This document shows, in pieces, positions 1-64,000 of a stretch of DNA of 64,000 bases. The stretch's first letter is position 1; each line of letters starts with the position of its first letter. The translations under genes and the position numbers were made by a program. This DNA comes from Chitinophagaceae bacterium (GTDB lineage: Bacteria > Bacteroidota > Bacteroidia > Chitinophagales > Chitinophagaceae): positions 62,001 to 126,000 of the forward strand of contig JAIETM010000012.1 in NCBI GenBank assembly GCA_019745155.1, given 5' to 3'. Below the pieces are notes generated by a model. It had not been told where the DNA came from and did not search any database. It saw only the letters and a program-made list of their open reading frames with translations.

Positions 1-1
1 G

Positions 2-172
2 GATACCTATGCACGTTTGCTCTACATCACCGGCAATAAGAAGGAAGCCATCTTCTGGATGGAAAAAGCTATTCAGAAACAGGAATTGATGCAATTGAAC
101 AGCAACGAACAAAAGAAAATACTGGAAAACATGCAAGCAGGATATGCCAGACCTGAAGGACAAAGTATGTGA
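2..172 (+). CDS. C-terminal end of a TPR-like protein (partial)
   Basis: An open frame enters from the left edge and ends in TGA after 56 codons. The visible part contains LLYITGNKKEAIFWMEKAI, which has the helix-turn-helix spacing and the aromatic/small pattern of a tetratricopeptide repeat, followed by a charged tail. In Bacteroidota such C-terminal TPRs often follow a thioredoxin-like domain, but that part lies outside the window, so the function is not assigned. The stop abuts the stop of the convergent SUI1 gene with no base between them. Confidence 0.6.
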   Translation, partial: DTYARLLYITGNKKEAIFWMEKAIQKQELMQLNSNEQKKILENMQAGYARPEGQSM

Positions 173-523
173 TCAACCGCCAGCTTTCTTGGTATTGCTA
201 TACCCCTTTTTTATTAACCATTGTAATACCTTATCGCGCTGATCACCTTGCACAAGCATTTCACCGTCCTTGGCAGAACCACCTGTACCGCAGAAGTTTT
301 TGAGTTGCTTGCCCAAGTCTTGCAAATCATCTTCAGTACCGATAAAGCCGGTAATGAGGGTAACAGTTTTACCACCACGCATTTTATTATCTAATCGGAT
401 GCGCAGCTGTTGTTGTGCAGGCGGCAAAGTGGATTGCTCTTCATTGCTTTCAGGTTCAAATTGAAAGTTTGGATCAGTGCTAAAAACAAATCCGTTTTTA
501 TCAGAACGATTCTTTTTGCTCAT
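173..523 (-). CDS. SUI1/YciH-family translation initiation factor homologue
   Basis: Protein of 116 residues. The C-terminal two thirds (about residues 41-110) carry the SUI1/eIF1 fold signature: RGGKTVTLITGF at 49-60 and FCGTGGSAKDGEMLVQGDQR at 77-96. The first 35 residues are acidic and low in complexity, as usual for bacterial YciH-like proteins. The family binds the small ribosomal subunit; eIF1 acts in start-codon selection in eukaryotes, while the bacterial role is poorly defined. It lies just downstream of nadC on the same strand with a 10-base gap, so the two could be cotranscribed. Confidence 0.85.
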   Translation of the reverse strand: MSKKNRSDKNGFVFSTDPNFQFEPESNEEQSTLPPAQQQLRIRLDNKMRGGKTVTLITGFIGTEDDLQDLGKQLKNFCGTGGSAKDGEMLVQGDQRDKVLQWLIKKGYSNTKKAGG

Positions 524-533
524 ACAATTAGTT

Positions 534-1397
534 TTACAGAATAACTGCTTTCAGGCTGAGGTCGAGACTCTGCGCCTGATGAATTAATCCACCTACACTA
601 ACATAGTCAACACCTGCAGCTGCATAGGCTTGAATATTATCCTTATTGATACCGCCGCTGGCTTCTGTTTCCATGCGGCCATTAATCAAATCAACAGCAA
701 GCTTCACTTGTTCAGGTGTAAAATTATCCAGCATCATGCGAAACACTTTGCCGGCCCCATGTTCCAGCACCAAAGCCACATCCTCTAAAGAGCGGGTTTC
801 TACTTCAATCTTGAGGCTTGGCTGCACACGCTGTACATAATCACTCGCCGCGGCAATGGCTTGCGGAATACCACCTGCATAATCAATGTGGTTATCCTTT
901 AGCATAATCATATCATACAAACCAAAACGATGATTCACGCCTCCGCCAATACGTACCGCTTCTTTCTCTAACAAACGAAAATTAGGCGTGGTCTTTCTTG
1001 TATCCAACAATTTGGTTCGATATCCATTGAGCAAATCTGTATACGACTTTGTGAGTGTAGCAATACCACTCATACGTTGCATACAGTTCAATACCAGTCT
1101 TTCACATTGTAGGATAGTATGCACTTTCGCCGCGACTTCAAAAGCCACTTCACCCACTTGCATGGCATCACCATCTTGTTTGAATGTGGTGAACACAGCA
1201 TCCGGTTCTACCAACTGAAAAATTGCAGCTGCTACTTGCATCCCAGCGAGAATGCCCGCTTGCTTAATGCGCAATACTGCTTTACCCTGTTGATGGGCAG
1301 GAATACTACTGAGGGTGGAGTGATCGCCCTCGCCAATATCTTCCTGTAAAGCGGCTCGAATGAGTTGATGCAATGCTTCTTGCTGTATGTGCAACAT
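534..1397 (-). CDS. nadC: Nicotinate-nucleotide pyrophosphorylase (quinolinate phosphoribosyltransferase)
   Basis: Protein of 287 residues, normal for NadC. It converts quinolinate and PRPP to nicotinate mononucleotide, CO2 and PPi in de novo NAD synthesis in the cytoplasm. Diagnostic stretches are DTRKTTP (132-138), GGGVNHR (151-157) and MLKDNH (165-170), which build the quinolinate/PRPP site, plus EVETRS and VSVGGLIHQA near the C-terminus. A perfect TAGCTTTG box ends four bases before the ATG, so the mRNA is probably leaderless. The other nad genes are not in the window. Confidence 0.95.
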   Translation of the reverse strand: MLHIQQEALHQLIRAALQEDIGEGDHSTLSSIPAHQQGKAVLRIKQAGILAGMQVAAAIFQLVEPDAVFTTFKQDGDAMQVGEVAFEVAAKVHTILQCERLVLNCMQRMSGIATLTKSYTDLLNGYRTKLLDTRKTTPNFRLLEKEAVRIGGGVNHRFGLYDMIMLKDNHIDYAGGIPQAIAAASDYVQRVQPSLKIEVETRSLEDVALVLEHGAGKVFRMMLDNFTPEQVKLAVDLINGRMETEASGGINKDNIQAYAAAGVDYVSVGGLIHQAQSLDLSLKAVIL

Positions 1398-1401
1398 GGC
1401 G

Positions 1402-1409
1402 CAAAGCTA
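1402..1409 (-). promoter_or_regulatory. -7 box of nadC
   Basis: Read on the minus strand the bases are TAGCTTTG, an exact match to the Bacteroidota -7 consensus TAnnTTTG. The four bases CGCC separate it from the nadC ATG. The -33 region would fall in the T-tract and stem of the upstream terminator; no TTG is seen there. Confidence 0.55.
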
Positions 1410-1419
1410 CAGTTTGCAC

Positions 1420-1450
1420 ATAAAAAATCCCCCACGATATCGTGAGGGAT
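1420..1450 (-). terminator. Intrinsic terminator downstream of the DUF4783 gene
   Basis: Inverted repeat at 1427-1450 (ATCCCcCACGA / TCGTGaGGGAT with one mismatch). On the minus strand it is followed by ATTTTTTAT. It lies 18 bases after the stop of the DUF4783 gene and only 11 bases before the nadC -7 box. Confidence 0.7.
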
Positions 1451-1467
1451 CAAAATAGTTGCGTTAT

Positions 1468-1851
1468 CTAGGAAATTCGAATCGTAATAATCTGGTGTTT
1501 GTTATTCTTCACCTTCAGCATCAGGGTAATATTGTACCCTTTTCCACTATTCTTCAGTTTACCCGTCATATACATGGTGCTGCCAATCTCCCTATCAGAC
1601 ACTTTATCAAAGCCTTTGATACCTTGCTCACTGAAAAATGCTTTAAGCGCCAGACCAGCCTGGTTCTTACCCATATTCTTCACTTCATCCTTATCCAGCA
1701 GTTTCAAGTCCAGGAATTCATCAAAATGTTCTGTCAGCGCAGTTACATCAGCAGACTTCAGCGATTGTACGATGGCGTCTACATCCGACTGTGCGCTGGC
1801 CGATAACTGCATCGTGAAAAAAGCTACCAACAAAACCAATAATTGCTTCAT
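1468..1851 (-). CDS. DUF4783 domain-containing secreted protein
   Basis: Protein of 127 residues with a signal peptide (MKQLLVLLVAFFTMQLSASA, probable cleavage before QSDVD). The mature part (about 22-127) matches the small NTF2-like DUF4783 family: an amphipathic helix with VDAIVQSLKSADVTALTEHF, FFSEQGI and a C-terminal strand-rich part ending KVKNNKHQIITIRIS. The family is restricted to Bacteroidota and commonly sits next to nadC, as here. No enzymatic motif is visible and the function is unknown. Confidence 0.75.
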   Translation of the reverse strand: MKQLLVLLVAFFTMQLSASAQSDVDAIVQSLKSADVTALTEHFDEFLDLKLLDKDEVKNMGKNQAGLALKAFFSEQGIKGFDKVSDREIGSTMYMTGKLKNSGKGYNITLMLKVKNNKHQIITIRIS

Positions 1852-1961
1852 ACTTCTTTATTTCAGGTATTCTACCGCTAAAAATATGCCAAACACAGCT
1901 TAACTACTGCAGGATAAAGTTAAAGCCTGTGTCTCAATGAGAAATGCGCTAATTTCAGGCC

Positions 1962-3476
1962 ATGAAAAAACGTGCAATTCTGATTATTATGGATGGCTGG
2001 GGCTTGGGAAAAGTGACTTCAGCTGATGCAATCCAACATGCCAAAACACCTTTTGTCAGCAGTTTATACAACCAATATCCGCATACCACTTTAGTTACCT
2101 GCGGTGAAGCAGTTGGTTTGCCCGACGGACAGATGGGTAATAGTGAAGTTGGTCATCTCAACCTTGGTGCCGGACGAATCGTTTACCAAGAGTTACAACG
2201 CATCAATGTGGCCATACGCAGTGGTGAGTTGGCTGCCAATCCGCAATTATTGGCTGCTATTCAATATGCCAAGGATAACCAAAAACCCTTGCACCTAATT
2301 GGCTTGGTAAGTGATGGTGGTGTACACTCGCACATCAACCACCTGAAAGCCATTACCGATATCTGTAAAGCACAAGGTCTTTCCAAAGTGTTGATCCATG
2401 CATTTACTGATGGTCGCGATACAGATCCCAAAAGCGGCTTAGGCTTTTTGCAGGAGTTATCACAACACCTAGCACAAAGTGTAGGTGTAATTGCCAGTGT
2501 TACCGGTCGTTATTATGCCATGGACCGCGACAAGCGCTGGGAAAGAGTGAAGCTTGCTTATGATGCTTTGGTGAATGGAATTGGACAAGCCACAGATGAT
2601 GTGCTGGCAGCAGTATCTGCCTCTTATGCTGCTGATGTAACGGATGAATTCATTAAGCCCATCATCAATACACAAGCTGGTGATGGACGCATTCAAAATG
2701 GCGATGCAGTGCTTTGCTTCAATTTCCGCACAGACCGTTGCAGAGAAATTACACAAGTGCTCAGTCAGACTGATATGCCTGATCATGGTATGCACAAATT
2801 GCAGCTACACTATACCACAATTACAGAATACGATAAGACCTTCCAAAATGTGCATGTGGTTTTCGAAAACGACAACCTCAATAATACTTTAGGCGAAGTT
2901 TTAGAAGCCAACGGTAAGAAACAAATCCGCATTGCGGAGACGGAAAAATACCCGCACGTGACTTTCTTCTTCAGTGGCGGACGCGAACAACCATTTGAAG
3001 GCGAGCAACGCATCATGGTGCCATCACCCAAAGTAGCTACTTATGATTTGCAACCTGAGATGAGTGCTGTTGGTATTACCGATCAACTCATCCCTGAGAT
3101 AGAAAACGAAACAGCTGATTTTATTTGCTTGAACTATGCCAATGCTGATATGGTGGGCCATACCGGAGTATTCAGCGCAGCCATCAAAGCTGTAGAAACA
3201 GTAGATGCTTGTGTACAACGCGTAGTAACTGCTGCATTGCAACATGGCTATACCATTTTCTTAACTGCAGATCATGGCAATGCAGATTTCATGATCAATG
3301 AAGATGGTTCACCCAATACAGCACATACCTTGAATCTCGTTCCATTCTTTGTGATTGATCAAACATGGAAAGGCACAGTGAAACCCGGTAAGCTCGGTGA
3401 TATGGCGCCCACCATTTTGCACATGATGGATCTGCCTATTCCTAAAGAAATGACTGGCTCAATCTTGACTGCATGA
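1962..3476 (+). CDS. gpmI: 2,3-bisphosphoglycerate-independent phosphoglycerate mutase
   Basis: Protein of 504 residues, the usual iPGM length. It interconverts 3- and 2-phosphoglycerate in glycolysis and gluconeogenesis using two Mn(II) ions. The metal-binding MDGWG is at 10-14 and the phosphorylated serine lies in GQMGNSEVGH (Ser61). Further metal-binding segments are NADMVGH and TADHGNADF in the C-terminal alkaline-phosphatase-like half, and ASVTGRYYAMDRDKRW belongs to the inserted transferase domain. Its TGA overlaps the ATG of the next gene by four bases (ATGA), so it heads an operon. A weak -7-like TAATTTCA at 1950-1957 ends four bases before the ATG. Confidence 0.96.
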   Translation: MKKRAILIIMDGWGLGKVTSADAIQHAKTPFVSSLYNQYPHTTLVTCGEAVGLPDGQMGNSEVGHLNLGAGRIVYQELQRINVAIRSGELAANPQLLAAIQYAKDNQKPLHLIGLVSDGGVHSHINHLKAITDICKAQGLSKVLIHAFTDGRDTDPKSGLGFLQELSQHLAQSVGVIASVTGRYYAMDRDKRWERVKLAYDALVNGIGQATDDVLAAVSASYAADVTDEFIKPIINTQAGDGRIQNGDAVLCFNFRTDRCREITQVLSQTDMPDHGMHKLQLHYTTITEYDKTFQNVHVVFENDNLNNTLGEVLEANGKKQIRIAETEKYPHVTFFFSGGREQPFEGEQRIMVPSPKVATYDLQPEMSAVGITDQLIPEIENETADFICLNYANADMVGHTGVFSAAIKAVETVDACVQRVVTAALQHGYTIFLTADHGNADFMINEDGSPNTAHTLNLVPFFVIDQTWKGTVKPGKLGDMAPTILHMMDLPIPKEMTGSILTA

Positions 3477-4015
3477 ACAAAACCGAATTGATAGCATTAT
3501 TGGAAACCAAACACCAGACTTTTATTGAACTGATGGAAGGCTTGTCTGCAGCTGATTTTGAAAAACAAGTTGCAGGCAAATGGACACCCGGTCAGCAGTT
3601 GGAACATATACTGAGAAGTGTGTCGCCGGTGAGCCTGGCCTTTAGTTTGCCCGGTTTTATCTTACGACTCATATTTGGTAAAGCAAACAGACCGTCGCGT
3701 AGTTACGAAGAACTGGTCGCCAAATACCATGCAGCACTGCAAAAAGGTGGCAAAGCCAGCGGCAGATTTGAAGTAAAAAGCCCTGTACCCATACAGAACA
3801 GAAATAGTTTGGTTACCGCATTGAAAAGAACCGTTTTGCAACTCAGCAGGTTAAGTAATGCTAAGTCGGAAACAGCCTTAGATAACTATATTCTGCCACA
3901 TCCGCTTTTGGGCAAACTAACGCTGCGCGAAATGCTGTATTTTACAGCATACCATGTGCAACATCACCAATGTTCTGTACAAGATATTGTTACCACCCAA
4001 ACTAAAACAACATGA
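3473..4015 (+). CDS. DinB-like four-helix protein
   Basis: Protein of 180 residues with the DinB/YfiT superfamily layout: helix 1 TELIALLETKHQTFIELM, then WTPGQQLEHILRS (first His) and, near the C-terminus, TLREMLYFTAYHVQHHQC, which gives the His pair of the usual three-His metal site. Members include metal-dependent thiol S-transferases; bacillithiol-dependent examples exist, and this genome has bshA (41844), so thiol transfer is a reasonable guess only. It is translationally coupled at both ends by ATGA overlaps with gpmI and the haem-binding protein gene. Confidence 0.7.
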   Translation: MNKTELIALLETKHQTFIELMEGLSAADFEKQVAGKWTPGQQLEHILRSVSPVSLAFSLPGFILRLIFGKANRPSRSYEELVAKYHAALQKGGKASGRFEVKSPVPIQNRNSLVTALKRTVLQLSRLSNAKSETALDNYILPHPLLGKLTLREMLYFTAYHVQHHQCSVQDIVTTQTKTT

Positions 4016-4509
4016 AACCCATTCTAAAAAAAATCAGCATTGCCCTATTGATTGTTTTGGCTGCCATCCAATTCATTCGTCCTGAAAAGAATATATCAGC
4101 ACAGCCATCAGAGCAACATATCAGTAAAGTACAGCCCGTACCTGCTGATGTGGAAGCAATCCTAAAAAAAGCCTGCTATGATTGTCATAGCAATAACACA
4201 GTATATCCTTGGTACAACAATATTCAACCTGTCGCTTGGTGGTTGAATGATCATGTTCAAGATGGTAAAAAGCACTTGAACTTTGATGCGTACACCAGTT
4301 ATAACATACGTCGTCAATTCCATAAAATGGAAGAAGTTGAAGAGCAGGTAAAAGAAGGTGAAATGCCTATGACATCTTACACCTTGATTCACAGTGATGC
4401 CAAGCTCACAGAAGCAGAAAAGAATACCCTTATCAACTGGAGTATTGCTTTTCGCGATAGCATGAAGGCGCAATACCCTATTGACAGCTTGATCAAGCCG
4501 AAGAAATAA
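4012..4509 (+). CDS. Haem-binding-domain (CXXCH) membrane-anchored protein
   Basis: Protein of 165 residues. One N-terminal hydrophobic segment (about 8-22) anchors or exports it, and the rest should be periplasmic. The motif CYDCH (Cys55, Cys58, His59) followed by SNNTVYPWYNNIQPVAWWL is typical of the Bacteroidota haem-binding domain (haem_bd), which resembles a small cytochrome c domain. MPMTSYTLIHSDAKL supplies a candidate methionine ligand. It is coupled to the DinB-like gene by a four-base overlap and precedes a haem-type TonB receptor, so a link to haem or redox chemistry is plausible. Confidence 0.75.
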   Translation: MKPILKKISIALLIVLAAIQFIRPEKNISAQPSEQHISKVQPVPADVEAILKKACYDCHSNNTVYPWYNNIQPVAWWLNDHVQDGKKHLNFDAYTSYNIRRQFHKMEEVEEQVKEGEMPMTSYTLIHSDAKLTEAEKNTLINWSIAFRDSMKAQYPIDSLIKPKK

Positions 4510-5016
4510 ATGTTTCGCAGAAAGCCGCTTGCAATAGTTTCTGTCTTAACAGCCATCAGTATGCCTGTTCTGGCCATACTGTTTTTCCATTTAATCCAAA
4601 GGCATCACCGCCGGGAGATGTGGGAGCATATGGAAGAAAAAGCAGCGGTGACTGTACGCATTCAAGCCCATGAATTAGAGTGGGTAAAGCCTGGAAAAGA
4701 AATCAAGTTAAAGGGACATTTATTTGATATTCTATCGATTACCGAACTAGCAAACGGTTATGTGGAAATAAAAGGTTTATTTGATACACAAGAACAACAG
4801 CTCGTAAAGCTCATGAAGCAACAAGCTGGCGCTCCTGATCAAAAGAACACAGCACACCTCATTCAGCTTTTCAAAATATCTTGTTCCAATCAACTGTTTG
4901 ACGAAAATAACTTTGATCAAGTATCACTGACAAAACCAAGCTGGTGGATACCACTAGCTGAATCACTAGCATTCTTTACAGGAGAAGTACTTGCTCCACC
5001 TCCACAAGTAGCCTAG
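4510..5016 (+). CDS. Uncharacterised membrane-anchored protein
   Basis: Protein of 168 residues starting at the base after the upstream stop. Residues 7-27 form one transmembrane segment (LAIVSVLTAISMPVLAILFF), followed by a His/Arg-rich stretch and a mixed alpha/beta domain with repeated hydrophobic strands (IQAHELEWVKPGKEIKLKG). No family was recognised. Position directly before a haem-type TonB receptor and directly after the haem-binding protein suggests a helper for the receptor or its cargo (inference). Confidence 0.6.
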   Translation: MFRRKPLAIVSVLTAISMPVLAILFFHLIQRHHRREMWEHMEEKAAVTVRIQAHELEWVKPGKEIKLKGHLFDILSITELANGYVEIKGLFDTQEQQLVKLMKQQAGAPDQKNTAHLIQLFKISCSNQLFDENNFDQVSLTKPSWWIPLAESLAFFTGEVLAPPPQVA

Positions 5017-5041
5017 CACATATCATACAACACAATAAGTT

Positions 5042-5064
5042 AAGCTGTTCTCGCAGAACGGCTA
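5042..5064 (+). other. Small stem-loop upstream of the TonB receptor
   Basis: AGCTGTTCT-CGC-AGAACGGCT (5043-5063) can form a nine-pair stem with one wobble and a three-base loop. It has no T-tract after it, so it is not a clear terminator. It sits 40 bases before the receptor ATG and could be a leader hairpin or a weak transcription end of the gpmI operon. Confidence 0.35.
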
Positions 5065-5102
5065 CTTGTAATTATTATTGACCCAATCAAGTATTTAATT
5101 GA

Positions 5103-7313
5103 ATGAAGAAAACGATACTGTTATGCAGTGTTATGATTAGCTGCATGCAAATATTTGCACAAAAAGAAAAAGAAATAGACACCCTTCAAAACGAACCATC
5201 CAAACTGAGCGAAGTGGTCGTGTATGCCAATAAGTTTCCTGAATTGGCTAAAAGAGTGGCACAAACAGTAAAAGTTATTAAAGACAAAAATACCCTGAAC
5301 CTGCAGCCCAATAGTGCTGACATCTTAATCAATACAGGAAGTGTATTTGTACAAAAGAGTCAGCAAGGCGGCGGAAGTCCCGTCATTAGAGGCTTTGAAG
5401 CCAGCAGAGTACTATTGATGGTAGATGGGGTGCGTCTGAATAATGCCATTTATCGCGCAGGCCATTTGCAGAACATCATTACAGTTGACAATATGGTGTT
5501 AGATAGAATGGAAGTGCTATATGGCCCCTCTTCTACTTTGTATGGTAGTGATGCATTGGGTGGCGTTGTGAATATGTACACCAGAAACCCTAAGCTTAGT
5601 ACTAATGGTAAAGAAGGACAAGTCTCTGGTAGTAGCACTTTACGCTACGGCTCTGCTGTAGAAGAAGTAAGAGGCAATGCCATACTCAATATTGGTGGCA
5701 AAGAATGGGCTTCACTGACCTCTGTTACTTTCGGCAGTTTTGGTGATATGATACAAGGCAAGAGAAGAAGAGATGCTTATCCAAGTTTTGGCAGAAAAGA
5801 CTTTATTGTTGCCAGACAAGGAAACGCTGATGTAGTGCTGCCAAATCCCAATCCTGAGAGGCAGGTGGCATCAGGTTATCAGCAGGTTGATCTTACACAA
5901 AAATTCTTGTATAAACCTGCTGACAATATCACGCATGTGTTGAATATCCAGTATTCAAACACAAATGATGTTCCACGTTATGATCGTCTCTCAGAAAAAA
6001 GCGGCAGCTTACCTGCATTTGCTGAATGGTATTATGGACCTCAGCTAAGACAAATGTTGGCCTATACGCTTGATGTCAATAAACTGAATGGCTTTTTCCA
6101 AGAGGTGAAACTAACTACTAGCTATCAGGATGTAGAAGAGAGCAGAATCACACGAAGATTCAACAGTAACAATAAGGACAGCAGAGTAGAGCGCGTTAAT
6201 GTATTTGGTGCCAACTTCGATGCAAAGCATTACAGCGGAAAACATGAGTTACATGTAGGTGCTGAGAGCTATATCAATTACGTACGCTCTGAAGCTGAAC
6301 GCAGAAACATTGTAACAGGTGCACTGAGCAGAATCAACACCCGTTATCCGGATGGCTTTAATAAAATGAGTAACCATGCCATCTATGCACAACACACTTA
6401 TAAAATCAGTGATGCATGGACACTGAATGACGGACTTCGCTTAAATAACGTGTACCTCAACTCTAAGTTTGCAGATACCTCTATCATGCGTTTCCCCTTT
6501 GCCAGAGCTACACAAAACAATCTGGCATTAACAGGCAATATTGGTTTGGTGTATGCATCACCTAAAGATCTGCGTATTGCATTTTTACTGAGCAGTGGTT
6601 TCCGTTCACCTAACGTAGATGATCTTGGCCGCGTATTTGATTCTCAAATCGGCAGATTGATCATTCCTAACCCAGACGTAAAACCTGAGTACACATACAA
6701 TGCTGAAATTAATTTCAACAAGTATGCAGAGCGATTCTCCTTCGGTGGATCTGTATTTTATACACTTTTTAGAAATGCCATTGTTATTGATAAGTTTCAG
6801 CTAAACGGGCAAGACTCTATTCTGTACAACGGTATCAGAAGTGGCATTTTTGCGAATCAGAATAAGGCACGTGCTTACCTGTATGGTTTTAGCGCGAATG
6901 GAAGCTTTGCTTTTACTAAGCAAACAAGCATTGAAGCAGCATATACATACACTTATGGACGCTTCAATAATAATAACAGCACAATACCCTTAGACCATGT
7001 TCCACCCACTTACGGAAGAGTTGCTTTAAAACACAAAGCCAAAGGTTGGGATGCGGAATGCACTGCGCTGTTCAATGGTTGGAAACGTATTGCCGACTAC
7101 AATCCTAACGGAGAAGATAATGCGCAATACGCCACAGTAGACGGTATGCCTTCTTGGACCATCATTAATCTGCGTTCTTCGGTACAGGTTACCAATAAGA
7201 TTCAAGCACAAGTACTATTGGAAAATGTGTTCGATCTCAACTATCGTTATTTCGCCAGTGGTATTAGCGCACCGGGTAGAAACCTAGTGGTGAGTGCCCG
7301 CGTTAATTTCTAA
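5103..7313 (+). CDS. TonB-dependent receptor, haem/haemoglobin-receptor type
   Basis: Protein of 736 residues with signal peptide MKKTILLCSVMISCMQIFAQ. The plug domain has VIRGFEASRVLLMVDGVRLN and ILYGPSS-like VLYGPSSTLYGSDALGGV, and the rest is a 22-strand-type barrel ending NLVVSARVNF with an aromatic C-terminal residue. The stretch DVPRYDRLSEKSG...AEWYYGPQ resembles haemoglobin/haem receptors (HmuR-like). It would import a TonB-dependent ligand across the outer membrane. The upstream genes include a haem-binding-domain protein, which supports the haem idea, but substrate is inferred. A strong hairpin terminator follows. Confidence 0.85.
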   Translation: MKKTILLCSVMISCMQIFAQKEKEIDTLQNEPSKLSEVVVYANKFPELAKRVAQTVKVIKDKNTLNLQPNSADILINTGSVFVQKSQQGGGSPVIRGFEASRVLLMVDGVRLNNAIYRAGHLQNIITVDNMVLDRMEVLYGPSSTLYGSDALGGVVNMYTRNPKLSTNGKEGQVSGSSTLRYGSAVEEVRGNAILNIGGKEWASLTSVTFGSFGDMIQGKRRRDAYPSFGRKDFIVARQGNADVVLPNPNPERQVASGYQQVDLTQKFLYKPADNITHVLNIQYSNTNDVPRYDRLSEKSGSLPAFAEWYYGPQLRQMLAYTLDVNKLNGFFQEVKLTTSYQDVEESRITRRFNSNNKDSRVERVNVFGANFDAKHYSGKHELHVGAESYINYVRSEAERRNIVTGALSRINTRYPDGFNKMSNHAIYAQHTYKISDAWTLNDGLRLNNVYLNSKFADTSIMRFPFARATQNNLALTGNIGLVYASPKDLRIAFLLSSGFRSPNVDDLGRVFDSQIGRLIIPNPDVKPEYTYNAEINFNKYAERFSFGGSVFYTLFRNAIVIDKFQLNGQDSILYNGIRSGIFANQNKARAYLYGFSANGSFAFTKQTSIEAAYTYTYGRFNNNNSTIPLDHVPPTYGRVALKHKAKGWDAECTALFNGWKRIADYNPNGEDNAQYATVDGMPSWTIINLRSSVQVTNKIQAQVLLENVFDLNYRYFASGISAPGRNLVVSARVNF

Positions 7314-7327
7314 GCTTCCGCTTAGCC

Positions 7328-7360
7328 AACAAAGCCTCGGCCTATTGTCGGGGCTTTGTT
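7328..7360 (+). terminator. Intrinsic terminator of the TonB receptor gene
   Basis: AACAAAGCCtCGg (7328-7340) pairs with tCGgGGCTTTGTT (7348-7360), giving 13 pairs including two G-T wobbles around a seven-base loop. TGTTTCTTTG-like T-rich sequence follows. It ends only 13 bases before the engB ATG, so it overlaps the engB promoter region. Confidence 0.75.
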
Positions 7361-7373
7361 GTTTCTTTGCAGC

Positions 7374-8012
7374 ATGCGTATTCATGAAGCAACATACCTG
7401 GTATCTAGTCCGAGTTACGACAAATGCCCAAAAGCTGAACTACCAGAGTTTGCATTTATCGGCAGAAGTAATGTAGGTAAGTCTTCATTGATCAATATGT
7501 TGTGTAGTCAGCAGCACTTGGCGAAAACATCAGCCAATCCCGGTAAAACCCAGCTCATCAATCATTTTGTGGTAACCGGTGCCAATGCCAAAAACGTAAA
7601 GACCAAATGTTACTTGGTAGATTTACCCGGTTATGGTTACGCCAAAATTGCACAGAGCACGCGCAGAAGATGGGAGCAGATGATTGAGAACTATCTACGC
7701 AAGCGCGAAAACCTGGTGAATGTTTTTGTACTGATTGACGTGCGCCATAAGCCGCAAAAAATTGATCTGGCTTTTATCAATCAATTGGGCGATTGGCAGA
7801 TACCCTTTACCCTCATCTTTACCAAAGCAGATAAAGAGAAACCCGGTGCAGTGAAAAATAATGTGCAGGCATTTTTAGATGCCATGCGCGAGACCTGGCA
7901 ATTCTTACCCAGACATTTTGTAAGCAGTGCCGTTGAAAAAATGGGTAGAGAAGACATCCTCTCCTTCATCGAGAGTTGTAATCAGGAAATATTGGGGGAG
8001 ACAAAGCCCTGA
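7374..8012 (+). CDS. engB: Ribosome biogenesis GTP-binding protein EngB (YsxC/YihA)
   Basis: Protein of 212 residues. GTPase motifs are in order: G1 GRSNVGKS (30-37), G2 region NPGKTQ (55-60), G3 DLPGYGYAK (83-91) and G4 TKAD (150-153). EngB assists late assembly of the large ribosomal subunit. The ATG at 7374 was chosen because MRIHEATYLVSS matches the family's short N-terminal extension; an in-frame TTG at 7356 lies inside the upstream terminator. A TTTCTTTG box ends four bases before this ATG. Confidence 0.95.
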   Translation: MRIHEATYLVSSPSYDKCPKAELPEFAFIGRSNVGKSSLINMLCSQQHLAKTSANPGKTQLINHFVVTGANAKNVKTKCYLVDLPGYGYAKIAQSTRRRWEQMIENYLRKRENLVNVFVLIDVRHKPQKIDLAFINQLGDWQIPFTLIFTKADKEKPGAVKNNVQAFLDAMRETWQFLPRHFVSSAVEKMGREDILSFIESCNQEILGETKP

Positions 8013-8055
8013 GCCGTATCAACCGGCTATCAGCGAAGTAATCGGCTTTAGCAAA

Positions 8056-8529
8056 TCAGTTCACAACCTTATCCGCGCAGCAACTGCTGGCAAAAGCTTC
8101 CGGCTTGGCTTTGAAAGCAAAGCCCATACCCAGGATATAGCCCATGGCTTCCTTGAGGGCATCATTGCTTTTGAAATGCGGATTGGTGTTAATGTCTGCA
8201 TGCACTTCCATATCCACTTTGTGCTCAATAAAAAGGTCGCATAGTTCATATGCAACCTCAATACTTTTCGCCACTTCTACCAGCATCCTTTCTTTGATGT
8301 GGTATTGTTGCCGTGTTTTGTCGTTGTGGATGTACATGAATCCGCCGTTGTGTTCGCGCAAAAAAACAATCACTGTGGCAAATTCTGTTTCCGCGCCTTT
8401 TACTTGGCTGTCGGTACCGATGCAGACTTTCAGCTTAACGCCTTTTTCTGTTTCTCTTTTGATGGCTTCTTCCACTGCTTGCTTAATGGGCAATTGAATG
8501 GTTTCGCCATTGAATTTTCTCCAACGCAT
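8056..8529 (-). CDS. YkuK-family RNase H-like protein (DUF458)
   Basis: Protein of 157 residues. It shows the RNase H-like YkuK pattern: VCIGTDSQVKG (first acidic strand), ATVIVFLREHNGGFMYIHND, LVEVAKSIEVAYEL, VDMEVHADINTNPHFKSND and GMGFAFKAKPEAFASSCCADK at the C-terminus. Conserved acids GTDSQ and HADIN correspond to the fold's active-site positions. The Bacillus homologue ykuK is of unknown function. It is convergent with engB (43-base gap) and monocistronic. Confidence 0.8.
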   Translation of the reverse strand: MRWRKFNGETIQLPIKQAVEEAIKRETEKGVKLKVCIGTDSQVKGAETEFATVIVFLREHNGGFMYIHNDKTRQQYHIKERMLVEVAKSIEVAYELCDLFIEHKVDMEVHADINTNPHFKSNDALKEAMGYILGMGFAFKAKPEAFASSCCADKVVN

Positions 8530-8606
8530 ACATGATTGGGTTTACTGAATGTACACCCGAAACCATATATACCCCATTATCTTATTATTAACAGGGGTGG
8601 AAAAAC

Positions 8607-9122
8607 CTAGCGATAGAGATCGAGTAAACCCTCGGGTAATTGCACGTGTACTTCTTTGCGCTTTTGGTCAATCTTGAGCAGACTTTCTTCGTGCAGGGGA
8701 ATCAGGGCCTCGTTGCCATTCAAATCAACCTCCAATAAAATCTGGTGTGGTTGTTCGTTGACGCCGGTGATGGGACCGATATTTTCGCCATCGGCAATCA
8801 CACTGAACCCAATCAGGGCCATGGGCGATTGTGCAGCAGCCAGCTTGCGGAAATCAGCTTCTAGCAGCCATACTTTTTTCTGTACCAGGGTATGTGCAGC
8901 TTCTCTGGAATGAAGGCCTTCCAGCTTTACCACAATCTCATCCACAGTGCGGCCCTTACTCTGCTCTACAAAATAAGGTAGGTAGGAACCTTTAAGGTTT
9001 TCAACGAAAATGGCTTCCACATTTTTCAAAGGAGTTTTCTTACCCAAAACGTGTTGCAGGATGAGTTCGCCCTGCACACCAAATGTGGCTACCAGCTTAC
9101 CGATATGGATGTATTCGTTCAT
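8607..9122 (-). CDS. rimM: 16S rRNA processing protein RimM
   Basis: Protein of 171 residues. The N-terminal beta-barrel starts EYIHIGKLVATFGVQGELIL, and the C-terminal PRC-barrel half has LIGFSVIADGENIGPITGV, LEVDLNGNEALIPLHEE and a family-typical end PEGLLDLY. RimM assists 30S head maturation and binds S19. The ATG at 9122 was chosen because MNEYIHIGKL matches the family start; a longer frame reaches 9170 but runs into a palindrome. It follows rpsP on the same strand, separated by a terminator and a cluster of inverted repeats. Confidence 0.93.
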   Translation of the reverse strand: MNEYIHIGKLVATFGVQGELILQHVLGKKTPLKNVEAIFVENLKGSYLPYFVEQSKGRTVDEIVVKLEGLHSREAAHTLVQKKVWLLEADFRKLAAAQSPMALIGFSVIADGENIGPITGVNEQPHQILLEVDLNGNEALIPLHEESLLKIDQKRKEVHVQLPEGLLDLYR

Positions 9123-9131
9123 GTGTTTACC

Positions 9132-9265
9132 CAAATTTTGCTTTGCAAAATTTGCCTCCGGCTGACGCAAAATGTTTGTACATTTTGGTCAGGGTTAACC
9201 CCGATAAAGCCATTTGGCTTTCGTCGGCCCTGCGGGCAGGTTTTGCAGCTTTACAGCAAAACCTG
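9132..9265. repeat. Cluster of perfect inverted repeats between rpsP and rimM
   Basis: Consecutive palindromes: CAAATTTTGC/GCAAAATTTG (9132-9154, 10 pairs, 3-base loop); CAAAATGT/ACATTTTG (9168-9187); GGGTTAACCC (9192-9201); AAAGCC/GGCTTT (9206-9221, extendable by CCGA/TCGG with a bulge); CCTGC/GCAGG (9229-9240); CAGGTTTTGC/GCAAAACCTG (9237-9265, 10 pairs). The cluster is followed by the terminator at 9277-9308. It could be a structured RNA leader of rimM or a REP-like genomic repeat. Confidence 0.7.
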
Positions 9266-9276
9266 GGTTAAAAGAA

Positions 9277-9308
9277 AAATCCCATCCCGGTTGATCGGGA
9301 CGGGATTT
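9277..9308 (-). terminator. Intrinsic terminator downstream of rpsP
   Basis: AAATCCC-at-CCCG / CGGG-ac-GGGATTT forms a long stem with a small internal loop. On the minus strand it is followed by TTTTCTTTTAACCC. It lies 18 bases after the rpsP stop. Confidence 0.75.
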
Positions 9309-9326
9309 ACAGGGAATTTGTATGCA

Positions 9327-9785
9327 TTAAGCTTCAGCTTCGCCTTCTGCAGGTGCAGCTTCAGCAGGTGCTTCAACTTTCTTCACAACAGGCGTTGCCT
9401 TGCGAGCAGTTCTAGCCTTTCTGTGATCATCTGTTCTGCGCTTGATGTTGGCTTCATGCTCTTCGTGCCACTTCTGGAATTTCACCATTGCAGTTGCTTC
9501 GTCGAACAGACCCAATTTTACACCGCGCAACAGGTGCTTGAGGAACAATACTCCCTTGAAAGAGAGAATACGACGAACTGTATCCGTGGGTTGCGCACCC
9601 TTGTGCAGCCAATCGAGAGCCTTCTGGCGATCGAGTTGAATGGTTGCGGGAACAGTCAGCGGGTTGTAAGTACCAATCTTTTGGATGAACTTACCATCTC
9701 TTGGTGCACGTGCGTCTGCTACTACGATAAAGTAGAAGGGGCGCTTTTTACTGCCGTGCCTTTGCAGTCTCATTTTTACGGCCAT
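9327..9785 (-). CDS. rpsP: 30S ribosomal protein S16
   Basis: Protein of 152 residues. The S16 core is residues 1-85: [60 protein letters not shown] long C-terminal extension rich in Lys, Arg, Ala and Glu ([18 protein letters not shown]) is typical of Bacteroidota S16. The ATG at 9785 is chosen because [11 protein letters not shown] is the family start. A near-perfect promoter lies about 55 bases upstream. Confidence 0.96.
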
Positions 9786-9839
9786 TGTAAATAGAAATTT
9801 TAACGGCGTTAGGAAATAGGGTTTTAAAAATATGGACGG

Positions 9840-9871
9840 CAAATGTAAACCGATACCCCCAATTTTCCAAA
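9840..9871 (-). promoter_or_regulatory. Promoter of rpsP
   Basis: On the minus strand TTTG (9871-9868) is followed after 20 bases by TACATTTG (9847-9840). This is an exact match to the Bacteroidota sigma-ABfr pattern TTTG-N19-21-TAnnTTTG. It leaves a leader of roughly 50 bases before the rpsP ATG, consistent with an untranslated leader in a ribosomal gene. Confidence 0.7.
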
Positions 9872-9966
9872 GCCGGCCGGGACGAAAGGCTTAAAACCCT
9901 GATTTTCAGCAGAAAATTAACATTCAAGTCAAGGCTAATAGCTTAAAAGCCGCCTCCTACCCCTTT

Positions 9967-10386
9967 TTACTTTTTCTTACCACTACTTATATTTTTCCTT
10001 CTGAAAACCGCCGGCTCAGGCATCATGTATTCTGTGATACTCAATGTTGTCTTATTGACGCCATTGATCTCGTAGCAAGTGACTTCTTTTGTTGCAAAGT
10101 TTCTCAACTCCAAGAAGCTGATTAACCGATCATTTTTATCAACCTTTGAAAGTCTACCGCAATAGGAATCAGCAGGAGTGATCTTATACAAATACTTCGC
10201 TTGAATTTGCTTAGCATAGTATTCTCTACAGATAGAATCATTTTCGAACACCAGCGTTAAATCATTTTCAGCGGATATCCATGTTCCGATGATCAACTTT
10301 TTTTCAAGTTGAGTTGTCTGACCAAATCCTTTAATACAAAATGAGGTTAAATAAACGAGACAAAGAATTACAATACTGTTTTTCAT
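9967..10386 (-). CDS. Small secreted lipocalin-like protein of unknown function
   Basis: Protein of 139 residues with signal peptide (MKNSIVILCLVYLTSFCIKGFGQ). The mature start KLIIGTWISAENDLTLVFENDSI fits the GxW opening and first strands of lipocalin-like domains (DUF4488-type 'IIGTW' proteins), and the later part is strand-rich with two Cys. No specific family is certain. It is AT-rich, stands alone between rpsP and two further small secreted proteins, and has its own promoter-like sequence at 10402-10431. Confidence 0.6.
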   Translation of the reverse strand: MKNSIVILCLVYLTSFCIKGFGQTTQLEKKLIIGTWISAENDLTLVFENDSICREYYAKQIQAKYLYKITPADSYCGRLSKVDKNDRLISFLELRNFATKEVTCYEINGVNKTTLSITEYMMPEPAVFRRKNISSGKKK

Positions 10387-10401
10387 TCAACAGATTTTAC
10401 G

Positions 10402-10431
10402 CTAAAATAATGCCTTTCTCTTCCAAACAAA
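10402..10431 (-). promoter_or_regulatory. Candidate promoter of the lipocalin-like gene
   Basis: On the minus strand TTTG (10431-10428) is followed after 18 bases by TATTTTAG (10409-10402), which differs from TAnnTTTG at one position. It lies 15 bases before the ATG at 10386. Confidence 0.4.
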
Positions 10432-10683
10432 TCCGGCCATGTCTGGGATATTTGTTAATCTACAGGGACTCCACATAATGGAAGAATCTACACGGGCTGA
10501 ATCTATTTCTTCTTTAGTAATTCCTCACTTTGGAAATATTGATATATCCATTCAAGCTGGTGGTTACAATACGAATCAATCTGTGCTCATCCTTTTTTAG
10601 AGAATAGAGGCTGTTCACACAGCAAAGTATAACGCCTACATTGCCATTATTTATAAAATACATCCAAACCGAAAACTAATCAC
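10432..10683. other. Gene-free AT-rich interval, possible decayed coding sequence
   Basis: No complete gene is seen. On the minus strand, 10503-10586 reads a 27-residue tail (LEWIYQYFQSEELLKKK then stop) that looks protein-like, and another frame farther on reads GITKEEIDSARVDSS. Neither has a start or extends upstream. This may be the remains of a small gene, but chance cannot be excluded. Confidence 0.3.
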
Positions 10684-10708
10684 AAAAAAGCAGACAATGC
10701 CTGCTTTT
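10684..10708 (-). terminator. Intrinsic terminator
   Basis: AAAAGCAG (10686-10693) and CTGCTTTT (10701-10708) form eight pairs around a seven-base loop. On the minus strand six T's close the structure. It lies about 40 bases after the stop of the secreted protein gene at 10750. Confidence 0.7.
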
Positions 10709-10749
10709 AAAAACCATTAATCTGTGAACTAATCCATTTAAGTGGGAGC

Positions 10750-11154
10750 TTATTGCTTCTTAAGCGTGGCTTGATTAGGCAAATAAAATTCCCCTTGTGG
10801 TTTAGTAACTATTTGCCAAACAATAGTTGAATCATTCATCTTAGTGATTTTGGCACTACCTTTCTTTTGGGAAAACTGACTTGTAAAAGTTACAGTAACT
10901 GTGGATGAATTTCCGACAATGCCAGTTATTGAAATGTCTATATCATCTAAAACACAGTCGGTTTTATTACCATCATTTTGAACTGAACAATGCGATCCAC
11001 GCAAGGCATTTTTGGTTTGCGTAAGATGCAGATCGAATGATGCATTTGCTGATTCAGTATGCCATTTACCGGAAAAGTTGGGCACTGCGTTGCCCGCTCT
11101 AAAAGACAATAGAAGTAAAACAAGACAGAAATAAGTTAGTGATTTCAGTTTCAT
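10750..11154 (-). CDS. Small secreted protein of unknown function
   Basis: Protein of 134 residues with signal peptide (MKLKSLTYFCLVLLLLSFRAGNA). The mature part begins PNFSGKWHTESANASFDLHLTQ and alternates polar and hydrophobic residues as in a small beta-barrel (lipocalin/avidin-like); two Cys (GSHCSVQ and TDCVLD) could form a disulfide. The family was not identified. Terminators lie on both sides, so it is probably transcribed alone. Confidence 0.6.
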   Translation of the reverse strand: MKLKSLTYFCLVLLLLSFRAGNAVPNFSGKWHTESANASFDLHLTQTKNALRGSHCSVQNDGNKTDCVLDDIDISITGIVGNSSTVTVTFTSQFSQKKGSAKITKMNDSTIVWQIVTKPQGEFYLPNQATLKKQ

Positions 11155-11171
11155 ATTGAAAGATTTTAGAA

Positions 11172-11205
11172 CCGTAGCATCTTCTTATAATCAAAAATGC
11201 TACGG
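11172..11205 (-). terminator. Probable terminator between two secreted-protein genes
   Basis: Perfect nine-base arms CCGTAGCAT (11172-11180) and ATGCTACGG (11197-11205) with a 16-base loop. On the minus strand TTCTAAAATCTTT follows. It lies 11 bases after the stop of the gene at 11216. Confidence 0.55.
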
Positions 11206-11215
11206 AAAATAATCA

Positions 11216-11692
11216 TTAATTAATGATAGGTTCTTTTAAATAAGAAACAATAATACAATCAACCATAACCCCCTTGCTTCTTAAACTAGTACGCAGTCTA
11301 TCTGCATCAAAGTAAGATTTAACAGGGTTACCAAAATCACTTTCCCCTGTAAACAAAATAAGCATCGGGATGATCACTACCTGTCCGGCATGATATTCAA
11401 ACCATGCTTTATCCAGCTTGTAAAAAGCCTGCTTGATATCCTTGAAATTACACCAAAATGGATTATTCCAACTCTCTACTTTTACAAGCTTAGCAGCACT
11501 ATCAATATGTAGTTCAAAGAAAAGTAAAGTACTCTCTTTAGGCCTAATTGAGTCTTCGGGACAGGTCCAGCGTACATGCTTGAAAAGGAGCTTAAGATGC
11601 TTGCTATCAATATCATCTTGCTTTTGTGAGAAAGCGATTGTAGATAACAATATCAATAGTACGCTTGTGTAAAATCTTTTATCAATACGCAC
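11216..11692 (-). CDS. Small secreted protein of unknown function, GTG start
   Basis: Protein of 158 residues with a signal-like N-terminus (RFYTSVLLILLSTIAFSQ). The start is GTG at 11692; a TAA lies in frame immediately upstream and no ATG precedes the signal peptide. The mature part contains LLFFELHIDSAAKLVKVES and a Trp/Cys-rich segment WNNPFWCNFK, resembling the TonB C-terminal-like domain seen in small Bacteroidota proteins, but the match is weak. Third of three AT-rich secreted proteins in a row. Confidence 0.55.
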   Translation of the reverse strand: MRIDKRFYTSVLLILLSTIAFSQKQDDIDSKHLKLLFKHVRWTCPEDSIRPKESTLLFFELHIDSAAKLVKVESWNNPFWCNFKDIKQAFYKLDKAWFEYHAGQVVIIPMLILFTGESDFGNPVKSYFDADRLRTSLRSKGVMVDCIIVSYLKEPIIN

Positions 11693-11772
11693 TTAAGATG
11701 AGTTTAAGTTTTATCAGGCTCCTCACATGAACATGCTGATCAGCGATGGCTTATCAAGCTTCGACGACAAAT

Positions 11773-13107
11773 CTATCGCTTCCCAATCAAGCCACCCATA
11801 CCGGGCATACCACGCATCGGCATATTGTTCATCATCTTCATCATTTGTTTCATCTGCTCAAACTGCTTCATAAACGCATTCACTTCCTGCAGATCCTTAC
11901 CACTGCCTTTGGCAATACGCACACGACGCTGTGGCGTAATGATATCGGGATTAGCACGCTCTTCCGGTGTCATGGATTTGATCATGGCTTCAATGCCCTT
12001 GAATGCATCATCACTGATGTCTACATCTTTAATGGCTTTGCCCACACCGGGAATCATGCCCATCAAATCTTTGAGGTTACCCATTTTCTTGATCTGTTGT
12101 AACTGATCCAGAAAATCCTGAAAATCGAACTGGTTCTTGCGGATTTTTTTCTCTAGCTTCTTGGCCTGCTCTTCATCAAACTGCGCCTGGGCTTTTTCCA
12201 CGAGTGAAGCAATATCACCCATACCCAAAATACGCTGAGCCATACGATCCGGATGGAATACATCCAGTGTATCCATCTTCTCGCCACTGCTCACAAACTT
12301 GATCGGTTTGTTTACCGTGTACTGAATCGACAGGGCCGCACCACCACGGGTATCACCATCTAATTTGGTTAAGACAACGCCGTTGAAATCGAGTCGGTCA
12401 TTGAACGCCTTAGCCGTGTTCACCGCATCCTGACCCGTCATGGAATCCACCACAAACAAAATCTCGGTAGGATTCACTGCCGCTTTGATATTGGCCACTT
12501 CCGTCATCATCACTTCATCTACTGCCAAACGACCGGCCGTATCGATGATGACTACATTTTTATTTTTTGCTTTGGCTTCCTTGATCGCATTCTGCGCAAT
12601 CGCTACAGCATCTTTATTCTCGCGCTCTGCGTAAATATCCACGCCTATTTGTCCGGCCAAAACCGTTAACTGATCAATGGCTGCGGGACGATAAATATCC
12701 GCTGCTACCACCAAGGGCGATTTACCCTTTTGTGTTTTCAGGTAATTGGCCAGCTTGCCTGTGAAAGTCGTTTTACCACTACCCTGCAAGCCTGCAATCA
12801 AAATCACCGCAGGATTATCGCTGATGCTAAAATCAGCCGCAGTACCACCCATGAGTTCCGTTAACTCATCCTGCACAATCTTTACCATCAATTGGCCGGG
12901 ACTCACAGAAGTAAGCACTTTCTCACCCAGTGCTTTGTCCTTCACCTTATCGGTGAATTCCTTGGCGATCTTATAGTTTACGTCGGCATCCACCAATGCG
13001 CGGCGGATGTCTTTAATGGTATTGGCAATATTGAGATCAGAGATTCGGGCTTCTCCCTTCAGGTGCTTAAACGCCGATTCGAGCCTTTCAGACAGATTTT
13101 GAAACAT
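11773..13107 (-). CDS. ffh: Signal recognition particle protein Ffh
   Basis: Protein of 444 residues. It has the N domain helix bundle (1-95), the G domain with P-loop GLQGSGKT (106-113), DTAGR (189-193) and TKLDGDTRGGAAL (about 250-262), and a methionine-rich M domain ending in MKQMMKMMNNMPMRGMPGMGG. Ffh binds signal sequences and SRP RNA and targets ribosomes to FtsY. The ATG at 13107 (MFQNLSERLESAF) matches the family start; a longer frame to 13152 runs through a leader hairpin. The SRP RNA gene was not found nearby. Confidence 0.96.
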   Translation of the reverse strand: MFQNLSERLESAFKHLKGEARISDLNIANTIKDIRRALVDADVNYKIAKEFTDKVKDKALGEKVLTSVSPGQLMVKIVQDELTELMGGTAADFSISDNPAVILIAGLQGSGKTTFTGKLANYLKTQKGKSPLVVAADIYRPAAIDQLTVLAGQIGVDIYAERENKDAVAIAQNAIKEAKAKNKNVVIIDTAGRLAVDEVMMTEVANIKAAVNPTEILFVVDSMTGQDAVNTAKAFNDRLDFNGVVLTKLDGDTRGGAALSIQYTVNKPIKFVSSGEKMDTLDVFHPDRMAQRILGMGDIASLVEKAQAQFDEEQAKKLEKKIRKNQFDFQDFLDQLQQIKKMGNLKDLMGMIPGVGKAIKDVDISDDAFKGIEAMIKSMTPEERANPDIITPQRRVRIAKGSGKDLQEVNAFMKQFEQMKQMMKMMNNMPMRGMPGMGGLIGKR

Positions 13108-13127
13108 AGGTTTTGCAGTTTTCCGCG

Positions 13128-13154
13128 AAAAAAAAGTGAACCTGAGGTTCACTT
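13128..13154 (-). promoter_or_regulatory. Terminator-like hairpin in the ffh leader
   Basis: AAGTGAACCT (13134-13143) and AGGTTCACTT (13145-13154) are perfect ten-base arms around one base. On the minus strand the stem runs into eight consecutive T's (13135-13128). It lies between the predicted ffh -7 box and the ATG, at the expected 5' end of the mRNA. It may act as an attenuator, a 5' stabiliser or a terminator of upstream transcription. Confidence 0.5.
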
Positions 13155-13162
13155 AAGCGAGG

Positions 13163-13190
13163 CAAATATAGTTGATGGAGTTCGATCAAA
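13163..13190 (-). promoter_or_regulatory. Promoter of ffh
   Basis: TATATTTG (13170-13163, minus strand) is a perfect TAnnTTTG box. TTTG occurs at 13190-13187, giving a 16-base spacer that is shorter than usual. Transcription would start close to the outer arm of the leader hairpin. Confidence 0.5.
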
Positions 13191-13555
13191 AGAAAACCCG
13201 AAGGGGATAAAGACCAGCTGGGGTAGCTTCCACAGGATATTATTGGACCTTCGGGGATGTAGCAGTGGTTTTTCAGGATATCTGCCACTCTTTTCATTGG
13301 ATATTGGATGATAAACCTACGACAGAATCTGCAGGGGTGTGCCGAGTTTATTGTGCTTTAATGGAAATTTAAGGTGGTTTGTACAGGATTCCCTGCAAAA
13401 AACTGCAATTAGCTTGATCAAAGCCAATCAGTATTCAATCCTGCGCAGAGAGCGGTGGGTCATAAGCATATAAAACTTAATCCGCTGATTATCAGTAAAT
13501 GCTTCAACTTAATTCTATCGCTTACAACCAGTAGTCATGACCCGTCCAAAAAACA
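13191..13555. other. Gene-free interval between ffh and the START-like gene
   Basis: No credible coding sequence. It contains CCCGAAGG (13197-13204) and its complement CCTTCGGG (13248-13255) with CCAGCTGG (13214-13221) between them, so a folded transcript is possible. The conserved SRP RNA loop (GGAAG/AGCAG) was looked for because of the neighbouring ffh and is absent. Confidence 0.4.
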
Positions 13556-13586
13556 TTTGGCTGCTATGGATTAATTCATATAATTG
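13556..13586 (+). promoter_or_regulatory. Promoter of the START-like gene
   Basis: TTTG (13556-13559), a 19-base spacer and TATAATTG (13579-13586) match the Bacteroidota promoter pattern with one mismatch in the -7 box. The ATG follows 34 bases later. Confidence 0.5.
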
Positions 13587-13620
13587 CAGCCCCTGCAATG
13601 CAGGAAAATCAAATTTTCGA

Positions 13621-14004
13621 ATGAGTAAGAGGCAGTTATTTACACTAGAGTTTCCGGTACGTTGTTCACCCGCTATTTTGTACGAGTTCCTCAGTACGCC
13701 AGCTGGTTTGCAGGAGTGGTTTGCAGATAAGGTGGATGAATGGGAAGGCGTTTACAGCTTTTCATGGAATGGCGGCAAGCCCGATAAAGCAGAATTGCTA
13801 GATCTGGAGCAGGATAAGTATGTTCGTTTTCGTTGGTTGCATACCGATAAACATGAATATTTTGAATTCCGTATTGAGAAGACGGAAATCTCTAACCAGA
13901 CCATCCTGATTGTGAAAGATTTTGCCGAAAAGGGTGAGATCAAAGACCAGAGCCAGTTATGGGAATACCAAATCAAAGAGCTTTTCCACCGCTTAGGTAG
14001 TTAA
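13621..14004 (+). CDS. START-like domain protein
   Basis: Protein of 127 residues. FTLEFPVRCSPAILYEFLST, GLQEWFADKV and FRWLHTDKHEYFEFRIEKTE match the Bacteroidota START-like (SRPBCC/helix-grip) family, which is small, cytosolic and thought to bind a hydrophobic ligand. The ATG at 13621 was chosen because the longer frame (to 13537) reads through the promoter. It overlaps the 3' end of the convergent gene by 12 bases. The ligand is unknown. Confidence 0.75.
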   Translation: MSKRQLFTLEFPVRCSPAILYEFLSTPAGLQEWFADKVDEWEGVYSFSWNGGKPDKAELLDLEQDKYVRFRWLHTDKHEYFEFRIEKTEISNQTILIVKDFAEKGEIKDQSQLWEYQIKELFHRLGS

Positions 14005-14577
14005 ACGCTGATTGAGGTATTGATACTGATTGATCAACAATGATTCGATACGATCCCACTCCCTGAGTGGGATTTTTGTTGCAATACGGAGATAGTTACG
14101 CTCCTGCCAAACGGCTGCAGGTATTTGCTGAATAGGTTGGAAGTCGGCATGCCTGAGATCATTATTCCACTCATCCTGCCCAGTATCAAATAAAGTGCCT
14201 TCAGCCCATATGCTTGCCTCCAATGCTGCACGGTGTTTTTCCAGATAATCACCTTTCAGGTGCAAGACCACGCTTACATAGTTACCCCACCAAAAAAAAC
14301 AGCGGATGGCCAACACATGCTGGTTGCTGAACAATCTTGGATAATCCAACATCACCCAGGGTAGTTCCTGATACTGTTCTCCTTTGGATATTTTCGGACC
14401 AATAGCCTGCACTTCAGGCAAATCTTTCAGCAAGCCATTGGCAAGAATGGTTTGTGCCGAAGCACTCACCTCACCAAAGAGTTCCATCACTTTCTGGATA
14501 ATGCGGTTCTTTGTTAAAATCAGTTCCGCATTGGTCACCATTTCCAGTTCCCTATCTGAAAGCATTACATTTGCCAT
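13993..14577 (-). CDS. Conserved protein of unknown function
   Basis: Protein of 194 residues without signal peptide or membrane segment. It has a helical N-terminal third (LSDRELEMVTNAELILTKNRIIQKVMEL) and a Trp-rich second part (LPWVMLDYPRLF, CFFWWGNYVSVVLHLKG). I recognise no domain; its layout suggests a Bacteroidetes-specific cytosolic family. A TTTG-N20-GATATTTG promoter (14613-14582) ends four bases before the ATG, so the mRNA is probably leaderless. The gene is divergent from the LptF/G permease, whose start lies within this promoter. Confidence 0.65.
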   Translation of the reverse strand: MANVMLSDRELEMVTNAELILTKNRIIQKVMELFGEVSASAQTILANGLLKDLPEVQAIGPKISKGEQYQELPWVMLDYPRLFSNQHVLAIRCFFWWGNYVSVVLHLKGDYLEKHRAALEASIWAEGTLFDTGQDEWNNDLRHADFQPIQQIPAAVWQERNYLRIATKIPLREWDRIESLLINQYQYLNQRLTT

Positions 14578-14581
14578 GCAT

Positions 14582-14613
14582 CAAATATCCGCACAAGCAG
14601 GCAGGTGATCAAA
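14582..14613 (-). promoter_or_regulatory. Promoter of the unknown gene at 14577
   Basis: On the minus strand TTTG (14613-14610), 20 bases, then GATATTTG (14589-14582), one mismatch from TAnnTTTG. Four bases (ATGC) separate the box from the ATG at 14577. The -33 element overlaps the first codons of the divergent permease gene. Confidence 0.55.
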
Positions 14614-16083
14614 AAACTGGACATACTCATTATTCGCGCATTCCTAGGCCCCTTTGTGGCTACTTTCATTATCTCGCTGTTTGTGCTCATCATGCAGTTC
14701 TTCTGGCTCTATATTGATGACCTTGTGGGCAAGGGACTAGATCTCCTGACTTTGGCAAAACTCACCGGCTTGGTAGCGATTGGCTGGATACCATTGGCAT
14801 TGCCACTGGCTTTGCTTTTATCTTCTATCATGACATTTGGTAATCTCGGAGAAACATTCGAGATCGTTGCGATTAAATCTGCTGGTATTTCGCTGGCGCG
14901 ATTCATGCGCCCACTCTTGCTAGTAACGATCGTGTTGAGCGGATTGGCTTTTTTGTTCTCCAATAATATCATCCCTGTTGCTCAGTTAAAACTGGCTTCA
15001 CTCAAATATGATATCATCGTATCTAAGCCTGCATTTGAAATCAAAGAAGGTGTTTTCTTCGATAAGATTGAAGGCTTTGTGATCAAGATTGGGAAGAAAG
15101 AGAAAAACGATAGCATCATCCACAATGTGGTGATTTATGAACGTAATTATCAGCTGCAAGACAATATGATTGTAGCCAATGATGGCGTGATGCGGGTAAC
15201 ACCGGATAAAAAATTCTTGGAGTTTACATTAAAGAATGGCTGGCGCTATGAAGAAAGAGGACCACGCATCAGCACGAATACCGAGTATATCCGCATGGGC
15301 TTTAAAGAGTACAAAAAAGTGCTCGACCTACGTAGCTTTAAGATGAGCAAAACAGAGGATAGTGCTTTTCGCTACGATCCAAAAATGCTGAGCATCCGCC
15401 AGCTGAATCATTCTATCGATTCTTTGGTAAAGGGCGATACGGTATATCGCAAAAGAGCTACTGCTGACCTTCAACCCTATCTTAGTTTTATTCGTTTTCG
15501 CGATTCTGTTTGGACAGCTGCAGACTCACTCAAACAATTCAAACCTATTGGTAAAGCTGGCTTTGCAGGATCTATACCTGACTCTTTCAAACTACGCATT
15601 ATTGAAAGAGCACATGCCCAATTGGTGAGTGCGCAAAACGCAGTAAAAAATCTAGCCACTGATTATAAATTCAAATCAGCTGGTGTGCGCTTGCATGAAA
15701 TTGAATGGCATAGAAAATTCACTTTATCTGCAGCCTGTATTGTCTTGTTCTTAATTGGTGCACCGCTGGGTGCCATTATTCGAAAAGGCGGATTAGGTAC
15801 TCCACTGGTATTTGCCATCATTTTCTTCGTACTCTTTCACCTGATGAATACAGTTGGTGAGAAGATTGTGAAAGAATCTGTTACCACTGCTTTTGCAGGC
15901 ATGTGGTTATCTACTGCTGTGTTGATACCGATTGGCTTCTTCCTGACGTATAAGGCTATGCGCGACTCTCAGCTCTTCAATAAAGAGTTCTACTATCGCT
16001 CCTACGTGCAGTTGAAAAAGATATTTACTAACTTGAATAAGACAGGCAAACAAAAGCCTGATAATTATGGCCAACCCGCTTAG
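14605..16083 (+). CDS. LptF/LptG-family permease
   Basis: Protein of 492 residues. It has the YjgP/YjgQ layout: three N-terminal transmembrane helices (about 10-30, 50-75, 98-122), a large periplasmic beta-jellyroll part (about 130-360, with the long Bacteroidota insert) and three C-terminal helices (about 370-460). Such permeases work with LptB to extract lipopolysaccharide from the inner membrane. The start is GTG at 14605, preceded by GCAGGCAGG; KKLDILIIRAFLGPF is the usual N-terminus. Whether it is LptF or LptG is not decided. The end overlaps sod by 17 bases. Confidence 0.88.
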   Translation: MIKKLDILIIRAFLGPFVATFIISLFVLIMQFFWLYIDDLVGKGLDLLTLAKLTGLVAIGWIPLALPLALLLSSIMTFGNLGETFEIVAIKSAGISLARFMRPLLLVTIVLSGLAFLFSNNIIPVAQLKLASLKYDIIVSKPAFEIKEGVFFDKIEGFVIKIGKKEKNDSIIHNVVIYERNYQLQDNMIVANDGVMRVTPDKKFLEFTLKNGWRYEERGPRISTNTEYIRMGFKEYKKVLDLRSFKMSKTEDSAFRYDPKMLSIRQLNHSIDSLVKGDTVYRKRATADLQPYLSFIRFRDSVWTAADSLKQFKPIGKAGFAGSIPDSFKLRIIERAHAQLVSAQNAVKNLATDYKFKSAGVRLHEIEWHRKFTLSAACIVLFLIGAPLGAIIRKGGLGTPLVFAIIFFVLFHLMNTVGEKIVKESVTTAFAGMWLSTAVLIPIGFFLTYKAMRDSQLFNKEFYYRSYVQLKKIFTNLNKTGKQKPDNYGQPA

Positions 16084-16792
16084 CAGAAGAGCATTTATCA
16101 GCAATACCGGCAAAGCCGCTGCTGCCATTGGTTTAAGTGCCACAGTGTTACCAGCTTTTGCTGATACACGAGCAGCATTTGCATACACACAAGCACCCCT
16201 GCCCTATGGCTACAATGCGCTAGAACCGGTGATTGATGCCATGACCATGGAGATTCACTACACTAAACATGCAGCTGCTTATACCAAGAATCTCGCTGAT
16301 GCTTGTGTGGCAGAGAAAGTGAATACTAATGCTGTTGCTTTGGAGCAATTGCTGGGTACTATTTCCAAATATTCAGCCAAGATGCGCAATAACGGTGGTG
16401 GTCATTATAACCATGAATTGTTTTGGCAATGCATGCAACCGAGCGCCAATGGCAAACCTTCAGGCAAACTAGCTGCAGCCATCGATAGTAGTTTTGGTTC
16501 TTTCGAAGCGTTCAAAACACAATTCAGCGATGCAGCCAAAAACCGCTTTGGCAGTGGCTGGGCATGGCTGGTACTCAACAACGATAAAAAACTCATCATT
16601 GGTTCTACACCTAATCAAGACAATCCACTGATGGATGTAAGTGAACTCAAAGGCTTACCGCTTCTAGGCTTGGATGTTTGGGAACATGCTTATTACCTAA
16701 AGTATCAAAATAAAAGAGCGGACTATGTCACCAACTGGTGGAATGTGGTGAACTGGAATTACGTGCAGCAGCGCTTTGAAGCAGCCATTTAA
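16067..16792 (+). CDS. Secreted Fe/Mn superoxide dismutase
   Basis: Protein of 241 residues, about 40 more than cytosolic SodA/SodB because of an N-terminal export signal with a twin arginine (SRRAFISN, then an Ala-rich segment). The metal ligands are all present by alignment with E. coli SodA: His64 (MEIHYTKH), His116 (GGGHYNHELFW), Asp203 and His207 (DVWEHAYY). It removes superoxide, here probably in the periplasm. Start ATG lies inside the end of the permease gene. Confidence 0.9.
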   Translation: MANPLSRRAFISNTGKAAAAIGLSATVLPAFADTRAAFAYTQAPLPYGYNALEPVIDAMTMEIHYTKHAAAYTKNLADACVAEKVNTNAVALEQLLGTISKYSAKMRNNGGGHYNHELFWQCMQPSANGKPSGKLAAAIDSSFGSFEAFKTQFSDAAKNRFGSGWAWLVLNNDKKLIIGSTPNQDNPLMDVSELKGLPLLGLDVWEHAYYLKYQNKRADYVTNWWNVVNWNYVQQRFEAAI

Positions 16793-16839
16793 TTTCCTGA
16801 ATCGATAATCTTTCTCTATTACACCGCAAAGGGGTTTAC

Positions 16840-16847
16840 TACCTTTG
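16840..16847 (+). promoter_or_regulatory. -7 box upstream of the OsmC gene
   Basis: TACCTTTG is an exact TAnnTTTG match, followed by CAC, and lies 14 bases before the ATG at 16862. No TTG is found at the expected -33 distance. Confidence 0.5.
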
Positions 16848-16861
16848 CACAAACTTATTGT

Positions 16862-17272
16862 ATGCAGACAACTGTAAAATGGGTAGAAGCCCTGGCTTTT
16901 GATGCCGTTGCAGACAGCGGACATATTGCCCGATTAGATACGGCTGTGGAAGGAGGCGGATTGAACAGCGGTATGAGTCCCAAGCGCATGTTACTAGCAT
17001 CTGTATGCGGTTGTACAGGTATTGATGTAGTAGAGATGCTGCAAAAAATGCGCGTGATTTTTAGCAAGCTGGAAATTCATGCTGAAGCTGAACAAACAGA
17101 AGAAGTACCAAAAGTATTCACACATATCAATCTTACTTATCGCATCAATGCAGCACCGGAAGACTTGGATAAAGTAAAACGTGCTGTTGATTTGTCACAG
17201 GAAAAGTATTGTGGTGTTAGTATCATGATCAAAAAACATTGTCCGGTTAACTACACCATCGAACTTATTTAA
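16862..17272 (+). CDS. OsmC family protein
   Basis: Protein of 136 residues with the OsmC/Ohr fold: GLNSGMSPKRMLLASVCGCTGIDVVEML carries the first conserved Cys (Cys49 or Cys51 on the central helix), and EKYCGVSIMIKKHCPV carries the second (Cys117). Ohr-type members reduce organic hydroperoxides through this pair; the YhfA-like subgroup to which this seems closer is less understood. The DsbA-like gene starts one base after the stop, so both are probably cotranscribed as a redox pair. Confidence 0.85.
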   Translation: MQTTVKWVEALAFDAVADSGHIARLDTAVEGGGLNSGMSPKRMLLASVCGCTGIDVVEMLQKMRVIFSKLEIHAEAEQTEEVPKVFTHINLTYRINAAPEDLDKVKRAVDLSQEKYCGVSIMIKKHCPVNYTIELI

Positions 17273-17273
17273 G

Positions 17274-17915
17274 ATGAAAGGCAAATTGTTGTATGTCTAC
17301 GATGCGCTCTGTGGCTGGTGTTATGGTTTTGGTCCGGTGATGCGACAGATTGCAGATACTTATGCAGACAAGTTTACGGTGGAAGTGATCAGTGGCGGTA
17401 TGGTCACAGGTGCGAGAGAAGGCATCATGGATGAACAAATGGCCAACTATATTCTGCAAGCAATTCCAAGGCTGGAGGAATATACCGGCGTAACCATGAG
17501 TGAAGCATACAAAGCACAATTACGCAGCGGTAAACTATATCAATCTTCTGTGAAGCCTTCTGTTGCGCTCAGTGTATTTAAATCATACTATCCTGAGCAA
17601 TCGCTGGCATTTGCCTCAGCCATACAGCATGCACAATTTGCACAAGCCAAGGATTTGCAAGACGATCAAACCTATCTGGATATTCTGCAAGCCTACCCAT
17701 CATTGGATAGCGCTACATTTATACAACAAATGCAAAGCGAAGAACAACGCTATGCTGCAGAGCAAGATTTCCAATATGCAGCGGCCATGGGCATTACGGG
17801 CTACCCTGCACTGGTTGCCTTGGTTGATGAAAAATATTATCTACTAAGCAAGGGCTATCAACCTTTTGATTCGTTGAACCAAACCATGCAAAACTTTCTG
17901 CAGTCATTGGCATAG
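17274..17915 (+). CDS. DsbA-family thioredoxin-fold oxidoreductase
   Basis: Protein of 213 residues without a signal peptide, so probably cytosolic. The active site CGWC is at 13-16 after the first strand (LLYVYDALCGWCYGFGPVM), and the cis-proline loop is GITGYPALV near residue 180. The helical insertion between them (about 60-165) is typical of DsbA/FrnE-like proteins. A cytosolic dithiol oxidoreductase or isomerase role is likely; bacillithiol may be the partner thiol (inference). It is adjacent to the OsmC gene. Confidence 0.82.
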   Translation: MKGKLLYVYDALCGWCYGFGPVMRQIADTYADKFTVEVISGGMVTGAREGIMDEQMANYILQAIPRLEEYTGVTMSEAYKAQLRSGKLYQSSVKPSVALSVFKSYYPEQSLAFASAIQHAQFAQAKDLQDDQTYLDILQAYPSLDSATFIQQMQSEEQRYAAEQDFQYAAAMGITGYPALVALVDEKYYLLSKGYQPFDSLNQTMQNFLQSLA

Positions 17916-17951
17916 GCATAACAAAGCTGTACATTTACGGAAACAAGACCC

Positions 17952-18959
17952 TTGGAAACTGCCAAACAGAATTTTCGTGTACAGCTTTGGATATCAATCC
18001 TGAGTGTGGTATTGCTGGCAGGCAAACTCATCGCTTATTTCTTCACGCATTCTTTATCCATTCTTACTGATGCTTTAGAAAGCATCGTGAATGTATTAGC
18101 CGGTGTCATTGGTCTATATAGTTTATACATCGCAGCCAAGCCGCGCGACAAAGAACATCCGTATGGGCATGGTAAAGCAGAGTTTATCTCTGCTGCTGTA
18201 GAAGGCACTTTGATTGTGTTAGCAGGTGTGTTGATCATGTATGAAACTGTGCGGAGTGTATTGGATGATGCGCAGGTACACAAACTGGATACTGGTTTGA
18301 TACTCGTAGGCATCACTGCATTGCTAAATTATATTGCAGGTACTGTTTGCATTCGCATTGGTAAAAAGAATCAATCACTTGCACTTCAGGCCAGTGGTAA
18401 ACATTTACAAACAGATACTTACTCCACGCTTGCGATTATTCTTGGCTTATTACTCATGCTGTTTACAGGCTTGGCTTGGATAGATAAAGCACTTGCTGCA
18501 GTGATGAGTATCTACATTATGTACAATGGCTATCAGATAGTACGTGCTTCATTGGCCGGGATTATGGATGAAGCAGATATGGCTTTGCTGCAAAGATTTG
18601 TAGATGTACTCAATGCCCATCGTCAGGAAAATTGGGTTGATCTGCACAATCTTCGTGTTATCAAATATGGCATCACCCTGCATATCGATTGTCACCTTAC
18701 TGTACCCTGGTTCATGAATATTCACGAAGCACATCAGGAAATTGATCAATTGGGTGCGATCATTCGCCAAGAATTTGGCGATGCCATTGAACTATTTGTA
18801 CATACCGATGGCTGCCTGCCATTCAGCTGCCGCATCTGCAGTAAAAGCCAATGCGAAAAGCGCTTACACCCTAAGGAGGAGACGGTTCTTTGGGACCTGA
18901 ACAATCTCCTGTCCAATGCCAAACACCAGAGTAGCCGCGAATTGGCTGCCAAAGCATAA
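17952..18959 (+). CDS. Cation diffusion facilitator transporter with Cys-rich tail
   Basis: Protein of 335 residues with TTG start; no in-frame ATG precedes the first transmembrane helix. It has six transmembrane segments (about 12-200), the metal motifs SLSILTDALES and HPYGHGKAEF and a second pair ASGKHLQTDTYS, then a cytosolic ferredoxin-like domain with DLHNLRVIKYGITLHIDCHL. CDF proteins export Zn, Fe or Mn using proton exchange. The tail bears Cys288, Cys293, Cys296 and Cys301 (CX4CX2CX4C), probably an extra metal site. TACATTTA near 17930 may be its -7 box. Confidence 0.87.
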   Translation: METAKQNFRVQLWISILSVVLLAGKLIAYFFTHSLSILTDALESIVNVLAGVIGLYSLYIAAKPRDKEHPYGHGKAEFISAAVEGTLIVLAGVLIMYETVRSVLDDAQVHKLDTGLILVGITALLNYIAGTVCIRIGKKNQSLALQASGKHLQTDTYSTLAIILGLLLMLFTGLAWIDKALAAVMSIYIMYNGYQIVRASLAGIMDEADMALLQRFVDVLNAHRQENWVDLHNLRVIKYGITLHIDCHLTVPWFMNIHEAHQEIDQLGAIIRQEFGDAIELFVHTDGCLPFSCRICSKSQCEKRLHPKEETVLWDLNNLLSNAKHQSSRELAAKA

Positions 18960-19017
18960 ATATGCTGTCAAACGGCAATAACTGACTAATTTCGTAGCCC
19001 ATTTTAAAATAACGATT

Positions 19018-20382
19018 ATGGAAGCTTGGAAGCATTATCAGGAAGCCAATAAAGACCGTTTTCTGGAAGAACTGCTGGACCTCTTAAGAATACCCAGCGT
19101 AAGTGCAAGAAGTGAGCATAAAGAAGACATGATCCGTTGCGCAGAAGCAGTGGAAGCTCATCTAAAAAAAGCAGGTGCTGATGTAACGAAAATATATCCT
19201 ACACCGGGACACCCCATTGTCTATGGCGAGAAAAATGTAGACCCTTCCAAGCCAACAGTATTGGTCTATGGCCACTACGATGTACAGCCACCCGATCCAT
19301 TGGAGCTGTGGCACAGTGGCCCGTTTGAGCCAGTGATCAAAGACGGTAAAATCTATGCACGTGGTGCTTGTGATGACAAAGGCCAATTCTTCATGCACGT
19401 AAAAGCATTGGAAGTGATGAACAATAGCGGCACGCTTCCTTGCAATATCAAATTCCTAATCGAAGGTGAGGAAGAAGTGGGGAGTCCCAATCTTGCCACT
19501 TTCGTGCAACAGAATAAAGAATTATTGAAAGCTGATGTTATTCTGATCAGTGATACTTCTATGCTCAGCATGGATACACCTTCCATTGATGTGGGGGTTC
19601 GTGGCTTGAGTTATATTGAAGTAGAAGTGACTGGTCCTAACCGCGACTTACACAGTGGTGTATATGGTGGTGCTGTAGCAAACCCAATCACCATTCTTGC
19701 GAAAATGATTGCATCATGTCATGATGAAAACAATCATATCACCATTCCTGGATTCTATGATGATGTGGTAAATGCTACACCTGAAGAGAGAGCCAAAATG
19801 GCGAAAGCACCTTTTGATGAAGCTGCGTATAAGCAAGACTTAGGCGTTACTGAATTGTGGGGCGAAAAAGGATATACTACGAATGAAAGAACAGGTATCC
19901 GTCCAACATTGGAACTGAATGGTATCTGGGGTGGTTATACCGGCGAAGGCGCTAAGACCGTATTACCATCAAAAGCATTTGCAAAGATTTCAGCACGTTT
20001 GGTACCTAATCAGTCTTCTACCAAGATTACAGAGAAGTTGTTGAATTACTTCAAGAGCATCGCACCGGCAGGTGTTACGGTTAAAGCAGCAGAGCATCAT
20101 GGTGGTGAACCCTACATGACGCCAATTGATTCGAAAGAATACCAGGCAGCTGCGAAAGCGATTCACACCACTTTTGGCAAGGAGCCTATCCCGGTGCGTG
20201 GTGGTGGTAGTATTCCCATCTGCGCTTTGTTTGAAAAAGAATTGGGACTGAAGATTGTATTCATGGGCTTTGGTTTGGATAGCGATAACCTGCATAGTCC
20301 AAATGAGAAATACGACCTCTTCAATTTCTACAAGGGCATTGAAACCATTCCTTATTTCCATCAGTACTACGCGAACAAATAA
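19018..20382 (+). CDS. M20 family dipeptidase
   Basis: Protein of 454 residues. M20 metallopeptidase ligand motifs are in order: YGHYDVQPPDP (first His and Asp), GACDDKGQ (bridging Asp), EGEEEVGS (catalytic Glu and Glu ligand), SDTSML (Asp ligand) and NLHSPNEKYDL (last His). The lid domain occupies about 190-330. It hydrolyses dipeptides or related small peptides in the cytosol. A TAATTTCG box at 18987-18994 may drive it; the S4 protein gene starts two bases after its stop. Confidence 0.9.
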   Translation: MEAWKHYQEANKDRFLEELLDLLRIPSVSARSEHKEDMIRCAEAVEAHLKKAGADVTKIYPTPGHPIVYGEKNVDPSKPTVLVYGHYDVQPPDPLELWHSGPFEPVIKDGKIYARGACDDKGQFFMHVKALEVMNNSGTLPCNIKFLIEGEEEVGSPNLATFVQQNKELLKADVILISDTSMLSMDTPSIDVGVRGLSYIEVEVTGPNRDLHSGVYGGAVANPITILAKMIASCHDENNHITIPGFYDDVVNATPEERAKMAKAPFDEAAYKQDLGVTELWGEKGYTTNERTGIRPTLELNGIWGGYTGEGAKTVLPSKAFAKISARLVPNQSSTKITEKLLNYFKSIAPAGVTVKAAEHHGGEPYMTPIDSKEYQAAAKAIHTTFGKEPIPVRGGGSIPICALFEKELGLKIVFMGFGLDSDNLHSPNEKYDLFNFYKGIETIPYFHQYYANK

Positions 20383-20384
20383 TC

Positions 20385-20774
20385 ATGGCTGAGGCGAAAG
20401 AGAAGTTAAGGCTGGATAAATATTTATGGTCGATACGCCTGTTCAAAACCCGCTCACAGGCTGCGGAAGCCTGCGAAAAAGGGAAGGTGAAATTTCAGGG
20501 CGCAGCGGCCAAAGCAGCCAAAACAGTGCATGTTGGCGATGAATATGAAGTGAAGACCGAAGCCAAGCGTTGGGTGATTAAAGTAACAGGCTTATTGGAT
20601 CATCGTGTACAATACAGCGAAGCGATACAGCATTACTTAGACCTTACACCTGCAGAAGAGATTGAACGCATGAAAGTTGTTGCAGCTTCTTTTCATACCG
20701 GTAAACGTTTGAGTAAGATTGGCCGACCAACTAAACGTGAGCGAAGAGATTTGGATGATTTTTTAAATGATTGA
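20385..20774 (+). CDS. S4-domain RNA-binding protein (Hsp15/HslR-like)
   Basis: Protein of 129 residues. The S4 domain (about 6-60) is clear: [26 protein letters not shown] and [20 protein letters not shown]. The C-terminal part is basic ([21 protein letters not shown]), as in Hsp15, which binds 50S subunits carrying stalled nascent chains. It lies two bases after the dipeptidase gene and abuts trmD. Confidence 0.85.
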
Positions 20775-20775
20775 T

Positions 20776-21459
20776 ATGACCATCGACATCATCAGTGTAT
20801 TACCCGAACTATTAGAAAGTCCACTTTCGCACAGCATCATGAAACGTGCGCAGGATAAGGGCCTGCTTGAAGTAAGGGTACATCATTTGCGTAAATGGGC
20901 AGTTAATGCCTATGGACAGATTGATGATTACCAATACGGAGGCGGCGCAGGTATGGTGATGATGTGTGAACCTTTGGCCAAAGCTATAGACGAGTTGCAA
21001 GAACAGTATGGCCAATACGACGCCATCATCTATATGACACCTGATGGTGAACGGTTTGAACAAAAGATAGCCAATCGCTTATCCCTAAAAGAGAAACTGC
21101 TCATCATCTGCGGCCATTATAAGGGTATTGATGAGCGTATTCGCCAGCAGTATGTCACCATGGAAATTTCCATTGGTGATTATGTACTCAGCGGCGGAGA
21201 GTTGGCAGCAGCGGTGGTGGTAGATGCCATAGGGCGTTTATTGCCGGGCGTGCTGAATGATGAAACCTCTGCCCTATTTGATTCTTTTCAGGATCAATTA
21301 CTGGCCCCACCAGTATATACAAGGCCCGTAGATTTCCGGGGCATGCTGGTACCGGATATTTTGCTGAGCGGTGATCCCAAAAAAGTGGCTGATTGGCGAC
21401 ACGAACAGGCACTCGAAAGAACCAAAACCAGGAGACCCGACTTGCTGAACGGAGAGTGA
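20776..21459 (+). CDS. trmD: tRNA (guanine-N1)-methyltransferase
   Basis: Protein of 227 residues; makes m1G37 in tRNAs. The SPOUT trefoil-knot motifs are visible: [21 protein letters not shown] and [14 protein letters not shown], and the C-terminal helical domain ends RRPDLL. The ATG at 20776 is preferred because [13 protein letters not shown] matches the family start; another ATG at 20767 would overlap the S4 gene by eight bases. It is far from rpsP and rimM, unlike in many bacteria. Confidence 0.94.
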
Positions 21460-21470
21460 CGAAATAAAGC

Positions 21471-21478
21471 TATCTTTA
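21471..21478 (+). promoter_or_regulatory. Candidate -7 box of the DUF5916 gene
   Basis: TATCTTTA, one mismatch from TAnnTTTG, lies 44 bases before the GTG start at 21523 and just after the trmD stop. No TTG at the usual distance. Confidence 0.35.
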
Positions 21479-21522
21479 GCACCTGTGCAGCTTTCAAGCT
21501 GTTGTTAATGTCATAACCCGCT

Positions 21523-23742
21523 GTGTACAACCAACGTTGTTTCTTATTAACCCTGCTGCTGCTATTTTCGCAGGCCTTTGCCCAGCAAAGAGATGGTATC
21601 ACGTTTCAGAAAGATTACCAATTACCTATACGTAAAGCGCAGACTACCATCAAGATTGATGGAGAATTTGCAGAACAGGATTGGCAGCTTGCCAAAACCA
21701 CCAGCCCATTCTGGATGAAATTTCCAACAGATGAAGGCAAGCCCAAACGTAAAACAGAAGTAAAAGCATTGTACGATGAACGCTTTATCTACTTTTCTGT
21801 AACCGCTTACGATTCAGGCAAAGCATTCATCACCAGTCTAAAAAGAGATGTAGGTCATGATGGCAATGATGGATTTGGGATTGTACTTGATCCAGTGAAT
21901 CAAAGAACCAATGGTTATTTCTTTGTGGTGAATGCATTCAATGCGCAATCTGAATCACTCATCAATACAAGCAGTGATTTAGACCCCAGTTGGGATAATA
22001 AATGGTATTCAGCCACCAAGCAATATGCAGATAAGTGGACTGCTGAAATAGCTATCCCATTCAAATCGCTGCGCTACAGTGCAGATAAAACTACGTGGGG
22101 CATCAATTTTGTGCGGATTGATACGAAGAGCAATGAATATTCAGTCTGGACGCATGTGCCAGTTAATTTTCGCTCTTATGATATTGGTTATACTGGTGCA
22201 CTGGTCTGGGATCAACTTCCGCCACAATCCAAAAGCAATGTGGTATTTATTCCATACTCCACAGGCGGCATTAACAGCGATAAAGAAAACAACCAACCTG
22301 GCAAAGGCGAGTTCAATGCGGGCTTTGATGCCAAAGTAGCACTGAACTCATCATTAAATCTGGATATTACAGTTAACCTAGACTTTTCACAAATTGAGGT
22401 TGACAGACAGGTAACCAATCTTACTCGCTTCAATATCTTTTTTCCTGAGCGGAGAAACTTCTTTTTAGAAAACGCTGATCTCTATTCTGAATATGGTATC
22501 CCATTAATCAGGCCTTTCTATTCAAGAAGAATTGGCTTGGATAAGTTTGCCAACAGGATTCCTATCCTTGGTGGTGTTCGTTTAACAGGCAATCTAGATA
22601 AACGAACCAGAATTGGTGTGATGAACATGCAGACTGGCAGAAAGGATGATTATGCTCCTGAAAACTATTCTGCTGTATCCGTAAAGCACCAAGTGTTTAA
22701 ACGCTCCAGCTTTAATACTTACTTCCTCAATCGTCAGGCTTTCATGACTGCTGATGAACTGAAGCAGCAGCCCCTAGATGAATATGGTAGAAACCTGGGT
22801 GGCGAATTCAACTATTCAGATATTCAAGGCAAGTGGAATGCATGGTCGGCTTACCACAAAAGTTATAAGCCGGGTATAAAGGGGGAAGACATGTTTACTG
22901 ATTTTGGGGGCTTATACAATGGCAGAAACCTCAATGTGTTGATCGATTATGCAACTGTGGGCACGAACTACTACGCCGACATGGGTTTTATTCAAAGAAT
23001 TGAAAACTATGATGCCGATAAAGATTCCATTATCAGGCTTGGCTTCAAACAATTCTACTCAGAAGCAGGCTATCGCATCTTTCCGAAGAAATCTATTTTT
23101 AACCAGCACTATATTGTGCTCAGTCATTTACTCATCAACAACCCTAATAATAGTTTCAACGAAAGAAATATCAACCTGCGCTACAACATGCAGTTCAGGA
23201 ATACGTCGAACCTATTTATGCGTGGAGGTTTGAATGAGGTGGATTTACTTTTCCCAACAAGTTTTACAGGAGCCACCCCAATACCCAAAGGCTATTATCG
23301 CTACAAAGACTTCTTTGTAGAATATGAATCTGATTTCAGAAAAACATTCAGTTACCGAATTGGTGCAGGTGGTGGTGAATTCTACAATGGTACCAGTAAG
23401 CAAGTGAGTGCCATGATTAATTACCGCAATCAGCCGCACCTGAATATTGCCTTACAAGCAGATTATTATGATTTGCGATTCCCGGGTATTTATGGCAAAA
23501 CAGAACTGCTACTGATTGCTCCCCGTGTAGAAATTAATTTCAATACCAGCATGTTCTGGACTACTTTTCTACAATACAATACCCAGAACAATAATTTCAA
23601 TATCAACAGCCGTTTTCAGTGGCGTTACAAGCCTATGAGCGACTTGTTCCTGGTTTACACAGATAATTACCTCACCACTCCTGTGCTCAAAAACAGAAAC
23701 CGGGCCATTGTTTTCAAGCTGAATTACTGGCTGAATTTATAA
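21523..23742 (+). CDS. DUF5916 protein with N-terminal CBM9-like domain
   Basis: Protein of 739 residues with GTG start and signal peptide (RCFLLTLLLLFSQAFA). Residues about 40-220 form a CBM9-like sugar-binding-type domain (IKIDGEFAEQDWQLAK, VKALYDERFIYFSVTAYDS, GFGIVLDPVNQRTNGYFF, WTAEIAIPFKSLRY). The rest is a predicted outer-membrane barrel (DLDITVNLDFSQIEVD-type strand, FFPERRNFFLENADLYSEYG) ending in KLNYWLNL. The family is common in Bacteroidota; function unknown, ligand sensing or uptake is inferred. Confidence 0.82.
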   Translation: MYNQRCFLLTLLLLFSQAFAQQRDGITFQKDYQLPIRKAQTTIKIDGEFAEQDWQLAKTTSPFWMKFPTDEGKPKRKTEVKALYDERFIYFSVTAYDSGKAFITSLKRDVGHDGNDGFGIVLDPVNQRTNGYFFVVNAFNAQSESLINTSSDLDPSWDNKWYSATKQYADKWTAEIAIPFKSLRYSADKTTWGINFVRIDTKSNEYSVWTHVPVNFRSYDIGYTGALVWDQLPPQSKSNVVFIPYSTGGINSDKENNQPGKGEFNAGFDAKVALNSSLNLDITVNLDFSQIEVDRQVTNLTRFNIFFPERRNFFLENADLYSEYGIPLIRPFYSRRIGLDKFANRIPILGGVRLTGNLDKRTRIGVMNMQTGRKDDYAPENYSAVSVKHQVFKRSSFNTYFLNRQAFMTADELKQQPLDEYGRNLGGEFNYSDIQGKWNAWSAYHKSYKPGIKGEDMFTDFGGLYNGRNLNVLIDYATVGTNYYADMGFIQRIENYDADKDSIIRLGFKQFYSEAGYRIFPKKSIFNQHYIVLSHLLINNPNNSFNERNINLRYNMQFRNTSNLFMRGGLNEVDLLFPTSFTGATPIPKGYYRYKDFFVEYESDFRKTFSYRIGAGGGEFYNGTSKQVSAMINYRNQPHLNIALQADYYDLRFPGIYGKTELLLIAPRVEINFNTSMFWTTFLQYNTQNNNFNINSRFQWRYKPMSDLFLVYTDNYLTTPVLKNRNRAIVFKLNYWLNL

Positions 23743-23744
23743 TT

Positions 23745-23849
23745 ACCAATCCAGATGGCAAGTCTAGTACGTATATCTACCAAAATGGCAATCTCGTACA
23801 AATGGAAGTAGATACACCTATTGGCACTATAACAACGAAGCGGAAATAG
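23745..23849 (+). pseudogene. Remnant of a YD-repeat-like protein gene
   Basis: A 34-codon open stretch directly after the DUF5916 stop reads TNPDGKSSTYIYQNGNLVQ and then TPIGTITT before a stop. The DG...YxYxNGNLV pattern is typical of YD/Rhs-like or DUF4595-like repeats. It has no start codon or signal peptide, so it is probably the tail of a deleted gene. Confidence 0.45.
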
Positions 23850-23893
23850 GTTCGTCAACAAGACAATCACCCGCTTTTGCATAGAAATACACT

Positions 23894-23919
23894 TCAACAT
23901 TACTAAACAGTAATGTTGA
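23894..23919. repeat. Perfect 11-bp palindrome
   Basis: TCAACATTACT (23894-23904) and AGTAATGTTGA (23909-23919) are exact inverted repeats around AAAC. There is no T-tract on either side. It lies 138 bases before the cytochrome-like operon and could be an operator or a relic terminator. Confidence 0.5.
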
Positions 23920-23995
23920 GAAATGGCTATATGTCATTTGTCAAACAATTCTTAATAAATGTCATAATGATTTTTTTTAATATAGAGGGCAACAA

Positions 23996-24022
23996 TTGTC
24001 ACTTTTTAGTCATCTACCTTTA
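23996..24022 (+). promoter_or_regulatory. Candidate promoter of the haem-lipoprotein operon
   Basis: TTG (23996-23998), 16 bases and TACCTTTA (24015-24022). The -7 box has one mismatch and the spacer is short. A leader of about 30 bases precedes the ATG at 24057. Confidence 0.4.
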
Positions 24023-24056
24023 GGCAACTTTATTCACTATAAAACCCTGCAAGCAC

Positions 24057-24737
24057 ATGAAAAAATCTCTTTGGATTTTTGGGGGTATCTCATTGCTGTT
24101 TATTACCTGTAAACATGAAATGATTGATGCATCAGTATCCCAAACCCCGGTTCCGATTGTTAACCCAACAAGTGATTCTGTATGCTTCACTGCAGAAGTA
24201 CTTCCGCTCTTTCAAAGCTATTGTGGTAGCAAAGGGTGCCATGGAAGTGGCTCTGCAGAAGAAGGCGTTTCACTGGAAACCTATTTTAATATCATGAAGG
24301 GAATTAGTCCGGGCAACCCCAACAACAGTAAATACTTCAGAGAGATCACTAAGGGCTCTATGCCGCCTAAAAATTCACCTCAGTTAAGCAGTGCACAAGT
24401 GGCTGTTTTACAGAAATGGATTAACCAAGGTGCAAAGAACACTACTTGTGTAAGTGCTTGTGATACCAGTAAGTTTACCTATACAAATGCCATTCAATCC
24501 CTTCTTGCTACCAACTGTAATGGATGTCATGGCAGCATGCCTGGTTCAGGTGGTGTATATCTGGGCACTTTAACAGCAGCGCAGAATTATATCAACGCAA
24601 ACAAAGCTTTGTTCCTGAATGCCATCAATCACTCTGCCACCCTGCCTGCACCTCAGCGCATGCCGCCGGCTGCGAAGATGAGCGACTGCCAAGTACAGCA
24701 ACTAACCAAATGGATCAATGCCAATATGCCTAACTAA
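24057..24737 (+). CDS. Lipoprotein with two c-type haem motifs
   Basis: Protein of 226 residues. The N-terminus ends in LLFITCKHE, a lipobox-like site with Cys18. It has two tandem small cytochrome-c-like domains: CGSKGCH (Cys56, Cys61, His62; the unusual CX4CH spacing) with candidate ligand Met101 in GSMPPKN, and CNGCH (Cys153, Cys156, His157) with RMPPAAKM as candidate ligand. Each domain ends in a helix QKWINQGAK / TKWINANMP. It should be anchored in the envelope and carry haem. First gene of a four-gene operon with a second haem lipoprotein, YceI and a DUF5777 barrel. Confidence 0.8.
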   Translation: MKKSLWIFGGISLLFITCKHEMIDASVSQTPVPIVNPTSDSVCFTAEVLPLFQSYCGSKGCHGSGSAEEGVSLETYFNIMKGISPGNPNNSKYFREITKGSMPPKNSPQLSSAQVAVLQKWINQGAKNTTCVSACDTSKFTYTNAIQSLLATNCNGCHGSMPGSGGVYLGTLTAAQNYINANKALFLNAINHSATLPAPQRMPPAAKMSDCQVQQLTKWINANMPN

Positions 24738-24751
24738 CCAATCCAATCATC

Positions 24752-25132
24752 ATGAAAAAGCAAATATTATCTATTTCAACACTGGTATTGTGCATACTGC
24801 TGATACAAGGTTGCTACTACGACAAGGCAGATCTGGTTTATCCATCATCAGCTGCCGCTTGCGATACTACTACTGTAACCTATAGCGCTACCATTGCACC
24901 GCTGATGAATGCAAGTTGCAATAGCTGTCATGGCGGTACTGCAGCAGCAGGTGCCGGTATCGTCTTAGATACTTATGCAGGCGTAAAAACCTATGCAGCC
25001 AACGGCAAATTGCTGAATTCGATTATACAAAATGGCGCTGCCTCTGCCATGCCCAAAGGAAGCGGTAAACTCCCAGATTGTTCCATCAATAAAGTACGTG
25101 CCTGGATCAACAAAGGCATGCTGAATAATTAA
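24752..25132 (+). CDS. Lipoprotein with one c-type haem motif
   Basis: Protein of 126 residues. The lipobox LIQGC places the lipidated Cys at 21. The single cytochrome-like domain has CNSCH (Cys56, Cys59, His60), a Met candidate ligand in ASAMPKGSGK and the final helix VRAWINKGM. It is closely similar in layout to the second domain of the preceding protein, suggesting duplication within the operon. The gap to the upstream gene is 14 bases. Confidence 0.8.
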   Translation: MKKQILSISTLVLCILLIQGCYYDKADLVYPSSAAACDTTTVTYSATIAPLMNASCNSCHGGTAAAGAGIVLDTYAGVKTYAANGKLLNSIIQNGAASAMPKGSGKLPDCSINKVRAWINKGMLNN

Positions 25133-25149
25133 TCCTTAAAGCAATCAAC

Positions 25150-25686
25150 ATGAAAAAATCTTTGTTTATAGCCGCTATGCTGATCAGTCTAGCAAGTTTC
25201 AGTCAGAAAGTATATAGTACCAAGAGCGGACAAATCAGCTTTAACGCCAGTTCACCAATCGAAAAAATTAAGGGTATTAATAACCAAGCAGACAGTAAAA
25301 TGATTGATAAAAATGGGCAGATCGTGTTCATGTTGCTCATCAAAAGTTTCAAGTTCGAGAACCAATTGATGGAAGATCATTTTAACGAGAATTATATGGA
25401 AAGCACTAAGTTTCCGAAAGCTGATTTCAAAGGCTTTATTACCAATATCAGCAGTGTGGACTTTACCAAGGATGGCAAATACCCTGTTACGGCAGATGGT
25501 ACTCTTACACTGCATGGCGTATCTAAAAAAGTGCAGCCTACAGGTGTCATCACCATTACTAATGGTAAAATATCTTTAAACAGTAGCTTCAAAATAGCGT
25601 TAAAAGATTACAATGTTACCGGCAGTTATATCGGTTCTAAAATTGCCAGTGATGTTGAAATCAATGTTCAATGCAAATACGAATAA
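25150..25686 (+). CDS. YceI family periplasmic protein
   Basis: Protein of 178 residues with a signal peptide (KSLFIAAMLISLASFSQ). The YceI lipocalin-like barrel is visible: YSTKSGQISFNASSPIEKIKG, FENQLMEDHFNENYMESTKFP, ADFKGFI and VTADGTLTLHGVSKKVQPTG. YceI proteins bind isoprenoid chains such as quinones in the periplasm. Here the gene lies 17 bases after a haem lipoprotein and 5 bases before a barrel gene, so a redox or quinone-linked role with these is plausible (inference). Confidence 0.9.
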   Translation: MKKSLFIAAMLISLASFSQKVYSTKSGQISFNASSPIEKIKGINNQADSKMIDKNGQIVFMLLIKSFKFENQLMEDHFNENYMESTKFPKADFKGFITNISSVDFTKDGKYPVTADGTLTLHGVSKKVQPTGVITITNGKISLNSSFKIALKDYNVTGSYIGSKIASDVEINVQCKYE

Positions 25687-25691
25687 TTACT

Positions 25692-26600
25692 ATGAAAAAA
25701 TTGATAATAGCACTCAGCTGTTTGCTGATACAGAGTTCTCTTCATGCCCAGGACATTGACTTGTTCAAAGACATGGATGAACAAAACAAGAAAGAAACCA
25801 AAGATAAAACGGATTATGCAGCCTATACCTTCAAAACTACCCGACTAACCAATGGCCATACCATTGAGAATGTTGGCAAGGGTATTCTTGACTTTCGTAT
25901 CAACCACCGTTTTGGTAGAGTCAATCAAGGTGCGTATAATTTATTTGGGTTGGACAATGCCAGTATGCGTATGGCTTTGGATTATGGCATTACAGATAAG
26001 CTCATGGTAGGTATTGGTAGAAGCACTTTTGAAAAACAATTTGATGGCTTTGTGAAATACAAACTACTTAGACAAAGCAGTGGCAAAAAGCATATGCCAA
26101 TTTCATTAAGCTATGTGGCAACAGGTATTCTAAAAACGCTGAAAGATCCTGATCCAACCATCACAAAAAATTTTACAGACAGACTATACTTCGCACACCA
26201 ATTATTGATTGCACGAAAGTTCAATGACTATACCTCCATTCAGTTAATGCCTACCATCGTGCATTATAATATCGTGCCTACTGCTAATGATCCCAATGAT
26301 TTATTCTCATTAGGTATTGGTGCTAGACAGCGCATTTCGAAAAGAGTAAACCTAACTGGAGAATATTATTATCAGTTCAATAAGCTTTCCGGATATTATA
26401 ACTCCTTCTCTGTTGGTTTTGATATTGAAACAGGCGGACACGTGTTTCAATTACACTTCACCAATTCTACCGGTATGACAGAAAGAACTTTTATTACCGA
26501 AACAACTGGTCAGTGGGGCAAGGGCGATATTCACTTTGGTTTCAACATTTCCAGAGTATTCACCATTGTAAAGCCGAAAGAGTTTAAAGAAAAATGGTAA
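25692..26600 (+). CDS. DUF5777 beta-barrel protein
   Basis: Protein of 302 residues with signal peptide (KKLIIALSCLLIQSSLHAQ). The ATG at 25692 is used because an upstream ATG at 25671 overlaps yceI and would add seven polar residues before the signal. The mature part has alternating barrel strands (KGILDFRINHRFG, LMVGIGRSTFEKQFDGFVKY, NLTGEYYYQFN, HFGFNISRVFTI). DUF5777 is a Bacteroidota outer-membrane barrel family of unknown role that often follows YceI and cytochrome genes. Last gene before a bidirectional terminator. Confidence 0.82.
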   Translation: MKKLIIALSCLLIQSSLHAQDIDLFKDMDEQNKKETKDKTDYAAYTFKTTRLTNGHTIENVGKGILDFRINHRFGRVNQGAYNLFGLDNASMRMALDYGITDKLMVGIGRSTFEKQFDGFVKYKLLRQSSGKKHMPISLSYVATGILKTLKDPDPTITKNFTDRLYFAHQLLIARKFNDYTSIQLMPTIVHYNIVPTANDPNDLFSLGIGARQRISKRVNLTGEYYYQFNKLSGYYNSFSVGFDIETGGHVFQLHFTNSTGMTERTFITETTGQWGKGDIHFGFNISRVFTIVKPKEFKEKW

Positions 26601-26661
26601 AAATCTTGAACAGCAAATACAAACGCATCATTCCTATATAAACCAATCGCTGATTACAAAT

Positions 26662-26692
26662 AAAAAGCCCCGGCATATCGTCGGGGCTTTTT
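26662..26692. terminator. Bidirectional intrinsic terminator
   Basis: AAAAAGCCCCG (26662-26672) and CGGGGCTTTTT (26682-26692) form a perfect 11-base stem with a nine-base loop. The A- and T-flanks let it act for the DUF5777 operon (+) and, for the minus strand, for the gene ending at 26697. Confidence 0.85.
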
Positions 26693-26696
26693 CGAT

Positions 26697-29600
26697 TTAG
26701 TTTCTTAAACCAATCACTGGTAATTGCTTTTCTCGAATCAACTGATTAAGCTTTGGCAATTCTTCCTTCATAATCTTCTTCAACTTCATCAGTTCTGCAT
26801 CACACTGCCCAGCTAAGTCTGCATACACTTCTCTCGCTTGTTTGCTTGGCGGCATATTGCCACTTGAGGCTACATCGAACAAACCACTCAGTTTATCATT
26901 CAAACGAATCGGGAAGTTCAATGGGTCTTGTCCGCTCTTAGACTTAGTTTGATATAGCGTTTCTTCGATAGATGTTAACTGCTTATTAATGGCATCTGCC
27001 TGTTCTTTAAATTCTTTGGGCGTTTCTCTACCCCAACGACCAGTAAGCTCATTGATCTGCGCACGTACTGCACGAATATCCTTAATGCTCTTCTGTACCT
27101 CATTAAACTTATCCTTTACTTGCAGCAGAAAATCACGTTGTGCTTCATAATCAGCCTGACTCATATTATACACAGGATCAGGTACAATATCAAAAGACAC
27201 TTCTGCAGAATCACTACCTACTTTCACCTTGGCATAATGCTTACCAGGAGCAGCAAGGATAGTACCTGGTGTACCATTCCACAAAATCATACCCTCTGCT
27301 CTATCAGCACCAGGATATTGTAAATCCCATACAAACTGATTGATTCCAGCGTTGATCTCCAATTTATTCTCTGCATCTTTTGCATCTGTACTGAAAGTCC
27401 TGATCAACTTTTTGTTACCATCATAGATGGCGATACTTGCTTTAGTAGAATCAGTAGCGTTTTTTGCATAGAAATTAATCACAGCGCCAATTGGTGGGTT
27501 GGTACCCAGATTTCTATTCATACCACCCATCATGCGCTCGAAGCGACCACCAGCGCGCTGCATACGCAAAGCAGGCTTTGCATCAAACACGAAAAGATTT
27601 TTCTGCAGCACATCCTGATTTGCCTGCTGGAACATCGTCAAATCATCCATGATCCATACAGAACGACCTTGGGTAGCCACGATCAAATCATTGTCCTTAA
27701 TCGTTAAATCAGTAATGGGCACAACAGGGAGGTTCAACTGGAAAGGCTTCCAATTAGCACCATCATCATAACTGATATACATACCAAATTCAGTACCTGC
27801 ATACAATAAGCCAGGACGTCTTCTATCCGCACGCATGGCTCTGGTGAAATGCATTTTATCAATACCTGTCGTAATCAGTTTCCAAGTCTTACCATAATCT
27901 TCTGTTTTGTAGATATACGGTGTGTAATCATCTACTTTATAACGGGTACCCACAAAATACGCCGCGCCTTTCTTGAAAGGATCTACTTCCACACTATTCC
28001 ACATCATCCACTTAGGTGCATCTTTTGGCGTTACATTCTCCCAATTCTTGCCACCATCGCGGCTCACGCTGATGATACCATCATCACTACCTGTCCACAA
28101 CAAATCTTTCTCTACCCAACTTTCTGTTGCAGTGAAAATGGTGCAATAGTATTCAACCGAAGTATTGTCCTTCGTAATCGGACCGCCGCTTGGACCTTGC
28201 TTGGTTTTATCATTCGTTGTCAAATCTGGAGAGAGTGCAGTCCAGCTAGCACCTTCATTCTCTGTTGCAAACAACACATTCGCTGCGCAATACAGTTTCT
28301 TAGGATTGTGTGGTGAGAAGAAGATGGGGAAATTCCACTGGAAGCGATACTTCAATACATCTGCACCGGCACCCATCGGATTATCAGGCCAAACATTGAT
28401 GGCACGATTCTCTCCTGTTCTGTGATCCAAGCGAGATAAATAACCGCCATAGTTACCACCGTAGACAATTTCAGGATTCAAAGGATCGGCTACCACATAA
28501 CCACTTTCACTACCTGCTGTTACATCCCAATCGCGCTCTGTAATACCTGCTCCTGCTGTTCTATGACGAATACGCAATGTGCTATTATCCTGCTGCGCTA
28601 CAAGGATACGATAAGGGAATGCGTTATCAGTTGACACACGATAGAGCTGCGCAGTAGGTTGATTCATCATAGTGCTCCAGTTATTGGCACCATCAAACGA
28701 TACTTGTGCACCACCATCATCAGCCACAATCATGCGGTTGCCATCTTCCGGATCAATCCAGAGATCATGGTGATCACCATGTGGTGTAGGCACACTCTGG
28801 AATGTTCTGCCACCATCGCGGCTACGCATAAAACCTACGTTGGGGCAATACACCAAGTTCTCGTTCTTGGGATCTACAAATACTTTGGTATAGTACCAGG
28901 CACGCTGACGAATATTGTTATCGCTGCTTGCCAATGACCAAGACTCACCGGCATCATTGCTGTAATACAAACCACCATTGGCATTTTCAATAATTGCATA
29001 CAACTTATCAGGATTGGAAGGTGCCACAGCAACACCTACAATACCCCAAACACCTTTGGGCAAGCCTTTCTTAGCTGAGATATTGGTCCAAGTATCTCCA
29101 CCATCAGTGCTCTTCCACAAGCCACTGCCTTCGCCACCACTCTCTAATGAGTATGGTGTACGAATCACGCGCCACAAGCCTGCATACAAGACAGATGGAT
29201 TACCAGGCTCCATCACCAGATCACTCGCGCCAGTTTGATTATTGACATAGAGTACACGCTTCCAAGATTTACCACCATCTGTGGTTTTGTACACGCCACG
29301 CTCTTCGTTAGGGCCAAACAAGTGACCTACAACAGCGGCCCATACCGTATTGGGATCGCGCGGATGAATCACCAAACGAATGATGTGGCGACCATCTTTC
29401 AAACCTATATTTTTCCAAGTGCGGCCTGCATCATCACTACGCCACACACCACCGAGGCCTTCACTTACGTTACCACGCATGGTGTTTTCACCTTCACCCA
29501 CATACACGATATTATCATCACTTGGGGCAACAGCAACAGCACCAATGGAGCTACCAAAATATTTGTCAGAAACATTCTTCCAGTTATTACCCCCGTCGGT

Positions 29601-29852
29601 TGTTTTCCAAACACCACCGCCAGTACCACCAAAGTAAAAAGTGTTCTTACTCTTGTAAGCACCAGCAACAGCAGCACTTCTACCACCGCGGAAGGGACCA
29701 ACCAATCGAAATTTTTTCTTAGACGTGATTTCAGCTTCAGCATTCACTGTTACTTCTGGAACGGGCGCAGCACCGGATGTGTTAACTCTCTTTTTCTGAG
29801 CAAATGTTGTTAAAGCTGTACAAGCAGCGAACAACAGCAATAGTTTTCTCAT
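26697..29852 (-). CDS. Large secreted BNR/VPS10-like beta-propeller protein
   Basis: Protein of 1051 residues with signal peptide (RKLLLLFAACTALTTFA). Many BNR/sortilin-type blades are seen: GVWKTTDGGNNWKNVS, VWRSDDAGRTWKNIG, VYKTTDGGKSWKRV, LWKSTDGGDTWTNIS, MYISYDDGANWKPFQ, each with an Asp-box SxDxGxxW-like turn, and an intervening GPFRGGRSAAVAG motif. The C-terminal 300 residues are beta-rich then helical (about 930-1030, coiled). The ATG at 29852 starts the signal peptide. Related proteins are common in Bacteroidota secretomes and lack a proven catalytic role; sialidase residues were not identified. Confidence 0.82.
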   Translation of the reverse strand: MRKLLLLFAACTALTTFAQKKRVNTSGAAPVPEVTVNAEAEITSKKKFRLVGPFRGGRSAAVAGAYKSKNTFYFGGTGGGVWKTTDGGNNWKNVSDKYFGSSIGAVAVAPSDDNIVYVGEGENTMRGNVSEGLGGVWRSDDAGRTWKNIGLKDGRHIIRLVIHPRDPNTVWAAVVGHLFGPNEERGVYKTTDGGKSWKRVLYVNNQTGASDLVMEPGNPSVLYAGLWRVIRTPYSLESGGEGSGLWKSTDGGDTWTNISAKKGLPKGVWGIVGVAVAPSNPDKLYAIIENANGGLYYSNDAGESWSLASSDNNIRQRAWYYTKVFVDPKNENLVYCPNVGFMRSRDGGRTFQSVPTPHGDHHDLWIDPEDGNRMIVADDGGAQVSFDGANNWSTMMNQPTAQLYRVSTDNAFPYRILVAQQDNSTLRIRHRTAGAGITERDWDVTAGSESGYVVADPLNPEIVYGGNYGGYLSRLDHRTGENRAINVWPDNPMGAGADVLKYRFQWNFPIFFSPHNPKKLYCAANVLFATENEGASWTALSPDLTTNDKTKQGPSGGPITKDNTSVEYYCTIFTATESWVEKDLLWTGSDDGIISVSRDGGKNWENVTPKDAPKWMMWNSVEVDPFKKGAAYFVGTRYKVDDYTPYIYKTEDYGKTWKLITTGIDKMHFTRAMRADRRRPGLLYAGTEFGMYISYDDGANWKPFQLNLPVVPITDLTIKDNDLIVATQGRSVWIMDDLTMFQQANQDVLQKNLFVFDAKPALRMQRAGGRFERMMGGMNRNLGTNPPIGAVINFYAKNATDSTKASIAIYDGNKKLIRTFSTDAKDAENKLEINAGINQFVWDLQYPGADRAEGMILWNGTPGTILAAPGKHYAKVKVGSDSAEVSFDIVPDPVYNMSQADYEAQRDFLLQVKDKFNEVQKSIKDIRAVRAQINELTGRWGRETPKEFKEQADAINKQLTSIEETLYQTKSKSGQDPLNFPIRLNDKLSGLFDVASSGNMPPSKQAREVYADLAGQCDAELMKLKKIMKEELPKLNQLIREKQLPVIGLRN

Positions 29853-29923
29853 ATGCGTTGAATTGGGCAAGTAATTTACAACTCAGCGCACGGAGAAAAA
29901 AATAGATTATACCAGTGGTGGCA

Positions 29924-32317
29924 CTAACGAACCGATACTTGCAACGCCGATTTTGTCTTTAGCTGTGTAACCACTGTCAACATTCGGGTATCCGGATAAT
30001 ATACGGCATAGCCTTTCTGTAACATTGTCTTCCTGCCCTTGGTATACACTTGCAGCTTGTATGCTTGTCCGTTTACCATTACTGATTGCGGCTTCTTAGC
30101 CAGATCAGCTACATAGAGACGCAGATTACGTACTTCGGGCTGGCCTTTGAAATTTCCACCCGTTGAGGCAATACTGATTTTTGTACTTGCAGCCAATTGC
30201 TGGCCATTGAATTCAATGAGTTCAAAAGCGCCTTTTTCCCAACTCTTATTGGTTAATCCATCGTCGTCATACATGGTATAACTAGTTGCTTTTGCCGATG
30301 GGAAATAGACCACATTTAAGTCCTTAGTATGATAGTCTTCTAAATTCGTGAAACCCCAGACTGTTGGCACAAAACTACCTTCTCTGGCAAATACAGCAAG
30401 CTCGTTTAGGGCAACTGAATCAGTAATCCAAGCACCACCCATGTAGGATTTGTTGCGCATCCAATCATACCACTTGCCTTCGGGGAAATAAATCTGTTTG
30501 GTGACTGCTCCTTTTTCAATCACAGGTGCCACCAGTATAGCATCGCCCCACATAAATTGTTGCTCGGCCTTGTATGCATTACTGTCAGTTGGGTTACTAT
30601 AGAACATCGGACGGATCAAAGGTTTTCCATTAACAGCCTGCTCGTATGCGAGGGTATAATTGTATGGCGTTAAATCGTAACGGAAACGAATTACGTTTCT
30701 GGCTGCTTTTTTATAAGGCTCGGGATAGAAAGTGGGCTCTGATGGAACAGATTTAGTGTTCGGAGGTGTAATGTCTTCCAATGCTGTACCATGCGGCCGA
30801 AACACAGGTGTAAATGCAGCAAACTGCAACCAACGCAAGTACAATTCAGGATCATCCTGATTCACCATCGCAAAGCCACCGGCATCTGAGTGGATATAGG
30901 GCACACCACTCAAACTCATTCCGAGCAATATGGGCATCTGTGCTTTGAAACCTTCCCAGCTGCGAGAGATATCACCTGTCCACGGAAAAATACCATAGCG
31001 TTGTGAGCCTGCATAACCAGAGCGATTCAAATGAAACAAACGTGTTTCCGGAAAATGTTTCGCATACTGTTCAAATAACATTTTGTTCCAGTAATGGCCG
31101 TAGATATTGTGAACCTCATCTGCACCAAATAGCCTGTTGAATCCAAGATCACGCAAATCATGTAACACACCTGCAGGATGTTTCTCCGGCTCACCCAAAT
31201 CTGTCCACCAAGCTTTGGCGCCGTTGGCAATCTGCTTGGCATAATGCTGCCACATCCACTCTTGCGCATCTTTGCGAAATACATCCAGCAAACCGCCATA
31301 ACCAAAATAAAAATCAGTAAGCATGAAAGGCTTACCAGCACTGTCTTTTGCGAGATATGGCAGTGAATTATTGAACTGACGTGTATCTTTTAAAAAGAAA
31401 GGTTCTGTGATTAACACAGGATTGATTTTTTGTGCAGACAAATCTGTGAGCAAACGTTTAGGATCAGGCCAGGCTTTGCGATTCACCCAATCCAGATTAC
31501 CCAATGTATGTTGAATGCTATCACCAAACCAGAATAAGTCAAAGACCAATGCATCCATCGGAAATTTGTCTTTTTGCATACGTGCTACCACATCGTGCAC
31601 CTGCGCATCACTGCGATAACCAAATCTGCTCACGAAATTGCCAAAAGCCCATCTGGGTGGAATAGGTTGCGTACCTGTGAGTTGATGGTATTGCTGCAAA
31701 ATGGATGCATAGCTCTTACCAAGAATCACATAGCAATTTACTTCGCCTGATGATGCACCATATTCTAATACATCTGTATTGGTTTTTCCAATATCCAGAT
31801 ATCCGCGCGCAGGATTATCAAACAAGACTGCATAGCCTTCGGAAGAAAGAATAAAAGGCACAGAAAAATTCAGGTTCTCCGCACCATAGCTGTATCCATA
31901 CCAAGGATTGTTATTCAGGTCTAAGCGATAGCCTCTTCTATTTTGTGGAATAGCTCTCTCGCCTGCGCCAAATATGCGCTCCTCTTTACCCAATAACAAA
32001 CGCAACCCACGTTGTTGATGGGTATTGATCAAGCTACTCAAGCGAAATGCACCAATGGCAATATGATCTGCATTGCGCACCACATCAGACATGCCATAAG
32101 GTTTGGGTGTAGCAATCACTGCATTGCTGATATTCTCCTGATGTGTGAGTCCGTGTAACTGCACACGCACATGATATACCGATTCATTAAACTGGTATAC
32201 ACGCACCACACCTTCGGGCAATTCCTGCGTTAAAACAAGTTTCTCCGTATTGACAGGTTGGGCAAAAAGAGAAAAACAAGAGAAAATACTGCAGAGCAGT
32301 CCTAAACGAATCAACAT
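29924..32317 (-). CDS. Glycoside hydrolase family 31 (alpha-glucosidase-like)
   Basis: Protein of 797 residues with signal peptide ([19 protein letters not shown]). It has an N-terminal beta domain with [18 protein letters not shown], a (beta/alpha)8 barrel with WWTDLGEPE (nucleophile Asp) and [14 protein letters not shown] (acid/base Asp), [10 protein letters not shown], and C-terminal beta domains starting [11 protein letters not shown]31 enzymes cleave alpha-glucosides or alpha-xylosides; the exact substrate is unknown. The ATG at 32317 is preferred to a longer frame (to 32389) that overlaps the divergent adenine deaminase gene. Only 31 bases separate the two divergent start codons. Confidence 0.9.
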
Positions 32318-32348
32318 ATTGGTAATTTGGTGCTTTAAAATTACAACA

Positions 32349-33992
32349 ATGGCTGCGGAGAAAAGCATACAGGGACAATTTGTAGACATCTGGAAAGAGC
32401 AGATCTATCCTGCTAGTATTACAATAGCCAATAGCAAGATTCTTCGCGTGGAAGCTTTGTCAAGCATCGCACCCGATGCACCCTATATCATTCCCGGTTT
32501 TATCGATAGCCATGTGCATGTGGAAAGCAGTATGCTGGTACCCAGCGAATTTGCACGCATGGCTGTGGTGCATGGCACGGTAGGTACAGTAAGCGATCCG
32601 CACGAAATTGCCAATGTCTGTGGTATGGAAGGTGTGCGCTTCATGATCAATAATGGTAAGCAAACCCCTTTCAAATTTTTCTTTGGCGCACCCAGTTGTG
32701 TACCGGCTACGGTATTTGAAACAGCAGGCGCCAGCTTGAATAGCACAGAAGTAGCTGCATTGCTAAACGAACCGGATATTCTCTACTTAAGTGAGATGAT
32801 GAATTTCCCCGGTGTACTATTCAAAGATCCTGAAGTAATGCAAAAAATTGCTGCAGCACATGCAGCTGGTAAACCTGTGGACGGACATGCACCGGGCTTG
32901 CGCGGCGAACAAGCCAAACAATATATTGATGCAGGCATCTCTACCGACCATGAATGTTTTACCAAAGAAGAAGCATTAGACAAACTGCAGTACGGCATGA
33001 AGATCATTATCCGTGAAGGCAGTGCGGCTAAAAACTTTGAAGCATTGATTGAATTACTGAACTATTATCCGGATCACATTCTTTTCTGTAGTGATGACAA
33101 ACATCCGGATAGTCTGGCTGTGTCACATATCAATGCACTCTGTGCACGCGCAGTTGCGAAAGGCATTGATGTATTCAAAGTATTGAAAGCAGCTTGCGTG
33201 AATCCGGTACTGCATTACAAATTACCAGTTGGCTTATTGCGCGAAGGCGATGCGGCTGATTTGGTATTGGTGAAAGATCTTCAATCATTTAAAGTGACTG
33301 CCACTTACATCAATGGCCAGTTGGTTGCTGAAAAGGGACAAAGCTTTATACCCTCCGTGCCTGTTACGCCCATCAATCAGTTTGATTGTGCACCGATAAC
33401 TGAAGCTGATCTAGTATTACCTGCAGATCAATATCCGCAACAAGATGGATTGATACCGGTGATGGAAGCATTAGACGGACAGCTCATCACCAATAAGCTT
33501 TGGTTAGCATCAAAAGCGCAAGACGGCATATTATTAGCACAACCGGAAAAAGATATCCTTAAAATGGTGGTGGTGAACAGATACAAGCAAGCACCGGTGG
33601 CCAAATGCTTTATTAAAAACTTTGGTTTAACACAAGGCGCACTCGCATCTTCTGTAGCGCACGACAGCCATAATATTGTTGCTGTTGGTGTGGATGATGC
33701 AAGTCTGGCGAAAGCCATTAACGCAGTGATTGCAGCCAAAGGTGGCGTAAGCGCTGTTGATGCCAACCATACACATTGTGTAGCATTACCTGTTGCAGGA
33801 TTGATGAGTGCTGATGATGGCTATGCTGTTGCTGCTGCTTACTCCGATATTGATTCGTTCAGCAAAAAAGAACTAGGCAGCACATTACAATCGCCTTTCA
33901 TGACATTGAGCTTTATGGCTTTATTGGTAATCCCACACTTAAAACTGAGTGATCTGGGTTTGTTTGATGGAGATAGTTTTAGTTTTCTATAA
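32349..33992 (+). CDS. ade: Adenine deaminase
   Basis: Protein of 547 residues, normal length. It converts adenine to hypoxanthine and ammonia in purine salvage. Amidohydrolase motifs are present: [32 protein letters not shown] and [11 protein letters not shown]; the C-terminal Ade domain has [14 protein letters not shown]. The ATG at 32349 was chosen because a longer frame reads backwards through the GH31 signal peptide. With upp (36110) it fits base salvage. Confidence 0.92.
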
Positions 33993-34007
33993 CGCTAAAA
34001 GCATAGG

Positions 34008-34023
34008 GCTGAAGGCTAAACGC
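34008..34023 (-). repeat. Left copy of a 16-bp inverted repeat flanking the Imm11-like gene
   Basis: Read on the minus strand it is GCGTTTAGCCTTCAGC and matches 14 of 16 positions of GCTTTTAGCCTTAAGC at 34850-34865. Together they bracket the AT-rich gene. Confidence 0.45.
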
Positions 34024-34091
34024 TTTGAATGAATAATTACAAGCACACACTTCTAATAAATAAATTCCGATAAAAATAATCACATAACGCT

Positions 34092-34769
34092 GTGAAGTAT
34101 TACAAAATCAGGAGCAATTATAATACAAGGTCTGTTGTACACTATTCAGAGCTTCAAATAGAAGACGCTGATTATTATTGTGATATTTTTGGACCCCATA
34201 GTATATCTAGTTATTATGGTAAAAAGCTCGAACCTAATAATGTTATACTACCCGATATAAAACTTAATACCAAAGCAACACCTACTGATTTAATTGATAT
34301 ATATAGTGTTGCTGTAGCGGGCTTAGGCGCAAATACATTGGTAGTGTCTACAAAATTAAGAAACATCATTATGCAGTATGCAGATGCATCTTGGACTTCT
34401 ATGCGCATTAAGTTGATACATAGAAAATCGCTTCTACTGAATTATTGGCTGATCCATGGTTTTCAAGACAGATCAGATTTATTAGACTATCAGCAAACAA
34501 AATTTCACATCCGTAATACTATCGGCCCCAAACTAAACGAGATTAAAATAGGCTCACACGACGATCTTTTGAAACAAGAAGCCGAATTAGTAGACAATAG
34601 ACAATTGATCATAAAAGAAAACATCAGAATTGATGAAGCCAAAAGTCAAGCTGATATGCTTTACCTTACTTTCACAGCATACTTTTCGCCTACTATTTTT
34701 GTTTCTTCAAGGTTAAAATTAGCTATTGAGACGGCTGCTTGTACAGGAATAGATTTTGAACCCTGCTGA
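34092..34769 (+). CDS. Imm11-like (DUF1629) putative immunity protein
   Basis: Protein of 225 residues without signal peptide, GTG start. The C-terminal end FVSSRLKLAIETAACTGIDFEP resembles the FVSxxLKxxIExxxLTGxxFEP ending of Imm11/DUF1629 proteins, which are often immunity partners of polymorphic toxins. The N-terminal half is not recognised. The gene is clearly more AT-rich than its neighbours, uses many AT-ending codons and stands alone; no toxin gene adjoins it. It may be horizontally acquired or an orphan immunity gene. Confidence 0.5.
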   Translation: MKYYKIRSNYNTRSVVHYSELQIEDADYYCDIFGPHSISSYYGKKLEPNNVILPDIKLNTKATPTDLIDIYSVAVAGLGANTLVVSTKLRNIIMQYADASWTSMRIKLIHRKSLLLNYWLIHGFQDRSDLLDYQQTKFHIRNTIGPKLNEIKIGSHDDLLKQEAELVDNRQLIIKENIRIDEAKSQADMLYLTFTAYFSPTIFVSSRLKLAIETAACTGIDFEPC

Positions 34770-34849
34770 CACGGCTTTCATTATAATAGACCTAGATAAT
34801 TATTACCAATATAAGATTCATAAATATATTTGAAAGCCTTGCGCTTTAA

Positions 34850-34865
34850 GCTTTTAGCCTTAAGC
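34850..34865 (+). repeat. Right copy of a 16-bp inverted repeat flanking the Imm11-like gene
   Basis: GCTTTTAGCCTTAAGC; partner of 34008-34023 in inverted orientation. The surrounding 34770-34952 holds no gene. Confidence 0.45.
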
Positions 34866-34896
34866 ATATTTCTTCCCCTTTGCCTTTTTGCTTTCC

Positions 34897-34926
34897 CCTG
34901 CCTACGCCGAGGCTTCGGCAGTCAGG
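34897..34926. repeat. REP-like palindrome
   Basis: CCTGCCTACGCCGAGG followed by CTTCGGCAGTCAGG forms an imperfect GC-rich hairpin in an AT-rich, T-rich spacer. Similar CCTGCCTnCGCCGAnG palindromes recur in many Bacteroidota genomes, so this is probably a dispersed repeat. It lies 27 bases after the end of the anmK gene on the minus strand. Confidence 0.5.
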
Positions 34927-34952
34927 CTTTTGAATTTTGCCTTTTCACTTAC

Positions 34953-36041
34953 TTATGCTTCTTGCCCCATCCACACTGCACCGCCAATGCTGCTGCGTGT
35001 TGCACCAGTTACAGTATGCAGCACAGTATTTTCTTCGCGCCAGCGTAAGACTGCCAGTAAACCCATCACCAATGCTTCTTTGTAATTGATGAGTTTGACA
35101 TCAGGCACCACCACTTCTATCTGCAACGGTGATAATGCTGCTTTAATTCTTTGAATGAGGAAATGATTATGTGCACCGCCACCTGTTGCCAATAATTGTG
35201 CTGGTTGATTACCCACATGCAAACCTGCAATGCTATAGCCTAATTGTAAAGCGATATGCTCCGTATACGTACGCAAAGCATCAGGTATGGACAATCCGGC
35301 TGATTGGATCAACGGAAAAACAATATCCGTTCCATAATCATTGGCCAAAGATTTGGGGAATGGCTGCTGATAATAATCCAATGCATTGAGCTTAGTGAGC
35401 AATGCTGTATTCAATTGTCCGGATGCTGCAATCTTGCCACCATCATCATACGCATGGCCCAATTGATTCACCAACATGTTCAATACGCGGTTGGCCGGAC
35501 AAACATCAAAAGCCACATAATTTTCGCCTTGGCGGGAAATATTCGCGATACCGCCTAGGTTTAGCAGAAATGGATATTGCGCAAGTAATAATTTCTCACC
35601 CATGGGTACTATCGGCGCGCCTTGTCCGCCCAAAGCCACATCCATTGCGCGCAAATCACTCACCACATTGATACCAGTTACAGCAGCAATCGTCGCACCA
35701 TCACCAATCTGACCCGTCATGCCCAGATGCGGCACATGAAAAGTGGTGTGTCCGTGCGAGCCAATCAACTGCACTTTATGTTCCAACTCATGCGCTTGAA
35801 TAAATTGATTGACCTGTTCACCAATATATCTGCCAAAATCAGTGTGCAAGAGCATATAATCATAAGCATTCAGGTGAATGGCTGCTTGTAATCGGTTCAT
35901 CCACTGCTCACTATACGCATAACAATCAGCAGCAAGAATATTGTACTGCCATTTGCCACCATATTCTTCATATTCAGCGAATACGATGTCTAATCCGTCT
36001 AAACTGCTGCCACTCATGAGTCCGATAGCCCTGTAGAACAT
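34953..36041 (-). CDS. anmK: Anhydro-N-acetylmuramic acid kinase
   Basis: Protein of 362 residues. It cleaves and phosphorylates anhMurNAc to MurNAc-6-phosphate during peptidoglycan recycling in the cytosol. ATP-binding motif IGLMSGSSLDGLDIVF is at the N-terminus; GSHGHTTFHVP, NLGGIANIS, FDVCPANRVLNML and LATGGGAHNHFL are also typical. It shares a 68-base divergent promoter region with upp. The murQ etherase gene is not in the window. Confidence 0.93.
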   Translation of the reverse strand: MFYRAIGLMSGSSLDGLDIVFAEYEEYGGKWQYNILAADCYAYSEQWMNRLQAAIHLNAYDYMLLHTDFGRYIGEQVNQFIQAHELEHKVQLIGSHGHTTFHVPHLGMTGQIGDGATIAAVTGINVVSDLRAMDVALGGQGAPIVPMGEKLLLAQYPFLLNLGGIANISRQGENYVAFDVCPANRVLNMLVNQLGHAYDDGGKIAASGQLNTALLTKLNALDYYQQPFPKSLANDYGTDIVFPLIQSAGLSIPDALRTYTEHIALQLGYSIAGLHVGNQPAQLLATGGGAHNHFLIQRIKAALSPLQIEVVVPDVKLINYKEALVMGLLAVLRWREENTVLHTVTGATRSSIGGAVWMGQEA

Positions 36042-36068
36042 AAATTTCTGATTGCAGGTAAGAGATTT

Positions 36069-36089
36069 TAGCTTTGCCCTTCAAAGCTA
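36069..36089. promoter_or_regulatory. Palindromic bidirectional -7 region of anmK and upp
   Basis: TAGCTTTG (36069-36076, +) and its exact inverted copy CAAAGCTA (36082-36089) are five bases apart. Each strand therefore carries a perfect TAnnTTTG box directed at upp (+) or anmK (-). The dyad could equally be an operator. Confidence 0.5.
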
Positions 36090-36109
36090 ACTGAATCCAC
36101 CCATTCATC

Positions 36110-36763
36110 ATGATCATCAACCTGAGTGAACAGCACAGCCTGGTTAGCAACTGGGTAGCTGAATTGAGAGACATCGACGTGCAGAAAGACAGAATGCGTT
36201 TTCGCCGCAATCTGGAACGCATTGGCGAGATTGCTGCGTATGAGATCAGCAAACTGCTGCCCAATCAGGTAAAAGAAACCCAGACGCCTTTGGGTATTCA
36301 TGAAAGCAAGGTCTTGGCTGAACAACCCATTCTGGCAACGATTCTACGTGCAGGTTTGCCATTGCATCAGGGCATGTTGAATTATCTGGACAAAGCAGAC
36401 AATGCATTCATTTCTGCTTATAGAAAACACCATCGAGACGGTTCTTTTGAAATTAGCTTAGAATACATGAGCTGTCCGTCTTTAGAGAATCGTATCGTCA
36501 TCATTAGTGATCCTATGTTGGCAACTGGTGCTTCTTTGGTGAAGACAGTACAATACATGCAGGAAGAAGGCACACCTAAAGAAATTCATCTGGTATGTGC
36601 TATTGCGGCTACCAGCGGACTGGAATATGTACAACGCGAACTGGGTACAGGCATCCGTATCTGGTGCGGTGATATTGATGAGGAACTGACAGCAAAGGGC
36701 TATATCGTACCAGGTTTGGGTGATGCTGGTGATCTGGCTTTTGGAACCAAGAACCAATCATAA
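36110..36763 (+). CDS. upp: Uracil phosphoribosyltransferase
   Basis: Protein of 217 residues; makes UMP from uracil and PRPP in pyrimidine salvage. The PRPP loop DPMLATGASL is at 134-143, ILRAGLPLHQGML at 78-90 and the C-terminal uracil-binding region YIVPGLGDAGDLAFG is intact. Start ATG is at 36110; the predicted promoter gives a leader of about 30 bases. Confidence 0.94.
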   Translation: MIINLSEQHSLVSNWVAELRDIDVQKDRMRFRRNLERIGEIAAYEISKLLPNQVKETQTPLGIHESKVLAEQPILATILRAGLPLHQGMLNYLDKADNAFISAYRKHHRDGSFEISLEYMSCPSLENRIVIISDPMLATGASLVKTVQYMQEEGTPKEIHLVCAIAATSGLEYVQRELGTGIRIWCGDIDEELTAKGYIVPGLGDAGDLAFGTKNQS

Positions 36764-36818
36764 GCCGTTTTTAACAGTCATTCATCCCCTTTTTTCAGAC
36801 AGGAGGCAACGAAAACGG

Positions 36819-36826
36819 TATATTTA
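36819..36826 (+). promoter_or_regulatory. Candidate -7 box of the PorP/SprF-like gene
   Basis: TATATTTA, one mismatch from TAnnTTTG, lies 13 bases before the ATG at 36840. No clear -33 element. Confidence 0.4.
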
Positions 36827-36839
36827 TCGTCCTCCTCTT

Positions 36840-37850
36840 ATGTGGATATTGCGAAATAGGCTGATCGCGACAATACTGCTGCTGCACTGCTGTTACTTTC
36901 TGACAGCACAGGATCCGCATTTCTCACAGTTCTTCGCTTCTCCACTCACATTGAATCCTGCTTTTACAGGTAAGTTTCATGGCACTTATCGCATTGCCCT
37001 CAACAACAGAGATCAATGGCCTACCATTAATCAAGCTTTCCGCACATCAACCCTTGCTGCTGATTTCAAACCTTTGGGAGAGGATAGAAACAATATCTGG
37101 GGTGTTGGCGTGATGGGTTTGGCTGATCAAAGCGCAGCCGGCGCATTGAAGTTTAACTATGTGTCATTATCAACAGCGTATCACATCACTTTGGACGATA
37201 ACGGATATCATCAACTTGGTTTGGGTTTTCAAGGCACTTTTGCCAACATGATCTTGAATACCGCTTTACTAAGTTTCGAAGATCAATTAACTGTTGATGG
37301 CTTTACTGGTGTTAGTGGAGAAACATTCAATAATGCCACCCTGAAATCAAGATACTTTGATTTAAATAGCGGTATACTCTACACAGGCAGCACCAATGGT
37401 AGCAATTTCTTTTATGCGGGTGTAAGCATGTATCATGTAAACCGACCCAAACAAAGTTTTACAGGTGTTGCTACAGAATTAAAGCCCAGAACAACCGTAC
37501 AAGCAGGTGGATTTTTCCCATTTAGCGATCATGCGAGTTTGCACTTAAGTGCATTACAAAGTTTTCAGGCAGGTGTACGCGAAACTGTTGCTGGTGGTGC
37601 TGTGCAGCTCATTGCAAATCCACTGGATGAAAAGCCAACCAGTTTGTATGTAGGTGCATGGACAAGATTCAAAGATGCAATGATCCCTTATCTCGGTGTT
37701 GAATTTGGCGATTTGCGCTTTGGTGCCAGTTATGATGTAAATACTTCTGCACTCCGAACAGCTTCCAGTGGCGCAGGTGGTATTGAAATATCACTCATTT
37801 ATACTAGAAGACCTTCTACAGACAGGCCAGTGCTTTGTCCTAAATTTTAA
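36840..37850 (+). CDS. PorP/SprF family type IX secretion outer-membrane protein
   Basis: Protein of 336 residues with signal peptide (RLIATILLLHCCYFLTAQ). The mature start QDPHFSQFFASPLTLNPAFTG is the signature of PorP/SprF proteins; the rest is a predicted 14-strand-type barrel. These proteins help anchor or secrete T9SS substrates and often pair with a secreted partner. No such partner (long CTD protein) is adjacent here. The ATG at 36840 follows a -7-like box. Its 3' end overlaps the convergent mpg gene by 11 bases. Confidence 0.87.
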   Translation: MWILRNRLIATILLLHCCYFLTAQDPHFSQFFASPLTLNPAFTGKFHGTYRIALNNRDQWPTINQAFRTSTLAADFKPLGEDRNNIWGVGVMGLADQSAAGALKFNYVSLSTAYHITLDDNGYHQLGLGFQGTFANMILNTALLSFEDQLTVDGFTGVSGETFNNATLKSRYFDLNSGILYTGSTNGSNFFYAGVSMYHVNRPKQSFTGVATELKPRTTVQAGGFFPFSDHASLHLSALQSFQAGVRETVAGGAVQLIANPLDEKPTSLYVGAWTRFKDAMIPYLGVEFGDLRFGASYDVNTSALRTASSGAGGIEISLIYTRRPSTDRPVLCPKF

Positions 37851-38475
37851 ATGTTTTTTTCCCACTTACAGCGGGATGCCCTGCAACGATAAACCGATAC
37901 GGTAGTAACGCATCAGCACCGGCATAATCTACACCAATACGCGGTGTGGCGATGATTTGCATTTTGGCAATACGATGTCCATCATCAGCAATAAACAATG
38001 CATCACTTTGCAATGAAGTAGCTGTTAATGCAGTGGTAATACCCAAAGCTTTACTCAAATTACCCGGGCCCTTACCAAAACGATGCTCCATCTGACTACT
38101 ACGGTAACGATGCATCACAATTCTTTCACCCACAACAATCTCTCCAGCACGAATCAATACTGCATGGGGAATAGCTGCTTGATTTGTTATTACATTAAAT
38201 AAGTGATGAATGCCATAGCACAAATACACATAGGCTTGTCCGCCTTCACCAAACATTACTTCAGTTCTGGCAGTGCGTCTATTGTTATACGCATGCGAAG
38301 CTTTATCTGTTGCGCCTGCATACGCTTCTGTTTCAACAATTCGCGCAGCAACCAACTGCCCCTCTTGTACAGAAACAAGCAGCTTACCTATTAAGTCTTG
38401 CGCAATCCGTAATACATTTTTGCGCAGGTAAAAAGCTTCCGGCAATTTTTGCTGAAAAAGGGCGTTTTCATCCAT
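37840..38475 (-). CDS. DNA-3-methyladenine glycosylase (AAG/MPG family)
   Basis: Protein of 211 residues. It has the AAG motifs: FYLRKNVLRIAQDLIGKLLV, ARIVETEAYAGATDKASHAY (catalytic Glu in VETEAY), MFGEGGQAYVYLCYGIHHLFNVIT and VLIRAGE. It removes alkylated purines to start base excision repair. The ATG at 38475 (MDENALFQQ) is preferred to a longer frame. TTTG (38512-38509), 21 bases and TACCTTGG (38487-38480) precede the ATG by four bases, predicting a leaderless mRNA. Confidence 0.9.
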   Translation of the reverse strand: MDENALFQQKLPEAFYLRKNVLRIAQDLIGKLLVSVQEGQLVAARIVETEAYAGATDKASHAYNNRRTARTEVMFGEGGQAYVYLCYGIHHLFNVITNQAAIPHAVLIRAGEIVVGERIVMHRYRSSQMEHRFGKGPGNLSKALGITTALTATSLQSDALFIADDGHRIAKMQIIATPRIGVDYAGADALLPYRFIVAGHPAVSGKKTFKI

Positions 38476-38479
38476 ACAG

Positions 38480-38512
38480 CCAAGGTAATATGAAAGCTTT
38501 AACTTCGTCAAA
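38480..38512 (-). promoter_or_regulatory. Promoter of the methyladenine glycosylase gene
   Basis: On the minus strand TTTG, a 21-base spacer and TACCTTGG (one mismatch to TAnnTTTG), ending four bases before the ATG at 38475. It overlaps the -7-like TAACTTCG (38500-38507) of the divergent EI24 gene. Confidence 0.5.
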
Positions 38513-38521
38513 AATCCCCCA

Positions 38522-39289
38522 TTGTTCAAAGAGATACTGATAGCATTACAAGCTTATGGCAAAGCACATCAATTCATCAAGCAGCACAAACTGCTGAAAT
38601 GGATTCTGATTCCCGGCTTGCTCTACCTGATCTTGTTCATGATCAGTATGTACTACTTTGGCAAGACATCCAATTTGTTTATCGAATGGCTGAGCCTGAA
38701 AACAGGTTTAAAAGCTTGGCTGGACGGCATGAATGATGGGTTTCTCGGCTTTCTCTTCACTATTGGCGGTTTCTTTTTGTGGATCATTCAAATGCTGTTT
38801 TACTTCTCGCTGTTCAAATATGTTTGGTTAATTCTTGGCTCACCTGTATTTGCTTACCTCAGCGAGAAAACTGCAGCCATTATAGAAGGCAAAGATTATC
38901 CCTTCAGTTTTCAACAACTTGGGAAAGACATCATCCGAGGTATCAAATTGGCCTTGCGTAATTCACTCTGGCAAACAGTATACGCTTTGTCTATCTTGTT
39001 TTTAAGTGTAATTCCTGTGATTGGTTGGATGACACCCATTCTTGCCATTTTAGTGGAATGTTATTACTATGGCTTCTCTATGCTGGATTACAGTATGGAA
39101 AGACACAAGAAGTCAGCAGCAGAAAGTATTTACTATATCGGCCAGCATAAAGGCCTTGCGATTGGCAATGGCTTGGTTTTCTATATCATGCACATGGTGC
39201 CTTTTATTGGCTGGGTGTTTGCACCTGCTTATGCTGTAGTAGCAGCAACTTTGAGTATCTATCCGCTGAAACAAAGCACCAATGAATAA
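38522..39289 (+). CDS. EI24-domain (CysZ-like) integral membrane protein
   Basis: Protein of 255 residues with TTG start. At least five hydrophobic segments are visible (about 26-44, 74-104, 146-180, 220-250). FKEILIALQAYGKAHQFIKQHKLLKWILIPG and the AYLSEKTAAIIEGKDYPF stretch match the EI24/CysZ family. CysZ imports sulfate in some bacteria; for this protein the function is unassigned. It overlaps the methylase gene by eight bases. Confidence 0.78.
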   Translation: MFKEILIALQAYGKAHQFIKQHKLLKWILIPGLLYLILFMISMYYFGKTSNLFIEWLSLKTGLKAWLDGMNDGFLGFLFTIGGFFLWIIQMLFYFSLFKYVWLILGSPVFAYLSEKTAAIIEGKDYPFSFQQLGKDIIRGIKLALRNSLWQTVYALSILFLSVIPVIGWMTPILAILVECYYYGFSMLDYSMERHKKSAAESIYYIGQHKGLAIGNGLVFYIMHMVPFIGWVFAPAYAVVAATLSIYPLKQSTNE

Positions 39290-39986
39290 GGCAGGTCAAG
39301 TTGTATTGATTCCTACTTTTCTGGATGAAGCGCATCTGGAACCGATTCCCGCATACGTAACCGCAGCAGTCAAAACTTGCACGGTCTTTTTTGTAGAGAA
39401 TGAGAAATCAGCCAGAAGATACCTGAAGCAATTATGGCGTGAGATGGTGATTGATGATTACAAGTGGTATGCCATACACAAAGCAGAAGACCAAGTGAAG
39501 CAAGCATTGCTGCAACATTTGCGCAACGGAGATACCATCGGCATTATCAGCGAAGCAGGATGCCCGGGCATTGCTGATCCCGGACAAATACTCGTAGCCG
39601 CTGCACAAGAAAATGGCTTTGCGGTAAAACCTTTGACTGGTCCCAGTTCTATTCTATTGGCTTTAATGGCCAGTGGCATGAATGGACAACGATTTCAGTT
39701 TCATGGATATTTACCTATTGATGCCATCGAAAGAAAAAAAGTATTGAAAGAGCTGGAAGCAGATTCACGAAAAAGAAACTGCACACAGATTTTTATTGAA
39801 ACACCTTATCGCAACAATCAATTGATTGCTGATGTGCTACAGGCTTGTCAGCCCAACACCTTGTTCTGCATTGCAGTTGATATTACTGGTGATGCAGAAT
39901 CTATTCGCACACAACCCATCAAAGCATGGGCACAAAAAAAGCCGGACATCCATAAACGTCCGGCCATATTCTTGCTACAAGGGTAA
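39282..39986 (+). CDS. RsmI-like SAM-dependent methyltransferase
   Basis: Protein of 234 residues of the tetrapyrrole-methylase fold. IISEAGCPGIADPGQILVAAAQ and LTGPSSILLALMASGMNGQRFQFHGYLP match RsmI (16S rRNA C1402 2'-O-methyltransferase), but the N-terminus VVLIPTFLDEAHLEPIPAYV differs from true RsmI (VGTPIGN-type). It is probably the Bacteroidota RsmI paralogue of uncertain target. Its 3' end contains the terminator of the convergent gene. Confidence 0.8.
   Translation: MNKAGQVVLIPTFLDEAHLEPIPAYVTAAVKTCTVFFVENEKSARRYLKQLWREMVIDDYKWYAIHKAEDQVKQALLQHLRNGDTIGIISEAGCPGIADPGQILVAAAQENGFAVKPLTGPSSILLALMASGMNGQRFQFHGYLPIDAIERKKVLKELEADSRKRNCTQIFIETPYRNNQLIADVLQACQPNTLFCIAVDITGDAESIRTQPIKAWAQKKPDIHKRPAIFLLQG
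39934..39964 (-). terminator. Terminator lying inside the methylase coding sequence
   Basis: GCCGGAC (39941-39947) and GTCCGGC (39958-39964) form a seven-base stem with a ten-base loop. On the minus strand seven T's follow (39940-39934). It lies about 22 bases after the stop of the minus-strand gene at 39987, within the last codons of the convergent methylase. Confidence 0.7.
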
Positions 39987-40379
39987 TTATTTCGGGCTGA
40001 TAATCGTTTCTCCAACTGTTCCTCTAATCGCATACACACTGTCTACAATATAGCTCTGCGCACCACGCCAAGGCAAAGCACCCAGATAACGCTTGTAGTG
40101 CAATTCCATTTCTCTGCCGGCATTCTCCATCAGAACCTTTGCTACTCGCTCATTCGTAACACTAAACTCAAACTCGTTACTCTGTACATTGGCTTTAAAG
40201 CCACTTTGAATAATCTTGCCTTCATAGGTCTTGAATACAAAACCTTTTTTCTGGAAAGTATTCAAAGCACCTGCTTTGGTTCCTTCAGAATAGACAAAAA
40301 AGAATTTCCAATACACGACAATTGCGAGTATCACTAGCAGAATGCCGAGAAACCAACTGAAGAATTTACCTTTTGTCAT
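39987..40379 (-). CDS. Conserved single-pass membrane protein of unknown function
   Basis: Protein of 130 residues. Residues 8-30 form one transmembrane segment (FSWFLGILLVILAIVVYWKFFFVY), followed by a periplasmic alpha/beta domain with GFVFKTYEGKIIQSGF and EMELHYKRYLGALPWRG. Homologues in Bacteroidota are sometimes labelled 6-phosphogluconate dehydrogenase, but no dehydrogenase motif is present. It is cotranscribed with the M28 gene (one-base overlap, TAATG) and abuts the methylase stop. Confidence 0.65.
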   Translation of the reverse strand: MTKGKFFSWFLGILLVILAIVVYWKFFFVYSEGTKAGALNTFQKKGFVFKTYEGKIIQSGFKANVQSNEFEFSVTNERVAKVLMENAGREMELHYKRYLGALPWRGAQSYIVDSVYAIRGTVGETIISPK

Positions 40380-41740
40380 TAGAGACCGTATTTATCTACA
40401 AGATAAATTAATGCAGCCATATTCAAAGCACCGAGGTGTAGCTCACGTTTGTTTACGTTTTCAAACACATCGTTATGCGTGTGGTGTACATCAAAATAGC
40501 GCTGACTATCGGGTTGAAGACCAGCGAGCACAGTACCCAAGCTTCTGAGCGGACCAATATCCGCGCCGCCGCCGCCAGCTTCCAGATCACCAATACCGTA
40601 TGGCTTCAACAAGGGTAACCAAGCTTTGATTTTTGCCAATTGCTCTGGTGAAGCAGTAAAGCCAAAACCCCTTGGTGTAAAACCACCTGCATCGCTTTCC
40701 AAAGCAAACAAATGCTTCTCTCCTTTTGCCTTCGCTTCTTCTGCATATTTCTGTCCGCCTCTTAAACCATTCTCCTCATTCGCAAACAACACAAAGCGAA
40801 TACTGTAACGGGGCTTGTAGCCCAATTGCTTGAATGCACGCAGTATTTCCATGGTTTGTACAATACCTGCACCATCATCATGTGCACCTTCACCTACATC
40901 CCAACTATCTAAGTGACCACCGATAGTGATATAAGTATCCGGAAATTGAGAACCGCGTAATTCAGCAATCACGTTATGGTTAATCGTATCAGGATTGAAT
41001 TTTCCACTAGTCGTTAAAGACACGGTAACATCCGTATGTCTGGTCATATCCCACAAAAAATCCGCATCACGCAAACCAAGTGCAGCTGCAGGAATCTTTG
41101 GTAATGAATCATTGTAAGCCATACTACCTGTGTGTGCGAAATTATCTGTACCACCACCGAGTGAACGAATCAAAGTGCCTACTGCACCATATTTAGCAGC
41201 CCTGCTGGCACCACTTCTACGGTACTGCCCCATCTCTCCATAAGCACGAAAAGTTTGTACATGACGCTGATCGAAACCAGCATTGTAATAAACAATCTTA
41301 CCTTTTACTTCATCCTTTCTTTTCTCCAACTCATTGAAATCCTCCACAGCCAATACTTTGGCGACAACAGGCTTACCGCTGCCCAAAGAATTACCCAATG
41401 CCAAAGCATTCAGCATGCGCTTTTGCTTGCGTCCATCCATTTCAGCAATGAATACTTCGTCTTTACCGCGCTTCCAGTTAGGCACCAAACATTCTTGCAA
41501 CCAAGCTTTATCTGCGCCCATTTTCTCCATTTCGGTTTTACCCCAAACAGCAGCTTTGTTGTATTGAGGTGAACCTGATAGGCGATGACCAATATTCTTG
41601 GTTAAATCGCGCAGCAAATCATGCGCTTTACCATTCACCAGCACTTCATCTGCCAGTTTGCGGATGAAAACCGCATCTTCTTCTGATTGAGCCGCTACAC
41701 AAAATGGCAGTGCAGCCAGCAAAAAGAGTAATTTTTTCAT
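40379..41740 (-). CDS. M28 family metallopeptidase, secreted
   Basis: Protein of 453 residues with signal peptide (KKLLFLLAALPFCVAAQ). Zinc-peptidase ligands are in order: GGHLDSWD (His, Asp), GAHDDGAG (bridging Asp), FANEENGLRG (catalytic and ligand Glu), ESDAGGFTP (Asp) and VHHTHND (last His). The PA-domain-like part is at about 130-250. It resembles bacterial carboxypeptidase Q/plasma glutamate carboxypeptidase-like enzymes. A TATCTTTA box lies five bases before the ATG. Confidence 0.9.
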   Translation of the reverse strand: MKKLLFLLAALPFCVAAQSEEDAVFIRKLADEVLVNGKAHDLLRDLTKNIGHRLSGSPQYNKAAVWGKTEMEKMGADKAWLQECLVPNWKRGKDEVFIAEMDGRKQKRMLNALALGNSLGSGKPVVAKVLAVEDFNELEKRKDEVKGKIVYYNAGFDQRHVQTFRAYGEMGQYRRSGASRAAKYGAVGTLIRSLGGGTDNFAHTGSMAYNDSLPKIPAAALGLRDADFLWDMTRHTDVTVSLTTSGKFNPDTINHNVIAELRGSQFPDTYITIGGHLDSWDVGEGAHDDGAGIVQTMEILRAFKQLGYKPRYSIRFVLFANEENGLRGGQKYAEEAKAKGEKHLFALESDAGGFTPRGFGFTASPEQLAKIKAWLPLLKPYGIGDLEAGGGGADIGPLRSLGTVLAGLQPDSQRYFDVHHTHNDVFENVNKRELHLGALNMAALIYLVDKYGL

Positions 41741-41843
41741 GTGGCTAAAGATAAATGAAGAATTGGTCAAATTTTTGACGCTTTGACCATCGGTAATAAC
41801 CATTTGAATTATTAGTTGTTATTTAGTCACGCAAAACAACTTC

Positions 41844-42983
41844 ATGAAAATAGGCATTGTGTGCTATCCCACCTATGGTGGTAGCGGTGTACTGGCAACA
41901 GAACTAGGTAAGGCGCTGGCCGATAAGGGCCATCAGGTTCATTTTATCACTTACCAGCAGCCGGTAAGACTGAATGAGTTCAATACCAATATCTTTTACC
42001 ATGAAGTAAGGGTAAACTCCTACCCGCTCTTCGATTACCCACCTTATGAATTGGCTTTGGCCAGTATGATGGTGGATGTGATCATCAACCACGATCTGGA
42101 TCTCTTACACGTGCATTATGCCATTCCGCACGCTTCGGCAGCCTATTTGGCCAAACAAATTGTGAAGCAGAAGAAGGGGCGCGATGTGCCTGTGATTACC
42201 ACTTTACATGGAACTGATATTACACTGGTAGGTAAGGACAAAACTTATGAACCTGTGGTGACTTTCTCCATCAATGAGAGTGATGCCATCACGGCGGTAT
42301 CGCAAAACCTGAAAGAAGAAACCTTTAAATACTTTCAGATCACCAAAGACATTGAAGTGATCTACAATTTTGTGGACCTAACACGGTTCAGCAAAAAGCC
42401 GATTGATGCTTTTCGCCAGGTGATTGCACCCAAGGGTGAAAAAATTCTGATGCATGCATCTAATTTCAGAAAAGTAAAGCGCGTGGGTGATGTATTGAAA
42501 GTCTTTGCGGCGGTTCGTTTGCGCATGCCTGCTAAATTATTGATGGTGGGTGATGGACCAGAACGTTTTGCCATGGAAGAATTAGCACGCGAACTACATA
42601 TTGATGAGGATGTGCGTTTTGTGGGTAAGCAAGAACAGATGGAAGATATTTTAGCTGTGAGTGATGTGTTCTTGTTGCCATCAGAATATGAAAGCTTTGG
42701 CTTGGCGGCCTTAGAAGCGATGGCTGCGCGATCAGTTGTGATCAGCACCAATGCGGGTGGTTTGAGTGAAATCAATATTCAAGGGGAAACTGGTTATATG
42801 GCCGATGTTGGCGATGTTGCGGCTATGAGTGAATATGCTATCGGCTTATTAAGTGATGATGCCAAGCTGGAAACAATGAAGGAGAAAGCCTACGAACAAG
42901 CCAAGCGTTTCGATATTCACAATATCATTCCGGTATACGAGAAATTGTATAGTCGCTTTTGCAGATTAGAGTGCGAAGCTTAA
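41844..42983 (+). CDS. bshA: N-acetyl-alpha-D-glucosaminyl L-malate synthase
   Basis: Protein of 379 residues. GT4 glycosyltransferase that links UDP-GlcNAc and L-malate, the first step of bacillithiol synthesis. Motifs: PTYGGSGVLATELGKALADKGH at the N-terminus, FITYQQPVRL, VHYAIPHASAAYLAK, TTLHGTDITLVG, KRVGDVLKVFAAVR and the donor-site ESFGLAALEAMA. bshB and bshC are not in the window. Overlaps the convergent aminotransferase by four bases at TTAA. Confidence 0.93.
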   Translation: MKIGIVCYPTYGGSGVLATELGKALADKGHQVHFITYQQPVRLNEFNTNIFYHEVRVNSYPLFDYPPYELALASMMVDVIINHDLDLLHVHYAIPHASAAYLAKQIVKQKKGRDVPVITTLHGTDITLVGKDKTYEPVVTFSINESDAITAVSQNLKEETFKYFQITKDIEVIYNFVDLTRFSKKPIDAFRQVIAPKGEKILMHASNFRKVKRVGDVLKVFAAVRLRMPAKLLMVGDGPERFAMEELARELHIDEDVRFVGKQEQMEDILAVSDVFLLPSEYESFGLAALEAMAARSVVISTNAGGLSEINIQGETGYMADVGDVAAMSEYAIGLLSDDAKLETMKEKAYEQAKRFDIHNIIPVYEKLYSRFCRLECEA

Positions 42984-44170
42984 GCATTCAACACTTCCAA
43001 TAATTTAGTACGAACTACTTGCATTTCTGCTACGCTAATGCGCAACGGCGGTGCAATGCGCATGCAATTAGGAGCGAATAAAAACCAATCTGTAATTAAG
43101 CCATGTTTCACCGCTCGATGAATGATGGATTGTGCTGTTGCATCATCTGCAAACTCCACAGCCATCCATGCACCACATTGATGCACTGCTTTAACCAGCG
43201 GATGTTCTTGCAAAGTATTTGCTAATGTAGTGATCAGCTGTGGCGCAGTTTGCAACCAATTGCTAGCTAGCAACACTTCAAAAGCTGCTTTACCGGCAGC
43301 ACAAGAAACTGGGTGACCGCCAAACGTAGTAATATGTCCCAGCACCGGATCATGTGTGAGCGTGGATAACAATCGTTGATCTGCAATAAAAGCACCCAGC
43401 GGCATACCTCCACCTAATGCTTTTCCTAACAACAAAATATCAGGTACAATACCAAAATGTTCAAAAGCCCAGAGCTTACCAGTTCTACCAAAGCCTGACT
43501 GAATTTCATCCAGTATCAATAACACACAGTGCTCATCACATTTTTTTCTGACTGCCTGAATCCAAGCTGTATTAGGCGCTTTCACACCGGCTTCTGCCTG
43601 CACCGTTTCCATGATCACACAAGCAACTGTATGATCAATTGCCTCCAATGCTTCGGCACTACCATAGTTCAGATGTAATACATCCGGCAACAATGGCCTA
43701 AATGCATTGCGCCAGTATTCACCACCCATTACACTCAACGCGCCTTGTGTGCTACCATGATAACTATTGTTGAAACTGATGATACGTGTTCTGCCTGTTA
43801 CACGCTTGGCCAGCTTCATAGCTCCTTCCGTTGCTTCTGTACCGCTATTGGTAAAATACACGCAGTTCAAAGAAGCAGGTAAATGCTCCGTTAACAACTT
43901 AGCATAAGCCACTTGTGGTTGCTGAATAAATTCACCATACACAATCAAGTGCATGTATTCAGCAGCTTGTGCTTGCACAGCTTTTACAACAGTAGGATGA
44001 GAATGACCAATGTTCGCAACACTAAAGCCGGCAATCAAATCGATATACTGTTGTCCATCTGCTCCATACAAATACACGCCCTCCGCCTTCACCATCTCAA
44101 TACCAATTGGTGCTTGTGAAGTTTGTGCCACATGCCTGAGAAAAAGTTCCTTATGAGAAATTGCTGCCAT
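42980..44170 (-). CDS. Class III PLP-dependent aminotransferase
   Basis: Protein of 396 residues. PLP-binding signature LILDEIQSGFGRTGKLWAFEH and the lysine in LLLGKALGGGMPLGAF are clear; GTEATEGAMKLAKRVTGR and FNNSYHGSTQGALS are substrate/PLP contacts. It resembles acetylornithine/ornithine-type aminotransferases; no arg gene is adjacent, so the substrate is unknown. ATG at 44170 (MAAISHKELFL) is chosen over 44191. Confidence 0.88.
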   Translation of the reverse strand: MAAISHKELFLRHVAQTSQAPIGIEMVKAEGVYLYGADGQQYIDLIAGFSVANIGHSHPTVVKAVQAQAAEYMHLIVYGEFIQQPQVAYAKLLTEHLPASLNCVYFTNSGTEATEGAMKLAKRVTGRTRIISFNNSYHGSTQGALSVMGGEYWRNAFRPLLPDVLHLNYGSAEALEAIDHTVACVIMETVQAEAGVKAPNTAWIQAVRKKCDEHCVLLILDEIQSGFGRTGKLWAFEHFGIVPDILLLGKALGGGMPLGAFIADQRLLSTLTHDPVLGHITTFGGHPVSCAAGKAAFEVLLASNWLQTAPQLITTLANTLQEHPLVKAVHQCGAWMAVEFADDATAQSIIHRAVKHGLITDWFLFAPNCMRIAPPLRISVAEMQVVRTKLLEVLNA

Positions 44171-44204
44171 TTGTATCAATTCTTCTGTCAAACTGCGACA
44201 TTTG
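44170..44204 (+). promoter_or_regulatory. Candidate promoter of the carbonic anhydrase gene
   Basis: TTTG (44170-44173) and GACATTTG (44197-44204), one mismatch to TAnnTTTG, with a 23-base spacer (longer than usual). Lies 17 bases before the ATG and starts in the last base of the aminotransferase start codon. Confidence 0.4.
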
Positions 44205-44221
44205 AACAGAAATTCGAAGTT

Positions 44222-44764
44222 ATGGCACTAATCCTTCCTGTAGAAAACAAACATCCACAATTCGGGCAGGACTGCTTTGTTGCGCCGAATGCCACTATTG
44301 TAGGCGATGTAACCATGGGTGATCAATGCAGCGTGTGGTTCAATGCAGTAGTGAGAGGCGATGTTCATTATATCCGCATGGGCAACAAAGTGAACGTACA
44401 GGACGGCGCCGTTATTCATTGTACTTACCAAAAACATCCCACCAATATCGGTAATCATGTTTCGATTGGCCACAATGCCATTGTACATGGCTGCACCATT
44501 CATGACCATGTGTTGATTGGCATGGGCGCGATTGTGATGGACCGATGCGAAGTGCAAAGTAATTCTATCATTGCTGCAGGTGCAGTGGTATTGGAAGGCA
44601 CCATTGTAGAAGCTGGAACCATTTACGCCGGTGTACCAGCAAAAAAAGTGAAGAATATTCCACCTGAACTCATCAGCGGAGAAATTGAACGCATTGCCAA
44701 TAACTATACACATTATGCATCTTGGTTTGATGCACATAATGAAGCACCCAAATCCAACCCATGA
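44222..44764 (+). CDS. Gamma-class carbonic anhydrase-like hexapeptide-repeat protein
   Basis: Protein of 180 residues with left-handed beta-helix hexapeptide repeats. VWFNAVVRGDVHYIRMG, NVQDGAVIHCT, GNHVSIGHNAIVHGCTIHDH provide Arg, Gln and three His positions (ligand-type IHC, IGHNAIVH) conserved in the gamma-CA (YrdA/CaiE/PaaY) group. Activity as a carbonic anhydrase is not certain for this group. The ATG at 44222 follows a promoter; it overlaps the lipoprotein gene by four bases (ATGA). Confidence 0.87.
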   Translation: MALILPVENKHPQFGQDCFVAPNATIVGDVTMGDQCSVWFNAVVRGDVHYIRMGNKVNVQDGAVIHCTYQKHPTNIGNHVSIGHNAIVHGCTIHDHVLIGMGAIVMDRCEVQSNSIIAAGAVVLEGTIVEAGTIYAGVPAKKVKNIPPELISGEIERIANNYTHYASWFDAHNEAPKSNP

Positions 44765-44958
44765 GAAAACAACTCTTATTGCTTGTATTCGTTAGTTGCT
44801 TGCTGAGTTCATGCGGATTATACTACCGTGTATTCGGTTCACGCGAACCAAAGAAAGGCTGTCCAACCAATGGCAAAAACATTGGTGCAGAAAAACTCGC
44901 TGCCGGCGATCCTCAAGCCATGAAAGCAGCACGCAAGGCCAAGAAATTTAAAGTGTAA
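44761..44958 (+). CDS. Small lipoprotein of unknown function
   Basis: Protein of 65 residues. It has a short signal sequence with the lipobox LLSSC (Cys at 18), then GLYYRVFG and a Lys-rich C-terminus AARKAKKFKV. It is coupled to the carbonic anhydrase gene by an ATGA overlap and its stop abuts that of rsgA. Its small size and Lys-rich tail fit a widespread Bacteroidota lipoprotein type, function unknown. Confidence 0.7.
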   Translation: MRKQLLLLVFVSCLLSSCGLYYRVFGSREPKKGCPTNGKNIGAEKLAAGDPQAMKAARKAKKFKV

Positions 44959-45885
44959 TTAGTATTGTTTCCCTTTAATTGAATCGTACAGCGTCAGGTA
45001 ACTGATGTACCTGTTCTCATGAATATATCCTTCTGCAACCGCATCTTTCACCGCGCAGCCTGGCTCGTTGATGTGTGAGCAATTATTGAACTGACATTCA
45101 TTGATGTACTGCCGCATTTCCGGATAATAATGCGAAAGCTCCTGCTTGCTGATATCCACCAAACCCAACTCACGAATACCAGGCGTATCAATGATACTGC
45201 CGCCTCCGGGTATGTCAAACATTTCAGCAAAAGTGGTGGTGTGCATCCCCTTCCCACTCCAGCCACTCACCTCCTGTGTACGTAAACCCATTTCTGGAAA
45301 TACCGCATTGATAAAGCTGGATTTACCAACGCCACTATGTCCGCTCAAGAGTGTCGTCTTATGTTGCAACAAACCACGCACATCATCCATACCCCTACCT
45401 TCCAATACACTCGTAAGTAAGACAGTGTAGCCAATAGTAGTGTACATCTCCTGCCATTCTTCAAACAAAGCCAATTCTTTCTTGCGATAGATATCTGCTT
45501 TATTGACGATGAGAATAGCAGGAATATGGTAGGCTTCGCAGGAGATCAGGAATCGATCGACAAAACCTTGAGAAGTTCGTGGCTCTTTCAAAGTAATAAA
45601 GAGCAGGCTCTGATCAAGGTTAGACGCAATAATGTGGTGCTGCCAGCGGGTATGTGGCGAAGAACGTATTACATAATTGCGTCGATCATGAATATCAGTG
45701 ATGACTGCTGATTGTTCTGTTTCCAGCTCTTCTTCTATCTCTACATCATCCCCAACAGCAATAGGGTTAGTAGAAGAAATATCCTCCGTCTTAAAAACCC
45801 CTTTCAAACGGGCATTATAGCGTTTTCCGGCATCACTTTTTACCTGATACCAGCTACCTGTTGACTTATACACCCGTGCACGCAT
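44959..45885 (-). CDS. rsgA: Ribosome small-subunit-dependent GTPase A
   Basis: Protein of 308 residues. An OB-fold (about 1-85) is followed by a circularly permuted GTPase: G4 NKAD (128-131), G1 GHSGVGKS (182-189), G3 DTPG (233-236), and a C-terminal zinc knuckle with Cys264, Cys269, His271 and Cys277. RsgA tests 30S maturation. ATG at 45885 is used because MRARVYKSTGSWY matches the family; TATCTTCG ends four bases before it. Confidence 0.95.
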   Translation of the reverse strand: MRARVYKSTGSWYQVKSDAGKRYNARLKGVFKTEDISSTNPIAVGDDVEIEEELETEQSAVITDIHDRRNYVIRSSPHTRWQHHIIASNLDQSLLFITLKEPRTSQGFVDRFLISCEAYHIPAILIVNKADIYRKKELALFEEWQEMYTTIGYTVLLTSVLEGRGMDDVRGLLQHKTTLLSGHSGVGKSSFINAVFPEMGLRTQEVSGWSGKGMHTTTFAEMFDIPGGGSIIDTPGIRELGLVDISKQELSHYYPEMRQYINECQFNNCSHINEPGCAVKDAVAEGYIHENRYISYLTLYDSIKGKQY

Positions 45886-45889
45886 GCAA

Positions 45890-45897
45890 CGAAGATA
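45890..45897 (-). promoter_or_regulatory. -7-like box of rsgA
   Basis: TATCTTCG on the minus strand, one mismatch to TAnnTTTG, then TTGC and the ATG at 45885. No -33 TTG at the usual distance. Confidence 0.45.
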
Positions 45898-45962
45898 GGC
45901 GCAAAAGCGCGATTTGATGGTTTGCGCAGTTCCACAAAAAGACAGCAGGCAGGGAAAATCAA

Positions 45963-45970
45963 TATCTTCG
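45963..45970 (+). promoter_or_regulatory. -7-like box of ubiE/menG
   Basis: TATCTTCG followed by CACC and the ATG at 45975. It is the same octamer as the rsgA box on the other strand, in the same spacing. No -33 TTG is seen. Confidence 0.45.
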
Positions 45971-45974
45971 CACC

Positions 45975-46736
45975 ATGGGTCAATTTGCACACGATGAAGT
46001 AGTTCCTTTTGGCGATAGCCAACTGGAAAAAAAGGCACAAGTAGCACAGATGTTCGATAAGATCGCTTTTCGTTACGATTTCCTGAATCGTTTCCTGAGT
46101 GGCGGCTCCGACATTGTTTGGCGCAAGAAAGCGATCAAAGAATTGGGCAAAACCAACCCCAAACTGATACTGGATGTAGCCACCGGAACCGGTGATGTGG
46201 CCATCATGACGTGGAAGCAATTGAGACCTGAAAAAATCATTGGTGTAGATATTTCTAAGGGCATGTTAGACTTGGGCAAAAAGAAAATCAAAGACCTTGG
46301 CCTTAGCCATGCCATTGAGCTGCAACAGGGCGATAGCGAGCACTTACAGTTTACGGATGGCCATTTTGATGCAATTTCTGTGGCTTTTGGGGTAAGAAAC
46401 TTCGAAAACCTTGTTAAAGGACTCAAAGAAATGCACCGTGTATTGAAGCCGGGCGGTAATTTAGTAGTGTTGGAATTTTCTAAACCCAGACAAATTGGCT
46501 TCAAGGGTATCTACGATTTGTACATGACCCATATTGCCCCTGTATTGGTTCAGTTGTTTTCCAGCAATAAACAAGCTTATCAATACCTGAATAAAAGCGT
46601 TCAGGCCTTTCCCGAGGGACAGGATTTCTTAAACATTATGCATGAAGCAGGATTTACCCAAACGTATTTGAAAAAACTGAGCCTGGGCATATGCACCATC
46701 TACTGTGGTACAAAGTCTGCTTCCGCAAACCATTGA
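45975..46736 (+). CDS. ubiE: Demethylmenaquinone methyltransferase (UbiE/MenG)
   Basis: Protein of 253 residues. Class I SAM methyltransferase: motif I DVATGTGDVAI, FDAISVAFGVRNFENLVKGL and LKPGGNLVVLEFSKP, followed by the UbiE-specific DLYMTHIAPVL and YLNKSVQAFPEGQ. It methylates demethylmenaquinone in the last step of menaquinone synthesis. Bacteroidota use menaquinone, so MenG is the likely role. It is followed by an overlapping porT-like gene. Confidence 0.93.
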   Translation: MGQFAHDEVVPFGDSQLEKKAQVAQMFDKIAFRYDFLNRFLSGGSDIVWRKKAIKELGKTNPKLILDVATGTGDVAIMTWKQLRPEKIIGVDISKGMLDLGKKKIKDLGLSHAIELQQGDSEHLQFTDGHFDAISVAFGVRNFENLVKGLKEMHRVLKPGGNLVVLEFSKPRQIGFKGIYDLYMTHIAPVLVQLFSSNKQAYQYLNKSVQAFPEGQDFLNIMHEAGFTQTYLKKLSLGICTIYCGTKSASANH

Positions 46737-47425
46737 TCCTGCTAACTGCAGGTATCTTGTTGTGTGCTTCCCTCAAAGCGCAACAAATTTATCGTGCTGA
46801 TCATGATGACTGGACTTACTACTTTGGCCTAACACTTGGCTATAATAGCTCATACCTGCATCATACCAAATCAACACGCTTCATGCAGAATGATTCTGTG
46901 TTGACAGTAGAACCTGGTTCTAGTGGTGGTATTGTGATGGGTTTACTAGCTACAGCACGCATTAGCGATCGTTGGCAAATTCGCGCTAATCCGCAGCTAA
47001 TCATCGGCGGAGCCAAATACTTTGATTACACATTGGGTAGTAGACAAGCTTTTGAACAACCCACTGTGAAACAAACACTTCCTGCTACTTTGGTGAGCTT
47101 TCCCGTACACATGAAATTGAATTCTGACCGTATTGGTAATTTCAGGATGTACTTGTTGGGTGGACTTCGCTACGACATGGATCTGAGCAGTAACTCTGCA
47201 TCACGCAATGCAGAAGACTTGCTGAAGTTAAAGCGCAACGACTATTTGATAGAAACTGGCGTAGGCTTCAACTTCTATCTGCCATTCGTAACTATTTCGC
47301 CTGAGATCAAGTTCAGCAGAGGGTTCACCAATCTGCATCAGACAGATCCTGCATTGAAATATTCCAGTGTCATTGACAAAATACAATCGCGCATGATTGT
47401 ATTTTCCCTGCATTTTGAAGATTAA
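46691..47425 (+). CDS. PorT-like type IX secretion outer-membrane protein
   Basis: Protein of 244 residues. The N-terminal CFRKPLILLTAGILLCASLKAQ is a signal peptide; the rest is an eight-strand-type barrel (YYFGLTLGYNSSYLHHTK, YLLGGLRYDMDLSSN, PEIKFSRGFTNL). The position directly after ubiE, with overlap of 46 bases, is conserved for porT in many Bacteroidota. PorT is needed for T9SS function. The stop abuts the convergent barrel gene. Confidence in PorT identity comes partly from context. Confidence 0.75.
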   Translation: MHHLLWYKVCFRKPLILLTAGILLCASLKAQQIYRADHDDWTYYFGLTLGYNSSYLHHTKSTRFMQNDSVLTVEPGSSGGIVMGLLATARISDRWQIRANPQLIIGGAKYFDYTLGSRQAFEQPTVKQTLPATLVSFPVHMKLNSDRIGNFRMYLLGGLRYDMDLSSNSASRNAEDLLKLKRNDYLIETGVGFNFYLPFVTISPEIKFSRGFTNLHQTDPALKYSSVIDKIQSRMIVFSLHFED

Positions 47426-49141
47426 TTAGAAGTCGAAATCACGCCGGCCAATATTCCATCGCACGCCTGCTGAAAAAACGGTAGTATTGCTTGCACCTTT
47501 TAGTTGAGTCGAATAATTTCTTTGCAGATAATTGACATCAATGAAAAGGTTCTCGAATAACTCATAGGATGCCAATAGATTTACCATCAGCCCTTCTGCC
47601 TTATCGCCACTGCCCACATACCAAGCATATTCGCGTGGTCTGGATCTATTATTGATTAATGGATTAGACCCCATATTTACGCCTAAAGAATCCAAGCCTT
47701 GTGTAAACACAATGGCCTTCGCTTGAAGATATAAACGCTTTGTTGGTTGGGCTTTCAGCACGGCTATGTATTCCTGAAAATTGGCACCAAGCGGATGCGC
47801 AAAAGGCTGGTTATAGTGTGTCCAGTTGGCTGCGGTATCAAAATGCGAGTACATATAAGGACGCACACGATTCATTTCCAACTGCAGATCTACATTCTTC
47901 ACACCTAGCACATCTACATACTTCATACCCAGTTGATAGCCATACTTATTGCCCCACCAGTCTTTCCGTGAAAACAATTGCTCTGTCCAGAATTCATCAA
48001 AGTTGATCTTACCATAGAGCTGAATTTTCTTCAGTAAGTTCAGCTTCATATCAATACCCACCATTGAATTATCTGCACTGCCAATTTGCTGTTGTTGCGG
48101 TAATACAAACATCACAGGAATCATGTACATGAAATCAAAATGATTCACACGGCCAAACATAGCTGCATCAAACAAGCCTACATTCAACCACTTGGTTACA
48201 TTCATGCTTAGGTGGTTCATGCGGAAATACTTGCGCGGATAGTTTTGATTACCTGTATTGAATACCGCCTGTTGCGGAATCAATTCCATGAAAAGGTTTT
48301 CATAATTGAATTTCCAGATGCGGGTATTAATCTTGAAAAATAAATTGTTGTTACTGAAATCACTGATGTATAAACTACGCAAACCGTTACCTATAAAATT
48401 TTTATCATAGCCAAATTGCATTTCAACCGCTTTCGCAACCTGCCAACTAATGGATCCACGCACATCAAAATAATCATAACCTTCGGGTACTGATAATGCT
48501 TTATAAAAACCTGCACCCGGTACGCCCCTGCCACCACGCACCCATTGTTGTACATAACGCGGTGTTCGCTCCTGATTCTCGGTGAAATACAGATGAAAAC
48601 CCACTTTCTTACCAATCAAACCACGCGCTGCAACACCACGGGTGTTTTGGAAAATGGGCTTATCGTATCCTGTTTCCTGACCTTGATGGTAACTGATGAT
48701 GGGATTAACAGCCAGAAAGAAATCCTTCTCCTGTACTTCCAGCAGATTACCCTTGGTGGTGTAAAATGTTTTCAAAATTGGCTTCTGAGAAAAATAGCTT
48801 GCACGTGGTGCAGACCACTCACTGTTATTCATCAGAAAACGCTGCATATTATATTGATCGATCTTAGATAAGCGATCAGCTTGATAATCCTTTATCTGTG
48901 CCAAGCTATCAATCGCCTCCACTTCTTTAGTCACCCACTTTCTATTATAGGGTTTGATGATAGAGAAATTGAGTCCGGGCCGCTGCATTTTAATCTCCAA
49001 CCTATCGAGCATTTGCTGGTCTTTCATGCCCATCTGGAGATAGGTAGATTGGCCCGACAACAAAAAAGGTAGGAAAAGGGATAGACACCCGATGTATTTG
49101 ATAAATTGCGTGCGATACCTATTCAATTCAAACTGATTCAT
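47426..49141 (-). CDS. Large outer-membrane barrel protein (Wzi-like capsule-assembly family candidate)
   Basis: Protein of 571 residues with signal-like N-terminus (YIGCLSLFLPFLLSGQS). After a helical stretch (about 45-110) comes a long series of barrel strands with periodic aromatic residues, e.g. VGFHLYFTENQERTPRYV and NLFFKINTRIWKFNYE, and an aromatic C-terminal end RRDFDF. The layout fits Bacteroidota Wzi-like or gliding-associated barrel proteins; the exact family is not certain. ATG at 49141 is used; MM allows 49144. The divergent dihydroorotase gene begins at 49143, so no spacer separates the two genes. Confidence 0.6.
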   Translation of the reverse strand: MNQFELNRYRTQFIKYIGCLSLFLPFLLSGQSTYLQMGMKDQQMLDRLEIKMQRPGLNFSIIKPYNRKWVTKEVEAIDSLAQIKDYQADRLSKIDQYNMQRFLMNNSEWSAPRASYFSQKPILKTFYTTKGNLLEVQEKDFFLAVNPIISYHQGQETGYDKPIFQNTRGVAARGLIGKKVGFHLYFTENQERTPRYVQQWVRGGRGVPGAGFYKALSVPEGYDYFDVRGSISWQVAKAVEMQFGYDKNFIGNGLRSLYISDFSNNNLFFKINTRIWKFNYENLFMELIPQQAVFNTGNQNYPRKYFRMNHLSMNVTKWLNVGLFDAAMFGRVNHFDFMYMIPVMFVLPQQQQIGSADNSMVGIDMKLNLLKKIQLYGKINFDEFWTEQLFSRKDWWGNKYGYQLGMKYVDVLGVKNVDLQLEMNRVRPYMYSHFDTAANWTHYNQPFAHPLGANFQEYIAVLKAQPTKRLYLQAKAIVFTQGLDSLGVNMGSNPLINNRSRPREYAWYVGSGDKAEGLMVNLLASYELFENLFIDVNYLQRNYSTQLKGASNTTVFSAGVRWNIGRRDFDF

Positions 49142-49142
49142 C

Positions 49143-50483
49143 ATGTCAAAATACGTCATTAAAGATACATGCATTGTTAACGAGGGGCAAAGAATTTACG
49201 GTGATCTGCTGATGGCAGATGGCCGTATTGAAAAAATTGGTGGCATCATCAGTGATTCCAATGCCAAAGAGATACCTGCCACTGGCAAGATGTTGCTTCC
49301 CGGCGTGATTGATGATCAGGTACATTTCAGAGAGCCCGGACTTACCCATAAAGCCACCATTGGTACAGAAGCCAAAGCAGCAGTGGCTGGGGGCGTTACC
49401 AGCTTTATGGAAATGCCCAATACCATGCCACCAGCTTTTACGCTGGATTTACTGGAGAACAAATACCAGATTGCGGCTCAATCCTCACTCGCCAATTACT
49501 CATTCTTCATGGGCACTTCCAATAACAATTTGGAAGAAGTGGTGAAAGTAAATAAGCGTAAAAATGATATCTGCGGCGTAAAAATTTTCATGGGTGCATC
49601 CACCGGAAATTTGTTGGTAGATGATCCTTTACAATTAAATGGCTTATTTGAGCGCGTGGAAGTATTGATTGCCACACATTGCGAAGATGAAGCGATGATT
49701 CGCCATAACCTAGAGCAAGCCAAAGCATCCGGCAGAACCTTGACAGCAAAAGACCATCCCATCATTCGCGATGTGGATGCCTGCTTTGAATGTTCGCTGC
49801 GTGCAGTACAGTTGGCAAAGAAACATGGTACTCGTTTGCATATTCTACATATCACTACAGAAAAAGAATTGCAGCTCTTCAGCAATATGCTGCCATTAGA
49901 AGAGAAGCGCATTACCAGTGAGGTTTGTGTGCATCATTTACATTTCACGGATCAGGATTATGCGCGATTGGGCAATCAGATCAAATGCAATCCGGCTATC
50001 AAAGCGCCGCACAATAGAGAAGCTTTATGGAAAGCACTGAATGATGATGTAATTGATGTAATTGCTACCGACCACGCCCCACATACTTGGGCAGAGAAGG
50101 ATGAAGATTATTTGCATGCCCACGCAGGACTACCACTGGTGCAGCATCCTTTACTGATGATGTTGCATTATGTGCAGGAAGGGCGCATCACATTGGAAAA
50201 AGTAGTTGAGAAGATGAGCCATGCAGTGGCCAGATGTTTTCAGATCAAAGACAGAGGTTTTATTCGTGAAGGATATTTTGCAGATCTAGTACTCGTAGAC
50301 ATGCAGCAACCTTATACCGTTACCAAGGAGAATATTCTGTACAAATGTGGTTGGAGTCCGCTGGAAGGTTTCCAGTTTCCGGCAACTGTTACCCATACAT
50401 TCGTAAACGGACATATGGTTTATGGAAATAGCGCATGGGATGCATCTCAGTATGGCATGCGTTTACAGTTTAACCGCGATTAA
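49143..50483 (+). CDS. Dihydroorotase (class I-like) with QxH metal motif
   Basis: Protein of 446 residues. It should convert carbamoyl-aspartate to dihydroorotate in pyrimidine synthesis. Matches include PGVIDDQVHFREPGLTHKA, the lysine region GVKIFMGAS, ATHCEDE, LHILHITTEKE and ATDHAPHTWAEK. Unusually the first His of the HxH metal motif is Gln (DQVHF, residues 59-62). Bacteroidota dihydroorotases with DDQVHFREPG exist, so this may be a lineage trait, not decay. The start abuts the divergent barrel gene. Confidence 0.85.
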   Translation: MSKYVIKDTCIVNEGQRIYGDLLMADGRIEKIGGIISDSNAKEIPATGKMLLPGVIDDQVHFREPGLTHKATIGTEAKAAVAGGVTSFMEMPNTMPPAFTLDLLENKYQIAAQSSLANYSFFMGTSNNNLEEVVKVNKRKNDICGVKIFMGASTGNLLVDDPLQLNGLFERVEVLIATHCEDEAMIRHNLEQAKASGRTLTAKDHPIIRDVDACFECSLRAVQLAKKHGTRLHILHITTEKELQLFSNMLPLEEKRITSEVCVHHLHFTDQDYARLGNQIKCNPAIKAPHNREALWKALNDDVIDVIATDHAPHTWAEKDEDYLHAHAGLPLVQHPLLMMLHYVQEGRITLEKVVEKMSHAVARCFQIKDRGFIREGYFADLVLVDMQQPYTVTKENILYKCGWSPLEGFQFPATVTHTFVNGHMVYGNSAWDASQYGMRLQFNRD

Positions 50484-50531
50484 TAAGGGTTCAACTGTTT
50501 TTGCTATTTTACTGTTCAAACCAAAACCATC

Positions 50532-51848
50532 ATGCAGGCAGATAAGACCACTTTGGCCGATCTTTCGATATTTAGTTCAGAAGAAGACCACTCTGTCTTT
50601 CATGCCTTGAATTTCACAGAAACCAATGGTGGCAGGGATTATTTGCGACAGCTATTGGCACGTCCATTAAGCTCCACGAAAGAAATCAGGGATACCCAAA
50701 TAACCATCCAGCATCTCTTAGCTGTATTACCCAAATGGAAGAGCCGTATTTCCAACGGTACCATTATGGTAGCGGAAAAGTTTTTTGAAACACAACTCAC
50801 CAGCATTCCCAAGGGCGCCAATATTTACTCCGCCTATATCTATAAATGGCTGAATGCTTCTGACTTTGCTATTTGTCGCTATTCTGTAGAACATTTTGTG
50901 CATCTGGTACAAGGCATGCAGGAAATACATGACCTGCTATATGGTTCAGATAGCAGTATTCAAATCAGCTTGTGGTTACAACGTATCAGCATGCTACTGA
51001 ATAAACCAGGCGTGCATGATATCCTGCGTATAGACAATCCTAAAAAGATCAGCATCATCCAGATATTGGATATCGCATCCTTCATGCATGGGCATTACAA
51101 ACAAGCCGCTTTTGAACTGATTGATATCTTCAGCAAGATTGATGCTTATCTCAGCTTAGCCAAAGCTTGCCAGCATTTCCAGCTTTGTTTTCCTGAAGTA
51201 ACAGATACTGAAGAGCCTTCCATTATTGCTGAACAACTCTATCACTTGTTGTTACCAACACCGGTGTCGTATGATGTTCAATTGAACAGAGCCAGCAACT
51301 TCCTGTTTCTTACTGGCGCCAATATGGCGGGTAAGAGCACTTTTATCAAAGCTGTGGGTGTAGGTGTGTATCTGGCACAATTGGGTATGGGTGTGCCCGC
51401 TAAAAGCATGCGCATTAGTTTCTTTGATGGACTGCTCAGCAATATCCATGTGATGGATAATATTGTTAAGGGAGAGAGTTATTTCTTCAATGAAGTGCAA
51501 CGCATTCGCAAGACCATTGAAAAAATCAGTGATGGCAAAAAATGGCTGATCCTGATTGATGAATTGTTCAAAGGAACCAATGTGCAAGATGCCATGAAGT
51601 GCAGCACAACCGTGATTGAAGGCTTGCGCAGGATGCAAAATGCCGTATTCATTCTTTCGACACACTTATACGAAATAGGCGAACCACTGCAACAATACCC
51701 CAATATCCAATTCCGCTATTTTGAAACCCATGTACAGGATGATCAACTGGCCTTTAGCTATCAATTAAAAGAAGGCATCAGCAATGATCGATTAGGTTAT
51801 CTCATCTTAAAAAGAGAAGGTGTGGTAGAACTGCTGAACAAACTCTAG
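50532..51848 (+). CDS. MutS-related ATPase lacking mismatch-recognition domains
   Basis: Protein of 438 residues. The lever/helical region is residues 1-240; the ATPase follows with Walker A GANMAGKST (about 256-264), Walker B LILIDELFKGTN and the STHLYEIG motif. The N-terminal mismatch-binding and connector domains of MutS are absent, as in the Bacteroidota MutS-like family ('MutS-related protein'). A role in general mismatch repair is therefore doubtful. It starts 48 bases after dihydroorotase. Confidence 0.82.
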   Translation: MQADKTTLADLSIFSSEEDHSVFHALNFTETNGGRDYLRQLLARPLSSTKEIRDTQITIQHLLAVLPKWKSRISNGTIMVAEKFFETQLTSIPKGANIYSAYIYKWLNASDFAICRYSVEHFVHLVQGMQEIHDLLYGSDSSIQISLWLQRISMLLNKPGVHDILRIDNPKKISIIQILDIASFMHGHYKQAAFELIDIFSKIDAYLSLAKACQHFQLCFPEVTDTEEPSIIAEQLYHLLLPTPVSYDVQLNRASNFLFLTGANMAGKSTFIKAVGVGVYLAQLGMGVPAKSMRISFFDGLLSNIHVMDNIVKGESYFFNEVQRIRKTIEKISDGKKWLILIDELFKGTNVQDAMKCSTTVIEGLRRMQNAVFILSTHLYEIGEPLQQYPNIQFRYFETHVQDDQLAFSYQLKEGISNDRLGYLILKREGVVELLNKL

Positions 51849-51939
51849 GGCAGCATTTTATTTTCTCCCTATCTTTATAGCATCCTCAATGAAACCCGGC
51901 ACTCGCCGGTGTGATTACATCAATTTTAAATGAATTTGT

Positions 51940-53481
51940 ATGCTGGTGAAAACCTTTGGCAGCGCCGTGTATGGCGTAGAAGCCATCACCATTACCATTG
52001 AGGTGAGCGTATCTAACGGACAGAATTATTTCATTGTTGGCTTGCCGGATAGTGCCGTAAAAGAAAGTATTCAACGTATAGAAAGTGCCATCAAGAGCAA
52101 TGACTTTCACATGCCGCGCACCAAGATTATTGTGAATCTCGCACCGGCTGATATTCGCAAATCAGGATCAGCGTTTGATTTACCCATAGCTGTTGCGGTG
52201 TTGGGTGCCAGTGAGCAAATTGAAGAACCCGAAAGACTGAAAGACTATGTGATTATGGGTGAACTGAGTCTGGATGGCACTGTACAACCCATTAAAGGTG
52301 CACTACCCATTGCCATACAAGCCAGAAAAGAAGGCTATAAGGGATTGATTGTGCCCAAAGAAAATGTGCGCGAAGCAGGCATGGTGAATCAATTAGATGT
52401 CTACGGCGTATCGCATCTGAAAGAAGTCATTGATTTCTTTCGCGATGAACAAAGTTTGCAACCAGAGATTGTGCATACACGGGATGAATTCTTTGCATCA
52501 CAATATGATTTTGATACCGACTTTACCGATGTAAAAGGACAAGAACATATCAAACGCGCATTAGAGATCGCCGCAGCAGGCGGACACAATGCCATCTTAA
52601 TCGGCCCACCCGGCGCAGGTAAAACCATGCTAGCGAAAAGACTGCCGACCATTCTACCACCACTCAGTTTACAAGAAGCACTTGAAACTACCAAGATTCA
52701 TAGTGTGGCAGGTAAACTACAAGGAGGTACGGCGCTCATCAGCAAAAGACCATTTCGTTCGCCACATCACACCATTTCAGATGTGGCACTGGTAGGTGGT
52801 GGTGGTATTCCCCAGCCGGGTGAAATTTCACTCGCACACAATGGCGTCTTATTCTTAGATGAGCTACCTGAATTCAAGAGAACGGTTTTAGAAGTAATGC
52901 GCCAACCCATGGAAGAAAGAAGGGTGACGATTTCACGAGCGAAAGTGGCCTTGAATTTTCCTGCCAATTTCATGCTCATCGCTTCTATGAACCCCTGCCC
53001 TTGCGGCTTTTACAATCATCCCGAGAAAGAATGCACTTGCGCGCCCGGTGTGGTACAGAAATACCTCAATAAAGTATCGGGCCCCTTGCTCGACAGAATA
53101 GACTTGCATGTAGAAGTAACACCTGTTCCTTTCAGTGAACTCAGCAATCAACAAAACGGCGAATCATCGGCACATATCCGCGAACGCGTGATACAAGCCA
53201 GGGAGATACAAGCAGAACGATACCAAGCATACCCGGGCATTTATGCCAATGCACAAATGAGCAGCAAACAGCTCCGTGAGATTTGTGTGATTGATGGCGT
53301 GGGCGAAGCCTTGCTGAAAAAAGCCATGGAAAGATTGAACCTGAGTGCGCGTGCATATGACAGAATTCTGAAAGTGAGTAGAACCATTGCAGACCTTGCA
53401 AACAGCGCTCAAATCAGACCCGAACACCTGGCAGAAGCCATTCAATACCGTAGCCTGGACAGAGAGGGTTGGGCAGGGTAA
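51940..53481 (+). CDS. YifB family Mg-chelatase-like AAA ATPase (ComM-like)
   Basis: Protein of 513 residues. The N-terminal ChlI-type domain covers about 20-150 (FIVGLPDSAVKESIQRI), then the AAA+ part with Walker A GPPGAGKT (222-229), Walker B LFLDELPEF and a zinc-like CPCGFYNHPEKECTC segment, and a C-terminal helical domain. ComM homologues promote branch migration during transformation. The presence of competence genes elsewhere is unknown. Confidence 0.92.
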   Translation: MLVKTFGSAVYGVEAITITIEVSVSNGQNYFIVGLPDSAVKESIQRIESAIKSNDFHMPRTKIIVNLAPADIRKSGSAFDLPIAVAVLGASEQIEEPERLKDYVIMGELSLDGTVQPIKGALPIAIQARKEGYKGLIVPKENVREAGMVNQLDVYGVSHLKEVIDFFRDEQSLQPEIVHTRDEFFASQYDFDTDFTDVKGQEHIKRALEIAAAGGHNAILIGPPGAGKTMLAKRLPTILPPLSLQEALETTKIHSVAGKLQGGTALISKRPFRSPHHTISDVALVGGGGIPQPGEISLAHNGVLFLDELPEFKRTVLEVMRQPMEERRVTISRAKVALNFPANFMLIASMNPCPCGFYNHPEKECTCAPGVVQKYLNKVSGPLLDRIDLHVEVTPVPFSELSNQQNGESSAHIRERVIQAREIQAERYQAYPGIYANAQMSSKQLREICVIDGVGEALLKKAMERLNLSARAYDRILKVSRTIADLANSAQIRPEHLAEAIQYRSLDREGWAG

Positions 53482-53522
53482 TGCTGCGCTGAAAATTCAT
53501 TTTAACAAAAGATTGCGCGGGC

Positions 53523-53553
53523 TTGGCGCAGTTTTGGTATTCATTTAACTTTA
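53523..53553 (+). promoter_or_regulatory. Candidate promoter of the response-regulator gene
   Basis: TTG (53523-53525), 20 bases and TAACTTTA (53546-53553), one mismatch in the -7 box. The ATG follows at 53577. Confidence 0.45.
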
Positions 53554-53576
53554 TTTGACTCAACAAACGCCACAAC

Positions 53577-54275
53577 ATGGAAGACAAAAAGAAATACCGC
53601 ATTCTTCTTTGCGAAGACGACCAGAATCTGGGCATGGTATTGAAGAACTATTTAGAGCTGAACGATTACGACGTAACACTGGAAAGAGACGGTCGTTTGG
53701 GCTTGGCTGCTTTTCAGCGCGAGAAGCCGGATATCTGTTTGTTAGATGTGATGATGCCTAATATGGATGGCTTTACATTGGCTGAAGAAATTCGTGATGT
53801 AGATCCAGATATTCCTTTGTTTTTCCTCAGTGCTAAGACCATGAAGGATGATATCATTCAAGGTTATAAACTTGGTGCCGATGATTATATCACCAAGCCT
53901 TTTGACAGCGAAGTATTGCTGCTAAAGATCAAAGCCATTCTGAAGCGTAATGAAGAGCAGAATGTGGTGAATGAAAATATTGAGTTTGATCTTGGCGGTT
54001 ACCATTTCAACCCCAAACTGCGCGAACTGAGCTTTGCTGGTAAGATGCAAACCTTATCGCCCAAAGAAAATGAACTGCTGAAAATGCTGGCAGAACATAA
54101 AAATGATTTGCTGCCACGTGAACGTGCACTGAAAAAGATTTGGGGTAGCGATACCTATTTCAACGGCCGCAGCATGGATGTATATATTGCTAAGCTGCGT
54201 AAATACCTGAAGGAAGACAGCAATATCGAAATCGTGAATATTCACGGTAACGGTTTCCGTCTGGTAGCACCATAA
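53577..54275 (+). CDS. OmpR-type response regulator (RprY-like)
   Basis: Protein of 232 residues. Receiver domain: acidic pocket Glu13-Asp14-Asp15, phospho-acceptor Asp57 in DICLLDVMMPNMDG, Lys107 in TKPFD. Winged-helix C-terminal domain with LSPKENELLKMLAEHK and GRSMDVYIAKLRKYL. It binds DNA when phosphorylated. No histidine kinase gene adjoins it, so its partner is elsewhere; Bacteroides RprY is often paired with RprX. Confidence 0.92.
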   Translation: MEDKKKYRILLCEDDQNLGMVLKNYLELNDYDVTLERDGRLGLAAFQREKPDICLLDVMMPNMDGFTLAEEIRDVDPDIPLFFLSAKTMKDDIIQGYKLGADDYITKPFDSEVLLLKIKAILKRNEEQNVVNENIEFDLGGYHFNPKLRELSFAGKMQTLSPKENELLKMLAEHKNDLLPRERALKKIWGSDTYFNGRSMDVYIAKLRKYLKEDSNIEIVNIHGNGFRLVAP

Positions 54276-54297
54276 TAGATTTGATTGAGATGACGAT

Positions 54298-54336
54298 AAA
54301 CCCTCGCAGTTCCAAGCATTCGGGATGCGGGGGTTT
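54298..54336 (+). terminator. Intrinsic terminator of the response-regulator gene
   Basis: AAACCCtCGCA (54298-54308) and TGCGgGGGTTT (54326-54336) pair with one G-T; a 17-base loop and TGTTTTAG follow. It lies between this gene and the convergent ruvB stop at 54341. Confidence 0.65.
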
Positions 54337-54340
54337 TGTT

Positions 54341-55372
54341 TTAGAATAAACCAGGCTGTAATCCGCCCCTGTTGGGCTGTTTGCCCAAATGCTCATAAGC
54401 TTTTGCAGTTACTTCTCGTCCCCTTGGTGTGCGCTGAATAAATCCTTCTTGAATTAAGAAAGGTTCATACACTTCTTCCAAAGTGCCCGGCTCTTCTCCT
54501 ACTGCTGTAGCAATCGTTGTAATACCTACCGGACCACCTTTGAATTTTTCGATTATGGTGGCGAGTATCCGGTTATCCATTTCATCCAATCCATGCTCAT
54601 CCACATTCAATGCTTTGAGTGCATGTTTGGTGATACCGATATCAATCTGTCCATCATTCAAGACCTGCGCAAAATCGCGCACGCGCCGCAATAAACCATT
54701 TGCAATACGCGGCGTACCTCTGCTGCGCCCTGCAATTTCTGCTGCAGCATCAATGGTAATCGGCGTTGTGAGAATACCTGCACTTCTTTCAATAATACGT
54801 TGCAAAGTGCCGGCATTGTAATATTCCAATCTTGACTTGATACCAAAACGTGACAACAAAGGTGCCGTAAGCAAACCACTACGGGTGGTGGCACCAATCA
54901 AAGTGAAAGGGTTCAAGTTAATCTGAATGCTTCGCGCACTAGGGCCGCTATCGATCATGATATCAATGCGGAAATCTTCCATCGCTGCATAGAGATATTC
55001 TTCTACGACGGTACTGAGGCGATGGATCTCATCAATAAACAACACATCATTGGGCTCCAGATTGGTGAGCAAGCCAGCAAGATCTCCCGGCTTTTCAATC
55101 ACAGGGCCGGAGGTTTCTTTAATATTCACGCCTAACTCATTCGCAACAATTCTGGAAAGTGTGGTTTTACCCAATCCCGGAGGGCCATGAAACAAAATAT
55201 GGTCCAGTGCATCGCCACGCATTTTGGCTGCACGGATAAATATGGTGAGGTTCTCGATGATCTGTGCTTGTCCCGAAAACTCATCCATCCCTTTCGGGCG
55301 AATACTGTTCTCGAATTCTTTGTCACCGCTGTTCAGCAATTCCTTATCACTGTTCAGATTGGGGTTGGCCAT
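54341..55372 (-). CDS. ruvB: Holliday junction branch-migration DNA helicase RuvB
   Basis: Protein of 343 residues. Walker [10 protein letters not shown], Walker [10 protein letters not shown], sensor motif [18 protein letters not shown] and arginine-finger region [12 protein letters not shown]-terminal winged helix with [15 protein letters not shown]. RuvB drives branch migration with RuvA. TAAATTTA ends four bases before the ATG. ruvA and ruvC are not in the window. Confidence 0.97.
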
Positions 55373-55442
55373 GGCGTAAATTTAGTTCACCCAATGCAGG
55401 CAGTTGAAAATATTTTTAAGCGCCTACATCCTGTAAACAAAA

Positions 55443-55473
55443 TCCCCCCACAAAAATGTGAGGGGAAAATGTA
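55443..55473 (-). terminator. Intrinsic terminator of the small membrane protein gene
   Basis: TCCCCcCACA and TGTGaGGGGA form a stem with one mismatch around AAAA (55443-55466). On the minus strand ATTTTGTTTAC follows. It begins 7 bases after the gene's stop and resembles the terminator at 1427-1450. Confidence 0.7.
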
Positions 55474-55665
55474 TTAATGTTTTGCATCGTGCCCGCCGCC
55501 AGCTTCATGCTGCTCAGTAGTGGCATGTGCTTCTCCACCGGGATGGAAAGGACCATGACAGGTAGACATCAGAAACAGCAATGAACCAACTAAAACGAAA
55601 GCCAGTAAAGCTGTACCAGTATAATTTTTGGTGACACCGTTTTCGTGCGAATGATCGTGTGACAT
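55474..55665 (-). CDS. Small His-rich single-pass membrane protein
   Basis: Protein of 63 residues. A His-rich N-terminus (MSHDHSHENG) precedes one transmembrane segment (about 18-36, ALLAFVLVGSLLFLMS), then a His/Gly/Glu-rich tail ending GGGHDAKH. His clusters suggest metal handling or interaction with a respiratory complex, but no family was recognised. TACTTTAG-like sequence about 24 bases upstream may be a promoter. A terminator follows, so it is transcribed alone. Confidence 0.65.
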   Translation of the reverse strand: MSHDHSHENGVTKNYTGTALLAFVLVGSLLFLMSTCHGPFHPGGEAHATTEQHEAGGGHDAKH

Positions 55666-55697
55666 GGGTTTGGTTTTTGTGCCGCTAAAGTAAGTAA

Positions 55698-56405
55698 TCA
55701 GCTACGAATTGCCAATGGCATCCAATGAAAGAACAAATCCGGATCAGGGCAATTCTGTAAGTATTTTTCTCGCTCTGAAAATTTACAAACACCGGGATAA
55801 TCGCCTTTCTTGCCCTCCATGTCTAAGATCAACTGAAAATGCAGGTGTGGCGGCCAGTGCCCATTTTCATGCGGCTCACCAAAGTGAGCCAATAATTGAC
55901 CAGCAGCAATTGGTGCACCCTCTTGCAAGAAGGCGATATCTTTCAAAGCAAGGTGTCCGTACAAACTATAAAATGTACCGCTATCTATTTGATGTGCTAG
56001 AATGATGGTGGCACCATAATCACCAAACGCATCATTGAAAGCGAAACTGTGCACCACTCCACCCAAGGGTGCATAAACAGGTGTATCCGCCGAACCCCAG
56101 ATATCCAGTCCTAAATGCAATCTTCTGGGCTCTTCACCATCAAACAAATCACTACGCCCATACATAGTCCGTAATTCATTATATCCACCGATACCATAAT
56201 GTGCTCCATTTCTTGCTAGAAAATGCTGCATATAGTCTGAAAAAGCAGCTGTATCTGCCATCAGGGGTTCAGACAAATCTGTGTTGGAAACCGTAAGGTT
56301 TACCGCAGCAAAAACGGTACTCGTTGGATCGAAAGGCACTACGGCCTGGAAATTGCTTGCCCCTGATTGTATCCACTCTTCAAATTCTGCTGCTTGCATG
56401 CGCAT
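55698..56405 (-). CDS. M23 family metallopeptidase-like protein
   Basis: Protein of 235 residues. The LytM fold is seen: RLHLGLDIWGSADTPVYAPLGGVV with HxxxD zinc ligands, YSLYGHLA and WPPHLHFQ with the HxH pair. No signal peptide is visible, which is unusual for a peptidoglycan endopeptidase. Its substrate may not be murein. Starts at 56405 and 56399 are both possible. It is divergent from the S41 peptidase gene. Confidence 0.8.
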   Translation of the reverse strand: MRMQAAEFEEWIQSGASNFQAVVPFDPTSTVFAAVNLTVSNTDLSEPLMADTAAFSDYMQHFLARNGAHYGIGGYNELRTMYGRSDLFDGEEPRRLHLGLDIWGSADTPVYAPLGGVVHSFAFNDAFGDYGATIILAHQIDSGTFYSLYGHLALKDIAFLQEGAPIAAGQLLAHFGEPHENGHWPPHLHFQLILDMEGKKGDYPGVCKFSEREKYLQNCPDPDLFFHWMPLAIRS

Positions 56406-56420
56406 ACATGATTAACTTTA
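56394..56420 (+). promoter_or_regulatory. Candidate promoter of the S41 peptidase gene
   Basis: TTG (56394-56396), 16 bases and TAACTTTA (56413-56420), one mismatch in the -7 box; 24 bases before the ATG. The -33 element lies within the start region of the divergent M23 gene. Confidence 0.4.
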
Positions 56421-56444
56421 AAGACACTGTTTAAACCGCAACTT

Positions 56445-59400
56445 ATGAAGAAAATTGGCTTAAGCCTGCTGGGCAGTCTGATTGCACTGATCAGCATAGC
56501 ACAATCCGAAGCGCTATGGATGCGCTATCCCGCCATCTCTCCAGATGGAAAAGAAATTGTTTTCAGTTATAAGGGTGATCTGTATAAAGTAAGCAGTAAT
56601 GGCGGACAAGCAACGCCATTAACCATGCATGAAGCACATGACTATATGCCGGTATGGAGCCATGATGGCAAACAAATTGCTTTTGCAAGTGACCGCTTTG
56701 GCAATTTCGATGTGTTTGTGATGGATGCCAATGGTGGTGAACCCCAAAGACTCACTTATCATTCCGCACCGGATTATCCTTTTGATTTTACCAAAGACAA
56801 CCAACAAGTATTATTCGGCTCTGCCCGACATACAGTTAACACAAATGTGCGCTTCCCAAGAGGCGGCTTGTTTCTGCAAGCCTATTTAGTACCAGCAAAA
56901 GGTGGACGAAGTGTACTCATCTCTGCAACCGGCATGGAACACGCTCAATACAATAGTAAGGGCGATGTTTTGGTCTATCAGGATAGAAAAGGAACAGAAG
57001 ATGCCTGGCGTAAACACCATACATCTTCACTCACCAGAGATATCTGGTTGTATGATACCAAGTCTGGCAGCTATACCAAGATCAGCGATTATGAAGGAGA
57101 AGATCGTGAGCCTGTTTTCAGTGCAGATGATCAATCAGTTTATTACCTGAGTGAAAAACCAGGTGCGCAAAATTTATTCAAGCGCGAGATCAATAGTCAG
57201 AAAGAAACACAACTCACAAAATTCAAAGACCATCCTGTAAGGCATCTTACACGCGCTGCAGATAACACACTTTGTTTCAGCTGGAATGGAGAAATTTATT
57301 TGGTGAAGAATGATGGCAATCCCAGAAAAATTGCTGTTACCGTAACAACTGATATGAAAGCCAATAATGAAAGAGTTGTTCCGGTAAGTGGTGGAAATGG
57401 CAATGATGTAGCAATTTCGCCTAACGGAAAAGAACTGGCTTTCATCTTCAGAGGAGAAGTATTCGTGACCTCTGTAGAAGGCGGTATTACCAAGCGCATT
57501 ACCAATACGCCTGAGCAAGAAAGAGACCTGAGCTTTAGCAAGGATGGCAGAACCTTGTTCTATTCTACTGAAAGAAATGATAGCTGGGATATTTATCAAA
57601 CCAGTATCAGCAGAAAAGAAGAACCTTATTTCTATGCTGCCACTATTCTAAAAGAAGAAGCCGTTATTGCTACACCCAAAGAAGAATTTCAACCTGCAGT
57701 TTCGCCGGATGGCAAATCCATTGCCTATCTGGAAGAGCGCAATAGTTTACGTGTGTTCAATTTAGAGAAGAAAACGAGCACCACCATAATTCCATTAGGC
57801 ATTAACTTTTCTTATCGAGATGGTGATCAGGAATATGATTGGAGTCCCGACAGCAAATGGCTGGCAGTAAGAAGCAACCAAGGCCGCTACGGTTCCAGTG
57901 ATGTGGTCTTACACAAAGCAGATGGTACTACACCAAAGGGTTATGATATCACCCAGAGTGGTTTTCAGGATGGCGGCATTGAATGGGCATTTGAGGGTAA
58001 AGCCGTGCTTTGGGTAACAGATAAACTGGGTAGAAAATCTTTGGCTTTACAGGGCTCAAGAGAGACCGATGTATTCATTGCTTTCTTTGATCAGGAAGCC
58101 TATGATAAATTCAGACTGAGTAAAGAAGATTATGCCTTGCTCAAAGAGAGAGAAGATAAAATCAAAAAAGACAGTGCCTGGAAGAAAAAAGACTCACTGG
58201 CTAAACTCAACTGGGTACCAGATCTAAACAGAACAGATCAGCGGAAAATCAGGCTAACACCAGCTTCCATGACGCTCGGTAGTTATGTACTGGCACCTGC
58301 TGGAGATAAACTTTGGTACACTGCTTTTAATGAACGAACAACAGAACTCTGGCAACTGGATTTACGCACCAGAGAAACAAAAGTGATCACCAAACTGAGC
58401 GGCAGCGATATCCGCCTCTCACCAGATGGCAAATGGCTGTTGCTGCAAGCAGGTGGTGGCTTTGCCAAATTAGAACCGGAAAGTGGCAAAATAACACCTA
58501 TTGGTGTGCGTAGTGAAATGACACTGAATCCTTCGGGTGAACGCAATTATATCTTCCATCATGCATGGCGTCAAGTGAAGAAGAAATTCTATGACCCCAA
58601 ACTGCATGGTGTGAATTGGGAATTGTATAAAACAGCTTATGCGAAGTTCTTACCGCATATCAACAACAATTATGATTTTCAGGAATTGCTGAGTGAGATG
58701 TTGGGCGAACTCAATGCCTCACATACTGGTGGTCGTTACTCGCCGCAAAATCCCAATGGTGACCAGACTGCATCACTTGGCTTATTCTATGATGAATTTA
58801 GCGGTGGTAATGGATTAGTCATCACAGAAGTAATTGAAGGCGGACCCGTTGACATTGCGGTCAGCAGAATCAGGGCCGGACATATTATTGAACAGATTGA
58901 TGGCACTGCCATTACCGCTGATGCAGATTGGGCAAAACTGCTGAACAGAAAAGCAGGCAATAATGTATTGCTTACTGTTTTTGATCCGGTGAATAAAGAG
59001 CGCTATGAGGAAAGCATCAAACCAATTGCGAACGAACAAGGACTGCTATATGATCGATGGGTAAACACCATGCGCAAAATGGTAGAGAAACTCAGTAACG
59101 GAAAAGTGGGCTATGTGCATGTTCAGGGGATGAATGATGGTAGCTATAGAACAGTGTATGAAGAAGTGCTGGGACGCAATGCAGGTAAACAAGCTTTGAT
59201 TGTAGATACCCGTTTTAATGGTGGTGGATGGCTGCATGAGGATTTGTCTAATTTCCTCGCAGGCAAAAACTATATCACGTTCAAACCCTATGGCTTTAAT
59301 GCAGAAGGCGGAGAACCACAGGGCAAATGGTATAAACCCAGCTGTGTACTTATGAGTGAAGCCAATTACAGCGATGCACATACATTCCCTTATGCTTATC

Positions 59401-59663
59401 GTGCAAAAGGCATTGGTAAACTAATTGGCATGCCTGTTCCAGGCACTAGCACTTCTGTGTGGTGGGAAACACAAATTGATCCAACAATGGTATTTGGTAT
59501 TCCCATGATTGGTAATTATGGCGTAAAAGAGCAAAGACTACTCGAGAATTTCCAGCTTGAACCAGATATTCGTGTAACACTACCGTATGATGCTTTCATT
59601 AAAGGCAAGGACACACAAATAGAAGCCGCAGTAGCAGAAATGTTGAAGAGTATTAAACAATAG
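56445..59663 (+). CDS. Tricorn-like S41 family peptidase
   Basis: Protein of 1072 residues with signal peptide (KIGLSLLGSLIALISIAQ). Residues about 20-380 form WD40/PD40-type propeller repeats (AISPDGKEIVFSYKGDLYKV, PVWSHDGKQIAFASDRFG); a second propeller lies at about 395-680. A PDZ domain follows (GLVITEVIEGGPVDIAVSR) and the S41 catalytic domain with SHTGG (catalytic His), GKVGYVHVQGM and ANYSDAHTFPYAY (nucleophile Ser). It degrades oligopeptides, here outside the cytosol. A hairpin terminator follows. Confidence 0.9.
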   Translation: MKKIGLSLLGSLIALISIAQSEALWMRYPAISPDGKEIVFSYKGDLYKVSSNGGQATPLTMHEAHDYMPVWSHDGKQIAFASDRFGNFDVFVMDANGGEPQRLTYHSAPDYPFDFTKDNQQVLFGSARHTVNTNVRFPRGGLFLQAYLVPAKGGRSVLISATGMEHAQYNSKGDVLVYQDRKGTEDAWRKHHTSSLTRDIWLYDTKSGSYTKISDYEGEDREPVFSADDQSVYYLSEKPGAQNLFKREINSQKETQLTKFKDHPVRHLTRAADNTLCFSWNGEIYLVKNDGNPRKIAVTVTTDMKANNERVVPVSGGNGNDVAISPNGKELAFIFRGEVFVTSVEGGITKRITNTPEQERDLSFSKDGRTLFYSTERNDSWDIYQTSISRKEEPYFYAATILKEEAVIATPKEEFQPAVSPDGKSIAYLEERNSLRVFNLEKKTSTTIIPLGINFSYRDGDQEYDWSPDSKWLAVRSNQGRYGSSDVVLHKADGTTPKGYDITQSGFQDGGIEWAFEGKAVLWVTDKLGRKSLALQGSRETDVFIAFFDQEAYDKFRLSKEDYALLKEREDKIKKDSAWKKKDSLAKLNWVPDLNRTDQRKIRLTPASMTLGSYVLAPAGDKLWYTAFNERTTELWQLDLRTRETKVITKLSGSDIRLSPDGKWLLLQAGGGFAKLEPESGKITPIGVRSEMTLNPSGERNYIFHHAWRQVKKKFYDPKLHGVNWELYKTAYAKFLPHINNNYDFQELLSEMLGELNASHTGGRYSPQNPNGDQTASLGLFYDEFSGGNGLVITEVIEGGPVDIAVSRIRAGHIIEQIDGTAITADADWAKLLNRKAGNNVLLTVFDPVNKERYEESIKPIANEQGLLYDRWVNTMRKMVEKLSNGKVGYVHVQGMNDGSYRTVYEEVLGRNAGKQALIVDTRFNGGGWLHEDLSNFLAGKNYITFKPYGFNAEGGEPQGKWYKPSCVLMSEANYSDAHTFPYAYRAKGIGKLIGMPVPGTSTSVWWETQIDPTMVFGIPMIGNYGVKEQRLLENFQLEPDIRVTLPYDAFIKGKDTQIEAAVAEMLKSIKQ

Positions 59664-59688
59664 AAAAAGCTCTTGATTCTCAGCTAAT

Positions 59689-59716
59689 AAAGCCCGTCAG
59701 CATATTGACGGGCTTT
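59689..59716 (+). terminator. Intrinsic terminator of the S41 peptidase gene
   Basis: AAAGCCCGTCA (59689-59699) and TGACGGGCTTT (59706-59716) are perfect 11-base arms around GCATAT. A short T-rich end (TTTATC) follows. Confidence 0.75.
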
Positions 59717-59772
59717 ATCATGCCCACATATTAGTAAAAGCAGCTATTTTAGCAGTATCTAAAACTAACTGC

Positions 59773-60375
59773 ATGAAAAAAATGCTCATCCTGATGAGTG
59801 CTACGCTTATTGGCTTTGGCGCTCAGGCACAAAAGAAAAAAGGTGAAATCGGTCTGCTTGCCGGGCTTGTAACCAATAATGTAAACACATCTGGTACGCT
59901 GGCACCCAATTTTGATAAAAGCAATGCTATAGGTGGTGCTTTTTATTTCAACTCTCGCCTGATAGGAAATTTCATCTCCTTAAGAACAGAGTTAGGTTAT
60001 TATCCCAAGGGTGGTACACGCTATAATTCAATGAACCAGCCTGTTGAACAGGATCTGCAATACATCGCTGCACCAGCATTGATGTTGCAGGTTAAACTGG
60101 CTATGCTGAAAGCGTATGCTGGTCCTCAGCTAAGCTGGATGATTTCTGCAAAAGAAAAAACAGGCAATACTGTTACAGATGTTCAAAACTCATTTAAGAA
60201 ATCTGAGTGGAGTGGTGTAATGGGCGCTGAACTGAATTTACCACTACGCTTGTTAGCAGGTATTCGTTACAGCTTTGGTATTACAGATATCAGAGATGCG
60301 AATACTATTGCCAATAACTACGATGCCAAGAACGGCACTTTCATGTTATATGCAGGTATTCGTTTGAGAAAATAA
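59773..60375 (+). CDS. Small outer-membrane beta-barrel protein
   Basis: Protein of 200 residues with signal peptide (KKMLILMSATLIGFGAQAQ). It has eight-strand-type barrel features: KKGEIGLLAGLVTNNV, LIGNFISLRTELGYYPKG, APALMLQVKLAMLKAYAGPQ and a C-terminal FMLYAGIRLRK. It resembles the generic porin/PorT-like barrel families of Bacteroidota; no specific role can be assigned. A TATTTTAG near 59745 may be its -7 box. Confidence 0.75.
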   Translation: MKKMLILMSATLIGFGAQAQKKKGEIGLLAGLVTNNVNTSGTLAPNFDKSNAIGGAFYFNSRLIGNFISLRTELGYYPKGGTRYNSMNQPVEQDLQYIAAPALMLQVKLAMLKAYAGPQLSWMISAKEKTGNTVTDVQNSFKKSEWSGVMGAELNLPLRLLAGIRYSFGITDIRDANTIANNYDAKNGTFMLYAGIRLRK

Positions 60376-60392
60376 TAAACTCAATGCATCAT

Positions 60393-60420
60393 AAAAAACC
60401 CCGCATGATGCGGGGTTTTT
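60393..60420. terminator. Bidirectional intrinsic terminator
   Basis: CCCCGCAT (60399-60406) and ATGCGGGG (60408-60415) with six A's before and five T's after. It serves the barrel gene (+) and the DPP-IV gene (-) that ends at 60426. Confidence 0.85.
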
Positions 60421-60425
60421 CTTTT

Positions 60426-62588
60426 TTATCGCAGAATGCCTTGTGGCACTGGCTTGGTCAATAAGTGTTTATAGATAAACTTGGTCTTCAGGTTATTGAA
60501 GTGAACACCTTTTGCTCCACCCCATCCGTGACGACCATTGGGATATAGCATAAATTCAAAGTCTTTGCCTTTGTCCTGCAAAGCACTGATCAACTGAATA
60601 CTGTTCTGCATATGTACGTTGTCATCCATTGTACCATGCACAATCTGTAACATGCCCTTGTACTTATCAACGTAATTCAGCACATTCCCTTGCTTATAGC
60701 CTTCGGGATTCTCCTGCGGTGTATCCATGAATTTCTCTGTGTAATGGCTATCGTACAATTCCCATCTGATGACAGAACCACCAGCCATGCCGTGTGTGAA
60801 TACATCTGCACCCATGGTTAACGCAAGACTGCTCATATAACCACCATAGCTGAAGCCGGTAATACAAATCTTAGATGCATCGGCATAGCCCTTCTCAATA
60901 AACCACTTGGCCATGGTCATGTAGTCTTTCATCTCCCACTTGCCCAAGTTGCGGTGCATATAAGCTACACCTTGCTTACCGAATTGTCCGCTCGCGCGGT
61001 GATCGAATGCCACCTGAATCAATCCTTCCTTTGCATACCACTGACGGTTCATATTCCAGTTCCAACGATCCCATACCGTACCTGCATTGGGACCACCATA
61101 AATGCTGATCAACATTGGATATTTTTTGTTGGGATCCATATTCATTGGCCAGGTAACTACTGCAGGCAGTTCAAACAAACCATCTTCACTCTTGATGCGA
61201 ATCACTTCTGTTTTCGCCATATTGTAGCTATCCATATCTGCACCTTTAGCACTACCCAACTGACGAATCTGCTTGCCCTTATTGTCTAACAGACTCATGG
61301 CTGCAGGTGTAGCTACATTGCTGTAAGTAGTGATAAAATATTTCGCGGTTGGAGATACGTTCACGTTATGATCGAATTCACCAAAACTTAAACGCTTGAT
61401 CTCAGTTCCATTCAACTTGGCACTGTAATAATCAATACGCGCAGAGTTCTCTTTACAACGTGCAGTGAAATACACTTGTCCACTCTTCTCATCGATATAT
61501 TTTACATCCAACACAGTGAAAGCACCATTGGTGATGGCGTTCTTCAAACTACCATCTGCATTATGCAGATAGAGATGATTCCAACCTGTTTTATCACTGC
61601 TCAGGATAAAATCTTTTCCATTTGATAAGAAAGTAATTCTTCCACCGGCACCATCTTCCAGATCAACCCAGCTGTTCTGCTTTTCTTCATACATCAATTT
61701 TTTGCTACCACTTGCAGGTGCTACATCAAATATCTTCAGGTGATCTTGTCCGCGGTTAATCCACTGCACCAACAAAGTACTGCCATCAGGACGCCAGATA
61801 GGCCAACCGAAATACTGATCTTCTTTATCGTTGAAATCTGCCCAAACAGTTGCACCGCCATCCGGCTGTACAAAGCCCAGCTTCACTTCCGGATTCTTAT
61901 CACCTGCTTTTGGGTAACGGGTTTCTTCAATAAAGCCATGTTGTCCTTCACTGCTATAGATCGGGAACATGGGTACCATGCTTTCATCAAAACGCATGTA
62001 AGCAATCTGCTTACTATCAGGACTCCACCAGAATGCACGAAAACGTGTTGGTCTGCCAAATATCTCTTCCCAATACACCCAGCTGGCATAACCATTCAGG
62101 ATTACATTGCTGCCATCCTTGGTTAACTGCACTTCTTTACCTGCAGCGATATTGTAGCAATACAAATTATTGTCCTTGGTATAGGCGATATAATTACTAT
62201 CCGGAGAGAACATGGGGTTCTTCTCTTCTGCCTTATCATTCGTGATGCGCTTTTCTTCACTGCCATTCTTGTAATACAAATCGCCATTGCGCAGGGCTAC
62301 TTGTTTGGTAGGCGGTGTAGTGCCTTTCAGCATACCTGCAGTAGGCTCACTCATTTTACCACTCTTTACATCCATCAACCAATTCTTAGCAGCTGAATCC
62401 GGATGCGCTTTGGTAAACAGAATCACCCGCTCATCATCTACCCATTTTACCACATTAGGTAGTTGATTGTAGAAGTTCTTAGGGGCACGACCCGCCATTA
62501 GGTCTTTGTCGTCAAAATCCTTTTTCTGGGCAATGACAGCCGTGCTATATAAACAGGCAACAGCAATCAGCACACGGTATTGTTTCAT
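60426..62588 (-). CDS. Dipeptidyl-peptidase IV-like S9 family peptidase
   Basis: Protein of 720 residues with signal peptide (KQYRVLIAVACLYSTAVIAQ). The N-terminal eight-blade propeller has DPP-IV markers such as GYASWVYWEEIFGRPTRFRA and ISIYGGPNAGTV at the start of the hydrolase domain. The alpha/beta-hydrolase triad is present: GFSYGGYMS (Ser), DDNVH (Asp), GRHGWGG (His). It removes X-Pro dipeptides from peptides in the periplasm or at the surface. ATG at 62588 gives a normal signal; a longer frame runs to 62630. Confidence 0.92.
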   Translation of the reverse strand: MKQYRVLIAVACLYSTAVIAQKKDFDDKDLMAGRAPKNFYNQLPNVVKWVDDERVILFTKAHPDSAAKNWLMDVKSGKMSEPTAGMLKGTTPPTKQVALRNGDLYYKNGSEEKRITNDKAEEKNPMFSPDSNYIAYTKDNNLYCYNIAAGKEVQLTKDGSNVILNGYASWVYWEEIFGRPTRFRAFWWSPDSKQIAYMRFDESMVPMFPIYSSEGQHGFIEETRYPKAGDKNPEVKLGFVQPDGGATVWADFNDKEDQYFGWPIWRPDGSTLLVQWINRGQDHLKIFDVAPASGSKKLMYEEKQNSWVDLEDGAGGRITFLSNGKDFILSSDKTGWNHLYLHNADGSLKNAITNGAFTVLDVKYIDEKSGQVYFTARCKENSARIDYYSAKLNGTEIKRLSFGEFDHNVNVSPTAKYFITTYSNVATPAAMSLLDNKGKQIRQLGSAKGADMDSYNMAKTEVIRIKSEDGLFELPAVVTWPMNMDPNKKYPMLISIYGGPNAGTVWDRWNWNMNRQWYAKEGLIQVAFDHRASGQFGKQGVAYMHRNLGKWEMKDYMTMAKWFIEKGYADASKICITGFSYGGYMSSLALTMGADVFTHGMAGGSVIRWELYDSHYTEKFMDTPQENPEGYKQGNVLNYVDKYKGMLQIVHGTMDDNVHMQNSIQLISALQDKGKDFEFMLYPNGRHGWGGAKGVHFNNLKTKFIYKHLLTKPVPQGILR

Positions 62589-62660
62589 GGTCAGTTTTTT
62601 ACTGACGGAAAGATACAGGCTGACAAACATTTTTCCCGATTTTTTACAGGAACAGCGGCT

Positions 62661-64000
62661 TTACTTGCTCTTGATCCTGCTCAGTTCATCTTCGGCACCT
62701 GTTTCGCGACTTCTGGCAGCACGAATCTTATTATTACCAAAACGATAGCTGAAACTCAGTGTGAGATTGCGACTCTCCCATTTGCGATAGGTGCGCATTT
62801 GCAGATAATCAGTTTCCACACGCTGCAACCAGCGTTGCGTATTGAACACATCATTGACTACCAACTTCACACTAGCTTGCTTTTTCATGAAACTCTTCTG
62901 TACACCAATATTCATACTACCCAGTGGCTGAGAACGATAAATGGTTGTCGCATTCTGGTAATTGAACCAGGCACTGATTTCTGCACGCCAGTTATTTTTC
63001 AAAGTAAACCAGTTACCCAAATACCCATTAAAACCCCAGCTCTGTTGTTTGGTTTGACCGCTAAAGCCGAATCCATTCAGCGTAGTTGCATACTGCTGCC
63101 AAAATGGTTCTGCATAAAAATATCCTTCCCACCATTTATTGAATGGTAGCGGACTGCTGATATTGATATTAACCGTTTTTCGCGTACCTGCATTCTGTGG
63201 TATCAGGATGGTGTTGTTGCCAGACTGATACGTCAATTGTTCAATGTAGTTGCTGGTAAACGCGTAACGAAGTTTGATAGACGCTGCTTCTTTGTATACA
63301 TAGCCCAGTTCAGCACCATTACTCATTTGCGGAAAGAGATAAGGATTACCTACTTCACTATTGAATGCATCCAACACATAAATAAACGGATTCTGGTCCT
63401 GATAACCGGGGCGATCGATGCGTCTGCCGTAATTGAATGTAATAGCATGATCTTTTGCCAATTGATATTTGACAAACACCGTAGGAAACAGATTGAGATA
63501 AGCCGTATCCGGCTTGCGTTGCTGCAGCCCTTTCAAATCTGTAGAAACGCCATACACACTTGTGTGCTCTGCACGCAGTCCCAATTGCCAGCTCCACTTT
63601 TTGTGCTGCATGGCATAGCTGGCATAGGCAGCAGTGATCTGTTCATCAAATACAAAGCGGTTGGTCTTGCCCGTATCTGCCACCCAAGCGGTTGTTCCAT
63701 TGTACACCGATAATTGATTATTGGTAGCTGTTTGCACCCATTTTGCACCTGCTTCTAATTTGCCACCACCCAGTTTCAAACTATAATCAGCACGAACACT
63801 GGTAATCCGAATAGCCACTTCTGTATTGTTGCGAATACCCTGTGCAACTGCATTGCCTGGTAGCTGTGGAAATTTGTTCTCTACTACATTATCAACGCCT
63901 GCATTGAACCAACTTTGATCAAGATCAATATTCAGGGTTTGTTGATCGCTGTTATAAGCATAGTTCAGATTCAGTTGATTGCGCTTTGTGGTAAAAGGAG
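62661..64000 (-). CDS. Outer-membrane beta-barrel receptor (partial, 5' end beyond the window)
   Basis: The minus-strand frame is open from its stop at 62661 to the right edge (446 codons), so only the C-terminal part is seen. It has the TonB-receptor-like 'outer membrane beta-barrel family' pattern: FNYGRRIDRPGYQDQNPFIYVLDAFNSEVGNPYLFPQ-type strand region, AEPFWQQYATTL and RNLTLSFSYRFG. An apparent GTG start at 63818 is not a real start because coding sequence continues upstream (VENKFPQLPGNAVAQGIRN). The final ~17 residues after the last strand are charged. Confidence 0.8.
   Translation of the reverse strand, partial: PFTTKRNQLNLNYAYNSDQQTLNIDLDQSWFNAGVDNVVENKFPQLPGNAVAQGIRNNTEVAIRITSVRADYSLKLGGGKLEAGAKWVQTATNNQLSVYNGTTAWVADTGKTNRFVFDEQITAAYASYAMQHKKWSWQLGLRAEHTSVYGVSTDLKGLQQRKPDTAYLNLFPTVFVKYQLAKDHAITFNYGRRIDRPGYQDQNPFIYVLDAFNSEVGNPYLFPQMSNGAELGYVYKEAASIKLRYAFTSNYIEQLTYQSGNNTILIPQNAGTRKTVNINISSPLPFNKWWEGYFYAEPFWQQYATTLNGFGFSGQTKQQSWGFNGYLGNWFTLKNNWRAEISAWFNYQNATTIYRSQPLGSMNIGVQKSFMKKQASVKLVVNDVFNTQRWLQRVETDYLQMRTYRKWESRNLTLSFSYRFGNNKIRAARSRETGAEDELSRIKSK

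Follow-up and report, generated by a model that had tools for sequence, protein, structure and literature searches.

Does transcription of some genes in a member of the Chitinophagaceae begin at the start codon itself? The question is raised by a divergent gene pair in the 64,000-nucleotide stretch of DNA analysed here (the window), in which ubiE and rsgA are separated by an 89-bp spacer that carries a TAnnTTTG-like octamer close to the start codon (a near box) at each side. The initial annotation of the window had pointed out that the same octamer, TATCTTCG, followed by four bases and the ATG, precedes both genes, that this spacing recurs at nadC, engB, the gene at 14577, a glycosylase gene, ruvB and, weakly, gpmI, and that an M28 peptidase gene has its box at five bases. 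The letters, coordinates and spacings of all nine boxes were confirmed in the sequence (Table 1). Judged from sequence and position, the octamers are very probably -7 elements of the sigma-ABfr type, which would give leaderless or near-leaderless mRNAs.

Table 1. Boxes upstream of start codons in the window, with the two genes of the divergent pair
Feature	Position	Strand	Remark
Putative -7 box TAGCTTTG	1402-1409	-	4 nt before nadC ATG (1397)
Weak box TAATTTCA, 2 mismatches	1950-1957	+	4 nt before gpmI ATG (1962)
Putative -7 box TTTCTTTG	7362-7369	+	4 nt before engB/ysxC ATG (7374)
Box GATATTTG	14582-14589	-	4 nt before ATG at 14577
Putative -7 box TACCTTGG	38480-38487	-	4 nt before 3-methyladenine DNA glycosylase ATG (38475)
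Putative -7 box TATCTTTA	41746-41753	-	5 nt before M28 peptidase ATG (41740)
rsgA, ribosome small-subunit GTPase A, predicted leaderless	44959-45885	-	TIGR00157, 229 bits, above cut-off
Putative -7 box TATCTTCG	45897-45890	-	4 nt before rsgA ATG (45885)
Putative -7 box TATCTTCG	45963-45970	+	4 nt before ubiE ATG (45975)
ubiE/menG, demethylmenaquinone methyltransferase, predicted leaderless	45975-46736	+	NCBIfam NF001244, 258 bits, above cut-off
Putative -7 box TAAATTTA	55377-55384	-	4 nt before ruvB ATG (55372)

Profile matches confirmed the identities of nadC, gpmI, engB/ysxC, the 3-methyladenine DNA glycosylase (TIGR00567, PF02245), rsgA, ubiE, ruvB and the M28 peptidase (PF04389); for the gene at 14577 neither NCBIfam nor Pfam gave a match at the cut-offs applied. 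At 65-71% identity, uncultured Bacteroidetes, Niastella and Longitalea supply the nearest ubiE relatives in named records, other Chitinophagaceae ranking below them, and the organism is assigned to this family on that ground. An Rfam scan of the window returned nothing at gathering score.

Box positions in the genome of the window

The genome of the window comprises 3.17 Mb in 27 contigs, of which 864 kb (27%), namely the window and 800 kb from three other contigs, were used for gene-based counts. Genes were called with our own codon-usage program, whose choice of start is blind to upstream sequence, all starts being predicted. Leading genes, defined by a divergent neighbour or by a gap of 40 nt or more to a preceding gene on the same strand, made up 463 of the 604 genes; the other 141, on the same strand and less than 40 nt behind the preceding gene, were left out, as were genes that were shorter than 50 codons, scored low for coding or lacked an upstream neighbour within the joined stretch, and starts less than 80 nt from the end of that stretch. 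At the gene at 14577 the program took a later ATG (14541), and this gene therefore falls outside the sets of 31 and 52 box genes described below.

TAnnTTTG with at most one mismatch was found exactly 4 nt before the start of 31 of the 463 leading genes, against a far-upstream background of 4.66 per position. The peak persisted when the window was excluded (25/420, background 4.09). A separate run with the same gene caller gave 30/466, compared with 5.0 +/- 2.3 (maximum 14) in 300 dinucleotide shuffles, and in that run only 6 of 4749 internal in-frame ATGs had a box at this distance. Exact counts of TAHHTTTG-Nx-ATG over the whole genome were 54 for N4, 19 for N9, 14 for N10 and 35 for N18. N10 is a fair control for N4 because the codon frame is the same; N9, for which the frame differs, was dropped as the main genome-wide control. 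A scan of this kind, set against shuffled upstream sequence, had been suggested at the outset, and both the 864-kb counts and the whole-genome pattern counts turned out clearly positive. The idea that the window is special within its genome was rejected, its share of near boxes not being significantly higher than that of the remainder (7/43 vs 45/420, p = 0.31).

Box positions before the 463 leading genes are bimodal: a peak at 4 nt is followed by a trough at 7-12 nt, and a second mode lies at about 14-23 nt, for which boxes were counted over 13-26 nt. Observed and expected numbers were 53 vs 18.6 at 3-6 nt, 15 vs 27.9 at 7-12 nt and 132 vs 65.2 at 13-26 nt. An expectation-maximization (EM) model, seeded with the known TAnnTTTG consensus, assigned 50.8 of these genes to boxes at 3-6 nt, 8.1 to 7-12 nt, 114.0 to 13-26 nt and 32.7 to positions farther upstream, and no box to more than half of the 463. 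The near class thus amounts to 11% of the 463 genes, or 25% of those with an assigned box, and to about 7% by simple excess. In 20 shuffled sets analysed with the position weight matrix fixed, the assignment at 3-6 nt averaged 1.75 and reached at most 4.96. The weak gpmI box received an EM posterior of 0.77-0.79. On 100-kb samples the model overfits (λ near 1 in several), and such fits were not used for shares.

The EM consensus reads TA..TTTGc, with G in 11% and 3% at the two n positions; a sigma-ABfr-type core, that is TAnnTTTG with G disfavoured at these positions, is therefore found in this genome. Near boxes (n = 52) have G at the n positions in 8% and 10% and far boxes (n = 125) in 18% and 10%, and the base right after the box is C in 52% and 46%, respectively. 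Only such free positions inform on the likeness of the two sets, because the same motif picked both, and their resemblance is partly by construction. Leadered genes (n = 107) have 50-60% A at -12 to -10, the place that the near box takes in the other class. Of the 44 near-box genes in the run concerned, 57% have C and 2% have G at position -1; the start codon is ATG in 50/52 near-box genes, compared with 360/411 of the other genes. In the leadered promoters the fifth base after the box is not clearly a purine, and the base at which transcription starts is therefore not fixed by sequence.

The initial annotation had also noted TTTG at 20-21 bases from two of the nine boxes. This is literally correct (a gap of 20 at the gene at 14577 and of 21 at the glycosylase gene), but no signal of the class stands behind it: among the 52 near-box genes TTTG occurs at gap 20 in none and at gap 21 in two, a number that several other gaps match or exceed, and a -33 TTTG peak is absent from these 52 and from the 107 leadered genes alike. 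Since this element is weak in Flavobacterium johnsoniae too (PMC6847099), it was not treated as required for a -7 box.

Conservation by gene within Chitinophagaceae

Orthologues of five box genes and of one control gene, ffh, were compared in one locus per genus. Each set held 30 loci including the window. Family genomes with a match numbered 38 for ruvB, 40 for ffh and 39 for each of the remaining genes, and the loci are those of the best 30. The ATG nearest to the aligned start was preferred, so that start-codon counts in these sets mean little, and near boxes were sought 3-8 nt before the start. With the window excluded, a near box was present at ubiE in 28/29 relatives (at 4-8 nt), at nadC in 21/29, at ruvB in 19/29, at engB in 11/29 and at rsgA in 10/29, each in loci from the best 30 of 39 genomes (38 for ruvB), and at ffh, the sole control, in 0/29 (best 30 of 40). 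Conservation is thus specific to the gene, engB and rsgA forming a counterpoint in which only about a third of these relatives have the box. The lone exception at ubiE (L215, among the best 30 of 39) has TATCTTCG 9 nt before the ATG. Thirteen named ubiE loci (L041-L053), which may overlap with the genome set, all have a box at 5-7 nt; the remaining four of 17 were left out, L054 for its 51% identity and L055-L057 for titles naming Syntrophorhabdaceae and Micrarchaeota.

An exact spacing of four bases, as emphasized in the initial annotation, is the mode in the genome of the window but does not hold across relatives, where the distance spans 3-8 nt; it is a mode and not a law. Four is favoured at nadC (13 loci, best 30 of 39) and ruvB (12 loci, best 30 of 38), whereas at ubiE the mode is 7: the 29 boxes, window included, lie at 4 (3), 5 (6), 6 (8), 7 (11) and 8 nt (1) in loci from the best 30 of 39 genomes.

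A leaderless gene should have no separate promoter upstream from which a leadered mRNA would be made. In relatives, with ffh left out, a second box at 13-30 nt accompanied 17/102 near boxes, compared with 24/56 starts without one (p = 0.0006); with ffh included, the latter figure became 36/85 (p = 0.0002). Since the second box is rarer beside a near box, the latter may tend to stand in for the promoter normally used. Within the genome of the window there is no such signal (a far box with at most one mismatch in 13/52 near-box genes vs 124/411 others, p = 0.52), and the exclusivity therefore rests on the orthologues. The codons directly after the ATG of ruvB are alike in most of the listed relatives, which makes this ATG probably the true start.

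A second genus of the family, G115, was sampled over 320 kb. A box stands at 4 nt in 17 of its 166 leading genes, boxes at 3-6 nt number 27 vs 5.1 expected, and the near class makes up 18% of the 166 genes by EM, or about 13% by excess. Samples of 100 kb gave 3 boxes at 3-6 nt vs 0.9 expected in G033, 3 vs 5.1 in G057, and no box at 4 nt in G041, although the whole-genome ratio of the latter is high; shares for other genomes are uncertain because these three samples are weak or negative.

Several observations on the same loci may be recorded here. At engB, TAnnTTGY in place of TAnnTTTG stands 3-7 nt before the ATG in 8 of the best 30 loci (L242, L244, L249, L254, L256, L264, L268 and L270). 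This is the motif of the SM5 promoters of Flavobacterium psychrophilum (PMC9723704), and these letters may mean that the sigma type was exchanged at a gene that would remain leaderless; in the genome of the window TAnnTTGY is not enriched before starts (2/463 at 3-6 nt). In family f1, engB adjoins ubiE on the opposite strand in about 20 of 40 genomes, as judged from match coordinates and mostly within about 150 bp (e.g. G168:C299, G174:C7 and G091:C4), the place held by rsgA in the window genome. Just upstream of the ubiE box, loci L043-L049 (Niastella, Longitalea) carry low-complexity runs of the caaaccacaaactataaac type or its complement. The gene ffh was chosen as a leadered control on account of a box that EM placed at 18 nt; the exact box is really 55 nt upstream, the EM call is probably wrong, and ffh still looks leadered. 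Between that exact -7 box and the start (13108-13170, minus strand) lies a terminator-like hairpin, AGTGAA...TTCACT followed by a T run (-14.6 kcal/mol, z -2.7 in the window). The pattern recurs 9-16 nt after the box in 9 of the best 30 family loci (L121, which is the window, L123, L125, L127, L133, L135, L137, L141 and L145), and by eye L131 and L132 have similar arms with changed letters; an attenuator or autoregulatory element is possible.

Proposed promoter function and alternative explanations

In the mechanism proposed here, TAnnTTTG would be the -7 element of the Bacteroidota housekeeping promoter (sigma-ABfr-type), and transcription would start on the A of the ATG or a few bases from it. 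RNA-seq of F. johnsoniae placed the transcription start site (TSS) 4 or 5 nt from the -7 box in 241 of 434 candidates (PMC6847099); given this distance, a box 4 nt before the ATG would put +1 on the A. The resulting mRNA would be leaderless or nearly so, the ribosome entering at its 5'-terminal AUG without a leader signal, and where the spacing in relatives is wider than four, some mRNAs would have leaders of 1-4 nt. Far-box genes (13-26 nt) would use the same promoter and have short leaders with an A-rich stretch at about -12 to -10. Translation in Bacteroidota does not depend on Shine-Dalgarno pairing (PMC6847099, PMC10783764), which fits the leaderless reading. We infer the use of the box as a promoter, the exact TSS and, by analogy with leaderless mRNAs in general, the recruitment of the ribosome by the 5'-terminal AUG alone; the prediction made in the initial annotation is supported by the excess in the scan, the box distance of F. 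johnsoniae and the conservation in the family. The observation is real; as a class of genes with the promoter at the start codon it is well supported, and it is ordinary in kind.

The near box might instead be a translation-initiation element, Kozak-like or ribosome-binding, of leadered mRNAs whose true promoter lies farther upstream. Kozak-like sequences are reported to tune initiation in F. johnsoniae (PMC6847099), and near-box genes in the window's genome have a further box 13-30 nt upstream about as often as other genes. Yet the near box does not resemble the A-rich signal that leadered genes of the same genome have at -12 to -10, it fits the consensus of the promoter and stands as far from the start codon as the promoter element does from +1 (PMC6847099), far boxes are rarer beside it in relatives, and the short spacer of ubiE and rsgA has one on both sides; we regard this explanation as improbable. 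It might also be that the true start codons lie downstream, the box-adjacent ATG being merely part of a short leader. Start codons are indeed predicted ones, and at nadC the start of relatives is often one or two codons from that of the window (+3 or +6 nt, best 30 of 39). A shift of this size gives no ordinary leader, however, and in most orthologues of ruvB, ubiE and engB the alignment begins within query residues 1-5, an ATG standing at the predicted start or close to it, all of which makes downstream starts very improbable.

Chance has a stronger claim on single genes than on the class. The motif is degenerate, the boxes were picked by eye in one window with few genes, and gpmI has only TAATTTCA; single cases, gpmI foremost, may be chance matches. 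As an account of the class as a whole, chance is refuted by the persistence of the peak outside the window, by the whole-genome counts, by the second genus and by the conservation among orthologues; it is scarcely credible as the general explanation. The preferred reading remains a -7 element next to the start codon. A further step, which we hold only tentatively and rather doubt than believe, is that this amounts to a gene-specific leaderless programme: an inherited housekeeping set with the -7 box fused to the ATG, derived in Chitinophagaceae, perhaps for translation independent of the leader-reading ribosome machinery of Bacteroidota, which hides the anti-Shine-Dalgarno sequence. Its basis is the box at ubiE in nearly every genus sampled and at nadC and ruvB in most, together with the finding that most ubiE loci sampled from other families of the class lack a near box.

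Known leaderless genes and spread in the phylum

The -7 consensus found here is that of the sigma-ABfr -33/-7 promoters (TTTG / TAnnTTTG) of Bacteroides fragilis, F. johnsoniae and Bacteroides thetaiotaomicron, and the distance from box to start is that of many F. johnsoniae promoters (PMC6847099, PMC7366714). Unlike in those systems, the ATG itself is here the point from which a class of boxes keeps a fixed distance; at the n positions G is infrequent though present, while it is virtually zero in F. johnsoniae (PMC6847099). In that species 87% of genes with a probable promoter have a leader longer than 10 nt, which by subtraction leaves 13% with leaders of 10 nt or less (PMC6847099).

Leaderless mRNAs are already known in Bacteroidota, as the initial annotation had stated. 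They account for 5.5% of the mRNAs of 890 coding sequences with mapped TSSs in F. psychrophilum (PMC9723704), and about 3.7% of 5' untranslated regions are shorter than 10 nt in B. thetaiotaomicron (PMC7366714). These cases from the same phylum were found by experiment, whereas ours are predicted, and the EM shares of 11% (window genome) and 18% (G115) have denominators that differ from those of the papers; a further difference is that the mode is kept here for given genes across genera. In a survey of 953 bacteria, leaderless genes were reported in 1/37 Bacteroidetes/Chlorobi genomes (2.4%), a figure perhaps underestimated for Bacteroidetes since only Pribnow-like boxes were sought (Zheng et al., 2011; PMC3160421). 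The TA-led leaderless genes of that survey, commonest in Actinobacteria and Deinococcus-Thermus, likewise have the promoter core at a fixed distance, about 10-12 bp before the start codon; theirs is a Pribnow box and ours TAnnTTTG (PMC3160421). Leaderless mRNAs were one reading given to base biases in Bacteroidetes (Nakagawa 2017; PMC5397173), and in StartLink the FCB group is handled as one with AT-rich ribosome-binding sites (PMC9581028).

Our literature search, with most subscription journals outside its reach, found no report on leaderless genes in Chitinophagaceae or Chitinophaga. As far as these searches go, what is new is the share in the window genome and in G115 and the gene-specific conservation across the family. 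If true, the inheritance of a sizeable class of leaderless genes in one family would correct the Pribnow-based 1/37 picture. It would also allow better gene-start calling in the family, because the start codon is marked by a -7 box 4 nt ahead of it, and would provide a natural gene set for studying how ribosomes with a hidden anti-Shine-Dalgarno sequence choose between leadered and leaderless mRNAs.

Outside the family but within the class, ubiE has a box at 3-8 nt in 8/28 loci (28 of 55 genomes with a match, one of the 28 without a located start), and several of the eight boxes precede GTG or TTG or have weak letters. Across 148 sampled genomes of the phylum, N4/N10 ratios are 3.9 for the genome of the window, 2.0 for six other family members pooled and 1.6-4.3 for eight other families of the class, three of them represented by single genomes. 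For three families of other classes, hand-picked subsets gave 1.2, 1.4 and 1.0; the sums made by hand covered 10/30 genomes of f15, 10/18 of f21 and 8/13 of f14. In G070, also of another class, 3/33 genes have a box at 5 nt. The highest ratio of the groups summed, 5.8 (202 vs 35), belongs to f22, a family of another class (G027, G059, G086, G101, G105, G113, G136 and G144); G144, sampled over 280 kb, has 8 boxes at 3-6 nt before its 122 leading genes, compared with 3.2 expected.
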